Assembly (NCBI GenBank): GCA_025526915.1
Contig: JAHLKH010000095.1
Coordinates: 1 to 64,000 of the forward strand
From: Entophlyctis helioformis
Lineage: Eukaryota > Chytridiomycota > Chytridiomycetes > Chytridiales > Chytriomycetaceae
Reading direction: 5' to 3'
Length of the DNA stretch: 64,000 bases
A program made the position numbers and the translations under genes. The notes beneath the pieces are model-generated. The model saw nothing but the letters and a program-made list of their open reading frames with translations, made no database searches and was not told where the DNA came from. Numbering within the stretch: the first letter of the stretch is position 1; every line of letters starts with the position of its first letter. Shown piece after piece: positions 1 through 64,000 of this stretch.

Positions 1-1967
1 ACTTGGCCACTTGATAAAGGCAACGCCTGCGGTGGTGGTGCCGATCAGCACCGCGCCAATGACCGATGTGGAGTGCGGCACCTCGTGGAAGAGCCACAGC
101 CCAAACAGAAACGCAAACACAATGTCCAGGTTGCGCATCAGAGTTGCAGGCTGTGGTGCATTCATGTGAGTGCCAGATCCACAACAGCACGCATGAGAGA
201 TCAGCCATCCGACTTACACCGGCGTTGGCAAGTTGGAGTCCCTGCCATCCATCAAACAAGGGATGAAGCAAGCAGTGAGTCTGAGTGCAATCGTGACATC
301 AGAAGCAGCCGTCAATGACTTACCGCATTCAGGAAACACTGCGCTGCAAACGCCGCAATGCCGACAGAGAGCATGATTCCCCATTGCTCGAGTGTCCACG
401 ACATGACTGGCACAGGTGACTCAAAGGCGACGAGCAGGACAAAGGACAGCCCAGTGGATACCAGCCCAAAGTAGGTGACGTGGACCATAAAATGGACTCG
501 ATTACCAATGATGCGGACAAGACAATACGCTACAGAAAGCACAAGTGCGGCAAAGACAGCCGACAGTGAAGGAATGTATCGAGGGTATTTGTAAACGATT
601 CCTCCGGTGCCTTCTGTTGGATCGCGTGCACTAAAGATGAATTCTGGACGCGACACAAGAGCTGCACGGCACGTAATGGCGCGATCAGACGATCAGCATC
701 ACCCTTGAGGATGTAATGCATGCACGGGATGCACTGACCAACACCAGCCAGGCAGCACACGGACGCGAATGCATCCAGCACGGTGAACGGCTCGCCCAGA
801 AAGAGGAACGCGGCGATCGCTGTGAATGCCGGTCCAATGAAGAAGATGGCTGTCATGCAAAGAGCATCGCAGTGCATCAGCACCAACACAAGTCATGCAC
901 ACGACAGCGGGATGAATGCAGACAAGTGCGGCATGTGCGTACTGGTTCCATCGCCAAGCGGCATGTTGATGAGCGTGAAAAAGTAAAAGCCAAGACCGAT
1001 GGCACCGGCCGCGCCACGAGCAAGCAGCAGCCGCTTGTTGACGGCCGGTGGACCCCATGGCTCGACGCCAACGATCAGACATCCGATCACGCCGCAGATG
1101 AGCTGAATGACGGACCGCACAAACACGACCTGTGTGGATGGGAACGTGTTGCCGGCAATCTTGACGAACACGGACATGACCGAGAAGCCGAGTGCAGACA
1201 GCGCCTGTTGTTGTGCCGTTGCGTTGTGGTGTTGGATGCACGTTGGATGCACATTGGATGCAAGCAGGATGCAAGCCGGATGCACAAGGTTGTTGTCGTG
1301 GAAGGTCGATGCAGACACGCAGGTCCACCACCAAAGCCACCGATGCATCGCACATCAGATCGAGCGCAGCTGGTCAGCACAGCGGCCCCACATACTCGAG
1401 CAAGCATCCGTCGCACGGCTGTGGCATCACTGCCGTCCACAAAGCAGCAGCAGCACCAGCCAGTTGGCTTCCACGATGCCGATGCTGCTCTGCTCCGTCC
1501 GTCTGTCTGCGGGCAAACAGTCGCAGGCGATGGATCGACGCTGTTGAACGCACCATGTATGCAAGGCCGAGCACTTCTTTGCGTCCCCTTGTCGACTCTG
1601 GCGCACCCGCCCCACCACCGAGCAGCGGCCTTTGCAGACTATTCGCCTCTTCATCGGCGGCGTCCTCAATCTCGATGCTGTCGCTGTCGTAGCCGTCATC
1701 GGCATGTGCGGCGAATGTGTCGGAGGCCGCTGGCACAGCCGGGCTGGACGGACTTGATGCAAGCCGATTGGCCTTGAGAGTGATGGGGCCGGGCGGCTGG
1801 GTGTCTGGCTGGGCAGGCTTGCTGCCGCTCTGGAACGGCTCGAGCTCGTGGCCATCGTGCTGGTGGCGAACGGGGCTCTGGCCGCCATGGCTGCTGGCAT
1901 AGTCGCTCGCGGGCTGCTCCTCTCGCTCCTCCCGCTCCATGGATGTTGAAAAATGGCGGAAGAACAT
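1..1967 (-). CDS. EamA/DMT-superfamily membrane transporter, copy A (3' end beyond window)
   Basis: Integral membrane transporter of the drug/metabolite transporter (EamA, SLC35G-like) type; substrate unknown. Exons on the minus strand: 1554-1967, 943-1204, 745-849, 324-661 and 150 to the window edge, all in phase with GT-AG introns. Two EamA-like halves of hydrophobic segments are visible; the motifs PLGDGT and FLFLGEPFT match the family. The acidic, serine-rich N-terminal tail (about 120 residues, start ATG at 1965-1967; a second ATG lies at 1938-1940) is longer than in copy B. The last exon is open at base 1, so the C-terminus is missing. Only about 60 bp separate this gene from the 3' end of copy B. 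Exons 2, 3 and 5 and the introns are almost identical to copy B, while exon 1 and the start of exon 4 differ. Confidence 0.85.
1234..1284. repeat. Five-copy 11-bp array (GGATGCA core) in intron 1 of transporter copy A
   Basis: The heptamer GGATGCA occurs at 1234, 1245, 1256, 1267 and 1278, an exact 11-bp period, about 30 bp from the exon 2 acceptor. The same array lies at the matching place in copy B. Confidence 0.8.
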
Positions 1968-2026
1968 TGTGGCGGTGGCAGGCCTGTTGCTTCACTCAAG
2001 CACGGCAACAGAGGCAAGCGGGTCTC

Positions 2027-3771
2027 TCACGCCCGGGATCGGAGCCACTTGATAAAGGCAACGCCTGCGGTGGTGGTGCCGATCAGCACCGCGCCAATGA
2101 CCGATGTGGAGTGCGGCACCTCGTGGAAGAGCCACAGCCCAAACAGAAACGCAAACACAATGTCCAGGTTGCGCATCAGAGTTGCAGGCTGTGGTGCATT
2201 CATGTGAGTGCCAGATCCACAACAGCACGCATGAGAGATCAGCCATCCGACTTACACCGGCGTTGGCAAGTTGGAGTCCCTGCCATCCATCAAACAAGGG
2301 ATGAAGCAAGCAGTGAGTCTGAGTGCAATCGTGACATCAGAAGCAGCCGTCAATGACTTACCGCATTCAGGAAACACTGCGCTGCAAATGCCGCAATGCC
2401 GACAGAGAGCATGATGCCCCATTGCTCGAGTGTCCACGACATGACTGGCACAGGTAACTCAAAGGCGACGAGCAGGACAAAGGACAGCCCAGTGGACACT
2501 AGTCCAAAGTAGGTGACATTAACCATAAAATGGACCCGTTTGCCAATCAGACGAACGAGGCAGTATGCAATCGACGACATGATGGCACCGAGGAGCGCTG
2601 CAATGGTCGGAATGTACAAGGGGTAACGGAAGTGGTGCTCATCGGGGCTAGCCTTTTCTGGAGGGCCAAAGATGAATTCTGGACGCGACACAAGAGCTGC
2701 ACGGCACGTAATGGCGCGATCAGACGATCAGCATCACCCTTGAGGATGTAATGCATGCACGGGATGCACTGACCAACACCAGCCAGGCAGCACACGGACG
2801 CGAATGCATCCAGCACGGTGAACGGCTCGCCCAGAAAGAGGAACGCGGCGATCGCTGTGAATGCCGGTCCAATGAAGAAGATGGCTGTCATGCAAAGAGC
2901 ATCGCAGTGCATCAGCACCAACACAAGTCATGCACACGACAGCGGGATGAATGCAGACAAGTGCGGCATGTGCGTACTGGTTCCATCGCCAAGCGGCATG
3001 TTGATGAGCGTGAAAAAGTAAAAGCCAAGACCGATGGCACCGGCCGCGCCACGAGCAAGCAGCAGCCGCTTGTTGACGGCCGGTGGACCCCATGGCTCGA
3101 CGCCAACGATCAGACATCCGATCACGCCGCAGATGAGCTGAATGACGGACCGCACAAACACGACCTGTGTGGATGGGAACGTGTTGCCGGCAATCTTGAC
3201 GAACACGGACATGACCGAGAAGCCGAGTGCAGACAGCGCCTGTTGTTGTGCCGTTGCGTTGTGGTGTTGGATGCACGTTGGATGCACATTGGATGCAAGC
3301 AGGATGCAAGCAGGATGCACAAGGTTGTTGTCGTGGAAGGTCGATGCAGACACGCAGGTCCACCACCAAAGCCACCGATGCATCGCACATCAGATCGAGC
3401 GCAGCTGGTCAGCACAGCGGCCCCACACACTCGAGCAAGCATCCGCTGCACGGCTGTGGCATCACTGCCGTCCACAAAGCAGCAGTAGCAGTAGTAGCCA
3501 GTTGGCTTCCATGATGCCGATGCTGCTCTGCTCCGTCCGTCTGTCTGCGGGCAAACAGTCGCAGGCGAAGGATCGACGCTGTTGAACGCACCATGTATGC
3601 AAGGCCGAGCACCTCTTTGCGGCCCACCGAGGCCAGCGACAACGAAGAGCCTGTAGCTGCAGCAAGCAGGGGTCTGCTCTCTCCATTGCCTTCAACAGCA
3701 GCTTCGGCATCTGGGCTCTCGTCTTCCAGTTCAGGCACGTCCTCGACCACGACTTCTGCGGCTGGAACCAT
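2027..3771 (-). CDS. EamA/DMT-superfamily membrane transporter, copy B
   Basis: Complete tandem paralogue of the preceding gene, predicted 347 aa. Exons: 3592-3771, 2978-3239, 2780-2884, 2362-2696 and 2027-2188 (stop TGA). All phases agree: 0, 1, 1, 0. Start is the ATG at 3769-3771; an in-frame TAA lies about 30 nt upstream. About ten hydrophobic segments follow an acidic 50-residue cytosolic tail. Between the two halves the loop after RPEFIF is different from copy A (starts GPPEKASP here, SARDPTEG there), and the next two membrane segments diverge before identity resumes. Substrate not predictable; SLC35G/EamA members move nucleotide sugars, organic acids or amino acids. Family call is secure, function is not. 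Confidence 0.88.
3269..3319. repeat. Five-copy 11-bp array (GGATGCA core) in intron 1 of transporter copy B
   Basis: Duplicate of the array at 1234-1284, offset by 2,035 bp like the surrounding exons, with one base changed between the fourth and fifth units. Confidence 0.8.
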
Positions 3772-3832
3772 CACGTTTGGCGAATGTGGACAACGGATTT
3801 ATTGCTGACATCCAAGAGGTACCCCGCCGCCG

Positions 3833-5238
3833 TCAAGGATCACCGGCAGCAGAAGCGCCAGGATCAGGCGGACCTTGGATACCGTTTTTGGGCTTCCGCT
3901 TTCTCTCTTTCCTGCGTTTCGGTGGTGGCTGCCCTGCACGAGCAGCAGCATCAGCAGCAACAGCCAAAACGTCATCGCTGATTGCCAGAGCAGGATCGCT
4001 GGGGGCAGCAACGGGCTCCAAAGCAGGGTCCATGGCAGGAGCGGCAGGAGCAGAGCGAGGGCGATGTTGCGGAACCAGTCTCGGCGCGTTATGGGGTCGA
4101 ATGTACGCATCCAGAGCACCAGGAGGAGCATTCAATGGATCGTACAGTGGCAACGGAGTCATGAAGCGCGCGGTGCTAGCTACGCTTGTCGGGTCTCGTT
4201 TCTTCTGCCAGTGGCCCCGCTCCGTGTCGCTTCTCGGTGCAGTGAAGTGTACCGCACTGGATCCACCAGACACATTCCATGACGACGACGGTGCGGGCGA
4301 CAGTGACGGTGCAGATCGGAACCGCGGTGATGAGCCAGTATCTGCGAATATGGGGTTGCTTGCAACAATATCTCGAATGTCTTCACTTGGATGATCAGCA
4401 AGACGTTGAAGCCAGAGAATGAGCGACAAGAGCGACGTGTCCTGCGTTGGATCGACGCCAGAGTTCACGTCAAGATACGTAAACTCTGGGATCTGGATGC
4501 TGTTCTTTGGCGTCTTGCGCGACTTTGCTGGTGTGTCGTCGATCAGGAGAGTGTTTTTCTAAACGGCCACAGCCATGCCGAGCGTGTCCGATCCCAGCGT
4601 GCAGTGTTGGCAAAGGTGGCATCCATACGTTCCAAAAGCAACCGACACCAGCAGCCGGTTTCCATCGTGTTAGCAGCACGGCGACTGGAGACTGTGGTCG
4701 CGATGATCTGGCCATCGCAAGCCCACCTCGGACCAGATGCCTCTTGGGTTGACCTCGCTGCTGCGCCAGATGCGAGTCAGATCCTTGAGCACCTTGGAGG
4801 ATGAGCGGTCGAGCGGTGCATTGTCGCAGTGCGTGCGGTCCCAGATGAAGGATGCCTGTGAGAGTTGGCGCTCGCTCAAGACAAGGCGAGTCAATCCAAA
4901 GGCGTTCTCTGGCTGGGCAGACGTCCACACGCCGACGGTGATGTTGGGCAAGCTGGCCGTGAACCTGAAGAGCGAGTCGACATGCGGCCGAAGGAAGCAC
5001 CTGCAGACGCAAGGAGGCAGCGTCAGTTCAAGCAAGCCGGCGCCATGCATTGCGGACTGACGAGGCATGCCTGCCGAGCGACAGCCGAGCCATGCACGCA
5101 CTTGCTGCCACGGAAACCAAAGTCGGGCAAGGCCGGGAGAAAGGGGTTGGTGCGAGCAGCTTTGTACTCGCTGCCGCTCTTGAGCCGCTCCACCAGCGTG
5201 CCGTTGAGGTCAAATATGAGCAACAGCGGCCCTCTCAT
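3833..5238 (-). CDS. NIF/FCP1-like HAD-family phosphatase
   Basis: Predicted 378-aa protein of the NLI-interacting-factor/FCP1 branch of the HAD phosphatases. Exons: 5102-5238, 4727-5000 and 3833-4558; junction phases 2 and 0. Residues 6-11 carry the nucleophile loop FDLNGT; the family consensus is DxDGT, so the second Asp is Asn, as in a known DLNGT subgroup. Then follow RPHVDSLF, the hallmark GVWTSAQPENA, an FIWDRTHC segment and the late LLIDDTP acidic pair, in correct family order. The last 130 residues are proline/alanine-rich and end in a basic KRRKERKRKPK stretch that could be a nuclear localisation signal. Start is the ATG at 5236-5238, giving a short N-terminus before the motif; a more upstream ATG is not needed. 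Substrate unknown. Confidence 0.85.
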
Positions 5239-5294
5239 TAAAGTATGTGTTTGTGTGTTTGTGTGCAAGTGGCCGCCATGGTGTTTAATGAACG

Positions 5295-6476
5295 TCAAGG
5301 CGTTGGCGTCTTGCCCAGCGCACTTCTGAGCCGCACGAGCCTGGCCAGCATCGCATGCAGCGGCATCGGCCGTCCCTGCTGGGCAGCCAGCCCGACGACG
5401 AACCCATTCAGAAAGTCAATCTCGGTCTCTCGTCCGGCAGCGAGATCCACAAGCATGCTGTTGCGGTTGGCTGCGGTCTTGCGCGCCACATCCAGCACAA
5501 CGGCTGCCAGCGCCTGCGCGTTGGATATGTGCGGCTCGTGCGGCGTGATGAGCGGCAGCGCCAAGGGTGCAATCTCGTCGCACAGCGATTGGACAATTGC
5601 GATGCCTTCTGTTCCCAGATCTGCGCTGCTGCTGCTGCTACTGCTGCTGCTGGTTGTTGGCACAGATGCGGCTGACGTCAAAGTAAAGAGGCCGCCGTTT
5701 GGACAGCCCAGAAGCGCGACGACTGGGTTCAGACACGAGTTGACGACCAGCTTGAGGACGAGCTGCGCTTGAAGGCGATCCGATGGCACCACAGAGACGG
5801 CCAGATGCGACCACGCGCTGCCAAGCATGTCCAGCACGTCCTGAGCCTCGTCGGGCTCGCCGCCATGTCCAAGCTCTGCGCTGTGGCCCAGCGACGAAAG
5901 TGGACGCGATGCACGGCCGATCACGGTGTGGCCAAACCCAACGTGCTGCACCTGGAAGGGATTGCCCGCAGACCGAGTGACGCCGTGCGTGGTCAGGCCC
6001 AGCAGAAAGGTGGGCTGGATGTCGGGGCGGATGGACGGGAGTCGCTCTTGGACGGTGCGCAGCGTGCCAAGGACGCCGTTTTGGAGAAGCAAGATGGTTG
6101 GCCGCGACGACAAGCGTGGAATGAGGGGCAGGAGTGCCGGCCATGTCTGATGCGCTCTTGTGGTGACAATGAGGGTGGATATGGGCTCTGAGCGCTGCGT
6201 GCCGCTTGTATCTGCTGGCGGTGCCGAGTCTTGGCAGTCAAACCGAACGTCCTGCAGATGCAGATGCGGCTTGTGCTGCTGGCTGGGAACGCCGGTCTGC
6301 TCGACGACCGAAGCAAGCGAGCCGCCAGCCAGAAAGGCAGACTTGGAGGGCTCTCGCAAGAGCAGCGTCACGGCTGTCTTGCCTGCCGCTGCGACCGACT
6401 GGGCCAGATGCGCTGCATGCAGCAGACCGACGGCGCCAGCACCCAGGATGTGCACACGTCTGACAGCTTGTGCCAT
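5295..6476 (-). CDS. PAN5: 2-dehydropantoate 2-reductase (ketopantoate reductase)
   Basis: Single-exon gene, 393 aa, for NADPH-dependent reduction of ketopantoate to pantoate, the second step of pantothenate and CoA synthesis. The N-terminus has the Rossmann loop HILGAGAVGLLHA (GxGxxG). Mid-protein LLLQNGVLG matches the NAD(P)-binding domain. The catalytic helix LKLVVNSCLNPVVALLG contains the expected Lys and Asn residues. The C-terminal part ETEIDFLNGFVV carries the E-T-x-x-x-x-x-G-x-V type signature of the family (here E-IDFLNGFVV). A serine run (about residues 275-284, near SSSSSSSS) is low complexity. Start ATG 6474-6476, stop TGA at 5295-5297. Lies between the phosphatase and a zinc-finger gene on the same strand. 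Confidence 0.93.
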   Translation of the reverse strand: MAQAVRRVHILGAGAVGLLHAAHLAQSVAAAGKTAVTLLLREPSKSAFLAGGSLASVVEQTGVPSQQHKPHLHLQDVRFDCQDSAPPADTSGTQRSEPISTLIVTTRAHQTWPALLPLIPRLSSRPTILLLQNGVLGTLRTVQERLPSIRPDIQPTFLLGLTTHGVTRSAGNPFQVQHVGFGHTVIGRASRPLSSLGHSAELGHGGEPDEAQDVLDMLGSAWSHLAVSVVPSDRLQAQLVLKLVVNSCLNPVVALLGCPNGGLFTLTSAASVPTTSSSSSSSSSADLGTEGIAIVQSLCDEIAPLALPLITPHEPHISNAQALAAVVLDVARKTAANRNSMLVDLAAGRETEIDFLNGFVVGLAAQQGRPMPLHAMLARLVRLRSALGKTPTP

Positions 6477-6626
6477 TCAAGTCCCGTCACGGTGTCGAGT
6501 TTGGAGGCAATGCAGTCGTTGGCGAGATCTGCTCGTCTGCCAAACCGTCCACTCCATCCACTTGGCCAGTGCAACGCTAGAGACAGTATATCAATGTATT
6601 TGAGGCTTGGTCACACTCTTGGTGCC

Positions 6627-6656
6627 ACACCCTCGACCATCTTGTGTCGAGGGTGT
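6627..6656. other. Perfect 11-bp inverted repeat with 8-nt loop
   Basis: ACACCCTCGAC (6627-6637) pairs exactly with GTCGAGGGTGT (6646-6656) around an 8-nt loop. It lies between the 3' end of the zinc-finger gene and the start of PAN5, both on the minus strand, so it could be in a 3' UTR or act as a dyad binding site. Confidence 0.7.
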
Positions 6657-6772
6657 AACAATAACTTATGATAATAATCCATGGCGATCTGTGAATGCAG
6701 GTGGTGGTGGTGGTGAGATGCCGATGGTAGGTTGGTCGGCTGGCCGAGAGAGTGCATGCTCAATGGCGCGCT

Positions 6773-8964
6773 CTACTGCATGTCGTCGTCGCGGTCGTCG
6801 CGGTCGTCGCCACGGTCTTCGTCAGAGAACGATCCAACCGTCTGGTCATCGTCATCGACCATGTCGTCGCTGTTGCTCAAGCCAGCAGCCGCAGAGCCGG
6901 CCATGCCGTCGAGTGGCGCGCCAGAGGCATCCACAGAGACGGCCATCGTGGCATGGGCGGCGTCGCGACGCAGACGATTGGACGCCTTGCCAACGCGGCC
7001 AGTTGACTTGCGAGCAAAGACGCTCGACACGCAGCGGTACTGGCGGATGGCGGGGTCCATGTTGATGTGCCGGCTGAGAGCATCACGACGGCAAAAGACT
7101 GTTGCAGATCAAGCGGCCAGAGTCAGTTGGCTGAGCGTGGTAGTTAGAAGCAACGACAGATTCTCACCTTTGCCACAGCGATGGCAGACAAAGCGCTTGT
7201 CTTCTTGGTGGATGCGCATGTGGCGGGTCAGGTCGTGGTGGCGAAGAAACGAGGCATCGCACGATGTGCACGGGAAGCGCTGCTGCAGGCTCTCGTGGAC
7301 GCGCATGTGCGAGCGGAGGTGGCAGCTGCGGAAAAATTCCTTTTGGCAGACTGGCGCACCAAGATGCGACGGATCGATGGATGGATGGATGGATGGATGG
7401 ATGGATGGATGGATGGATGGATGGATGATTGATGGCGCCGAAAGGGGGAAAGTGACACAGCGCAGCGTTGTGCCGAGGAGGAGAGGCAGAGCCACACCAT
7501 GAGCAGCCACATGTCAGTTCAACTGTGCGGCCGCCAGATGCGTGCGGACAAGCGATCCCGCCAGATCGCGCGGACGGTGCGGACGGTGCGGATGGCCAAC
7601 GTACCTGGGCAGACTCGGTCGCTGGCATTGACCGAGGCGGCCAGCGAGCCTGGAGCGGCAGCGAGCGCTGTGGGCGAGGGTGGCGACGATGGCAATGACA
7701 ACGACGACGACGACGACGACGACGAGGCACGCGAGCGACAGGGTGCCTTGGCAGCGGGGGCGGCCTTGCTGGTTGCCAGGGCTGCTGCGGCATGAGCAGC
7801 GAGCGGCGGCTGGGGCTGCTGCACCTGGGTCTCGGCCAGAGGTTTAGCATGGCTGTCCAGTGTCACGTCGCGGGGCGGGGGCACAGGCGAATGAGCTGGG
7901 CAGGAGGTGGTGCACTGAATCATCTGATGGTTCAGGTGACTAAGCAGCTGCTGGTGCTGGGGCTGCTGGTGCTGCTGCTGGTGGCCGCGGGCGTGCTGGT
8001 GGTGTTTGAGGCCCAGGAGCGACGAGGCCGTGGCCAGGTCCTGGTCAGCGGTGGAGCTGCAGGACGGCGTCGGGGCAGCCTGTGCACCGGCGTGGTAGCC
8101 GGCCCGCGCGAGGACCTGTGCAGAGCCGTCATGCAGGTCATCCATCTGGTGCACGCCATGCATCTCGTGTGTCGTCAGCGTGGTCGATGCAGCGTGATTG
8201 GGCAGTGCCGACGGAAACGCGGAGATCGGTCTGCGGGGGATGAATGGTTGATTCAGGCCGTGTGCCGACAGGAGAGCCGGCTGAGATGACACAGGCGACG
8301 CCGGGATGCGGCCATGGATGCGGCCTTGGATGGCGGGCTGATGCTGGTGCTGGTGCTGGTGCTGGTGGCGGCGGCGGTCTTGGAGCTGGAGAGGGGTGCC
8401 GGCGGCGTGTGCACCAAGGCCGGGCAGAGCAGGGGCGGCAGCGGCAGGAGCAGCAGGCAGCAGCACGAGGGGCGGCAGCGTCAGGCGGGGCTGCATGGCC
8501 GTCACATGAGGAGACGCTGTGGTGGCTCTCGGCAGCGAGCAAGCGCCGCCGCCCGTGCCCTTGTGCACGGAGCGGGCCTGATCGAGCACAGACAGATTCG
8601 GGGGCGGCGAGAGAGAGGTCGACGGCGGGCCGAGGAGCAGCGGCTCTGGCTCAAGCGTGGGCAGGAGCTGGACGGGCAGGAACAGCGGGCTGCAGTCGGT
8701 GCCCCGCCGCAGCTGCAGAGCAGCGTTGGTCAGCGAGTTGTCCAGATGCGGAGCCAGATCGACTTTCTGGCACGAGCGCTGGTGCTGCTGCTGGGGCTGG
8801 TACAAACGATGCTGCTGCTGCTGGTGGTGGTGGTGGTCCTGGCCGTGGTCGTAGTGGTGGGCACGGCGGGGCTCGTCCTTGTCCTTGGTGTCGGCGGCAG
8901 ACGTGGCGGCGCTCGGGGCAGACGGCGGCGTCAGCGCAGACGACGAGGAGCAGGCGGCCGACAT
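6773..8964 (-). CDS. C2H2 zinc-finger protein, putative transcription factor
   Basis: Predicted 622-aa nuclear protein. Exons: 7605-8964, 7168-7350, 6773-7098 (phases 1 and 1). The first 450 residues are low-complexity, rich in Ser, Pro, His and Gln (histidine/glutamine runs, ending in a serine block). Splicing then creates finger 1 ([18 protein letters not shown]), followed by finger 2 ([21 protein letters not shown]) broken here as C..C..H...H, and a third finger [17 protein letters not shown] whose final histidine is not found at the normal spacing. The acidic tail ([18 protein letters not shown]) may be an activation region. Start ATG at 8962-8964. The intron before exon 2 contains a GATG microsatellite. 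Target genes cannot be inferred. Confidence 0.85.
7376..7427. repeat. (GATG)n microsatellite in intron of the zinc-finger gene
   Basis: About 13 tandem GATG tetramers between the exon 1 donor (7604) and the exon 2 acceptor (7351). Confidence 0.95.
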
Positions 8965-9135
8965 GGTGATGTGTTGGTGCACAAACACACAAAAATCTCG
9001 CGGCCCCCCTTGAATGGAGGGGGCGGCGTCGGACGCTGATTGGATAAAGATTGGATGCAACAGGATGCGATGAAAATGCTTCTCCTGGTTTGCGCCGATC
9101 CTGCGTGGGACTTACTGTGCCTGCACGCCGCCCAG

Positions 9136-9588
9136 ACGGCGGGAATGGGGACGGCGGGAATGGGGACGGCGGGAATGGGGACGGCAGGGATGGCGAGCGA
9201 GCGAGCGAGCGAGCGAGCGGTGCACATCTGGCTGCACAGCGACGCCTCGGCGGCCGTTGAGGATGCAGCAGAGCCTGTGCCCGCGTGGGGGCACGGCAGC
9301 AGCGGCTGGAGGGCGGTAGTCGGAGGGCACGACGGCAGCAGGGGCAGGACAGCGGGGCACGTGGACAGCCGGCCGCCTGCGCCTCTCGCTGCTGCAGAAC
9401 AAATGCCCCGCGCAGCGCTTGCTGCCGGTCACGTGCCCGCCCCTCAAGGCACTGTGCACCTCTTGTGCACCTCTTGTGGACCCTTCTGGACCTCTTGTCG
9501 ACCCCTGTGGACCCTTCTGGACCCTGGGGCTGCGGCCCAACAGCCAGATCAACAGCCAACAGCCAACAGCCAACAGCCAACAGCCAAC
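9136..9588. repeat. Repeat-rich intergenic segment between golgin and zinc-finger genes
   Basis: The 660 bp between 8965 and 9624 hold no recognisable gene. Three and a half copies of a 15-bp unit ACGGCGGGAATGGGG occupy 9136-9190, a (GCGA)n run 9193-9219, a degenerate series built on CTTGTGGACC lies around 9463-9525, and a 7-bp AACAGCC array spans 9551-9588. This region should contain the promoter of the zinc-finger gene. Confidence 0.75.
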
Positions 9589-9624
9589 AACACGAAAGGA
9601 GGGGGCTGTATTCAAGACACGCCG

Positions 9625-12600
9625 TCAGGGCTTCCGCGTACCAAACAGTGCACCAAGCAGGCCCGTCGATGCGGCAGGTGCAGGCGCAGGCGACGGTGCA
9701 CGTGCATGTGCAGGCGTGGGCGTCAAAGGCGTCGCCGGGGATGAGCCCGCCCCCGACGGCCCAGGCATCGAAATGGACGCACGTAGCGACATCGCCGCGT
9801 CGGCCGCGTCGCCTGTTTGCTGCTGCTGCTGCTGTTGTTGTTGTTGCTGCTGCACGCTCGACTCGCTCTGCAGAAACGAGATCCACATGTCCACAAAGCT
9901 CTGCAACCACGGGTCAGCACAGCGCACCGCCAGCCATCGCAGCGCACAGACGATCGACATGACCAACGCACCTCGCTTGACCCGCCCGCTGCGTCCAACC
10001 GCACAGGGCTCGTGACCGATCCGCCTGATCCTGACCCTGACCCTGAGCCGCCAGGCGTCCGCGACAGACCAACCGCATACTTTTCGTCGTCGCTGAGCTT
10101 GAGGACGCCTGCAATGAGCCGCAGGATCTCAAACCGCTTGCTGTCGCCGCGCGCCGCTGACAGGAACCCGACAATCAGGTTGGCCACGAGCCGGCGGTCC
10201 ACGTTCTCGTCCGCGCCGCCGTTGCGCATCCGCCGCATCGCCTCGGCGAGATGCGACTGCACCTGCACAAGATCGTGCCGCAGCTTGCCAATGAGCACGT
10301 TCTTGTCCTGCAGCTCTTGCTCGAGGTGGGCTCCTGACCGTGCGCGGTCGCCCAGGGCGGCGAGATCAGCCTCGGCTCGCTGCGCACGGCTGCGGTACTC
10401 TTCGAGCGTCTCCGACGCCGCCTCGAGCTTGCGCCGCACCACAGCCACGGCATCGTCAATCTCGGCGTTCTTGGTCGCCTCAAACTGCTCGAGCACGCGC
10501 TGCAGGTTGACCATGGACGTCTGGTCTTGCTCCACTCGCGCCTTGAGCAGCTCCACGTGCCGCAGCGACTGTCCGAGCTCTTCCTTCATCTCCTCGACGC
10601 TCTGCTCCGCTTGCCGCGCGGCCGTCTGCGCCGCTTCCGACGCCTGCTCCCACTGCTCACGCTCGCTCTCCAAAATGCTAATCTGGCGCTCGTATTCCTG
10701 CACCTTGGTCTCGAGCCCGAGCGTCTCTTGCGTGCGCGTGTCTTCGACCTCGACGAGGTACATGCGCAGCCGCTCAAGCTCGCCGTGCTGCTTCTCCAGC
10801 TGCTCGTGCGCATTCGAGAGATCCGTCTGCAAGCGAAGCATCTCGTCTGACGAGGACGCCGTGGTCAAGTTGACCGACTGATAGGCCTGGGTGAGATTGG
10901 CGACCTGCACTTCTAGCGCAACCTTTTGCTCCTCAATGGCTGCAATCTCGGCGCGCAGCCTGTTCGACTCGTCCTGCAAATTGCTTATGTCAGCCGCCTC
11001 GTCCCATCCGTTCGCCATCCGTTTGCCATCCATTGGCAATAAGGATGCTTACCATTTCCGCTTGGAGCTTGGACCCAACAACGCTCTTCATGCTAGTGAG
11101 CTTGTCCATCAGCAGCGTGCGCTCGCTGTGCAGCTGCTCGTTTTCCTCAGCAAGCTGCTGCGACATGACCTGCTGCTGCACCAGCGATGCCTGTGTCTGG
11201 TCAATCTGCTGCACAAGCTCGGCAATACGCGCATCGTAACCTGCAGTCGCCTGCTCAAGCGCTGCATGCGTGCCATCACACACCGTGCACGACACAGGTC
11301 AGTCGGGCTGGAGCAGCAAGGAAGCGATGCTGCCGTCACATTACCATTCTTGTCTGCAATAAACTGCTGCTCGAGCTCGATCATCTGGCGATCCTTGTCG
11401 CCCACGGCATGGAACAGACGCGGCACAAGCTGCTCAAGCCCCAGAACCGCGTCGACAACCGGTGTTGGTGCACCTTCCAGCACATCTACTGCACGCGGCT
11501 GGTCCGACGATGGAGATGCCAGTGCGACCAGAACTTGGACGAGCCCGTCCACCCATGCCACATCCACCGTCTCGGCAGGCACAGCGGAGGCGGTCTCGTT
11601 TCTGGCTTCGGCCAGAGCCTGCTGAGCCTGGTCGAGCTCATCGCGCAGGGCCTGGATCGACCCGGACAGCTCGTGAACACGCGCAGCAGCCTTGCCCGCG
11701 GCGTCTTCCCAGGAACGGCACTGCTCCTGCACCGCATCGCCACGTCTGCGCAGCTCCGCAACCTCATCTACAAGCCCCTGGATCGTCGCATCGCTCTTTG
11801 CCTTGGCTTCGCGGCCCGCAGCAACAAGCTGTGCGAGCTCGTCACGGTGCAGTGCACTCTCTTGCTCCATGGTCGACTCAAACGTCTCGTTCATCCGTGC
11901 ACGCTCCGCTTCCAGCGCTGACCGCTGCGTCTCGGTTTCGGCCAGACGGGTCTCCAAGTCCAGCGCGCGTGCCTCGAGATCGTGGATCCGCCCTTCGAGG
12001 TCGGCCGTGAGCTGAGCGACCTTGGCATCCGCGTCGTGACGAGATGAAGCAGCCGCAGATGCCAACTGCGTCTGTGCATCCGCCAACTGGCTGCGAACCG
12101 ACTCGAGCTGAGACTGCAGCTGCTGGACAGTGCTCTCATGCTCTGCCGCGAGAGTGGCCATGTCTGCGTTGTGGCGGTCGGACGCCAACGCTGCTGACGC
12201 GAGCGACTCTTCCAGTTGGGCAATCTGCTGTTGGAGCGACTCTGCATACGCTTGCGACTCTGCGATGGCCGCATGGTATCGATCCACGTCCTGCTGCAGC
12301 TGCGCACTGCGGCTGCGCTCCGCTTGAAGCGCTTCTTCAAGCTGGGAAATCTGCTGCTGCGACATGGCCAATGCCTCGCTGTCTTGAGCGTCAGCCGTCG
12401 TAGCTGCAGATGGTGTTGCCGCGGCTGCTGCCAAGGTCTGGTTCTCGGCCAAGAGCCGCTTGATCTTTTCGGCAGCCGCTGCCTTGAGACGTGCCAGCTG
12501 CGACACCAGCTCGTCCTCCTTGGCCTTGGACTCGGCAAGGCGCGTCTCCATCAGCGCTTGAACATCAGCAAGCTCTGCAGACAACGCCGACTCGCGCTCG

Positions 12601-14455
12601 CCATGTTGGTGGACAAGCTGATCCATCTTGGCGTGCAGCTGTGCAAGCTGGTCGCTGGTATCGCTGCTGCCGTGTGCGGAAACGGTTGCTTGCTGCAGAT
12701 TGGCAGCAGCCTCGAGTAACTGTGCGCGCACGGTTGCAAGCTCTTCCTGTGCCGTCTGCAGATCATGGCCAAGCTGCGACTCGCGCACCTGTGATTCTTG
12801 CTCTAGAGTCGCAATGGCCGCTTGTGCCTGCTGCAGTTGCTGCGAAACCGTGGTAACATCCGCTTGTGCCCGACTTGCAGCTTCGTTGTGGCTGGACTGT
12901 AGAGCAGATAGCTCGGCCACCAGCTGCTGCTTCTCGGCCTGGAGCACCTCGATCTGGTCATGAGCCTGAGCGAGAGATGCCAACGCTTGACTGTCCTTGG
13001 AACGATCCTCCTCAAGCAAGCCCATCTGGTCCAACAGCCGCTGGCGATCGGCGGATACAGCGGACAGCTCCTGCTCAACAGCATCAAGGCGTGCTTGCAG
13101 TGACTCTTGCGATGCCTTGTGTTGCTCCTGAGCTTGGCGCAGCTCGCGTCGCAGCTCGGCGATGACAGCCGACTGATCGCTGTCCACGGCCGCCTCTTTC
13201 GGCTCGTCCGTCTTGAGCATTTCGTCGCCCCAGCTTTCGTCGCCCCATCCGTCGGCATCTGCTGGTGCATCAGCTGGCCCTGCTGGTGTCGGCGACGATG
13301 TCTGCGGCTTGGCACTTGTTGGCGAATCCTTGGCAGCCGCAGCCGCAGCAGCAGCAGCATGGGTCGACGACATGCTGGCAAGAGCAGACTCGGCAGCAGC
13401 AAGCTTGTCTGCAAGCTCCTTGCGGGCCGCCTCGGATCGCTCCCAGTCGCCCTTGAGGTCTGTGAGCTCTTCCTCCCACTGCGCCGTCTTGTCCTCAAAC
13501 ACTGCGGTGGCGTCTGCAAGCCGTTTCTTGAGCTGCTGAATCTCGAATCCATGCTCAACAGGCGAGCCAGGCGATGCAGGAAGGCGAGCCATTTCAGTGA
13601 GCTGGCGCTCCATCGCATTCGACTGGCCCTGGGCGTCCAGCAGTCGTGTTTCCAGGTTGTGGATCTGGGCTTGCAGCGCATGCTGATGCTGATGGTGCTC
13701 GGCGGTCAGTCGGCCAATGACCTCTGACTGCTGCTCCTGCGGTAGCATGTCGGTGCTGCGATCAGCCTGGAGCTCGGCCACCAGGCCCTCGAGTCGCGCA
13801 TTTTCGGCAGCTAGATCTTGGCTTTCCTGTTCATGCTTGCGCTGGCGCTCTCCAAACGCCGCGACGGTTGCGGCAAGACGCTCGTTGTCCGTTTCGAGCT
13901 CGTGGATGCGGTCACGCAGCCCAGCTTCGCCGGCCGTGCCTTGGGAAACTGCTGCGTCAAGATCGTGGGCTAGTCTGCGGTTTTCAGACTCTGAGGCAGA
14001 CAGCTGCTGGCCAAGACTGGCAAGCTGGGCTTCGAGGTCTGCCACGCGAGCATGTGCGGCATCCTTGGCAGCGGCAGCCGCCTGTGACTCGGCGGCGTCT
14101 TGCTGCTGTTGCTGCTGGATCTTGGCGACATAGGCCTCGAGATCGGTGACTCTGGCCTCCAGCTCAGCGCGAGCATCGACAGCTTCGCGAGCGACACGCT
14201 CCAGCTCGTCGTTCTTGGCACGCAAAGACGCCACCAGATCGGACTGGCCGTTGGCTGCATCGTTGGCGGTGTCCTTGGCGGCTGCATCCGGCTGATCGAG
14301 CGACGGGGATCCGCGCGCCTTGGTCTCGGCAAGCTCCGTCTCGAGACGAGCGTTGGAGGCAGACAGCTGCTTGATGTACGCCACCGCTTTGGTCAGCTTC
14401 TCCTGCAGCAGCTGCACACGTGTCAGCGCCTCGTCGGCGGCCGTGGGCGACGTCG

Positions 14456-14487
<32 letters not shown>

Positions 14488-15012
14488 TGGGCTGCGGCCT
14501 CGAGCTGCTGCACGAGCTGCGTGATGCGCACGTCTCTGGCGGCCACCTCCTGTGACAGCTCCGCCTGCAGCCGCACCAGCTCGCTCTTGAGGCGTTCGTT
14601 GTGAGCGTGCAGCTGGCGCACCGTGAGCTGCGGGTCGGACTGCGGGTCGGCGACTGCATCCGCATCCTGCGCATCAAAGGACGCAGGTCCGGTGTCTGTG
14701 CCGCCATCCACGGGGTGTTAGTCTGCAGCATGTCTGCAGCATCTCCGTAGCATCTCCGTAGCATGTCCGTAGCATGCAGCCGTGCTGGGTGGCTTGTGCA
14801 GTTCACGCACCCGTTGAACCTCGTGCAGCCGCTCGCTGCATGCCGCCGTGCCGGTCGCCGTGGCCTTGCTGGCCGTCGTGGAGACCGTCGGGGTCGACAA
14901 ACTGCGGGTCGTCGTCCTGCAGAGCGTTCTCGGCCAGATTCTTCATCTTGGTCGCCAACGAGCCCAGGCTGCCCGCCAGCTTGGCCGTGTCCACGTTCGG
15001 GAACCACGACAT
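9625..15012 (-). CDS. RUD3: Long coiled-coil golgin with C-terminal GRAB domain (Rud3/GMAP-210 type)
   Basis: Predicted 1,654-aa cis-Golgi tether. Exons: 14886-15012, 11345-14695, 11053-11261, 9972-10973, 9625-9900; phases 1, 1, 0, 0. The N-terminus (MSWFPNVDTAKLAGSLGSL) is a small-residue/Ser-rich amphipathic stretch resembling the ALPS curvature sensor of GMAP-210. The next about 1,350 residues are almost uninterrupted Glu/Gln/Ala/Leu heptads, with a polyglutamine run near 14457-14490. Close to the C-terminus NLIVGFLSAARGDSKRFEIL followed by RLIAGVLKLSDDEK is the GRAB domain that binds Arf1-GTP in Rud3 and GMAP-210. A VDMWISFLQSES tail and a second poly-Gln run end the protein. The exon 1 to 2 intron contains a CTAAC branch site. 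Start chosen as the only ATG that gives the ALPS-like segment. Confidence 0.88.
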
Positions 15013-15124
15013 CGTCGAGATGACTTGTGTTGGTGTAAGTGCCAGATGCGTTCATTGCAAGAAGCCAATGGAATAGTCTATAAGATAATATGGAGACGAC
15101 GACAACAACAACGACAACGACGAC

Positions 15125-16780
15125 TCAGGAGGGTGGTGCTGCCAACAGATCGTCGTTCATGGCGCTGAATGCCCGCCGGCACTCGTTCACGACGAAAAAC
15201 GTCACGGCCGACGACGGTGCAGCTTTGAGCACGCTCGGGAGAATGCCCTTGTACAGCGCAAGCACGCCCTCGTGCTTGACAATCTGCACGACTGTCCGGA
15301 GAATGCCGTGCGAGTACCGCGGCACATCAGTGACAATGATCGCGTTGCGGACAGGCCCTTGCACCTGAAGGCGTTTGCGGATCACGTCCAGAGGCATCAC
15401 GGCGGCTTTGCTGACAACGCCAGCAAGGCCACCGCAGATGATCTCCTGCCAGTCTTTGGTCCAGTGGTGCAATGTCGGTGCCACAGTCTGTCGCCCACAG
15501 CACAGCGCGTCAGTGGATCGTGGGGGCGATGGTGGCGAGACACTGCAAAAACAAGCGCACCTGCATCTGGCCAAACAGCCGCTTGAAGAAGCGATGCGAC
15601 TCAAACACGAGGCCCATCTGAGGCACAATCTGGATGAGCGACGGCACGATGCCGCGATAGAAACCATGCAGTCCTTCCTTGCGTCCAATCTCCCACACTG
15701 CGCCAAACACGGACTTGTAGATGGACTTTGTGTGCTGGACAGCGAACTGCGTGCGCAGCAGGTCCAGTGGATATGTCGCCAGCGTGGACACTGTGCCGGC
15801 GGCTGCACCTGCAACAAAAGTGTGCATGGATTGTGGAACATGCGTAAACACGAGCGAGTCCTGTCCATGGTGTCAGTCGACGTGCAGTCTCGCATGGCCC
15901 AGACCCACAACACACCTTTCGCTTGGCATCCTTCAGCAACTCATGGAAGATGCAGAACTGGATGGCGCCGTACGTTAGATACAGATACTCTGCAGGCATG
16001 TTGCCCTTCCACAGCCCCTGTCGACGCAAACATATCAGCTGTAAAACCATGCCAGTTGACGATCCGTGTGGAAGCAGCACTTACCCGCAAGCCTTCCTCG
16101 CGCACAATGACGCGGAATGTGTGTAGAATGCTTCGGTACTTGCGCTTGGACGCAGCATCTGCAGATCGGTTAATGACCTTTGCCTCTGTCGGTTGCAGCT
16201 GTGCGTAGACCAGCGGGCATGCATCGGCAGATCGCCATCGGGCCACCATCATTGGCAGATCCGATCCCGGATAAACAAGCGAGCGAGCGAGGCGGCGAGG
16301 GCGAGGGCGATGGGGCCGATGATCAGTTCATGTGCACTGCGTCGAGGCATTAGGCATGGGAGGAGGGGCAGCAGCAGCAGCAGAAGCAGACCACCAGCGA
16401 TTGTGGATGGGAACGCATGCGTACCTGCAGTCTGATGGGCCAAAATGTGGCGGTCGACGGCGTGCGAACAGCGGCCAAGTCAAGCAGCCATGCAGTCAGC
16501 CAGACATGCAGTCAGCCAGGCAGGCAGTCAGAAGCAGGGATGGTGAGCACAGGGCTGGCCCGGCAATGACTGCTGTGGACGCACGCAACAGCATGGCGCC
16601 GCATGCAGTGTGCACGCATGTGTGCACTTGAAGGCGGCAAGGCAAGCGGCCAGCGGCCGGCAGCGCACACACCTGATTTTGACCACGTCGAGGGGAGCAA
16701 TGACGAAGCGAGAGACGATGCCGGCAATGGCGCCGCTGGCTGCGTTCTGCATGGGCGTGACGTTGAGCGGCCGTCTCTGC

Positions 16781-16839
<59 letters not shown>

Positions 16840-16845
16840 CTGCAT
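15125..16845 (-). CDS. TPC1: Mitochondrial thiamine pyrophosphate carrier-like protein
   Basis: Predicted 351-aa mitochondrial carrier. Exons: 16669-16845, 16085-16198, 15916-16017, 15561-15860, 15125-15487, all phase 0. It begins with a run of about 20 glutamines. The three carrier signatures are present: APLDVVKIR, YPLDLLRTQ and MPLDVIRKR (Px[DE]xx[KR]). LWKGNMPAEYLYLTYGAIQF is typical of the TPC1/SLC25A19 subgroup that imports thiamine pyrophosphate into mitochondria. The exon 1 donor was placed after TGT (GTGCGC) because only this keeps phase; a donor five bases earlier would break the frame. Its start codon is 50 bp from that of tafazzin on the other strand. Family assignment is firm, the substrate is by subgroup resemblance. 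Confidence 0.87.
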
Positions 16846-16895
16846 GGCGTTGAATGTCAAAAGCAGAGTAGAGTGTTAACAATTTTCTCCACCAC
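16846..16895. promoter_or_regulatory. Shared promoter region of TPC1-like and tafazzin genes
   Basis: Only 50 bp lie between the two divergent start codons, so transcription and translation starts of both genes must lie very close together or in each other's 5' region. No TATA box is evident. Confidence 0.6.
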
Positions 16896-18073
16896 ATGGA
16901 CAAAGCCGTTTCGACGACCATTATAGGTGAGGCGCATACAAAGACCAGCAGACAGACGAGCAGACAGTCAGACAAGCGGACCAGCTGCACTCTGCTGCAC
17001 GGCATGCCCCGCCAGCGCTCTTGCTACCATGGATTGCGCCGCTTGCTGACGGCCAGCCGGTCCCGTGAATGCGCCAAACGCACACAGCGCTCGCAGGCGG
17101 CGTCTGCAAGACGTGGATCAAGCACGGCACAGCGCTGCAGGTGTTCAACGACCACCACCTGCATGCGGTGCTGGCCCGCAAGGACCGGCCGCTCATCTCG
17201 GTCTGCAACCACGGCGCCACGCTGGACGATCCTATTCTCTTTGGTTGGTCCTCGGCCTTGACTCCCCCACCGCCGTCGCCGCACGCTGCAGCTGGTTTTC
17301 TTGGCTGACTCGACCCAACCGACGATGGCCATGGTTGGCCGCCACGCCAGGATACTTGCCGTGGAAGACGCTGCTGGACGTTTCGAGCATGCGCTGGTCG
17401 CTCGGCGCCAAAGAGATTTGCTTCACGAACCCGTTCACGTCGTGGTTCTTTGGCGCTGGGCAGGTGCTGCCCATCGTGCGAGGCACGGGAGTGTACCAGC
17501 CGTCCATGAACCGCGCCGTCGATCTGCTCAATGACAATCGCTGGGTGCACATCTTTTCCGAAGGTGTGTATCTGGCGGTTGAGGTTACCGTCACGATTGC
17601 AGTCGCAGTTGCCGGCTAGGTGGTAGACTGACCGAGTATCGTCATGATGAGCAGGCAGAGTCAACCAGCAAAGGGAAATGCTGCGCTTCAAATGGGGCAT
17701 TGGCCGTTTAGTGCTGGATGCGCGCACGCCGCCCCTTGTGCTGCCCTTTTACCAGCGCGGCATGGAGACCATGGTGCCGCTTGGCCAGCACTATCCGACA
17801 CCCTTTACAAAGGTCGTCATGGCGTTTGGAGAGCCGATCGACTTTCGGGAACACTTGCCGCTCCTTCAATCGTCTTCCCCGTCCACCTACAGCCATGCCA
17901 ATGACGCCAGCAGCAGGAGCCAGCCGGTGCATTCTTTCACTGACGCAATCCCTGGCGATCCTTCGCTTCCATCAGCTGACATGGAGCGCCGCATCCTCGT
18001 CACTCGGCTCGTGCAGGACCGTGTCGAACACTTGAAAAAGTTTGTTGACAAGGTCTACTACGAGAGTGAATGA
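16896..18073 (+). CDS. TAZ1: Tafazzin, cardiolipin-remodelling transacylase
   Basis: Predicted 272-aa mitochondrial phospholipid-lysophospholipid transacylase that remodels cardiolipin. Exons: 16896-16926, 17088-17243, 17351-17563, 17655-18073; every junction is phase 1. The acyltransferase HX4D motif is seen in NHGATLDDP. The family blocks RWSLGAKEICFTNPFTSWFF, GAGQVLPIVRG, HIFSEGRVN (usually FPEG) and LRFKWGIGRL follow in order. A C-terminal amphipathic segment ends YYESE. The first exon codes only ten residues plus one base, so the N-terminal membrane anchor is short. Convergent with PIG-A (127 bp apart) and divergent from the TPC1-like gene; both partners act in mitochondria. Confidence 0.93.
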
Positions 18074-18199
18074 ACACCGACCAGCAAGCGGCAAGCCATC
18101 AAGGTCTATCTATTCGGGGCCATTTTCTTTTCTACAAGAGCGCAGGGGGCTGCGCGTGTGCACTCGCGAAGAGGCATTGCGTGGTGCGGATCTGGCGCA

Positions 18200-20394
<2,195 letters not shown>

Positions 20395-20448
20395 CGCGTC
20401 TGGCTTGGGTCCGCCGGGATTGCCGGATCTCGGTCAAACTGTCAACAA

Positions 20449-20520
20449 GCGAGTGCATCAGCGAATGCATCAGCGAATGGATCAGCGAGTGCATAAGCGA
20501 GTGCATAAGCGAATGCATGA
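20449..20520. repeat. Six-copy 12-bp repeat upstream of PIG-A
   Basis: Six units of GCGARTGCATMA-type sequence, exactly 12 bp apart, in the 283 bp between the PIG-A start and the 3' end of the mGPDH gene. The rest of that gap is a CT-rich CACTCTCTC tract (20581-20640). Confidence 0.85.
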
Positions 20521-20676
20521 TTCATTCGACGCTTAAAGACCTTGGCGACTGCCGATCTGCGGCCTGTGCAAAGTGCCGCCTTCTCTTCCTCTCTCACTCT
20601 CTCACTCCCACTCACTCTCTCACATCACAGCTGACACCGCCACTCCCGCTCCCACTCCCAAAACTACATTTCCTGC

Positions 20677-23600
20677 CTAGACACCGCCTCCGCTGCGGTC
20701 GGTCGGGAACTGCTGGCGCTCCTCGTACTTGGCCACGATCCGTGCAAACTTGGACCGCGACCGAATGTCCTTGACGGCAGCAAGCACCTCGAGGAACTCT
20801 TCATACTCGATCGATCCAGAGTGGTTGAGGTCCACCTCGTCCATGACCGAGGCAAGGTCTTCCGGGCTGATCGAGTGGCCAATCTTGTCGAGCGCAAGCC
20901 CAAAGTCCTTCTTGGAGATCGTGCCGTCGCGGTCATAGTCGAGCTTGTTGAACACCTCGCGGTAAAAGGCGAGCTCCGTCGGGAGGAAGTGCGTGCGCGC
21001 AAAGAACCGTGCCTGGTCCTGCGAGAGCGTGGCAATCACTGGCTTGGCTCCGTTGGCCGGGAACATGGTCTTGTCCTTGATCGTCAGGCCCATGCTCATG
21101 AGGAACTGCGTCGTCTCTTCAATCTCCTTTTGCTTGCGCTTGCGGTCCCAGCCAAGCTCCTGCGCCATAATCTCGACAATCCGCGGCAGTGCCGCCAGTG
21201 TCGCCTGTGCATTCAGGAAGCTCAGGCGCAAGCGGCGTGCGACAACATCCTGTACACGGCCATAGCATTCACACGGTCAGTTTCGATCGCGGATCTCGAC
21301 TTGGCCGCACAGCAAGGCCGGCACAACTTACCACGGCAGTGCATGCGTATTCGCGCTGGCAAGCATAGCGGACTTCGGCTTCAATGTACGGATATCCAGG
21401 AGCAACGCGCACGCCGAAGATGGGCCAGCGCGTGCCGGTCTGGGCGGCAAGGGCCGCAACAGCCCACGCACGATCTCCATAGCTGTCCGAGAGGTGCTGA
21501 GCGACTTCCGTCTCGAGTCCAAAGTGCTGGATGAGCTTGATAAACATGGTCTTGGACCAGCCTGCACTGCCAATCAGCGGCAGGTGCTCGGTGATGCAAG
21601 GTCCTGTCGGCTTCAGGTCTGCAGAGCCGCACACAGGGGCAGTGCAAGGTAAGCAGGCTGATCAAACAATGGCTCAAGTGCAGCTATGCCCAAGCAAACG
21701 TACCAAACACTTCAATGGCCTTGTCAATGGTCTCCTGAGCCATCGAACGGAACGTGGTCCACTTGCCGCCGGCAATCGTGAGCAGGCCAGACGGCGAGAC
21801 GTTGATCATGTGGTTGCGGACCAGGGCTGCCGTGTTCTTGGCTGCAGGGTCGCGAACCAGAGGGCGGATGCCCGACCATGCAGCAAGCACGTCGCCGCGG
21901 CGAACCTTGATCTCTGCATGGCGCGTCATCCAAGGCATTGAACAGCATCGTCAATGACATGCCCACAGCAAGCGCAGAGCGAATGGTAAGAGCTGCTTAC
22001 CAGGCGCCAGGTAGTTGGAGACTTCCTTGAGGAGCCAGTTGATGTCGTCGTCGTTAGGGATGGGGTTGTGCGTGACCTGTGTCGGCGTGTCTGTGGTGCC
22101 AACAATGACGCTGCCCTGCCAAGGCAGGAAGAAGATGACACGGCCATCGCTCGTGTTGGGGTCGAGCAAGCCCATATTGCGGGGCGAGAAGTAGTTGGGC
22201 AGGATAATGTGCACGCCAGCGCTGGGGGCAACAATCTCCTGTGCCTGAGCGCCGCCGTCCAGCTTGCGGATGCCGTCTGTGAAGGGGCCAGTGGCGTTGA
22301 TGACACCCTGTGAGGCGGCACACGAGACAGCAAGCGGTTAGGCACGATGCGGAATGGGGCGGACTCGGCGAGTGGCCGTGAGTGGGAAAGAAGGACACGC
22401 ACCTTGGCGCGAATGTTCCACGTGTCGCCCGTGAGCGTGTCGCGGACAACAACACCGTACAGCTCCTCGTCGCCCAGATCAAACCTGTCCTTGTTGATCA
22501 GACGGGCACGCTTGAGGAGACCCACAACCTCGACATGGTTGGCAATGGCAGCGCCATGCGCGGCGGCCGTGAGCGCAATCGCGACGTTCATGCGCGAATC
22601 GTTGTGAGCGCCTGGCAAGAGTGCGGTCTGTGTTAGCCCGATGCTCCGAGTCTAGATCAATGCAGGTGCTGGAAGCAACGCATCGCATACCGTCATAGTA
22701 GATGATGGCACCCTTGACCTTGTCCTTTTGGAGCATCGGGAACGCTTCCAGAGCACGAGACTTTGTCAAAAAGTACGAGTGGGACAGACCCTCGGAGCCA
22801 GCAAACACGTCGTAGGCCTTTGCACCAGCCCAGTAGTACGGGATCTTCCACCACCTGTGACGGGCGCATGCGCCAGCCGGCCGGTTAGTCTTGGCCACAA
22901 CGCACGAGAGCCGTGGGATCATCAACGGCGACATACTGGGTCACAGGCAGCATGATGGGCAGCTGGTAGGATAGATACGGCGCAATCTTAAGGAAGACGC
23001 CGCGCTCGTGCAGAGCCTCGCGCACCAGCTTGTACTGCTCGTAGTCGAGCTCCATGAACGCCTTTTCGAGGTAACGCACGCCGCCATGCACGAGCTTGGT
23101 GCTGCGCGAGCTCGTGCCTGCATGTGCCGCAGAGATGCGCAGAGGAAGAGCGGGAAGAAAAAGCCGCCGAGGGATCCGAAGAAGACGGCGAGCACGCAAG
23201 AGTAGCACGCCAGCCAGCCCGTCAGTCAGCCAGTGAGAGTCGGTCAGCCAGCTTGTCCGTGTCCATGCGCACATCTGTTCGTCCAAAGCATTCACATGCT
23301 TGTCTGCAAGTGGCGGCGATGCTCGTGTGGCTGGGCACTGCATTGGGCACTGCGACAGCCGGCAACGACAGCAACGACAGCATGTGAATGCCATCTGGGC
23401 CGGCTGGCTGAGCAGGCGAGGGTCGGAGCGTGAATGTACCCCGCCAGCCTCTGCAGCCGTGGCCCCAGCCGGCATCCGTCGCAGACATAGGCACAGGCAC
23501 AGACATTGGCACAGGCACAGGTACAGGCACAGGCACATTGCTGGCATGCAACCGCCAAAGCGACCAAGGCGACCAACGCACCGCTCGCAAAGTCGTCCCG

Positions 23601-24011
23601 CTCGACCAGAGCCGTCTTGAGACCGCGAGTCTGCGCATCCAAAGCACATCCGACACCGGTGGCCCCTCCTCCCACAATGACGAGGTCGTACACGGTGTCG
23701 TCGGCGGGCAGCACCGTCTTGCCGTCGCGGGTCTTGCCCTTGAGCATGTTGAGCATCTCCGTGCGGGACGGCAGCAGGGCCGACGTTGGCGACGCCTGCA
23801 GCTGCGACGAGGCAGCCGTCTTGCCCGCGCCGGCGAGAATGGCGTCGCGGGCAGACTCGGCGTAGACGCGCGAGGCTCGGACCAGCGGCTCCAGGGCATC
23901 GCCGTGCGCTTCGAGCGGGCGCTGCGACTCGACGTACTTGTACGTGGCCACCGCTGTGCCGGCTCCCACGACGGACACGAGCACCGGTCTGCGCGCAAGA
24001 ACTCTCCACAT
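20677..24011 (-). CDS. GUT2: Mitochondrial FAD glycerol-3-phosphate dehydrogenase with EF-hands
   Basis: Predicted 786-aa enzyme oxidising glycerol-3-phosphate to dihydroxyacetone phosphate and feeding electrons to ubiquinone on the outer face of the inner mitochondrial membrane. Eight exons: 23582-24011, 22937-23117, 22691-22854, 22403-22611, 22001-22307, 21704-21913, 21332-21618, 20677-21249, all in phase. The basic N-terminus ([16 protein letters not shown]) fits a presequence. FAD-binding [13 protein letters not shown], then [43 protein letters not shown] and [14 protein letters not shown] follow the family order. Near the C-terminus are EF-hand loops [12 protein letters not shown] and [12 protein letters not shown], as in animal GPD2; yeast Gut2 lacks them. 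The tail PTDRSGGGV also resembles animal GPD2. Confidence 0.95.
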
Positions 24012-24164
24012 GTTGTCTTTGGCTGCTTGGGGAGAGACGTGATTTCCAATTATATGCGGTCAGACAGTCGGCTCAATCGCAACGCCGCGAATGATTGACC
24101 CGCCACGGGCCGGTAGAAATGATGATTCAGACGCGAACAGACAGTTCATTGGGCGATGACCATT

Positions 24165-26225
<2,061 letters not shown>

Positions 26226-26267
26226 GCAGCGGAGCGGGAGAACCCGGCGGAAACGTTGTCATCTGAC

Positions 26268-26651
26268 ATGTTATCGGCTGCCCAAACTACGCATATGACG
26301 TTGGCTGACTCGCCTGCTGGCACGCCTGCTGGCACAGCCTCTGGCACAGACGCAGGCACAGCCGCCGGCACAGCCGCCGGCACCGTCGTTGGAAGGAGCG
26401 CCAACAAGAGCACAGCTGGCAGGGGCAACAAGACGGGCGTGCTCCGCGGCTTCTTCCACAACAGCGACGACTCCGACTCGTCGCTGCCATGGTCCGGCAC
26501 CGATTCTGACGAGGACTTGGGCGACGACCTGCTGCCCGACCAGCCGGCGTGCGCCATTGGCACCACGTTCAAGCACCCGGTCCGCCACTGCCCGCTTCCG
26601 CTTGGTTCTCTGCCAGCACAACACTCGGCCGGCACCGATCCTTCTGGAGCA

Positions 26652-26683
<32 letters not shown>

Positions 26684-27497
26684 ATACCGCATTCTGGAGA
26701 TCAGCGAGGACACCAAGGGCGGCTGCGGCGGCAAGGCCTGGGACGCTGCCCTCGTCATGACCGACTACATCTCGCACCGCATGCTGAGCGGCACCTTTCC
26801 CTTCCGCCGCATCCTCGAGGTGGGATCTGGCACCGGCATGGTCGGTCTCGTCGCCGCCATGGACCCGACGCCATCGCCGTCTGCAGCGCCAGCCCAGAAC
26901 GGCAACGCAGCAAGCCTGGCATTGCCCGACCGCCATATCACCATCACCGACCTGGCCTTTCTGGTGCCGCTCATGGAGGCCAACGCACAGCTCAACCTGC
27001 AGCCACACGAACTGCAGCGAGTCTCTGTTGCTGCATGCTCATGGTACGCGATGCGCCGTTGTGCACCACCATATCGTCGCACTGCGTTGCATACCGTTGC
27101 TTAGCCGGCCCTTGCAGTATGCCTGACATTATGCCATGCCGATACTCGGCTCGACAGGGGAATGCCGCTGCTGCCAGAAGTCGCACAGAACATGCCGTTT
27201 GACCTCATCCTGGTCTCTGACTGCGTGTACATGGAGTCCCTCTTTGATCCGCTCATCCAAACTCTCATTGATCTTACCGCGCCGTCTGGATCACCATCGC
27301 CCACACAACAGCCGCAGCCACAGCCGCAGCCACAGATCTGGTTTGCGTCGCAGTGGCGGTGGAAGCACGAGAAGCGGTTCTGGAAGAAGCTCGCCAAAAC
27401 CAAGCTGTTTGCCATTGAAGACATTCTCGACGACCCGGAGCGTGCGGCTTACCTGGCAAAGTCGTTTTACATGAAGCGTGTCACGAGAAAGGCGTGA
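26268..27497 (+). CDS. METTL21-like S-adenosylmethionine-dependent lysine methyltransferase
   Basis: Predicted 371-aa seven-beta-strand methyltransferase. Exons 26268-27043 and 27158-27497 (phase 2). The N-terminal 140 residues are low complexity (GT/A-rich, then a polyglutamine run). The methyltransferase fold starts at about residue 165: motif I RILEVGSGTGMVGL, the acidic strand ITDLAFLVPL, then across the splice ACSWGMPL (the [LW]WG of family 16 methyltransferases) and LILVSDCVYMESLFDPL, corresponding to the DVVY region. Members methylate lysines of chaperones or translation factors (HSPA, eEF1A, VCP); which one applies here is not decidable. Start ATG 26268 is 122 bp from the polyubiquitin ATG on the other strand. 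Confidence 0.85.
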
Positions 27498-27808
27498 GCC
27501 TTGACCAAGACTCGCCAGATGTACACACAACGAGACGCGGCCGGCCTGCTCTGAATGCCTTGGATGATAAAGTAGTGAATGCGTTGCCACTGTCAAACTT
27601 CATTCATTCAAGTTGTTGTGGGCGTAGTTGCGGACACCCCCCCATGCAAGATCGGGTACATCCAGCAGTGGCAAGAAAACAAGTGGCTGAGCAGGCGGCA
27701 GACAGGCAGACAGGCGACCGAAAAAAGGGATCGCAGACAGCGCATGCGACTGATTTGTTGGTTTGTTGGTCGGTCGGCTGGTCGCGTAGAGAGCACAACG
27801 GGATGCCA
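27498..27808. other. Convergent intergenic spacer
   Basis: Spacer between the 3' ends of the methyltransferase and ARS2-like genes. No open frame or repeat of note; presumably both 3' UTRs and polyadenylation signals. Confidence 0.5.
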
Positions 27809-30467
27809 TCAGTCGTAGTTGAGCTCCAGATCGCCTCCAGCAGGCGCTGCATCTAGATCGTGGTAGCTGCGCAGCTGTCGCGGATCGCTTCGTCGAGGGA
27901 ATGAACGCCCACCGGGCGGCATGGGCGGTGGCAAGCCGCCACCAGACCGGCGTCGCGAGTCGCCGCGTCCATCGTCGCGATACTGGTCAACAGCAATGCG
28001 ACGTCCAAACTCGTCACGCGGGCCATAGTACTCGCCAGAGGAAGACGGACCAGACGGGCCAGACGCTGGTCGGCGGCCATAGTCGTCGTTGCGAGCGTAG
28101 CTGCTGCTGCTACTGCTACTGTGGCCAGTGTTGTACTGGGTGCTGTGCTGGGTGTCGCGACGGTCAGCAGGCCCGGGTCCGCCTCCACCACCTATCCCGG
28201 AGCCAGTAGAGCCACTCGGCGGACGCGTCGTGTCAATCTTGTTACAGTCCAGGACATAGTTGTTGAAGTACAGCAGATCGGCCGTGGGCTTCTCGAGTGC
28301 CTCGGGGTGCTTGGTGCGCACGTGCTTGCGAGCATACTCGTCGCCCTTGAACAGCTTGGCGCACGTCGTGCATCGGAACTTGCCCTCAGCCTCCTTGGAC
28401 ACCAAGCTGCCAACAACCTTTTCAACCTCGTCATCGACAGACCGGCCGCCAAGCTTGGTCAACAGAGAGCCAGATGTGGGTTTGGTCATGCGCAGTTCGA
28501 CACGAGAGTCAAGTCGGGCTGCAAACGACTCGCGGCGAGACACCGTGTCCTTGGACTCGCGGAACAGAGAGAATGGACGGCGCAAGTACGTGCCCGAGCG
28601 GCGAGAATGGTCTTCGGGAGAAACACACTCAACGCCGGTGTAGTAGTCGTAGTTGTGTACAACACGCAGGTACTCGAGATACACATCCAGGCGACGCTTG
28701 ACATGCTCGAGGTTGAGTGCACCCTCGCCTGAGCTGGCACGACGTGCCTGGACACCATTGCCGTTGGCAGCATCAAAGCTGCCGTCCATGTCCACATCGC
28801 GCTGGGCATCCACATCGTCGTTTTCGGTGCTCTTTGTGTATGGCTCAAAGGGTCCCAGCAGGTTGTCCAGGTGTGCTTCGACGGCTGCTGCACTAGCGTC
28901 TGGTGACGTGAATGCACACTCGGCGTCCAGAACAATGGACAGTCGCTTGGCCTGGTCCAGATCATGGAGCAGGCGGGACGGCTTGCTCATCTCCGGCGGC
29001 ACGGTACGAGGGCGGTACGTGGACGTCTGGTGGAAAGACAAGTGCAGCGTAGTCTGCTCGTCGATGCGCTTGTTCTCGAGCTCTTTGGCCGCAGCCTCGA
29101 CGTCGGCCGTCTCATCAAACACGATCCAGCCAAGACGAGTCATCTTCTTGTCTGGGCGAGGATCAGTGAGGACAATCGCCTTGAACCCAGGAATGTCCTT
29201 GCAGGCCTACATGTTGCGATATTGCATGTCAGACAGACTGCGATGGGCGGCAGGATGGAAGAAGCGTGTGCAAAGAATGCGCAGCTGATGGCAAAACAAA
29301 CTCACGTCAACGAGAAGCTGGCGCTTGGTTGTGAGAGCGACACCCTTGATGAACAGCGCATAGGGCTTCTCGTCGGGCTTGTCGTCGGGCTTGTCTTCGG
29401 CCGCAGCTGCCGCCTTTCTCTCACCGGTCGCACTCACAGCACCAACATCGCCATTGTCATCGTCCGGCTTGTCCTTGGACGTGGCAGGGTCGTCGCTTGC
29501 ACCAGCAGCACCAGCACCAGCAGCAGCATCGGCAGCCGCAGTCTCTGCAGGCTCGTCAAACGAAAGCGAGTCAAACTTGCCGGCCGAGAGATCGGCAGTA
29601 AACTTGGCAAGCTGCTCGGCACGACGCGCAAGGATGGTTGCCTTGAACTCGACAGACTCCTTGGGATGGTACTTTTCACGGAACCTGCACAGCCCATGTG
29701 CCAGCCATGCAGTGTGAGTGCATGCGCGTCACGTACATGAGCACGCAAGACGGCCCACCATTCTTCTTCGCGGTGAGCATTGAAGAACTTTTCGTGCTGC
29801 CGCCTGCTGAATGTCTCCTTGTACGCATCGTAGCGCTGCTCCAGCTCGTCCGTCTCGAGCGGCGGAGCGGTGCTGCTGCGGCCGTACTTGCGGCTGTACA
29901 CATCGCGGGTGTATTCTGCAAACTGGGCAAACGATGCCATGTACTCGAGCTTCATGGGATCGGTAAACCTGTATGCATCCGTGCATGCATCCGTGCACGG
30001 ATACAGGCGTCAGTGTTGCTGCAGTCGGTCTCTCAGAGAACAGGCATGCGCAGCAGCAACAACAGCGGCAGCAGCAGTGGTGCATATACATCGTACACAT
30101 ACCTCGAGTCGCTGCCAGATCGGTCGAAGCGGTCCGAACGGTCGCGCTCGTAGCGGCCAGACGACGAGCCTCCGCTGGGGCGAGCGTCCCGCTCGTAGCT
30201 GGGCACGTACGAGTCCTGTGCATCGTAGCGACGGCCGCCTCTGGGAGACGGCGAGCGCCTGCCACGCTTGCTGCTGTAGTAGTCTGCAGCCGCACGTCTG
30301 TTTGTTCAGCGTCCACAGGCGGCGGGCGGCAGGCACGCTGCTGCACAACTCGACAACATACCGTCGGGGCTGCGGTCTCGCTTGGGTCTGCGCCGGTCGT
30401 CTCTGCCAAAGCTGTCTCGTCGGCCCAACGGCGCCCCAGCACCCTGTGCGTCCCACGGCTCGTCCAT
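27809..30467 (-). CDS. SRRT: ARS2/SERRATE zinc-finger protein of nuclear RNA processing
   Basis: Predicted 757-aa homologue of ARS2 (SRRT)/SERRATE, which links the cap-binding complex to RNA maturation or decay. Exons: 30362-30467, 30103-30283, 29759-29968, 29306-29684, 27809-29206, all in phase. Order of blocks: Arg/Asp/Ser-rich N-terminus; the DUF3546-like helix ending HREEEWFREKYHPKE (created by splicing); an acidic insert; an RRM-like part (GFKAIVLTDPRPDKKMTRLGW); the C2H2 finger KFRCTTCAKLFKGDEYARKH with a later His; FNNYVLDCNKID; a Gly/Arg-rich region; and the C-terminal SYHDLDA leg typical of ARS2. Start is the ATG at 30465-30467, immediately after a plausible acceptor, so a 5' UTR intron is likely. 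Confidence 0.92.
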
Positions 30468-30711
30468 GTCTGTTGCGGTGTTGCCGTGCCAAGCAGGGCC
30501 ATGTCAGAACAGCATGCCAGCCAGCCATCCAGCCAGCCAGCAACGGAGAGCAACCGACAAGATCTCGGAGCACGCACCAGCGTCGCAAACGAAACGGCAA
30601 ACTTCGTTGCCAAGACGATGCAACCAGGACACTCCATCCACAAGCCAACAGCGTTTGGATCATGATCGATTCATTAGACAGAGACAGTCGGGGTGACGTC
30701 TAGCAGGACGC

Positions 30712-31528
30712 TTAGTCGAAGAGACCGAAGCCCATGTCGTCGTCAGACTCCTCCTTGGGCTCCTCCTTCTTCTCCTCCTTCTTGGAGGCAGCGGCGGCGG
30801 CAGCGGGGGCGGCACCACCGGCGGCGGCGGGAGCGCCGGCAGCGGGGGCAGCACCGGCACCAGAGCCGACGTTGAAGAGGAAAGCGTTCACGTCCTTGCC
30901 GGCGAGAGCCTTGGCGAAGATGGTGGGCCAGATAGCCTCAACCTCGAGGCCGGCGGCCTCAATGAGGGCAGAGAGCTTGTCGGCCTGTGCATCGGTAGCA
31001 GCGTCGGTTGCAGCAATCGCCGCCCAGCAGTGTCCAGACATCCGATGCGCAGACAGGGCAGCAGATGGGGGTGTTGTTGATGCAGCAGCCAGCCAGCCAG
31101 CCACAGCGAGAGCATACGCAGCCAGGCGATGTCCCGCCGCATGCAGCCAGTGTCGAAGCAGTCGTGTGCAGCCGTGTGCAGCCGTTCCAGCGTTGTGCAG
31201 TTGGCAGAGCAGTGGGCATGCGCATACGGCGAGGCAGACGCAGCAGCGAGCCGCACCGAGACCAGCACCAGCAAGTTCCAGACAGACAGAATCGGTCACG
31301 GTCAGCAATCGGGTTCAACCAAGTCGAGCAGGCGGCAGGCGTTTCATCCCATCCCATCCCATCCCATCCCATCGCATCCACCCCATCGGTGCGCTGGGAG
31401 CGCTTGGTGGTGGATGGGATGGGATGCCACAGGCAAGCAGACGGATGCAGAGGACGTACGGTGATCTCGAGACCCTCGTCGGCGAGGATGAGGGCAGCGT
31501 AGGTGCAGGCGAGCTCGGCAGTGGACAT
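30712..31528 (-). CDS. RPP1: 60S acidic ribosomal protein P1
   Basis: Predicted 113-aa stalk protein P1. Exon 1 is 31460-31528 (23 codons from [13 protein letters not shown]), exon 2 is 30712-30984, joined in phase 0 across a 475-bp intron. The protein has the helical dimerisation domain, an Ala/Gly/Pro hinge and the invariant tail [12 protein letters not shown] that recruits elongation factors. The intron holds short runs such as (CCCAT)n near 31345-31375. Divergent from the ILK-like gene. Confidence 0.97.
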
Positions 31529-31723
31529 TTGTGTAAGTGTGGACTAGTGCGATTTGAGCCGGAGGCAGCAATGAGTCTTGAGTCGGCAAGCAGAGCGCCT
31601 GCAAATCGACCATTTGAGTGTGAAATCGGTCACGTGACTGGGCAAATGTGAGTTTCGTGGCTTGGGTTCGTGACGTGCCGTCGAGACAGCACAGCAAGCT
31701 AGCAGACCACACAGCAAGCAAGC

Positions 31724-33763
31724 ATGGCTACGACAAGAGCCATACAGGACGCCATCCGAAAGGGCGACACAGAGACACTCAAGAAGATGGCCTTTGACAA
31801 GGGCCCAGCATCGGTCAAGAACGCGCGGTTAGTCTCCTGTGGCTCGTCCATCGGCAGCATCACTTACAGCTGTCCTCCTCAGAGACCTGTACGCAAACAC
31901 GGCGCTCCACACGGCTTGCTTCAAAGGCATCAAGTCGCTGTTTGACTATGCCCTCGAACTCGGCGTTCCCGTCGATGCCGTCAATGCCGCCGGAGACACG
32001 GCTCTCATCCTGGCAGCAAAGCGCGGCGATGTGGCTCAGATGATGCAGGTGACTTTGGATTCGAGCCATGCATCTGCTGCAAGCCTCTAAGCTGACCCAT
32101 CCCACGTACGCATCAAATGCCACAGCTGATAGAGGCAACTGCGGACGGTAGGATAAATCGTGGGAGGCGACTCCTTGTACACATTGGCCATGCTGACCGT
32201 GCTGACCGTGCCCGCCACTGCGCTCGACATCCAGTCAACAAGGCAAATGATCACGGCAACACCGCCCTGCACTATGCTGCATTTTGGCGGCATCACGAGG
32301 CCGTCGAATACCTCTCCAAGTTGGCTGTCATCAATGTCCTCAACAACTTTCGAAAGACGCCGGCTCAGAAAAGCGGCGGTGTCATTCAAAAGACACTGAA
32401 TGGCAAGCGGCTTCTTGATCGATTGGTCGTCGCTTGGATGAAGAGACTGATGCGTCTGGCCATGGGTCGACCGTAGATTTGAGCAGAGAGCGCGGCGAAA
32501 AGCCTGTCCAGGCTCAAGGTAGGTCTATTCTGCCTGGTCTGGCCATGCTGCGATCCGTACACTGCTCATGCGCATCCTGTGCTCGCAGTTCGGTCAAGAG
32601 ATAACGCAACCAAGGAAGCCAAAGAGCTGTTCCAGTCCAATGGTACTTTTTGCAGCGGCGGTTCGATGGCGGATGCTCGCAAGATGCATGGGACTGATCA
32701 ACTGCTCCTGTCTCCTGGCAATGCCAGTCCCGCCGGACTGGGAGACACAGGCAACATCCATCCAGATCCTGGACACAATCTCGCAGAGCCGCACCGCCAT
32801 ATTGTATCGCGGCTCATGGAAGGGCAAGCCGGTCGCTGTCAAAGTGCCAGTGTTGGTCAACGATCTGTCCGAAGACGACATTGCCCTCATTTCCAAAGAG
32901 ATCACCGCCATCCGCAAACTGAGCCACCCTATCCTGGCACCCATCGTGGCGGCATGCGTGGTGCCTCCCGATCTTTGCTGTCTGTTCGACTTTACCGAGC
33001 ATGGCAACCTGTCCATGTTCCTGCACAATCCGACGATAGACATGACTCCCACTCATGCACTCAAGATCGCCTTTGACACCGTCAAGGGCCTTGTGTACCT
33101 GCACGAATACAAGACGCCCATGGTGCACGGCAACCTCAAGAGCTCAAACATTCTGGTTTGTGGACTCTTACCCAACAAATGCTGCTTGCATACGCGATGG
33201 ACATTTCCATTTGCCCACTCACTCTCGCTGACCACCGCCTTGCCCACCCATGGCAGCTGATGGGCGATGGAACAATCCGACTGACAGACTACGGATTCAA
33301 AGACTCGATGCTCAATGCGCGCAAGCTATATCCCAACTATCTGTTCAACACGGAATGGCTCGCCCCCGAAGTGCTTGCTGGAGACGACATTTCGACGCAC
33401 GAGCAGGCAAAGGCGGTCGACATGTACGCGTTTGGGATCCTGCTCTTTGAGATTGTCACGCGGCAGTATCCGTACGAGCAGCGCAACGCAATGGCTGTCG
33501 GACTGCAAGTGCTTGTTGAGGAGCGGAGGCCAGTGGTGCCCGACTATGTGCCACAATCGCTGGTAACTACATGACTGCATATGGGCACATTTGTGCATCA
33601 TTGTGTCTGGCGTTCTTGCTTTACATGCAGGTGCTGACACTGGCACCGTGAATGATCATCTGCACGGCAGAGCCAAATCATGGAGACCTGCTGGCAGACA
33701 GACCCCAGCATACGGCCTGCGTCCAAGTCTGTTCTCAATCTGCTCATGGCCGTGCGGTTGTGA
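31724..33763 (+). CDS. ILK: Integrin-linked-kinase-like protein: ankyrin repeats plus pseudokinase
   Basis: Predicted 452 aa in nine exons: 31724-31827, 31883-32048, 32126-32147 (22 nt), 32235-32378, 32477-32518, 32589-32642, 32728-33155, 33257-33562, 33671-33763; all phases agree. N-terminal ankyrin repeats (NTALHTACFKGI, DTALILAAKRGDV, NDHGNTALHYAAFW) have the spacing of animal ILK, including the FW pair. Residues 165 on form a kinase fold: the Gly loop is degenerate (SQSRTAILYRG), VAIK-type Lys is kept (VAVKVPV), the catalytic loop reads HGNLKSSNI (Asp to Asn), DFG reads DYG, APE is kept, and CWQTDPSIRP matches the last subdomain. Length equals that of human ILK. Alternative: an unrelated ankyrin-TKL kinase. 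Confidence 0.82.
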
Positions 33764-33823
33764 CACTCGGAGCCGGCAATAAATCCCAATGTAACCCACA
33801 TGCAAAACTGTATTTGCAAGCGT

Positions 33824-35066
33824 TCAGTAGCGGCGGTCCCTGGTATCACGGCCATACCCGCCGTCGCGGTCTCTGGCATCACGACGCCCACCTCTGTCGT
33901 ATCCACCGCGGTCTCCACCTCTGTCGTATCCGCCACGGTCTCCACCACGATCATATCCACCACTGCCGCGATCGCCGCTACCTCTGTCATTGCGGAAATC
34001 GCGGTCTCTTTGGCCACGATCACCGCCACGATCGCCACCACGGTCACCGCCGCGGTCGTCGCCTCGCCCACCGAATGATCTGCCTCCGCCATTCTTCTGT
34101 ATCGCCCATCACACATGCCATCGTCAGTCACTAAGTCTTGGCAAAGTTGATAGCCATTCTAGCAGGCACGCACCTTGTGCTCTTCCAGCGTCTCACGGAT
34201 CTTGATGAATCCGTTGTGCTGCTTGCCGGTCAAGTGCGCATCAATCCGCGATCCTGTCGAGTCATTGGCTAGCAATGCACCGCAGATGTCGCAGACTTCG
34301 AGTGCCTTGTTGGGCCGGTATCCCGGGTGCTTGGGGTCGTTTTGGTGCAGGTGCTCCACCTCAGAAACCATGCGGTCAAGCGTTGTTGTGAGCTCCAGGG
34401 CGTCCTTGATGCGTCCAGACTCGCCGAGCGTCTGGATCTGCGTGATCTTGGCCTTGATGGTCTCTTCGAGGATGATGCTCTTTTCTCTGAGCTCGTCGTG
34501 CGTCATGCCAGCCATCTGCGCCGTGCACGCAGCGTTGGTCAGTCGACAAGCATGTGTGTGCGTGTACTGTGCTGTGCTTGTGGACTCGCTGGCAGCAGAT
34601 CAGATCACCTACCATGTCTGGCTTGGTCTCGAGACGCATGTGGCCTCGGCGGATGGTGCGGTCGATGTCGGACACCAGCTTGTACAGAAAGTCGTAGAAG
34701 CGCTGCTCGTAGCCGTATCGTCCTCTATCCGGCGACGCTTGGTACCTGCACGTTGCAGACGACGGCACCACGGCACCACATCGCCACAGTACGACAGCGC
34801 ACAGCGTCAGAGCAAGGCATCAGAGCAAGGCGGTTGGTTGCATCAGCAAGGGTCGGCATGCTCCTCCGGCCAACCCACTCTTTCTGAAGTCGCTCGTCGT
34901 GCAGGAAGCCGCACTTGCCCATGTCGACCTTGGTGTTCTGGAACATCTCGTTCGGACAGAAGCCGACAAGAAAGTTCTTGCATACGTCGCCATCCCGAAA
35001 GTCCTTCTTGGCTGAAGGCAGGAGCGGGTTCATGAGCTCCGCAAGGAGCTGCCGTTGAAAGTCCAT
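33824..35066 (-). CDS. LUC7: LUC7-like U1 snRNP splicing factor
   Basis: Predicted 311-aa U1 snRNP protein that helps select 5' splice sites. Exons: 34879-35066, 34613-34745, 34174-34515, 33824-34096, phases 2, 0, 0. The first CCCH-type finger spans VCKNFLVGFCPNEMF to GKCGFLHDERL. YGYEQRFYDFLYKLVSDIDR and a coiled coil follow. The second finger is CDICGALLAND to HLTGKQHNGF, then IRETLEEHK. The last 90 residues are Arg-Gly-Gly and Arg-Asp repeats, replacing the RS tail of animal LUC7L. The start was chosen at 35064-35066 by length; an in-frame ATG 48 nt upstream (35112-35114) is possible. Convergent with ILK (60 bp between stops). Confidence 0.92.
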
Positions 35067-35341
35067 GCCGTGGGCCGGGCTGGATTCGACGCGAAGTGGT
35101 TTTTGTGATGCCATCAAGTCACGTGTTTCCTCACGTGACCCACCTGACATCCGGCCACGTCCAAACATTTTATTGTCGGCCGCTGGCCCTCTCGATCGAC
35201 CTCGACAGACACGCACTTGTAGGTTGGCGCTGAGGCATGCTTGTGGATGTGCGTCGCCCACTAGTGCTCTGATCGCCCATGCAGTCTGCTGACTCTTGCG
35301 CCGTGTCATGGCTCGCTGGCCAAACTTCAAGCAAGCCAAAC

Positions 35342-36743
35342 ATGCCCAAGCGAAGTGCCAACGAGCACGAGGATGCAAACAGAGTTGCAGTGACTGCCGT
35401 GGATGCTGCTGCCGATGTGGCCAACGATGCAGCGAATGCAGACGTCGAGGCCGGCGATGCGACTGCAGACGCCAAGCAGCCTGCCAAGAAGAAGATGCGT
35501 CACCGCAATAAGCAGCAAAACGACGACGGTGCTGGTGACGGAACCGTTGCTGCTACGAATGGCACAGGCGCAGCTGCCAAGAGCGGCAGCAAGCAGCAGC
35601 AACCGCAGCACGAGCTGCGCAGCTCAGAGAAGCCGCTGTCCAAGCAAGGTGCCTTCAACGCCGTGCTGCGGATTCCTTGCATGCCTTGGATGTCCGCTTG
35701 GTGCACAGCCGTGGATGTCGAATGCTGACTGGGCGGCCGTGAACAGAAAAGGAGGCTCTCAGGCGACGCACCCGCCGAGAGAAGCTCAAGGAAAAGGGCA
35801 TGGCGAGTGGCCCGTTTGCATGATCCCATGCCTGCCCGGTCCAAGCACTGACCGTCGTCCGTCTGCATCCAACAGAACTGCTTCCTGTGTCGCCAAACAG
35901 GCCACTCGATCAAGTTCTGCCCGAGAAACGCGGGCGGTGCTGGCGCCTTGCCCGATGCATCCGCCGATCCATCTGCAAACGACTCGGGATCTGCCATCTG
36001 CTACCGCTGTGGCTCAAGCGAGCACCCGCTCTCCAAGTGTTTCAAGCGCGCCGATCCGTGTACGTCTCTCCTCACACCCACTTGCATCCGACTCGCATTC
36101 TAACACGGTCTTCCCGTGGGCATGCGCTCGTGCACCAACAGCCAACCCATACCCTTTTGCCACCTGCTTCATCTGCAAGGGCACCGGGCACCTCGCCAGC
36201 CAGTGCGAGAAGAACGATCGCGGTCTCTACCCCAACGGAGGCGGCTGCCGTTTCTGCGGCTCTGTTCGCCATCTTGCCCGTGACTGTCGCCCGACAGCCG
36301 ACGGCGAGGCAGGCGTTACGGTGCTCGGAACCGTCGATGCGACCCAGGGCGGTGACGACGACGATGTGTTCCTGGCATTGAGACGCATGGACAACAGCGG
36401 CCCTGCTGGCGACGAGGACGAGGACGAGGGAGCCAAGGGAAGCGCTGCTGTTGCGAGACAGTCTGGGTTCAGTGGCCGTGGCGGTCGCGGCGGGTTCAAC
36501 AGCGGGTTCAACAATGGCGGCGATCGTGGCGGCAGAGGCGGTCGCGGCGGCTTTGGCGATCGTGGTGGTCGTGGCGGGTTCAGAGGTGGATTTGGAGGCG
36601 ATCGCGGCGGTGGTCGTGGTGGGTTCCGAGGAGGCTTTGGCGGCGATCGCGGCGGCAGAGGTGGTGGCTTTGGCAGCCGTGGCGGGTCTCGCGGAGGCTT
36701 TGGTGGCAGCCGTGGCCGTGGTGGAAAGACGCACTTTGACTAA
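35342..36743 (+). CDS. ZCCHC9: CCHC zinc-knuckle RNA-binding protein, ZCCHC9-like, with RGG tail
   Basis: Predicted 382 aa (403 if the in-frame ATG at 35279 is used). Exons: 35342-35648, 35747-35802, 35876-36059, 36142-36743. After an acidic and basic N-terminus come four CCHC knuckles: CFLCRQTGHSIKFC, CYRCGSSEHPLSKC, CFICKGTGHLASQC and CRFCGSVRHLARDC, the spacing and GLYPNGGGC linker of ZCCHC9, a nucleolar or pre-rRNA-linked protein. The last 130 residues are RGG/FGG repeats ending GKTHFD, not present in animal ZCCHC9. The intron after exon 2 has no phase-compatible GT donor; a GC donor (ATG|GCGAGT at 35803) fits. Divergent from LUC7. Confidence 0.88.
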
Positions 36744-36822
36744 AGCCTACTTTATTCAGCCAACTCCCTGCCCAGCCAGGTTCGTACAGCAAGCTGCCTG
36801 CCATCCCAAACCCTTGCCATGA

Positions 36823-37299
36823 TCAGATACGATCGTGATGGAATGCCAGTCCCTTGGCATGCAACTCTTGCTCGTATCTATCCACAGTTGCCATCAAGTC
36901 AGCCGTTCGGTTTCGTCCATGTTTGCAGGAAGCAAATGCAATGGTACCGAGTCAGATCGCGATCAAACAGATCCTTGAGCTGCTTGCGGCGCAGACTCAG
37001 GAACTCGTGGTTCGCCAGCGCTGCTTCCTCGGCGGTCATGTCTTTGATGCGGCCCATGTCGCACTTCCATGCCACATAGCAGGCGTTGTTGTCCCATTGC
37101 GACACAAAAGCGCCGCTTGTCTTGCTGCCGTGTCAACCAGCCAGTGCGAGTTTAGCATTCCATACGGCTCTGTTCGATAACGCTCAACAGCACACTTGCC
37201 TGCGCTCAGCCTCTCGCTGAAGCCGCAGCGTGTTCTCGTCCTGTCCGTCTGGTTAGCGATACCTTCATCAGAGCCATCACGGACGAGTGGGGAATGCAT
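36823..37299 (-). CDS. CFAP141: CFAP141-like axonemal microtubule inner protein
   Basis: Predicted 111-aa small helical protein. Exons: 37196-37299, 36948-37124, 36823-36877; phases 2 and 2. The second and third exons encode WDNNACYVAWKCDMGR, then MTAEEAALANHEFLSLRRKQ, then RYEQELHAKGLAF, following the CFAP141 (C1orf189) pattern of an (A/N)N-x-x-(L/F)-x-x-(L/V)-R-R helix and a closing YxxELxxxGxAF. CFAP141 sits inside doublet microtubules of motile cilia, which fits a flagellated zoospore. The first exon is the weak point: start ATG 37297-37299 and the donor at 37195 are chosen by phase only. It lies 146 bp from the start of another flagellar gene, and 80 bp from the ZCCHC9-like stop. Confidence 0.7.
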
Positions 37300-37445
37300 G
37301 GGATTTTACCCTGAAGGTGTGGCTGTTCTCGGCCAGGAGCGTGACATGCGCCTTGTGTGCCTTTGCTCCTCCCTTCATCGCGCCTTGGTTCTCGGTTTTA
37401 GATCAACTCTGGACGCGTCGCTACCTTTCTTGGTCATCAGCAGCG
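37300..37445. promoter_or_regulatory. Shared promoter region of two flagellar genes
   Basis: 146 bp between divergent start codons of the CFAP141-like and CLAMP-domain genes. No clear RFX X-box was recognised by eye. Confidence 0.5.
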
Positions 37446-40156
37446 ATGGGAAAGCCAAAGACCAAGACAGACTCTGCCGGCACACAGCAGTCCTTGGTGA
37501 GGATGGAGTGTCATGGAATGCAGCCACTTTTGGCTTACATCTGGACATGCCATCGCAGTCCTCGCAACGCGTAGGCTCGGTTGCGGGACTGCTTCGCCGC
37601 AACACCGGGTTTGAGACGCCGCCTGTCCAGCAGCCAAAGAAGCAAGGCTCCATCAGTGCCCAGACGGCGCTCTCAACCAACCAAATCTCGGGACAGCCTC
37701 AGAACCAGACACAGCTGAGCCAGCACGCAGCCGCTCAGCTGCAGAGCATGTTCTCACCTGATGGAGCAGGCTTGGTTAGCGACCCAGCTGATATGGAGAC
37801 TGTCAAAGTGCCACACATTCCGGTCGATGAGCGGCTCAAGCATCTGCTCATTCAGCCGCACGAGTGCGAGACCATCATGACTGCCATCAAGTCGTCCAAG
37901 CACAACGTCGCAATGCAAGTCAACTCCACATATCGAATATGCTCGTTCATGTCTGACGAGCAATCTCACCGTCCCATGCACAGTGATATCCTTCGAAGGC
38001 AGTTCAAGCTCATGCCACCACCGCCGCCACCTAGCCACATCTTGCTGTGCAGGCCAAGCCAGATCCCTGCACGGCCAAAAAAGTACGACAGACACGCCGA
38101 AGACGTGCAGATGCGCGACGTGATACTCTCACAGTACCTGCTCGACGCCACATGATATCCTTTTTGCACCTCCTGTCATCATGTCTCGTTGTTTTGCATG
38201 CTTGCAATGCCAGATCACGCCAGACGAATGCTGCCCTTGACAGCTCCTCTACTTTTGTGTATAACTTGGGCATGTCGCCATTGCAGTGCTCGATCTGGCT
38301 CACTATTTTCAAGAAAGCACACGACCAGTACATCAGTAAGCGTCGCCCGCCTCCTTTTGACCCATCGTTGCATATGTGCTGCTGATCCACTATTATTCAA
38401 GGCCAAGCCAAACACAGCGGCCCAAAGTGCGACCCCGACTCTTGCTTTACTATCTTCAAAACCACGCTTCTCGAGCTAGTCAATGTTGCCGGCAAGCCAA
38501 TGTTCTCGATCAACGAAACAAAGCAGTTGGTGGATTACATTGTGCAAAGGTGAGTGGTGGCTGCCCATCGCCCGCCAAGAATGCGGTGCCATCTTACACG
38601 GCGTTACACCGACAGTTATGGCCAGCATGTGCGGCTGGTTACGTATGCGTTCACCATGCCGCAAGACGTGCAGATCGATCCTGTGAGCAAGACGCTCGAG
38701 TTTTACAACGCGCCACCGATACAGATCCCTCCAGAGCCGTTTCCACAGGCAACACCACCACAGACACCGCCGCAGCCATCATTGTCATCAGCATCGTCGA
38801 CCGCCATCCCAACACTCCATGCGACCATACTGCCAGCACAGGTGCAAGTGTCGCCCTATGCAACGGCTGGGCGTTTCTTCCACTCGCCCAGGGCATCCCA
38901 GCCGACAAGTGGGACGAGTACTGCCGCAAAGAAGACGAGCGACGGCGGATCGCTCGTGCGGCAGAAGAAGAAGCCAAGGAGTCTGCGCGGCTTCAAGTGC
39001 TTGCCGAAGCCAAATCCAAGGCGGATGCCGAGCGTGCGGCCATTTTGCTTCAGGCACAGTGTAAGTCGGCTGATCGAACGAGCCTTTCGAGATCGGCGTT
39101 ACGACAGTGCTGACAAGCATGACCAACATGACCAACATGGCAGTGGATGCTGAAAAGGCGCTGTGTGCACCGTTCCAGGAACTGCCACCGGCCGCTGTTC
39201 CCAAGCCGACATTCGAGACGCTGTTCCGCAAGCCGCGTACAATGAGTGTTCAGCAAATCCAATCGTCTGGCGATGGGGCTGCAGGCGACAGCGAGACAGA
39301 TCCGCAGGCATCTTCAGGGAGGCATGCACCTGCTACATTTGCTGCTACTGCAGGCCTTCCAGGAGCGGCAGGCGTTGCAACCGGGGCGGGCGGCCAAGGA
39401 CCCACTGGCCATGGAAGCATCCAGCGAAGTGGCACACAGCCATTTCAGGGCAAGCCAGCGGCGCAAGGCGGCCCACAAAGTAGTGCCCAACAGCAGCAAC
39501 AGCAGCAGCATGTTGGCGCGCAAGCAGCAGTGGCTGCTGATACGCGTGCCACTGTTGCATTTGCGTCTCAAGGGCCAAACCGGCCATCTGGCATTGGATC
39601 GACCGTAGCACAGCAGCAGCAGCAGCAGCAGCCGACCAATGTGTTGGGCAGTGATTCAAAGCAGCAGTTGACTCGCGAGCCTGATCAGCAGACATTGCCG
39701 GCGAGCGGAGACTCTGCGCAGCCAGGCGCAAAAGACAAAGAGGCCAGCGAAGTGATTCCATTGGACGCGCCTATAAGCCGTGCCGATCTGGCACAGATTG
39801 TCGCATCCAACATCTCGACGGCGCTCACGGACCTCATTCAGACGCTACTGGTACGCATGGATGCACAGAGCAGCCAGGTGCAGGGCCGCATCGATCGGCT
39901 GCAGGCGGCCATCCAAGCACGCGAGGACGAGCGGACTGCACGCGAGAAGGAGAAGGAGGAGGCGGCGGCAGCAGCAGCGGCAGCAGCGGCCGAGGCATCT
40001 GCAGCAGCTGCCATTGCGTCTGTTGGCAACCTGACTGCAGCTGGCGGGGCTGGCGCCGGCGGAAAGGACCACCACGGCAAGGAGTCGCGCGGCAACGCCA
40101 AGAAGCCCGCAGCCAACTCCAAAGACACGCGCATCACGTCTGGCACTCGCAAGTGA
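37446..40156 (+). CDS. CFAP119: CLAMP-domain (C1a-32/CFAP119-like) flagellar central-pair protein
   Basis: Predicted 773 aa. Exons: 37446-37496, 37559-38154, 38253-38335, 38402-38549, 38616-38841, 38892-39060, 39108-40156. The CLAMP domain, named for the C1a-32 subunit of the Chlamydomonas central pair, is assembled from exons 2-5: MRDVILSQYLLDAT, SPLQCSIWLTIFKKAH, CFTIFKTTLLELV, FSINETKQLVDYIV, YGQHVRLVTYAFT. A Glu/Arg/Ala-rich helix (KEDERRRIARAAEEEAKE) follows, then a long Gln/Ala/Gly-rich tail with a coiled coil near residue 710. The join between exons 2 and 3 needs an AT-AC intron. CABCOCO1 shares the CLAMP domain and is an alternative name. Exon 2 may hide a further intron near 37917. 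Confidence 0.72.
38155..38252 (+). other. Putative U12-type AT-AC intron
   Basis: A 98-nt intron begins ATATCCTTT (38155-38163), the full U12 AT-AC donor consensus, contains GCCCTTGAC (38233-38241; consensus TTCCTTRAC), and ends AC at 38251-38252, 12 nt after the branch adenosine. Removing it joins DATC to FVYNLGM in frame; without it the frame stops at TGA 38153. Confidence 0.75.
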
Positions 40157-40253
40157 TGTGCAGTGTGTTGTGTTGTGTTGTGCCTGTGGTCGGCCAATGA
40201 ACCAAAAACGCCCCCCAACCTTGCCCATCCGACCAATAACGCCACACGACAAC

Positions 40254-42076
40254 ATGCGAGCAAAACATCGAGGAGCAGCGCTGCGCCGGACGGTGCTGTG
40301 GACATTGCTGGCTGCGCTGCTGTCGCTGTTTGTGGCCATTCCAGGCAAGCGCCTCTGTCCCGCTGGCCGTCTTCTGCAGCTGCGCTAGGCCGTCCATGCG
40401 GCCGTGTGCAGACGGCCGTCTGTTGCCACAAACAAGCCGTCTGCTCGGCAGCCGTGTGATGGATGCCGCCAGCCAGCGAGTGCGCCTGTGTGGGCGAGCG
40501 AGCGAGCGAGCAAACGTACTGACATGCGGCCCGTTGCACGCCTGCAGCCAACGCACAGCGAGGAGCCGCGCCGGGAGCCCAAGTGTCGCAGTCCACCAGT
40601 GAGTCTTGCCACGGCGCCTGCTGCCTGCTGCCTGCTGTGTGTGCCTGCTGTGCGGACACTGGCCAGCCAAAGCACAGCAAAGCAAAGCACCGACGCTGAC
40701 CGCCGCCTGTTGCACAGCATTCTCGTTCACGGTGCAGCCCGTCGGCTTCACGGCGCCAGGCCCGGTGGTTGCAGCCACCACGGCATCCATCACGCTGCGC
40801 TGGACGACAGACACCTGCGCGGGCGCTACCGACGGCCGCGGCAACGCCGTCAACAGCGGCACGCCTCGCCGCATCAACGGCCAGTGCTTCGACTCCAACA
40901 ACAGGAACATCATCATCGACGACACCAGGACCTTTCCGCAGGGCCTGTCGGCGCTGTCTCTGCGGAGAGGCATTGGCAGCAACAGCCCCGAGCAGTACGA
41001 TCTGCTCAAGTCGGTGACCAACTCGCCGGTGAGACGCCACCTTGCGCACATCTGCTGTGCCTCTGCTCGCTCGACTGCCTCGAGTGCCTCGATGCTTCTG
41101 TTGTCGCTGTGGCCGTGCCTGCACGGCCGTGCATTGGACTGTGCGCATGCCAGCGGTTGTGCGCCTGTCGACGGCTGGTTGCCACTGGAGGCGCCGACGG
41201 GGAAGGAGTTGACGCAAACTCCGCCTCATGTCTGGGTGTACTCCTGTGCGGCCATGTGCGGCCCTGTGTGGTGGTGGCACCAACAACGCGTTGCACGCCA
41301 CATCCAGCGACAATCTCCGTTGTGGCTGCCTGCCAACCGCACTCCAACGTCATCGTGCTCACTCTCTGTCATCCATCTAGGCGCTCGCTGGTGTTGCCAG
41401 AACCATCACCATCACCAACCTGAACCAGTACCCTTCAGACTACTATTCTCTCTATGTCGCCGCAACAGACTCGCGTGGCAACCTTATTCAGGGCCAGTCG
41501 CCGTTCTTTGCCATTAGAAACGTAGAAGAGCTTCCCAGAATTGGTAAGCCATGCAGCTCATCACCACGGCTTGCCGTTTCTGTCGCTGTATGCCAACCAT
41601 TGCTTGCCATGCCAGGATCGATGCAACTCTGGAGCCCTCTGGACGGCTCGTATTGGCTCGCGAATGCCGAATACCGTGTTCGCTGGGAGCTGCTTCCTCT
41701 GGCAACCGTCCCCGACTATTTCAACGTCGATCTGCTCACAGCCGACGGCCAGTTCATTGCGCGCCTGCTCGAAACCGTGCCGCCCAACACCGGCGACGTT
41801 CTTCTTGGCGAGTCGCGTCCGCTCAATTATACCATCTGGTCCATCGACCCTGCTCTCCGCAACAAGCGGTTCAAGCTCTTTGTCACGGGCGTGTTTGTTG
41901 TCGGCGGCGTTGTGCAGCCCATTACCGAAGCCAACCCGCAGGTCACGTCCGGCGTGTTCTTTGTTGGGCCGGTCAAGCCCAAGACGTCTGCTGCGTTTGG
42001 GTCGTCGAAACAGATGGTGCCCGTGTCCGCTGCCGCACTCGCGATCCTTCTTTCTCTTGCTACAGCATTTTTGTAA
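40254..42076 (+). CDS. KRE9/KNH-family GPI-anchored wall protein
   Basis: Predicted 341-aa secreted protein. Exons: 40254-40344, 40718-41028, 41381-41543, 41616-42076; phases 1, 0, 1. N-terminal signal peptide with core TVLWTLLAALLSLFVAIP. An Ig-like domain of the Kre9/KNH1 type follows: GPVVAATTASITLRWTTD in the first half, and IRNVEELPRIGSMQLWSPLD then YWLANAEYRVRWELLP in the second. The C-terminal hydrophobic end (VPVSAAALAILLSLATAFL) after a small-residue region suggests a GPI signal. Such proteins take part in beta-1,6-glucan or wall-matrix assembly. The first intron starts GC (CCAG|GCAAGC) rather than GT. The two long introns (373 and 352 bp) are GC-rich without recognisable genes. Confidence 0.82.
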
Positions 42077-42148
42077 ACTCTCCGTCCAACTCTCTATCAT
42101 CACTATCCCTCCCTTTTTGTTACGCCTCGCTCCTTCTTGGAGTCTCTT

Positions 42149-42150
<2 letters not shown>

Positions 42151-42181
<31 letters not shown>
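42151..42181. repeat. (TC)n microsatellite
   Basis: About 15 TC dinucleotides in the 155-bp spacer between the KRE9-like stop and the convergent AlkB-fusion stop. Confidence 0.95.
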
Positions 42182-42185
<4 letters not shown>

Positions 42186-42231
42186 GACAGATTAAATCAT
42201 TGCCTTTATCGTATCTCTGGCACCTGCTCGT

Positions 42232-43902
42232 TTATTCCACCGGTCCATCTCCTGCTGCTGGCACTTCTGGCACTGCTGGCACTGCTGGCGGCGAGCAAGC
42301 GATCACATCAAAGCCTGCCCCATACGCGCCGTCCCAGTCAAACTCGCTTGTCTGATTCTCCAACGAGAATCCGATGATCATGCTCTCAACTTGCACCGCA
42401 TCTGTCGTAACCTTCTTGGCCGTCTCGCGCGTCTTGCCTGTGGCACCTTGTCCATAGATCAGCCCGTCGCTCGTGCTGAACGTGCCGATGCTGCGGAACG
42501 TCAGAGAGATCCGTCCGTATCCAATCTGGCTGCTCGGCCCGGTGTTGCTTCCATCCGCCCCGGTCTCAGCAGCGGTTGCGTCCGAAGCGGTTGCCTCATC
42601 GTGCGGCGACATGTGCTGGTGCTGCTTGTCTTGCGCAATCCCGTGCAGCCACTTGGCATTCGTCTCTGGACCCATCACAAACAGCGAGTTATGCGGCAGG
42701 GCGAACCGCTGCGTTTTGCGTGGCGTGCCCTTGGGCAGTCGTTGACCTGGCTGGCCCGTATGCCCCGCACTGTCGCGTTTGGTGTGGAGCACCATGACAC
42801 GCTCAGCACCCAGCGACATGTTGACAATCGCGGTTCCGCGCACAACGTCCAATGTCTTGTCGGAATGCTCGCTGATAAAGTCCGAGCCGTCTCTGTAGAG
42901 CTGGATGAGCACGTGGTTGAGAGATTGGCCGATGCTCTGTTCAATGACGGCACGGATGCGGTCCACTGTCGGCGTGAATGGCGTAAGCACTGGCTGCTCA
43001 TCTGCTGGATGGCGGTACACTGGGAATGCTCGCACGCCAGTGAGTGGATCTACATCAACCGTGCCCTGCACGGCAACAAGACGCGGCACAGGCCCGCCGC
43101 GGTGCAGCATCTCCTGCCAGGCGACTTCGCTGCGCAGATCGCTGAATGCAGTCGCGCCAAGATCCGGTGGCAGGACGTCAAGAAGCAGCCGCGAGTCGCC
43201 CGAGCCGTAGACATGCGCAGCTGGCTTCCCGATCAGATCAGCAAGGCTCACGACACGGCCGTAGAACTGATCGATGGTTGCCAGTGCTTCGAGATGCTTG
43301 CTCCACGACGTCCATCCAAGGCAGTCTCTCAGAACCAAGACTTGGAAGCCGAGAAAGAATGCATCTGCTGCCGTCGCAAGCACACTTGACGTTGACAGGT
43401 TGCCACACAGCACAATCCGTTGAATGCCGCGAGCCTTGAGATCCGCCTCGAGCGATGTGTCGGTAAAGGCCGACAGCCACCCCTTGTCCATCACGGTGTC
43501 AACGCTGTGGCTGATGAGTCGAGCCACATCGGGATGAAAGTCGCTGCCCGGGGTGTTGGGCTCGCAGCATGGCGGACTGGACGATGACCCGGCCAGAGAG
43601 CCCGCCAGCAGGCCGCTGTTCAAGGGGGCTCGTGCGTAGCGCTCGCCAGCAGGCCGCTGCACAGTCTTTGGGTCTCGCTTGACGTCGTCGTAGACCGACC
43701 TGACCCAGACGACGTGTGAGCTGCTGCCGTTGCCGGTGGATGTGCCCGAGCGAACGACGGCGAGCAGATTGGACAGGCTGCGCTCCAGCTCGCCCACGTG
43801 CACAAACTTGGCCTTGAGGAAGCCGTCTGGCTGCAGAAAGTCGTTCTGCATGTCCAGAGCCACCACCGCCGCATGGCCGTCGAGGATGCCAGGGGAGGCC
43901 AT
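42232..43902 (-). CDS. Isochorismatase-like hydrolase fused to AlkB-type 2-oxoglutarate/Fe(II) dioxygenase
   Basis: Single-exon 556-aa two-domain protein. Residues 8-235 are a cysteine-hydrolase/isochorismatase fold: VALDMQNDFLQPDG with the catalytic Asp, DKGWLSAFTDTSLEADL with the Lys, and GNLSTSSVLATAADAFFLGF; Ser stands where many relatives have the nucleophilic Cys. Residues 245 to 500 form an AlkB domain: NHVLIQLYRDGSDFISEHSD gives the HxD iron ligands, WLHGIAQD the distal His, and YGRISLTFRSI the arginines that bind 2-oxoglutarate. A Gln/Gly tail follows. Fusions of this type are known in other fungi; the substrate (nucleic acid or protein) is unknown. Start ATG 43900-43902, only 34 bp from the F-box gene start. 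Confidence 0.9.
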   Translation of the reverse strand: MASPGILDGHAAVVALDMQNDFLQPDGFLKAKFVHVGELERSLSNLLAVVRSGTSTGNGSSSHVVWVRSVYDDVKRDPKTVQRPAGERYARAPLNSGLLAGSLAGSSSSPPCCEPNTPGSDFHPDVARLISHSVDTVMDKGWLSAFTDTSLEADLKARGIQRIVLCGNLSTSSVLATAADAFFLGFQVLVLRDCLGWTSWSKHLEALATIDQFYGRVVSLADLIGKPAAHVYGSGDSRLLLDVLPPDLGATAFSDLRSEVAWQEMLHRGGPVPRLVAVQGTVDVDPLTGVRAFPVYRHPADEQPVLTPFTPTVDRIRAVIEQSIGQSLNHVLIQLYRDGSDFISEHSDKTLDVVRGTAIVNMSLGAERVMVLHTKRDSAGHTGQPGQRLPKGTPRKTQRFALPHNSLFVMGPETNAKWLHGIAQDKQHQHMSPHDEATASDATAAETGADGSNTGPSSQIGYGRISLTFRSIGTFSTSDGLIYGQGATGKTRETAKKVTTDAVQVESMIIGFSLENQTSEFDWDGAYGAGFDVIACSPPAVPAVPEVPAAGDGPVE

Positions 43903-43936
43903 CGGTTGACGATGTTTCGCCAACAACGGATTCGCG

Positions 43937-45639
43937 ATGGAGGACGACGATGCGCCAGAGCCGCTGAGGTCGAGACGTGTGTCGGCTGGCAGCCACGAGC
44001 AGCGACGGCAGCAGCAGCATCAACAGCAGCAGCAGCACCAACAGCTACTGCTGCTCCCCTCACCTTCGCCTTCGCCATCGCCGCTGCCTACACCCTCGGC
44101 AGCAGCGTTTGTGCCGCCCGAGCTGCTCTGGCTGATTGTTGATGCGCTGCCGCTGGATCCGCTGCTCGCCGAGCCCGGATCTGCCTGTGCACGGCAAGCG
44201 CCGACCCACAGACAACTCGCTGCGCTCGCTGCCGTCAGCCGCCACTGGTTCAGAGCGATATCTCCGCTGCTGTGGATGCACGCGGTGCTCAAGCCGCAGT
44301 TTCTGGCGTCAAGCTCGTTTCCACCGTGGGCACAGGCGATGCTGACGGACGACCACGTCCTGGGCAGTCTGCTGCGCCGAAACACTCGCATGTTCAGTGC
44401 ACACCAAGCGATCCGCCCCGTGCGTGACCAGTCGGAGCCTGTCTGGCCATGCTCACGCAGATCCTCGACCATGCTCGCTGCTCGGGCCTGTCGCTGTCTG
44501 GCATCCGTATCTCGCCAGATGTCCTCGCGTCGTCACTGGCGTCGCCGCATCTGCAGTCGCTCCATCTCGCCAACACCAGCCTGGACACTCGCATCCTTCG
44601 GTCTGCAGTCATTCCGCAGTGCACTCGCCTGTCACGGATCGCCCTCGACGGCGTGCCTGGCATCGACGATCTTGTCGTCATGGCCATTGCGCACTCGTGC
44701 CCTGCACTCACGTCGGTCGCATTCGCCTCATGTCCAATGGTCACCGATCTGGGCATCAAGGCCATCGCAGAGTCGTGCCCACTGCTCACCCATGTCGACA
44801 TGAGCGGAACCAACATCACAGTCGCCGCCGTGTTCGCCATCTCTGATCGGCGTGGCTCGCAGATTGTCCACCTGTCCATTGCCGGATGTCCGTTGCGCAA
44901 GGCCGACGCCAACATGCTTGCTGCTGCACTCGTCGATCTGACTGGGCTCGTGTCGCTCAATGTCTCGTGCATGTCGGCTGGATGGACTGCCCTGTCAGCC
45001 GCGTCCGTGCCACAAACACCCATCGTGCTCTCTCTCGCCCAGGACTCCTTTGAACCAGACACGTCAGACGCCTCCTCGGCCTCGGCGTGGCTGGCAACAC
45101 AGTTTCCGCATTTGGAAACGCTGCATGTCGGGTTCATGGAGTGTCCAGACGAGATGGACTGTCGTCGTCTGTTCGGCCGGCTCCACGGCCTGCGGTCGCT
45201 CTGGTTCCCCGACTCGTTTTCCCTCACGCCACGCTCTCTGCGATGCATTCTGGACAGATGTCGCAATCTTACTCATCTGCACCTTCCGAGCCTGTCGCCT
45301 GCCCTCTCGCCGCTCCTCTCGACACTGCCACCATCGGCGCTGCTGCAGATCCCGTCAAAATGCACGCGTCTGCGCATGTTGTCGCTCGTCGGCCACACAG
45401 TCTCTGCCGACGTTCTGCGATCCATTGCGCTCGGCTGTTTGCATCTGGTCGAGCTCGACATTTCACTGACGAGACGCGTCGATCCGCCCATCACCCGAGA
45501 CGTGCTGTTTGAGTTTGTGGCCGGCGCTCCTCGGCTCGAGGTGCTCCGCATGGCTGGAAGGGGCTTTGATGCCAAGTTTGTCCGTCCTCTACAACGCGTT
45601 TATCCACATGTGCATTTTGACCTGTTCTTGCAAAGCTAG
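43937..45639 (+). CDS. F-box and leucine-rich-repeat protein
   Basis: Predicted 553-aa SCF substrate adaptor of the AMN1/GRR1 type. Exons 43937-44419 and 44461-45639, separated by an unusually short 41-nt intron (donor GTGCGT, acceptor CACGCAG, phase 0). The first 60 residues are Gln-rich with a Ser-Pro repeat. The F-box spans FVPPELLWLIVDALPLDPLL to AAVSRHWFRAISPLLW. LRRs follow: LQSLHLANTSL, LTSVAFASCPMVTDLGIKAI, LTHVDMSGTNIT, LVSLNVSCM, LETLHVGFM, LRSLWFPDSF, LTHLHLPSLS, LRMLSLVGHTVS, LVELDISLT. Target unknown. Divergent from the AlkB fusion. Confidence 0.85.
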
Positions 45640-45733
45640 CTTCGACATGTTCATAGTACCAATTAATCCATGTAATGCCCAGTATCAGCAGTGTTCATTG
45701 GGGGAGAGCGGCTGGGATGCTTCGAGGGCATGT

Positions 45734-46324
45734 TTACTGCACAAGACGCACTTGGGTCTCGTTTGGATCAAAGTCGGCCAGCGACGCGTAGCACTTTTCT
45801 ACGGCAAAGAGCTGTGCAAGGGTCAGGCAAGGCCCATACTCCTGGTCGTCCTTGTCGGTATCTTTTCGAGACGCGACACAAGCATTGCGTGGTCAGATTC
45901 GCACGCTGCGCAATGGATCTGGCCCTCGCTTGGCCAACGTGTCTCACGGACGTCACGCACCTGGCATGCCACTGTGGGAAGAAGATGCCAAGGCGGACGA
46001 TGCAGCCGATGCAGTCGATGCAGTCGATGCAGTCGATGAAGGCGGCACGGAAGACGTGTGGTGGGAAGTGCCATGACCATGGGTGTCGCAGTCTCGAGTG
46101 TCTGTGGACGAGCTGCGAGACACGGCATCGCTCCAGTCCAGCAGCGACGCCGAGTCCATCGACTCTGGATTGCCGCTGTCGTCATTGCTGTTGTCATCGC
46201 GCGCAGGTGCTGCAGACTCTGTCTCGCCGCGTGCGGCCTCGTGCACGGCAGCCGCTGATGGCCGCGCAGGCAGCCCCATCTTGTTGAGCAGCGCCATTGG
46301 ACGCAGCAGCCATTCAAGCATCAT
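45734..46324 (-). CDS. Hypothetical serine-rich small protein
   Basis: Predicted 163 aa, not recognised. Exons 45961-46324 and 45734-45861 (phase 1). The N-terminus (MMLEWLLRPMALLNKMGLP) is hydrophobic and amphipathic; the middle is Ser/Thr/Asp-rich low complexity; the second exon, which looks more conserved in composition, ends YGPCLTLAQLFAVEKCYASL followed by ADFDPNETQVRLVQ. The acceptor (CTCGAAAAG) is weak and was chosen by phase. Lies tail-to-tail with the F-box/LRR gene (94 bp). Confidence 0.55.
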
Positions 46325-46417
46325 GTCTCTGCAGTCTGTTCACAGCGGAGATGAGTGAATAGAGAGAGCGATAAGTGGTTCAATGAAGACTTAAAAACAA
46401 AAAGCGCAGGGCGGCCG

Positions 46418-48242
46418 TCAGATGACGGCCAGTGCAGAGCACCAAAGTATCACGAGGACGCCCAAAGTACAACAGAGTCGATCTGGTCGGCAGAAGTGGC
46501 GGATGCTGTCGACGCCGCCACTCGACGACAGATCGCCCGTTTCGCCGTTTGCGCCGCCACCCACGCCGCCAATGATGGGGATCGTCGACGCACGCACCAC
46601 GGTCGTCGTCGTGGTCGTTGTCTGTGTCTGGGACGAGTCGGGCGGATCGTTGCTGTCGTTTGATCCATCGCCTGGTGGCAAAGTCGATGTCGGCACAGAC
46701 GCAGACTCGGTCGGCGACACTGGCGGTGACGGGCTTGGCTGGCCAGCCGGAATGCCGTTAAACCCTTGTCCGTCACTGTTTTGGAGAACAAGCTTGATGG
46801 CGTTCAGCAGCTGCACGGTCTGGTACTGATCGTTGAGATCGTATGGCTTGCTGGCCTTGCCGGTCCAGATATAGCTGCAGTTCCAAGACGCTTCGCAGGT
46901 GGGCATCATGCCGGCAAGAGACGCGCCGAACGCCTTGGCGACCGATGGGCGATAGGTTGCGTTGGGTGCCATGCGGTACGCGTCTGCAAGCCCTTGCACA
47001 AACACGCCCTTGCCCCACCGCTCGTGAGCGCAGTCCATGCCAAAATCGCACAGCGTCTCGTACAGCACGCCTGGACGTGTAAAACCCTGTGGCTCAACGC
47101 TGCGGCCCTGCTGATCGTCGCCGAGGACAGCAATGTTGGCAATGGTGTTGGCGTTGGTGGTGAATCGGCCGAGACTGGCAGAGAGGAGCGCCGTGAGCTG
47201 CCCGACATAGGGATCGAGTGTGGTGGCCTGGTACAGAGTCGCCAGCGAGGTCATGAGCAGGCCAGCAGGAGCACTCCATTGCGCCCGCTGCACAGCGCAC
47301 TCGGCTGTGAGTCCCGCATACACCTCGAACGCGCTCGTGATGAGACCCGTCTCGGCCATCCAGTTGTACGTCCCATCCGCCCACTCCTTGTACGTGGTGT
47401 TGCCCGTCATCGCATACAGCTGCGCCGACAACGCCATGAATCCAGCATTGGTCGTGGACGACTTTGTTGCGTTGCGAGACGTGTCGGACGGATCCGTGAC
47501 AATGCCGCCTTTGCAGGTGGTGTTGCGCCAGCCGCTCAGCAGCTGCGTCCATGTGCCAACGGCAATCTCCTGGAACGTGGCAGACTGCGACGCGACCTGC
47601 GTGGCGACGCCAAAGATGTTGGCGCCACGCGAGGCCACAAGTGCCCAGAGAACCAGTTTGTCGTTGGTCTTGCCGTTCATGGATCGCTCCAGGTCCGCCA
47701 GATCGCCGCCCAGAAAGTCGCCCATCTCGTCGAAACTGGCGCTGCCGAGCGCATCTCTGAATGTGTCCAGGACCATGATGTCGTTTGCTGTGCGCAGATA
47801 CTCTACGATGGACTGCATGGGGTCGGTGCCTGTTAATTGTCTGTCATTTCCACAATCCGCTGGCGGGTCTAACGCGGCTGCTTACGGTCCAGATAAGTGC
47901 AGACTCGCCCCACATGTCAAGGGGCCGTCCAAAGGTGCCAAAGACGTTTGGCGTGTAGTGCTGAAAGAGTGCGGCGACAGCGTTGAGCTGCGCAACTCGA
48001 ACGGCCTCTGTCCATTTGGTAGACACAGACAAGAGTGAGCCAGATGGAAGGCAGCGACACTTTCGCCAAGGGATGGTTCACGCCTGCTGATGTCTGCACA
48101 AACCTCCGTCGCTGGGGTTGAGGGTCATTGCGTCGGCAGCCGCGCTGGTTGCCGCAAGCACTTGGAAAGGCTGGTCCAAGAGTGCAGCACACCACAGCCA
48201 ACAGAGCCCAGCTCGGATGGCAAGCGACGTTGTTGAGCGCAT
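46418..48242 (-). CDS. GH76-family (Dfg5/Dcw1-like) GPI-anchored wall protein
   Basis: Predicted 551 aa. Exons: 48104-48242, 47886-48007, 46418-47812 (phases 1 and 0). Signal peptide with core AGLCWLWCAALL. GH76 landmarks in order: FGRPLDMWGESALIWTSIVE across the second splice, QLLSGWRNTTCKGGI, STTNAGFMALSAQLYAMTGN, YNWMAETGLI, FEVYAGLTAEC. Many N-x-S/T sites, then a Pro/Ser/Thr stalk and a hydrophobic end (LGVLVILWCSALAVI) that suits GPI attachment. In fungi these proteins are thought to move GPI-mannan onto the wall glucan. The family's catalytic Asp-Asp pair appears as Asp-Lys (TNDKLVLW), so activity is doubtful. The acceptor at 47813 (CATGCAG) was chosen because nearer ones break phase. 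Confidence 0.83.
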
Positions 48243-48529
48243 GTATGTGTGTATGGGATGCGTGGACGTCTATGTTGCGGGCAAACCGAGGAAACGCTCG
48301 TTGTTGTTGCAAGCAAGACTCGACCGACATTTGATCACTGACCGGAGGTGGCCCTGACGCGCTTCGACGAATCTCGGTGGCGTATTTATCGAAAAGCGGA
48401 GTTGCGGAACCAGGAAAACTCCGACAAGCGTCCAGGCCTGACCCAGCCGGCCACCAAACGGCATGCTTCCCAACGCGACGACCCGCCACGTCACCTTATC
48501 TCCTCTCTCCTCGTCAAAAGAATTCTCTA

Positions 48530-50727
48530 ATGCGCGACAATCTCTCGGACAGCCAGAACCGTCCGTTTGGCCAGCAGGCAGCGGATATGTCCGTGCTTGG
48601 TTGCATCTCATGGATCGCCCGCTTCTGGATCTTCTTTCTGGCAAGTGGCAGGCCGGAAACCCTTTGCCACTGCCCATGTTCCAGCATCGCGCCAGCCACA
48701 ACGGCTGTAAAGCACAGCTCGAGTGATGGAAGAGCGCGTGTGAATGGCCCGGCTAGTGCTATTTTATGCATCTCTGTCGCGTCTTGGTCAGCCATGAGCA
48801 CCAACACGATTGCGTTGTTGGTAACTGGTCTATCGCGGCATGTGCAGCCAATACTGACTACAACAGCACCCCGATCCGTTCATAGGCTCCCATCATCTTG
48901 CCGGCAGTCGCGTTGGTTTCGATGCTCTACTACCTGCTTCGCCTTCTGGAATACCATGTCCTCGTCAAGCTGGCGTTCGCAATGAGTCCAATCGTGTTTT
49001 GGATGGCCATCTTCTTTCTTCACTCCGACTTTTCGTTTACAACACACATGTACATGCCGTACTCGCCAGAGGCACACGGTCGCCGCTCCATGCTTGCCGT
49101 CTCGATCATCTTAAACCGATGGATCCTGCTGCCCATTCTCGTCTTTGTCATTGTTCCGAAAGCGTCCTTGTCGCTTGGAGCTTTCCTTGCCATCGGGCCG
49201 TTCACAGCTTGGCCTGGGTAAGAGCGCCAATGCATGATCACAAGCGCGGTGTAAACTGACGCGCTTCTTCAATGGCATGGAATGCTCAGGTCGCTTATAT
49301 CGTACTATGTGTCCAACACAGACCATCTCAAAAAGACTCTTCTCCGCGTACTAGCAACGCTCGTCTTCAATACCAACGTCGTCGTCATGAGCCAAGTGCG
49401 GCTATGGTCGCTTGTAGCGTCGCTGGCCATGTCTGATCTAGTGGCCAAGATCGACTTTTTCCATTCGGCGCCGATCGTCGTGGCAGCCATCCGACTCGTG
49501 TTCTTCAACTTTGTCCGGACTGGCTTGCGCTGGGGGTTCTTGCGGCTCAACCGCAACGAAGAGAAGCGAGCCGAGATCAAGCGACGCGCGTCAGTTCGGC
49601 CCGAAGAGACGGCTGGAAACCACGGCAAAGGCGGCAAGGAGGGCAAGGAAATCGAGGCAACTGAACTCGAGTCGGCAGCAAGTAACCAGCCTGATCCGGA
49701 CGACGATCACGAGACGGTCCTGAAAGACGAAAAGGCGGATCTCATGTTCTTCTCTGGTTGGTCATTTCGTGCCTTGCTCCCGAGCGGAGGTGTTAAGCCA
49801 GAGACTGATCCCGTGTGTTTGGCAACAGCCGTGATCCTGCTGTTTGCCAACTACTCGGTCGTTGGATGGCACCACTTCTTCCGCACACAGTCGTTTTCAG
49901 AGTTCTTGACAGCCACGCTGCTGAGCGGCGGGTTCGATGTTGCATGGCAGGCCGTGCAAGCATACCGGGTGTACCTCAGAAAGGACTCGCTTGCTGTCCG
50001 CAGCAATCAAGTCACGGACGAATTTGATAGCGACCTTGCAACCAAGCCACCGACTCGTGCCACTTCAACCGTTGATCTGGACGATTCGCAAACAGCGCCT
50101 GTGCTCGCCCAATCCTTAAAACTGTCGATGCTGCGGGCATTTCCAAAGAGGCTGTCCACCATCCGATTTGAAGCTCCGCAGAGCTATTCACATCCGCACG
50201 AGGCCTCCATGCTGCAGATTATGCCCATATCGCGCAAACCCGCCACAGAACAATACCTAGGAGCACATGATCGCACTCAAGGTCGCCGCACAAGCCAAGC
50301 CGTCCCATTCAGGAGCGAGTTGCTCAAACTGCGCAAGCGGTGCCGCCGTATGGCGGTCGCCATCCGCTTTGATGCATGCACAACCATCATCGCTCTTGCA
50401 TCGGCATACGCGTACGTTCTCATCTTCATCTCGCCGCAGCCAGCATACAACCAATGCAACAACAGCTTGTACATGGACTCCATCTCGGTCACGTCGCGGT
50501 TCTTCCTCGCATTAGGAGTCCACATCGCCATGTACTCGGCGCTGTTTCTTGGCCTCAAGCTAACGTCCGTCATCCCCATCAGCTTCTCCAAGACGATCTG
50601 GCCAAACTTTATCCAAGGCAGCATTTGCTCAGCTTTTTTCGTTGTGTCTGTTGGATCATGGTCCATGGCATACGAGCGCGGGTTACTGTTCCACCGTGCG
50701 TGTGGGATTGATGCCCTGGTGGAATGA
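48530..50727 (+). CDS. Multi-span membrane protein of unknown function, paralogue 1
   Basis: Predicted 686 aa. Exons 48530-48820, 48886-49217, 49290-50727 (phases 0 and 2). Hydrophobic helices: TIALLAPIILPAVALVSML, KLAFAMSPIVFWMAIFFL, SMLAVSIILNRWILLPILVF, SLSLGAFLAIGPF, then more near residues 215-250, 365-400, 565-590 and 610-660. Hydrophilic loops contain a charged, lysine/glutamate-rich block (about residues 310-350). FSEFLTATLLSGGFDVAWQA matches SAEFFATILGSIAFDWLFRF of the gene at 61989-64000, so the two are paralogues. No known family was recognised. The first exon is open throughout but its start ATG at 48530 is not otherwise supported. Confidence 0.75.
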
Positions 50728-51031
50728 ATACACAGGTAGTTTGACTACTTTTGGCTCTCGATCGAAAGCTGCATGGCTGTGGCGCTCAGTGTTGCATGAC
50801 CATCCGCTTGCACCGCGTGAACAAGGTCGCGTGATGACGGACATCGTGTGACCGTTTGAGATGGTGAGCATCGCGGAGGGGGGGGGGGGGGGGGGTAATT
50901 GATTTCGTTCCCATAGAAAACCTTGCGCCGGCACCTGATTGGCCGGCTGGTTTGCCTCGAATTTTGTTCAATTTGGCATCCAATTTCCAATCTTTTTGAA
51001 TCCAATTTCATATTCTTGTCCGAATTCCCAG

Positions 51032-51715
51032 TCACTCTGAGCAGCCTACAGTCGATGCCTTCTCAAGTCGTGGTTGCTTTGACGCTGGCTTGTGGACTGC
51101 TGAGCCTGTCCAAGGGGCAGCAGTTGGTTGCGTGTTGGTAATGACACCAAGGACTGTCCTGCCATTGCCTGTTGCAGCTGTTGGCCTTCTGCGTCCAGGC
51201 GGCGCTCTTGTGCGTGCTGCTGAGGCGGCCTGCTGCAATGTCCGAACGACCGACGTCACAGCCAACACAGACGCACTGGCATCTGCTGCTGCTCTCTTCC
51301 GCTTGCTTGGTGCTCTTTGGCGGCTGGCTGTTGGCGTGGCAGCTACAGCAACGGCTGGCTGTCCAGGCTCGTCCGCAACGTCCTTGTCGTCGTCAAGATT
51401 GTCAAGGCACACAGTGTCAACAGAGTCGCAACTGTTGACAGCCATCACACAAGAGGCAGACGAGCTCACCAACGAGGACATGGATGGATCACTCGGCGTA
51501 TCGTTGAGCTGCCGCGTATCGTCGAGCTGCTGTAAGGCATCGCGCTTGGCTTGGTCTGACTTTGAGAACTGTCGAGGCGATACACAGAGAATGCCTGCAG
51601 CAATCTGCTCACACATGTCAACCTCTGTCCTGGCTGCCTTGGTGTAGACAGCAAGGTCACAGCGACGAGTGTCTTTGCAACAGCCAGCAGCGCAGATAAT
51701 CAGCAAGTCTTGCAT
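51032..51715 (-). CDS. Hypothetical protein, 227 aa
   Basis: Uninterrupted ATG-initiated frame with balanced composition: a Cys-rich start (IICAAGCCKDTRRC), an acidic block DNLDDDKDVADE and a basic RAPSKRKRAAADA that could be a nuclear signal. No family recognised; could be part of the accessory segment or a chance frame. Confidence 0.35.
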   Translation of the reverse strand: MQDLLIICAAGCCKDTRRCDLAVYTKAARTEVDMCEQIAAGILCVSPRQFSKSDQAKRDALQQLDDTRQLNDTPSDPSMSSLVSSSASCVMAVNSCDSVDTVCLDNLDDDKDVADEPGQPAVAVAATPTASRQRAPSKRKRAAADASASVLAVTSVVRTLQQAASAARTRAPPGRRRPTAATGNGRTVLGVITNTQPTAAPWTGSAVHKPASKQPRLEKASTVGCSE

Positions 51716-52927
51716 TCAAGGCACGATGCCGTCGCACCCCGTCATCCACAGCCAACAGCCACGCCCACCTGACTTGTCAGCATGCCCGCGAATGCAATGA
51801 CGAGCAGCATGCACAGTCTCGGTCAACAACAAAGGGCTGATCGACTGCAGGCTGCAAAGAACAAGTCGTCTCAGACCTGCTGGCGACTGAAGTCAACAGC
51901 ATCCAAAGTCGGCAATGAAGACACCGTGCCCAAGGAGAAACTCGCCTTGCACCATCATCACAAGAAAGTGCGACACATTTGTGAGATCTGGGATGACTAC
52001 TCGGTCAAAGATTGGAGGGTTGTCATGGTGTTGGTTGGCAATCTCTGTTCCAAGGAGCCAGATAGCAATATGGCGCATCTCAGTACTGCTCAGAGCACAA
52101 AGGAGGGCTGGGCATCAGGCTGGAGGTATTCACACGGATGAGATCTAGCAATTCCATGCGCACTTGGTGATTCCAACTGCGGCATGGACCCTATGAACAA
52201 GGCTGGATGGGCAACCAGTGCTGTGGCTGCCATGCCAACACCCAAACCCCGTGGAGCATCAAGCAAGCCTTTGGTTGCTCATTCAACCAAGGCATCCAGG
52301 TCTGCTGTGGTGCGGTTGTCTCTGCAGCATGCAAAAGAGTGCCGGCTGGATGCAAACAGGCGCCAGCTGAGACTGCCACAGGCAGGAGACCCTTGGTGTG
52401 CCGCCCAGTGGCCATCAAGCCACCACCTCCAAGAGGGCTGCATCAACGCCGTCTGTTCACTGATCAGAGTGACTGTGTATCCATGAATATTCAAGTTGAG
52501 TTTGGTGTCAACTGATCAGATATCAAGGCGAGCCAGCTGCGCATGCTCATCGACAAGAGCACACGCCTCGTGCCAGACTCACCGCCGAGGCCAGCTTGCC
52601 ATCCACGACTGCGCTTGTGGAGGATGAGGCATGGTGATCTTTTGCAATCAACACTCCAGATCAACGCGTTCATGTGCCTGGGTCGCGTTTTGGTGATGCG
52701 CCACTGATCATGAATCAAACATTGCAAATCTCAGACACACAGATGTGATCATCTGTGGCAGTCGCAACAACACGGCCGCTGTGTTTGTCATAAAGAGAGC
52801 GGTTGGCCCGTCTGTGGTTGCTCGACCATCCACATACACTGATACATTTTTGACGAGACTCCCTGTCGCTCATTGCCCTCTTCAGCACACCCTTGCCGTC
52901 CATAACGCAACCCCATACACGCACAAC

Positions 52928-52931
<4 letters not shown>

Positions 52932-52961
<30 letters not shown>
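52932..52961. repeat. (CA)n microsatellite
   Basis: About 15 CA repeats followed by degenerate CGCACA units up to about 53035. Confidence 0.95.
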
Positions 52962-52963
<2 letters not shown>

Positions 52964-53045
52964 GCGCACGCCGCACAATCACGCACGCACAACCACGCAC
53001 ACGCACAACCACGCACACGCACAACCGCGCACACGCGAGCACGAC

Positions 53046-55901
53046 ATGGGGGTCCCTGCGGTTGTTTCGTGCGCGGTGGAGAATGGCGGCGGCAGCGTAC
53101 ACAAGGACGTGCCCTGGTCCTTGGTGTCAAAGCTTGTGCTTGGCAGCGCACGACTGTCACAAGATCCAAGCGACACCAACACGGCCACACCCAGCCACTG
53201 CGGCGCTTTCCTTGTCGATGTGATGAGTGTGTGTTTTCCGCACTTCAGGAGAGGAGGGTCCGATCACCCGTTGTCAAAGGCCGAGTGGATACCGATCCTC
53301 AAGCCGGTACTCAGCTCGTTCACGGACAAGTTTGGCCCCGAGTACGCCTACATGTTCCACGTTGACGGCAGGCTCGGCGACTCTGGGATTAAGATTGTCC
53401 ACAACGGCCGTGCGATCAAGGTCCTGAATGCGGTGGGCACAGTTCTACGGTGTATTCGCAGACGCCGCAAACGCAAGAGATACAAGCGCTTATCCAAGTA
53501 TGTCCACTTTGTCCTGCCGCATCAAGGCGATTCTAACTCTCAGTCAATGATCCAGGAAAGAGAAGCGTGCGCTGCTGCTCTCGTTCACGCTCACGCACAA
53601 TGACAAGCAGCTGATTTACGAGGCGATCGCGGAGATCTTCAGTTCTGAGCCGCGGCGTGCAGTATGCTGGTGCAAGCACGAAGCGGACGTTTGCATTGCC
53701 CGCCATGTAGCCTACCATGCAAGCAAGCCAAGGTATAGATCGCCATGGCAACTGTCTGTTTTGATTGACGGCTAACAGTCTTTGTCTGCAGCAGCAACAT
53801 TCCCATTGCCGTCATTTGTAACGACTCTGATCTCGTGGCACACTGTGCTGGACGTTGTCCTGTCATCATGATGTCCACGCGGAACGCGGAGGCCACCAAC
53901 CTGCGGTCTTTCAACCATTCAGGCATTGTATCTCTTGCGTCTGCCCTCGGAGTATACGAGTTCCCTGGAGCTTGCCAACTTGTGGTTGCGTTGAGCAAGA
54001 GTGACTATTTCGATTGCTACGGGCGTGGTGCGTGCGATTCCTGTCTTGATGCTCTGTATTGTCGTCCAAACTGTGGTGTTGACTAACACGTGTTGCTACT
54101 CACATTGTCTTGCAGGTCTGCGCACTGCCGTCAACACCGTCAACAGGTACGTCGAGGAGGCAGCGCGCAAGAGGAATATCACGCCGGAGGAGTTCTGTGC
54201 CCTGCTCCACACCCCCAAGATTGCCAGCGACTTCAAGAAGGATGTCAGGGCCGCCTACTCTGACGAGTTGTTGGCGATCGGAGGCGAGGACCTCGTCAAG
54301 TCGTTCCTCAATGCCTTCTCCGTTTTCGTGTACCACGACGAGTCGGGAAACATGCCAGCCAGTTCAAAGCCCCAAGCAGCAACAACGGTCAATCTGGCGA
54401 TGTGCAAGGGCAGAGGCAAGTCATTGCATGACTGGCCAAGCACGTGGCACTGTAGATGCATTTGCATGCATAGCACCATACTGACCATCCATTGCTACGT
54501 GGCAATGACAGCAGCCAGGCTGCCAACACGACCGCCGCGGCTCAACCAAGGTACGCATGCATGCATCTCTTGAAGTCTCTCACATTGCTGACTCTGCGTT
54601 CCTGTCTTTGATGTCATTGTTGGATCGCGATGCAGATGCTCATCTGCTGGCTGCCTCCTTGTACACTCCAAGTGGCAAGAACGCAATCCTGACTCCGACA
54701 TTGTGCACCTGACGCAGAAGGATATCGACGGGCACCTCGACAAGATTGTCAACAACGGCGAAATGGCCACAACTTTTTACGAGGTCAAGCGATGTCCGAT
54801 TGCATTCGACTGCATTGTCAAGCACGTGCCAGGTTACCTTGCTCGCAACCCCGATGGAGTCGCGGGCCGAGATATTCTAGCCAAGATCAGCAGGACAGCA
54901 AGTGCGCAGCTGTTGGAGCTTGTCTGTGAGCAATCCCTTTTACCGACAGTACGCGCAGAGCTTGGTCGACTTGATCGGCTTGTTTGGGACACACATGTAC
55001 GTTGCAGCATGACTTGGATGCATGTGCATATCTCACCTTGAACTGTCTAACTCAATCCACTTGCATTGGACAGGGCGCAGCTCGGAGGTTGAAGGTGCAG
55101 CTGGGCAAAATTGTGAATCCTTGCTGCGTATCCTTTCAGGATATTTCAACTCCACGTACGTTTGGCTTGCATTGGAATGACTCGACGCCATGTACTGACA
55201 ACACCTTCTATGCTGAATGTGATACTCAAGAACCAATAACGCAGCCAGGCACGCAGAAAGGCAAGCAAAAGCCCAAGCAGAAAGGCAAGCAGAAAGGCAA
55301 GGTCATCAAGCAGGACGATCCCCAGAAATCCTTGGCCGAGATCCACAGAAAGGCCACCGAACGGCTGAACGACCTGAAATCTCGCACGGATGGCGAATCA
55401 GTGACACTTGTCGAGCAGCTGAACGAGGCCATCAAACTGCTAGAGTCGATCATCAAGGAAGCCTCGGTGCGTCTTCATCTTGACTGTCTGTGTGTGCATG
55501 TACTGACTTGTCGCGATCACTCATTTCTCCAATTGGCAGGAGGCTCGGCCTCCAAAGCGGCGCAAGCGGCGTAAGCGACCACAGCCATCTGTTGACGCTC
55601 AGGCAGAAGAAGTACAGCCCGTGGTCTTTTCTCTCAATCGACATTTAGACACCAAGACGACGGTTAGTTCTGATGTACCATTGGTGCTTGCATATGCATT
55701 GTGTGCACTCGGAATGCATTGCTCATGCTGCATCCAACCTCCACAGCCACGACTTCAATTCACAAAGAAGCAGGAGGCCGCGCTCATGAAGAGAAGCACA
55801 TTGCAAGCTGCAAAGGCTGCGACACTGAAGGCCATCAAGGCCAACAAGGGAAAGTCGAGCCGGTTTGCCCGTAGTAGTTTGCCTGGTGGCACGAGACAGG
55901 G
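53046..55901 (+). CDS. XPG/FEN1-type nuclease module (5' part of a probable nuclease-Fanzor gene)
   Basis: Exons 53046-53497, 53556-53732, 53792-54027, 54116-54419, 54636-54996, 55074-55155, 55231-55466, 55540-55662, 55747-55901, all in phase, no stop. The acidic residues of the FEN1/XPG superfamily occur in order: start MGVPAVV, LVDVMS, MFHVDGR, KHEADVCIAR (EAEA position), VICNDSDLVAH and VVALSKSDYF (LSGxDY position). This predicts a structure-specific 5' nuclease. A helical region (RYVEEAARKRNITPEEF) and a 300-residue unrecognised part follow, then lysine-rich and PPKRRKRRKRP stretches that may be nuclear signals. Donors at 54420 and 55156 are less certain. The last donor (55902) continues in phase into exon 10 of the Fanzor module, so this may be one protein. 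Confidence 0.7.
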
Positions 55902-55963
55902 GTAAGTGATGTATGCTGTGCCATTAGCCTTGAGTGCTCTTGCTGACATGCGTGTTTTGGCAG

Positions 55964-58900
55964 AATCGTGCGTCGCTCACGATGGGCACTACATCTGCTG
56001 ATTCGAAAGCTGGGTCGCATTGTTACAGGGCCACTCATGTCGCTCTCTGCGGCGATCGGCAGCAATGATCAACAAACGGCAGAGCAAGCAACCAATCAAC
56101 CTGCTGTGGATGCGCCAGATCAGCCTGCCGTGGACGAGCCTGATCATCGTGGCGCGAGAGTGCTGCTTGAGGTACGATTTAGGATCGCCATTCTGCCTGC
56201 ATGCATGGCTTTGCATGTACTGACTCAGAGGTTGGCGTGGTGCGCAGAAAATGTTGTCGGGCAATCCAGGAAGCGCCAAGGTCTATGGCATCGAAGCCAG
56301 GAAGACGCCAAAGATATGGACGCGGCGTCTGATCATCGAGGACACATTCGTAAAGGTGTACTCATTCATCGTCGGTGTTCGGCATGCTGGGTTCGTCGTG
56401 ATTGGCGCCATCGTCGAAGAGCTGCTTGATCTCAGCCCAGATGCGCCGCTTCCGCCCAAGTACCACGTGTACAAGTGGCTTGATGGCAAGACGACGCGGT
56501 ATTGTTTCTTGGACCTTGACTTCAAGGGCATCGACGACCTGGGCGACCATGCCAGCATCGACGGCCTCGGCGGCGTGACCAAGGCGGAGCTCTTCTCGGG
56601 TCGATTCACCCTCGGAAAGGACATCACTGCCCGCCTCATGTACGGCTCGAGTTTGTACAATCACAAGAGCAAGAAGCCTCGGTATGGGCATCCGGTGCAA
56701 CTGGCGACGGGTACAAGACTTGAGCGTGTTATGTTTGAGAAGGTCGAGAAGCCCAAGACAGCCGAGGAGTCAAAGGACGCCGAGGACGCCGAGGATGCTG
56801 AGGACGCCGAGGATGCTGAGGACGCCGAGGATGCCGACATTCACGAGCAGCCTGACGATCACGAGCAACCTGACGAGCCTCAGCAGCCTGATCAGCCTGC
56901 AGCAGCAGCACCAACAGTGCCGACATCCAACCAGCTGTTCACGGCACTCATCAACAGCACATCTGGCGGCGAGACAACTGTGGCCTGCATCTTTCGCCAC
57001 CTGTCGTTCATTTTCACCGGCAAGGAGATGGCCAAGCCAGATTTGAAGATGGAGACGATCAATGCATGGGTCGTCACTGTCATGCAGTTGATGATCCACC
57101 GTGCATGGACACGCGGGATGGTGCAGGCCAGTGCGGACAAGATGTACGCGGACAAGAATGGCGCGCAGCAGGCCAACACAATCCAGACGGACATGCAGCA
57201 GGACGTCACGTATCAGGCAGCTCTACCATACCGCCTGGACGACACTCTCTGCGGGAGCGCGACGAATGACATCTTCAACAACCTCGCCAGAGAGGTGAGC
57301 ACCATACTTGCGCGGCACTACATTGCAAGTCAATTCGACCTGGCGGTTGGTGCGGCCATCAAGCTTGCTCCCGGAATGTCTCGCGAGCAGGCGAAAGAGT
57401 TGGTTCAATCCCTGTTCAAGGAAGCCGATGCCGCCAAGGCTGCTGCTGCCACCACCAAGGCTGCTGCTGCCAAAGCCACCGCGCCAAGACCATCGGCGGC
57501 CAAGAGAGGGAGACAAACGAGTGCGGCGTCAAGCACTGAGGACGCCGCGTCAAGCCCGACGCAACCCAAGAGAGCAAGGCGCAAGAGTGCAGCGCCAAAC
57601 CCATCGTCGGCCGGTCTTGACACCACCCCTCCTGCAGCAAGCCACGAGCAGACCGCGTCAAGCTCATTGTCAGCCACTGACAAGAGCGGCGCGACCAAAA
57701 AGGCATGCGGCAAGAAGCCGGCCACCAAGGATGCCGCAAGGAACAAGAGCACTGTCGTGACCCCGCCAGCATTGCACAAGCTCGTGGCCATCATACGCAA
57801 CATGTCGCTGTCGACTGTTGGACGCTTCAAGCAGCTGCGCGATCTCGCTGGAAGAGAGAGCATCAAGCTCTGTCCTCAAGCGGCAAGTCGTGATCCCTTT
57901 GTTCTGATCACCGAAACCGTCCTCTTCTGGGCGGTTATGGGGCTGAAAAGGGATCGCACCAGCAAGTCACAAGATCCCGTCTTGCGAGCATTGAGATCGG
58001 AGCTTCTTGCTGCCATAAGTCAGTCACACTGCCTGTCTATGCCATCTTTTTATGATTTGATGCTAACAATCCACTCGTCTCAAAGAGCCTGGCTGGCTTC
58101 TCAAAGAGCTTGACTGGAAAGACTCGGAGCTTGCTTGCCCAATGACAAGATCGACAAGGCATTCAGTTCAAGTGACGAGCTGTGCGTCATGGATCTCCTG
58201 CTTCCGGGTCTTGCCTCCGATACGCGGCGCTATCAAACGCCAGCACAGGCCAAGTTGCAGATTGACCCAGCCGACACCGCGGCAGAGGCCAGAGCAACTT
58301 CTGATGTGACACAAGAAGCCAAGGCTGACGATCTTCAACTGGACGACAAGCAGTTGGTGGACGTGATCAAGGCCGAGGTTGATGCTCTTCCTCAAGTGCT
58401 ACCAACCAAGTCGGTCAGATTTGGCAGCATCAAGACCGACGGGAAGAGTGTCTTTCAAACTGTTCTGGAGTTTCGCACAAACCGTCCAAAGTCACCTCGC
58501 AGTATGTGGCGTGCTTGGATGCTGTGGTGCACGCATTGATTCTGACCACTGCCTTGCTCTGCAGATCCCAACGCGGCGACTTCAGACGAGCAGCCCAGTC
58601 ACGTTGAGGATGCTGATGACTCTGATTCTGACGATGACTTGGATGATGGCTTGGATGACGATGACTTGGATGATGGCTTGGATGATAGCCTTGATGGCGA
58701 ATGTGAGTTGCTGTGCCAATCCAGACGCACACTTGTTGTCCACACCGACTGACATGCCATCCACAGCCGCCGATCCAGCCGACTCATCAGCCACCAAGCC
58801 ATACACACCCAATCCTGTAAGTCACTTGCATGCCAACCTCGCGCATTGGCGCACATGCATTGCACATCCCCCACTCATGCCATGGCATGACAGGTCAAGT

Positions 58901-60081
58901 GCAACTTTTACGCCTCTCAGCGACTGCCCAATGTTGCTGATGCCAACAAGCTGCTCGCCGACAAGGACTTTGTTCGCGTTGTCAGCTTTGATTGGGGCAA
59001 GCGGTACCTGTTTGGCGCGTCCAGCATGCTTGTCAATGTCAAGGAGGAGACATACACGCTCGAGGCCAACTACGTGCTCTCCTCTGGCGTATTTCATGCT
59101 GAGCGTGACCTTCAGCGGTGGTATGCATGCAATGACTCTGCCACGCGCACTCTTGACCAGATCAACTCACAGTGCCTGCCTCTTGCGCCAGGCTCAACAA
59201 TCGATATGCCAAGGCGACCGACGTCCACGAGGCCATTGCATTCAAGACAGCAAAGCATGCCGATCCAGCCGTCTCAGCAGGCGAGAGAGCCTTTTGGGAT
59301 CTGCGCTGCCATGCATACTGCACGCCATTCCTGAATGCACGGGTACATTTTCTCTGGTTCTGGATGTCCATTGACATGGCCGCCATGCTGCTTGATCGCC
59401 TGCTGATTGCACTGGACGGCATGGCATGACATGGCATTCCACAGAAAGTCAAGGACAAGCGGTTTGCCATGCGCTGCAAGCGCATGTCTGATCGCGGACA
59501 GGCTCTTGAGGGCATCATGAAGCTGGCAGGATCGACCACTAGATATCGCGCATCCGATGCATCTCAAGGCCTCCCTGTCAGCAACCCAGAGAAGGACATT
59601 CCCGTTGTGTGGGCATTTGGCATCGACTTTACAGGCCAAGGTGGCCGGCATGCTGTGTTTGAGAGGTTTCTCATCAGGCATCTGCGGTCGTCTGGATATG
59701 CCTATGTGCGTCTGATGCCATGCCATCCATCCATCCATCTGTGCACCAACTGACACACGATCATGCACACACACACACACACACACACACCACACACACA
59801 CACACACAGATCTACCGCTGCAATGAGAACCTGACCAGCCAGATGTGCCGCAGTGCAAGCAGCGGATCCCATACGAGAACCGCACCAACCTGCGACGCTA
59901 CGAGTGCATACCATGCGAGACCGTCTACCACCGCGATGTGCTTGGAGCCACCAACATCGGAATGGTTGCACTGGAGCATCTGCTCTTTGGACAACGGCCG
60001 CTCTACTTGACGCACACGCCAGTCGATCCGCCTGTCGTCCAGCAGCCTCCAGCACCAGATCCGCCTGTCCCGCAGCTCTAG
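55964..60081 (+). CDS. Fanzor (eukaryotic TnpB/IS605-type RNA-guided nuclease) module, with two frame breaks
   Basis: Exons 55964-56171, 56248-58018, 58086-58501, 58565-58702, 58767-58816, 58894-59120, 59192-59342, 59445-59705, 59810-60081. Before the nuclease core are an acidic EDAEDAED repeat, helical REC-like and Lys/Ala-rich regions, and SVRFGSIKTDGKSVF, a TDG block seen in Fanzors. The split RuvC is complete: RuvC-I VVSFDWGKRYLFGAS (Asp), RuvC-II YRCNENLTSQMC (Glu), zinc ribbon CKQR to RYECIPCETVYH, RuvC-III HRDVLGATNI (Asp). The frame slips at 58138-58140 and at 59848-59849; each looks like one missing C in a C run. Other genes here keep frame, so this may be a decaying copy, or assembly error. 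The Pro-rich tail ends PDPPVPQL. Confidence 0.8.
59766..59808. repeat. (CA)n microsatellite in last Fanzor intron
   Basis: About 20 CA repeats, interrupted once, ending directly in the CACAG acceptor of the last exon. Confidence 0.95.
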
Positions 60082-60215
60082 ACCGCCATCAAGCGACCAG
60101 CCAATCCGCCTGTGACCAGCAGCCCAAGACTCCACAACGCGTCCAGCACCGATCCGCCTGTCGTCCAGCAGCCTCCAGCACCGGATCCGCCTGTCGACCA
60201 GCAGCGTCCAACACG
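60023..60215 (+). repeat. Proline-coding tandem repeat at Fanzor 3' end
   Basis: Units built on GATCCGCCTGTCGTCCAGCA recur at about 60026, 60059, 60107, 60152 and 60185, spanning the stop codon at 60079-60081 and running into the 3' flank. Confidence 0.75.
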
Positions 60216-60646
60216 CAGACAGCGTGCCAGCAAGTCAAGTGCCACTCCACATGCTCTGACTTCCAGCACAACCACCAACACTTTGAATCGGGGCACCTCC
60301 CGATCGACCTAACGGGTCACTTATCACATCATTGTTCAAACAATGGTGCAAGGTGAGCCTCTGGTGGGTTGCCTCGCCCGCCTGTCGTCGCATGCTCGTT
60401 GCTGACTCGAACCTTGCATCGTGTGATGTGCTTGCTTGCATTCGACGCTTCTTGCGACGAATCCAATTCCAAAACGCTTGGTAATTGTTTGAATGTCGGG
60501 CCATTTGCCGGCGGTTTGCCGGCATTCCCTCGCCCTATTGCCCACCCCTCGGACATCGCGTGATCAGTTGGATGAAGGGAGGCAGGGCATCGACCCTCTG
60601 GCTCGGGGCATTTACCCCCAACAACCAGCAACCACTGTCAGCAACC
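60216..60646. other. 3' flank of the Fanzor gene, no gene seen
   Basis: No conserved frame. In Fanzor and TnpB systems the guide (omega) RNA is typically read from the 3' end and downstream flank, so this is where it would be expected; no structure was verified. Confidence 0.3.
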
Positions 60647-61935
60647 ATGAGCACTCGCAACCTTCCATCAGGGTCAAGTCGATGGGATACCCTCCCGGCC
60701 GAATTGCGGCTTCACGTCCTGTACTACTGTACTGCGCTCTATGCATTCCTGCATGGCAAGCTTGCCGAACTCGGCCCAGACACGGTTCTGCAGATATGGT
60801 GCGAAACCATCCGACTCAACTGGCAAGGAGACCTGCGCCGATTGCCCGACGTTTCCAGCAGCTCGATGCATCTGGTCCTTCGAGAGACGATGCCGGTGTG
60901 CTCTCGATCCATGTACCGCCGGCTGTGTGCCCGCTTCCCTCTGCTGTCCGACTCTGGACCGACATCCGCTTCGACGCTCGCACCAACTACTACTCGCTCA
61001 ACGCCAAGTTCTGTCGCATGACCAGCGGAGCGTCTTGTGATCGTTTGCGCCACATACCCATGCGCAACTGCTGGCTCGACAATCTCGACATGACCCATCC
61101 GATTGCCCTTGGATGGCAGGCAATCATGGGCGGCCACGTTGATCTTCTCAGTCATCTTGTCCAGCATCACAATGTCCAGCTCCAGCAGTACCAGTTCTTT
61201 GACAACGAATATGCCATGAACCTGGCAGCGTTTGGCGGCCATGTCGGGATCCTGCAGATGCTGCATGATGCCGGCAACACGGCCTGCACGACCAGAGCAA
61301 TGGACGTTGCAGCCAAGCAAGGGCATCTCGAGACACTTGTCTGGCTGCATGAGCATGGCTACAGCTGCACAACGCACGCGATGGACGGCGCTGCTTCTGC
61401 TGGACACGTGGCGGTCATTGCGTGGTTGTGCCAGCACCGACGCGACCACTGGACGACAGACGCGATGGATTCGGCAGCCAGCAACGGCCATCTCGATGTG
61501 CTCATGTGGATGCACGAGCACTGCCAGTCTGCCCGATGCACAACGCAGGCGATGGACAAGGCAGCCGGACGCGGCCATCTCAGCGTTGTCCGTTGGCTGC
61601 ATGCCAACAGACCCGAGGGATGCACGACACAAGCGATGGACCTGTCGGCAACCAACAACCATCTTGATGTGGTCCAGTGGCTGCATGCCCATCGCACCGA
61701 AGGATGCACGACGCGAGCCATGGATGGTGCTTGCAAGAACGGCCATGGCGCTGTCGTCCGATGGCTGCGTGACCATCGCACCGAAGGATGCAGCCGAGAA
61801 ACGATAATGACGGCGGCGTGGCAGGGCCACCTCGACTTGGTCAATGTGCTGGTCAGCACGGTGCGGCCCCCGACAGCACAAAAGTCAGTGATGGACCGCG
61901 TGCGCCGTTTGTCTGCCAGTCGTGCAGCTCAATGA
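60647..61935 (+). CDS. F-box-like/ankyrin-repeat protein with internal frame change
   Basis: Member of the large chytrid-type ankyrin family. The N-terminus from ATG 60647 reads WDTLPAELRLHVLYYC (F-box-like) then TRSMYRRLC-type text (SRSMYRRLCARFP). Near 60940-60960 the coding frame must change by one: downstream the frame RLWTDIRFDARTNYYSLNAK runs without stop to TAA-free end TGA at 61933-61935. About eight ankyrin-like units follow with the pattern CTTxAMDxAAxxGHLxVVxWLHxH. Either a single-base frameshift or an intron with unclear sites explains the change; the first is likelier because possible introns would remove conserved residues. Function probably protein binding. Confidence 0.65.
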
Positions 61936-61988
61936 AGTCGCAGTTCATCTTGGGCGATTGTGGACATCTTTCCATTCAAACGACAACG

Positions 61989-64000
61989 ATGACCGATATC
62001 GCACGGGCCGAGGAGGGCGTTTCCCAGGGTCCCCAACTCGACTCGAGCGCGCAGCATGTACCGGGTCGCACCTACACGGCGAGGGCAGGCGTGAAGTTTG
62101 TGGCGATACCAGAGGAGGACGCCGCACCTGCTCCGTCGCACGACTCGACGTCCGCCAAACAAGCAGCACTAGCCGCAACAGACACTGAAGACGAAACTGA
62201 GCCATCGGCTGCAGAGACCGGCATTTCAATGATAATGTACTGGCTCGTGTCAGTGGTACGTGGTCACGGGCATCTGCTGGTGCTGCTGGTGTGCGTCAGA
62301 AGGCACACCGGCAACGAAACGGGGGCGGGGCTCTGTCGTTGGGACGCTGTTTGGAGTATCGAGAGTGCTCACAGCGGGCCCCCTTTTTCTCGTCTGTGTC
62401 GATGGCCGACCGTCTCGCTGACATATGTACCCGCTTTCGCTGCGTCCATTCATGCGCTTTCCAACGCGGCGTATCATACCCGACGCGTCCATTTCGCGTT
62501 CATCCATCTGCACCATCATGCGTGTGTAACGCTCACTGATTTGCGGTCGTGCGTTTGATTGGTTGGCGCCATGTGACCATCCATGTTTGCTGTTGACCCA
62601 ACAACGCATGTAGCTACCGCCCGCCGTATTCGTTGGCGCTTGTGTCCTGCCGCTTACCTACTTGGTGCGGGACCTCGAGTGGCGGCTCACCTTCTACACA
62701 TCGGCAGACAGTTGGACTCCCGACATACCCACCACGTGGATGGCATCATCGATTTTGTGGAACTCGATCGGCACCGCTCTCCACATCTTCCGGCCTGACT
62801 CGGGCAACTACATTGGTCATCTTTGGTTCGGGGCCGCCTTGGTCTTATCGTCATGGGTCTTCGTCCCGATTATCCTGCGGTTTGGCATGAAGCCATACTC
62901 GCCCACGTATGGGCTGACACGTCCAGGTGTACTAGCGCTTGTACCATTTGTTTCATATCCTTTGTAAGAAAGCCTTGATCATTCTTTGACTGGCGTTCGT
63001 TGTGATTGGCGGCTCATCGCAACATGCTGACGTGATGCTGTCCGATGCAGCACTACAATGGCCTACTATCCGTTCTCCGCCATCGAGAACCAGACCGAAA
63101 AGATCATCACGTCGCTCATCTTCAGTGTCATACTGATTGCCATGTCTCAGTTTCAGTACTGGGCATTCTTCGCCGGTCTTGCTCTGACCGAAGCCATGTC
63201 CGGTATCCATACTGGCGGCGGAATCGTCAGCGTCATGGCCGGCTTTCTCCGCACCGTCTGCTTCTGCCTCGTGCGCAACATTCTCAAGACGACCATATTG
63301 AAGATTAACAAGGTTGAAGAGGAGAAATACGACCAGCCGCCCGAGATTGACGGCAACTCGAAACAAAGCAGCAGGCACAGCATCGGGGCGTCGTCGCTAT
63401 CACTCAACATGCTCAAGCAAAACGCCGTGTTCAAAAACGACATGATCGACATGCAGTTCCAGGGATCCGTTGTCATCTTGTTCTCGGTGTACTCGCTGCC
63501 GGCATGGTACTCGTTTATGCGGACACCATCGAGTGCCGAGTTCTTTGCGACGATTCTGGGATCGATCGCGTTTGACTGGCTGTTCCGATTCCACGAGTTT
63601 CGCAAGCTGCTCAAGCTGGAGGAGCAAGTCATGAAACGGGCCGTGTCGCCCGAAACAGCCGCCAATGCAAAAGACCTCAAGATGCGTTTCAGCACAGGCA
63701 GCAACCAGGCACTGGATCTCGGCAAGTCATTCGCGAGTGTCGTCAGTGTAACGCCAAGCTCAGCGGCGCTGCCACGCGACATGTCGGCTGATATGTCCTT
63801 GAGCCTCAACCAATCGACAAGGGTGCATCACAGCGACGGCTTCCATCGCAGCAGCGGGTCAAAGCCAGGCGAAGACGCCAGCATCCATTCGGCCGATCAC
63901 TATGGATCTGTCGCTAATCCAGGCATCCATAGCCACCAGCATCAGCAACATGCTCCCATTGCGCTACAAGACAGCCCCAAGTATGATGCCCACGGTTTGG
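61989..64000 (+). CDS. Multi-span membrane protein of unknown function, paralogue 2 (3' end beyond window)
   Basis: Exons 61989-62255, 62614-62963 and 63051 to the window edge (phases 0 and 2). The first 80 residues are hydrophilic and acidic. Hydrophobic segments: SMIMYWLVSVLPPAVFVGAC, GHLWFGAALVLSSWVFVPII, PGVLALVPFVSYPF, SLIFSVILIAMSQFQYWAFF, GSVVILFSVYSLPAWYSF, AEFFATILGSIAFDWLF. Loops are Ser-rich. It has the same order of helices and exon phases as the gene at 48530-50727, with local similarity in the first and later helices. Open to base 64000. Intron 1 (358 bp) contains no gene. Confidence 0.72.

Follow-up and report, generated by a model that had tools for sequence, protein, structure and literature searches.

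Fanzor1 nucleases are found in MuDr-like elements of other fungi, where, according to the available part of the source, they occur without MuDR transposase and with 9-bp duplications (PMC3627910). The accessible sections of two further reports describe DPG as near-exclusive at RuvC-I of Fanzors (PMC10711439) and give 600-700 residues as the size of most Fz1 proteins (PMC11423790). The gene analyzed here lies in a 64,000-nucleotide stretch of Entophlyctis helioformis DNA, which we refer to as the window. Like Fanzor1 and Fanzor2, the predicted E. helioformis protein has the long Fanzor motif, the TNB zinc ribbon and the relocated RuvC-II glutamate (Ealt), and it is carried by a mobile element. 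Different from them, it has DWG in place of DPG and is ∼1,880 residues in size. The available parts of these reports make no mention of an N-terminal FEN-like nuclease.

The protein also resembles the TnpB proteins of IS607/IS605 in its PF07282 matches, its weak NCBIfam TnpB matches (in the zinc-ribbon region) and its D-hydrophobic-G motif. Unlike TnpB, it is eukaryotic, intron-rich and giant, and no TnpA partner was seen. The N-terminal module (N-module) shares carboxylate order and spacing, DG..K...R, the MG start and SDY followed by G.G with FEN1/XPG/EXO1 and Asteroid (XPG_I_2), while its catalytic K/R and H3TH-like regions just resemble theirs. Different from these nucleases, it matches no profile over cut-off and is fused to a predicted RNA-guided nuclease. 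Engineered Cas12a/IscB-T5 exonuclease proteins likewise join one 5' nuclease to one RNA-guided cutter (available part of PMC11471210); they are man-made, whereas the E. helioformis joining is natural and sits on a mobile element. The E. helioformis element shares with MuDr-like elements its terminal inverted repeats and the 9-bp duplication, the latter seen in its clearest copies, but MULE transposase was not found here.

Overall structure of the gene

Guided by eight paralogous copies, we modelled the gene (53,046-60,081, forward strand) as 19 exons, which encode 1,883 predicted residues. An earlier sequence-only reading had chained 18 exons into about 1,870 codons with two one-base breaks. 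The chain is real, but the paralog-guided reading raises the exon count to 19, and the comparison with the paralogs revealed three one-base breaks in the window copy, in exons 4, 13 and 19. Relative to the paralogs, there is also one 5-base difference beside the stop codon of the window copy, so the C-terminus of the predicted product is provisional.

The FEN-like acidic residues are distributed over three exons. Exon 1 (53,046-53,497) starts with ATG (MG) and contains D58 and D107; exon 2 (53,556-53,732) contains E193 and D195 (HEADV motif); exon 3 (53,792-54,027) contains D221 and D223 (NDSD) and D281 (SDY), followed by YGRG. The XPG-like module ends in exon 4 (54,116-54,415), and the intron directly 3' of this exon is the one with GC-AG splice signals. 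Exon 5 (54,515-54,550) is followed by exon 6 (54,636-54,996), a conserved region with no fold assigned and with Ka/Ks of 0.34-0.52. The linker is encoded by exon 7 (55,074-55,155), the lysine-rich exon 8 (55,231-55,466), exon 9 (55,540-55,662; KRRKRRKRP), exon 10 (55,747-55,901) and exon 11 (55,964-56,171).

Exon 12 (56,248-58,018) encodes 590 residues and, judged by its position, is presumed to be the N-terminal (WED/REC-like) Fanzor part. Exon 13 (58,086-58,501) is followed by exon 14 (58,565-58,702), which contains an acidic repeat, and exon 15 (58,767-58,816). RuvC-I (FDWG) is located in exon 16 (58,894-59,120). Exon 17 (59,192-59,342) leads to exon 18 (59,445-59,705), which has the strand VVWAFGIDFTG at the RuvC-II position; exon 19 (59,810-60,081) contains the Ealt glutamate (NENLTS), the C4 zinc ribbon and RuvC-III (YHRD). 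The RuvC motifs and zinc ribbon that the sequence-only reading had placed in the 3' part are present.

N-terminal FEN/XPG-like module

Across eight N-module copies, exactly seven acidic residues (D58, D107, E193, D195, D221, D223 and D281) are invariant, counted in columns that are filled in at least six of the eight alignment rows. The ordered FEN1/XPG acidic motifs noted earlier in the 5' part are present and are the sole invariant acidic residues of the module. They match FEN1 D34, D86, E158, E160, D179, D181 and D233 in order and spacing, with Asp (D195) at the FEN1 E160 position. In this alignment, the L042 row carries no sequence beyond exon 2, since exon 3 lies out of frame in this copy; the L045r row begins at VDVLSV, and five rows lack a single residue where exons 1 and 2 meet. 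When seven positions were drawn at random among the 36 acidic positions, the FEN1 pattern appeared in 2 of 2,000,000 draws, with a tolerance picked post hoc. The Ka/Ks of the module is 0.35-0.49 (five pairs).

Pfam XPG_I_2 matches three of four N-module pieces, with E-values of 0.0016 (L058), 0.0047 (L044r fragment) and 0.17 (window fragment), and the three matches cover overlapping profile positions; the fourth piece, L045r, has no XPG_I_2 match. None of XPG_N, XPG_I and XPG_I_2 is over cut-off in the N-module; the best, XPG_I_2, reaches 18.4 of 24.2 bits. No Pfam or NCBIfam profile matches the XPG-like module over cut-off, and the best PHROGs E-value is 0.19. In the whole genome, XPG_I has four matches only, in genes read as host XPG, EXO1 and FEN1. 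No relation of the N-module to FEN/XPG or Asteroid was detected by hhalign, and one narrow N-module HMM, ranked against host FEN1/EXO1/XPG/Asteroid, placed nothing above decoys. The PDB sequence search with the N-module and Fanzor-half profiles identified no FEN, Fanzor or Cas12 chain, its best rows being ribosomal L23 and Rho GEF. The XPG-module alignment gave 34 pattern matches in the viral contigs searched, none confirmed as relatives. Because no XPG profile matches over cut-off, we refer to the N-module as FEN/XPG-like, with weak profile support, and do not place it as a family member.

Structure models of the two modules have mean pLDDT values of 45.5 and 41.5. Foldseek gave no match at E <= 0.001 for either model, and unrelated proteins are present in both lists. 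For the low-confidence XPG-module model, the first three rows are two plastid exonuclease 1 chains and one Rat1-Pol II complex chain, and further rows are XRN1, Rat1-complex and FEN1 chains; for the low-confidence RuvC model, the first two rows are Cas12-type proteins. VIA-align of the same XPG model ranked amino-acid kinases above FEN1; carbamate/glutamate-kinase identity, taken from the top VIA rows, was judged uninformative.

C-terminal Fanzor-like half

The C-terminal half contains the long motif D-X(125,275)-[TS]-[TS]-X-X-C4 zinc finger-X(5,50)-RD (Bao and Jurka 2013), with X = 188. In the first row of the Fanzor-half alignment, it comprises D33, T222-S223, C226/C229 followed by CxxC, and RD; the Ealt residue, E219, is separated from C226 by six residues. 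Wherever exon 16 is present in a copy that was read, RuvC-I is FDWG, LDWG or IDWG; DPG is absent. Because DWG replaces DPG at RuvC-I, we term this half Fanzor-like and, from its motifs, consider it atypical.

For PF07282 (TNB), the cut-off is 26.3 bits; the window copy stays below it at 22.9 bits, but all 150 scored genome matches (205 candidates) exceed it. The E-values are as low as 2.5e-11 for PF07282 and 4.6e-6 for NCBIfam TnpB, each in three of four members.

A probable single spliced gene across both modules

The linker was compared in nine copies, the window copy and eight paralogous copies. Introns I6-I11 keep their sites and their GT and AG signals in all nine (54/54), and linker exons 7-11 are without stop, in one frame, in eight of them. 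We also counted the distinct indels of at most 60 bases, larger ones being left out; 11 of 14 length changes in linker exons are multiples of three, compared to 0 of 11 in linker introns. Copy L058 is divergent, with residue identity of only 27-54% in the N-terminal half and the linker, yet 13 of its 15 introns, I6-I11 included, align better than shuffles in stretches chosen by hand for the search. The XPG-module loci (at least 99) were compiled by hand, with the contig-edge fragment C15:1-156 excluded; at 49 of the 99 listed, a TNB match follows downstream in the same orientation, at a distance of 2.1-8.6 kb, while control orientations gave 0 among these loci.

Since the linker introns are preserved in position and in splice signals and one frame runs through eight of nine copies, one spliced gene across both modules is strongly favored at the sequence level. 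The in-phase joining proposed earlier is likewise sustained by these introns, the open frame and the indels in multiples of three. The linker Ka/Ks is 0.60-1.16, which is near neutral. In the XPG-module exons and exon 6, just 5 of the 14 length differences are divisible by three, indicating that many copies are decaying. Public gene models divide the gene; one of them, P0001 (349 residues), covers just the XPG-like module. Protein-database searches, with 8,000 candidates scored per search, gave 0, 3 and 10 matches, all of them E. helioformis proteins.

The mobile element

The gene sits in one repeated 9.7-kb element (∼50,876 to 60,550). The sequence-only reading had treated 53,046-60,081 as the unit; this holds for the gene, but the repeated unit is wider. 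The 5' terminal inverted repeat region (50,876-50,900, forward strand) consists of GAGGGG with one long G run and then GGTAATTG, inexact compared to the repeat pattern. The 3' terminal inverted repeat (60,536-60,550) is GAGGGGTGGGCAATA on the minus strand. The genome contains 97 inverted-repeat matches, versus 0 for the reversed pattern. No gene was recognized in the 5' element part (50,901-53,045); from ∼50,890 to 52,288, the identity between subfamilies is roughly 94-96%. The 3' end beyond the window-copy stop (60,082-60,535, forward strand) is conserved between copies and is a candidate guide-RNA region. Compared to alignments with shuffled columns, its folding is modestly better (z of about -2.2, 50 shuffles), in a test of 10 rows from nine loci, two rows being of the same locus (C366).

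The window flanks (50,867-50,875 and 60,552-60,560) agree at 7 of 9 bases, as one degenerate target duplication. Among the 11 insertions examined, two (C264 and C108) have perfect 9-bp target duplications and C235 has 8/9; in seven others, the duplications are longer, imperfect or unclear. The 29.6-Mb genome contains at least 99 XPG-module loci and 150 zinc-ribbon loci of the family, many of them truncated or decayed. The transposase searches took in the 5' ORFs of the element, MULE, IS1595/Merlin and KDZ. None of the ten 5' ORFs has a transposase match over cut-off (best, Transposase_32, E 0.16); MULE transposase (PF10551) has 0 matches in the genome, and IS1595/Merlin transposase was not found there. 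KDZ fragments are present on three contigs, with no link made to the Fanzor-fusion element.

Proposed role and alternatives

The predicted product is ∼1,900 residues in size and has two nuclease-like modules joined by one lysine/arginine-rich linker. As read from sequence, it is very probable that one single spliced gene in an inverted-repeat element encodes a FEN/XPG-like 5' nuclease, the K/R-rich linker and a Fanzor-like RuvC nuclease. We propose that the Fanzor half, guided by RNA from the 3' end of the element, would cut the empty or allelic site, and that the tethered FEN-like domain would trim 5' ends or flaps at this break. Simple rejoining of the trimmed ends would be disfavored, and homology-directed copying of the element into the site would be favored. 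For this steering of repair taken by itself, we put the chances somewhat short of even; anatomy and repair role together, weighted to the anatomy, have a probability of about 0.6. T5 exonuclease is a FEN relative. In line with the repair role, T5 exonuclease is reported to increase FnCas12a editing 2-3 fold, and it has also been fused to enIscB (available part of the review PMC11471210).

The same anatomy could serve other ends. The FEN/XRN-like domain may act on RNA as a guide maker, trimming the 5' side of the transcript into the guide or clearing it. The XRN1 and Rat1-complex chains (5'-3' exoribonucleases) that accompany FEN1 in the Foldseek rows of the low-confidence model, and the conserved, modestly folding 3' end, are consistent with this role; the best Pfam match, though weak, is to XPG_I_2 and to no XRN family, and we regard guide making as doubtful. 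It is unlikely that the N-module processes element ends or intermediates for one transposase acting in trans, with the Fanzor half as passenger. The inverted repeats, the 9-bp duplications of the clearest copies, the 5' ORFs without transposase over cut-off and the genome without MULE or IS1595/Merlin transposase would all suit such a transposition factor; however, catalytic residues are kept in both modules and Ka/Ks is below 1, so neither module looks like a mere passenger.

Two readings deny the fusion or its activity. The modules might lie in two neighboring genes, which the sequence-only reading had left possible, or be made as separate proteins from one transcript, and in either case merely travel together; the near-neutral linker and the public models of the XPG-like module by itself agree with this. 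Against this, six conserved introns and one open frame span the modules in eight of nine copies, with exon indels in multiples of three; we judged two separate genes very unlikely. The very low similarity of the N-module to known FEN/XPG proteins could also reflect one catalytically dead PIN-like fold for binding or scaffolding, but such a fold is hard to reconcile with the FEN1 metal site supplying the only acidic residues invariant in eight copies, and we give it hardly any weight.

Within the preferred reading, one fused nuclease that cuts and trims, the protein might be a self-targeting 'cut and resect' nuclease, in which the RNA-guided half breaks the site and the FEN-like half opens the break for guided gene conversion; we offer this form only tentatively. 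Introns of the 5' half show higher conservation than neighboring fourfold sites, and an exchange of exons between copies at such breaks, from spliced RNA-derived templates, would be compatible with this.

Fanzors themselves are known; what is new, as far as searched, is the joining of one FEN-like nuclease to one Fanzor-like cutter in one gene. No Fanzor-XPG/FEN fusion was found described in the literature searched, which takes in no preprints and few subscription journals. The finding bears on the function of TnpB/Fanzor proteins in eukaryotic transposons. A large family that has kept the catalytic residues of both halves suggests that end processing, whether of DNA or of the guide, belongs to this function, an idea that the fusion makes testable. 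It would also be a parallel in nature to engineered exonuclease-Cas fusions, and its many natural variants could be compared. If true, the 'cut and resect' element would foreshadow the man-made Cas-exonuclease fusions, with guided gene conversion as its means of spreading or persisting.

Gene structure and continuity of the two modules

The gene is rich in introns and lies on the plus strand (53,046–60,081); the genome holding the window is 29.6 Mb in 482 contigs, the window being contig 95. Splice sites were taken from their conservation across an alignment with eight paralogous copies (L039–L046). This paralog-guided reading gives 19 exons and 18 introns, one of the introns being GC-AG. Joined, the exons translate into 1,883 residues; X marks each of three one-base breaks, in exons 4, 13 and 19. 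The sequence-only reading had chained 18 exons with two such breaks; the chain stands, and the counts are replaced. A 5-base difference adjoins the stop codon, and the C-terminus as read is provisional. Because of the breaks and this difference, the window copy as assembled is probably not functional, with sequencing error as a possible alternative.

Public gene models split the gene, and P0001, a public protein model of 349 residues, is the XPG-like module by itself; its junctions at introns 1–3 agree with our model. Across introns I6–I11, GT and AG are retained in all nine copies (54/54), and the linker (exons 7–11) is free of stops in a shared frame in eight of them, the exception being L039, whose exon 8 contains a frame break. 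Of the length differences in linker exons, 11/14 are multiples of three, versus 0/11 in linker introns (Fisher p 1.2e-4). For the XPG-module exons and exon 6 the count is only 5/14 (0/12 for the introns of that part), a pattern that decay of many copies would produce. Ka/Ks of the linker is 0.60–1.16, therefore its sequence counts for little beyond the frame. The distant copy L058, whose N-terminal half and linker show 27–54% residue identity, keeps the module order, and 13 of the 15 introns tested in it, I6–I11 among them, align better than shuffles. Exons 6 to 12 behave as the interior of a single gene, and the retained splice sites, open frames and length pattern support the earlier proposal that the nuclease modules are joined in phase.

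The C-terminal module

The C-terminal module matches PF07282, the TNB zinc-ribbon domain (to 2.5e-11); TnpB matches are weak. It contains the long Fanzor/TnpB motif published in PMC3627910, with X = 188, and the relocated glutamate that PMC10711439 describes for Fanzors. In SpuFz1, magnesium ions are reported to be bound by E541, D383, N385 and D606 (PMC10432273). The long motif, glutamate and zinc ribbon of the module agree with the initial assignment as Fanzor RuvC plus zinc ribbon; different from Fanzors, which have DPG at the same place, the module has DWG. A PDB sequence search with it reached no Fanzor structure. The predicted model is poor (pLDDT 41.5), and its first Foldseek rows, two Cas12-type proteins (Cas005 and Cas12-1) followed by Hsp70 in third place, are not significant.

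Copy number and pairing of the modules

Genome-wide, PF07282 gave 150 scored matches above the cut-off among 205 candidates. The XPG-like module is present at no fewer than 99 loci, assembled by hand from the listings of two protein searches (63 plus 36 more). Among the 99 listed, 49 are followed on the same strand by a TNB match no more than 9 kb downstream, spaced by 5.4–8.6 kb in 47 pairs; in the upstream direction or on the opposite strand, no TNB match lies within 9 kb of any locus. The other 50 have no partner among the matches listed; the window copy is counted here since its own TNB is absent from those matches. Conversely, 101 TNB matches lack a listed partner. Four were inspected: one is cut by a contig end, two are 5′-truncated, and in the fourth, L058, the XPG-like module is divergent, so that no full-length Fanzor gene without an XPG-like module was seen among these four. 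The loci L057 (C23) and L059 (C5) are 5′-truncated copies retaining the 3′ end of the gene.

The mobile element

Homology between copies is lost near 50,890 on one side and 60,550 on the other; with the inverted repeat included, the left end moves out to 50,876. GAGGGGYRGGYAAT or near variants occur at both ends, and this end pattern has 97 genome matches versus 0 for its reversed form. Eleven insertions, the window among them, were inspected at both ends for target duplications. Perfect 9-bp duplications flank two (contigs C264 and C108); C235 matches at 8/9 positions and the window at 7/9. C22 has a perfect 12-base repeat next to an altered left end, C169 shares flanks with C22 and has an imperfect repeat, and C112 has a repeat next to altered ends; no clear duplication was found at C16, C18, C103 or C116. 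MuDr-like Fanzor1 elements of other fungi are described in PMC3627910 with 9-base duplications and no transposase. Searches of this genome for MULE and IS1595-type transposases found neither family. Four KDZ-type transposase fragments were matched on C334, C271 and C396. A 480-aa ORF (60,493–61,935) starts right at the element 3′ end; its repeats look ankyrin-like. At L049 (about 2,600–3,120), an antisense Fanzor 3′ fragment lies just downstream of host FEN1.

Between subfamilies, intron interiors of the 5′ half (I1–I11, E1–E12) are 76–84% identical versus 47–70% at fourfold sites (10 pairs among L041, L043, L044, L045 and the window); the 3′ half shows about the same identity for both (6 pairs). 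The 5′ excess possibly reflects strong intron constraint, or exon exchange from spliced templates. The element ends (50,890–52,288; 58,900–60,550) are more alike between subfamilies than mid-gene, and L042, at 75% then 90% identity, looks like a recombinant; the copies are therefore mosaics.

At the element 3′ end, 60,331–60,550 is a candidate guide-RNA scaffold. It has possible hairpins, one near ATTCGACGC...GTCGAAT and one GCCGGC...GCCGGC, and in folding, the 3′-end alignment has no more than a modest advantage over shuffled columns (z about −2.2).

Proposed function

Comparison of the copies shows one gene with two conserved sets of putative catalytic residues, carried by a mobile element. 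This two-module arrangement is well supported by the comparisons, and its biochemical activity is predicted. Literature searches did not find a Fanzor with an XPG/FEN-like module in print.

For TnpB, it is an accepted idea that cutting the empty site favours copying back. In the favoured reading, the Fanzor half would cut under RNA guidance, and at the resulting break the FEN-like half would strip 5′ ends or flaps. T5 exonuclease is a FEN relative. It has been attached to Cas12a and IscB and reportedly raises editing (PMC11471210). The main rival to end trimming is that the FEN-like half processes the guide. If it trims ends, the trimming would push repair towards copying the element back.
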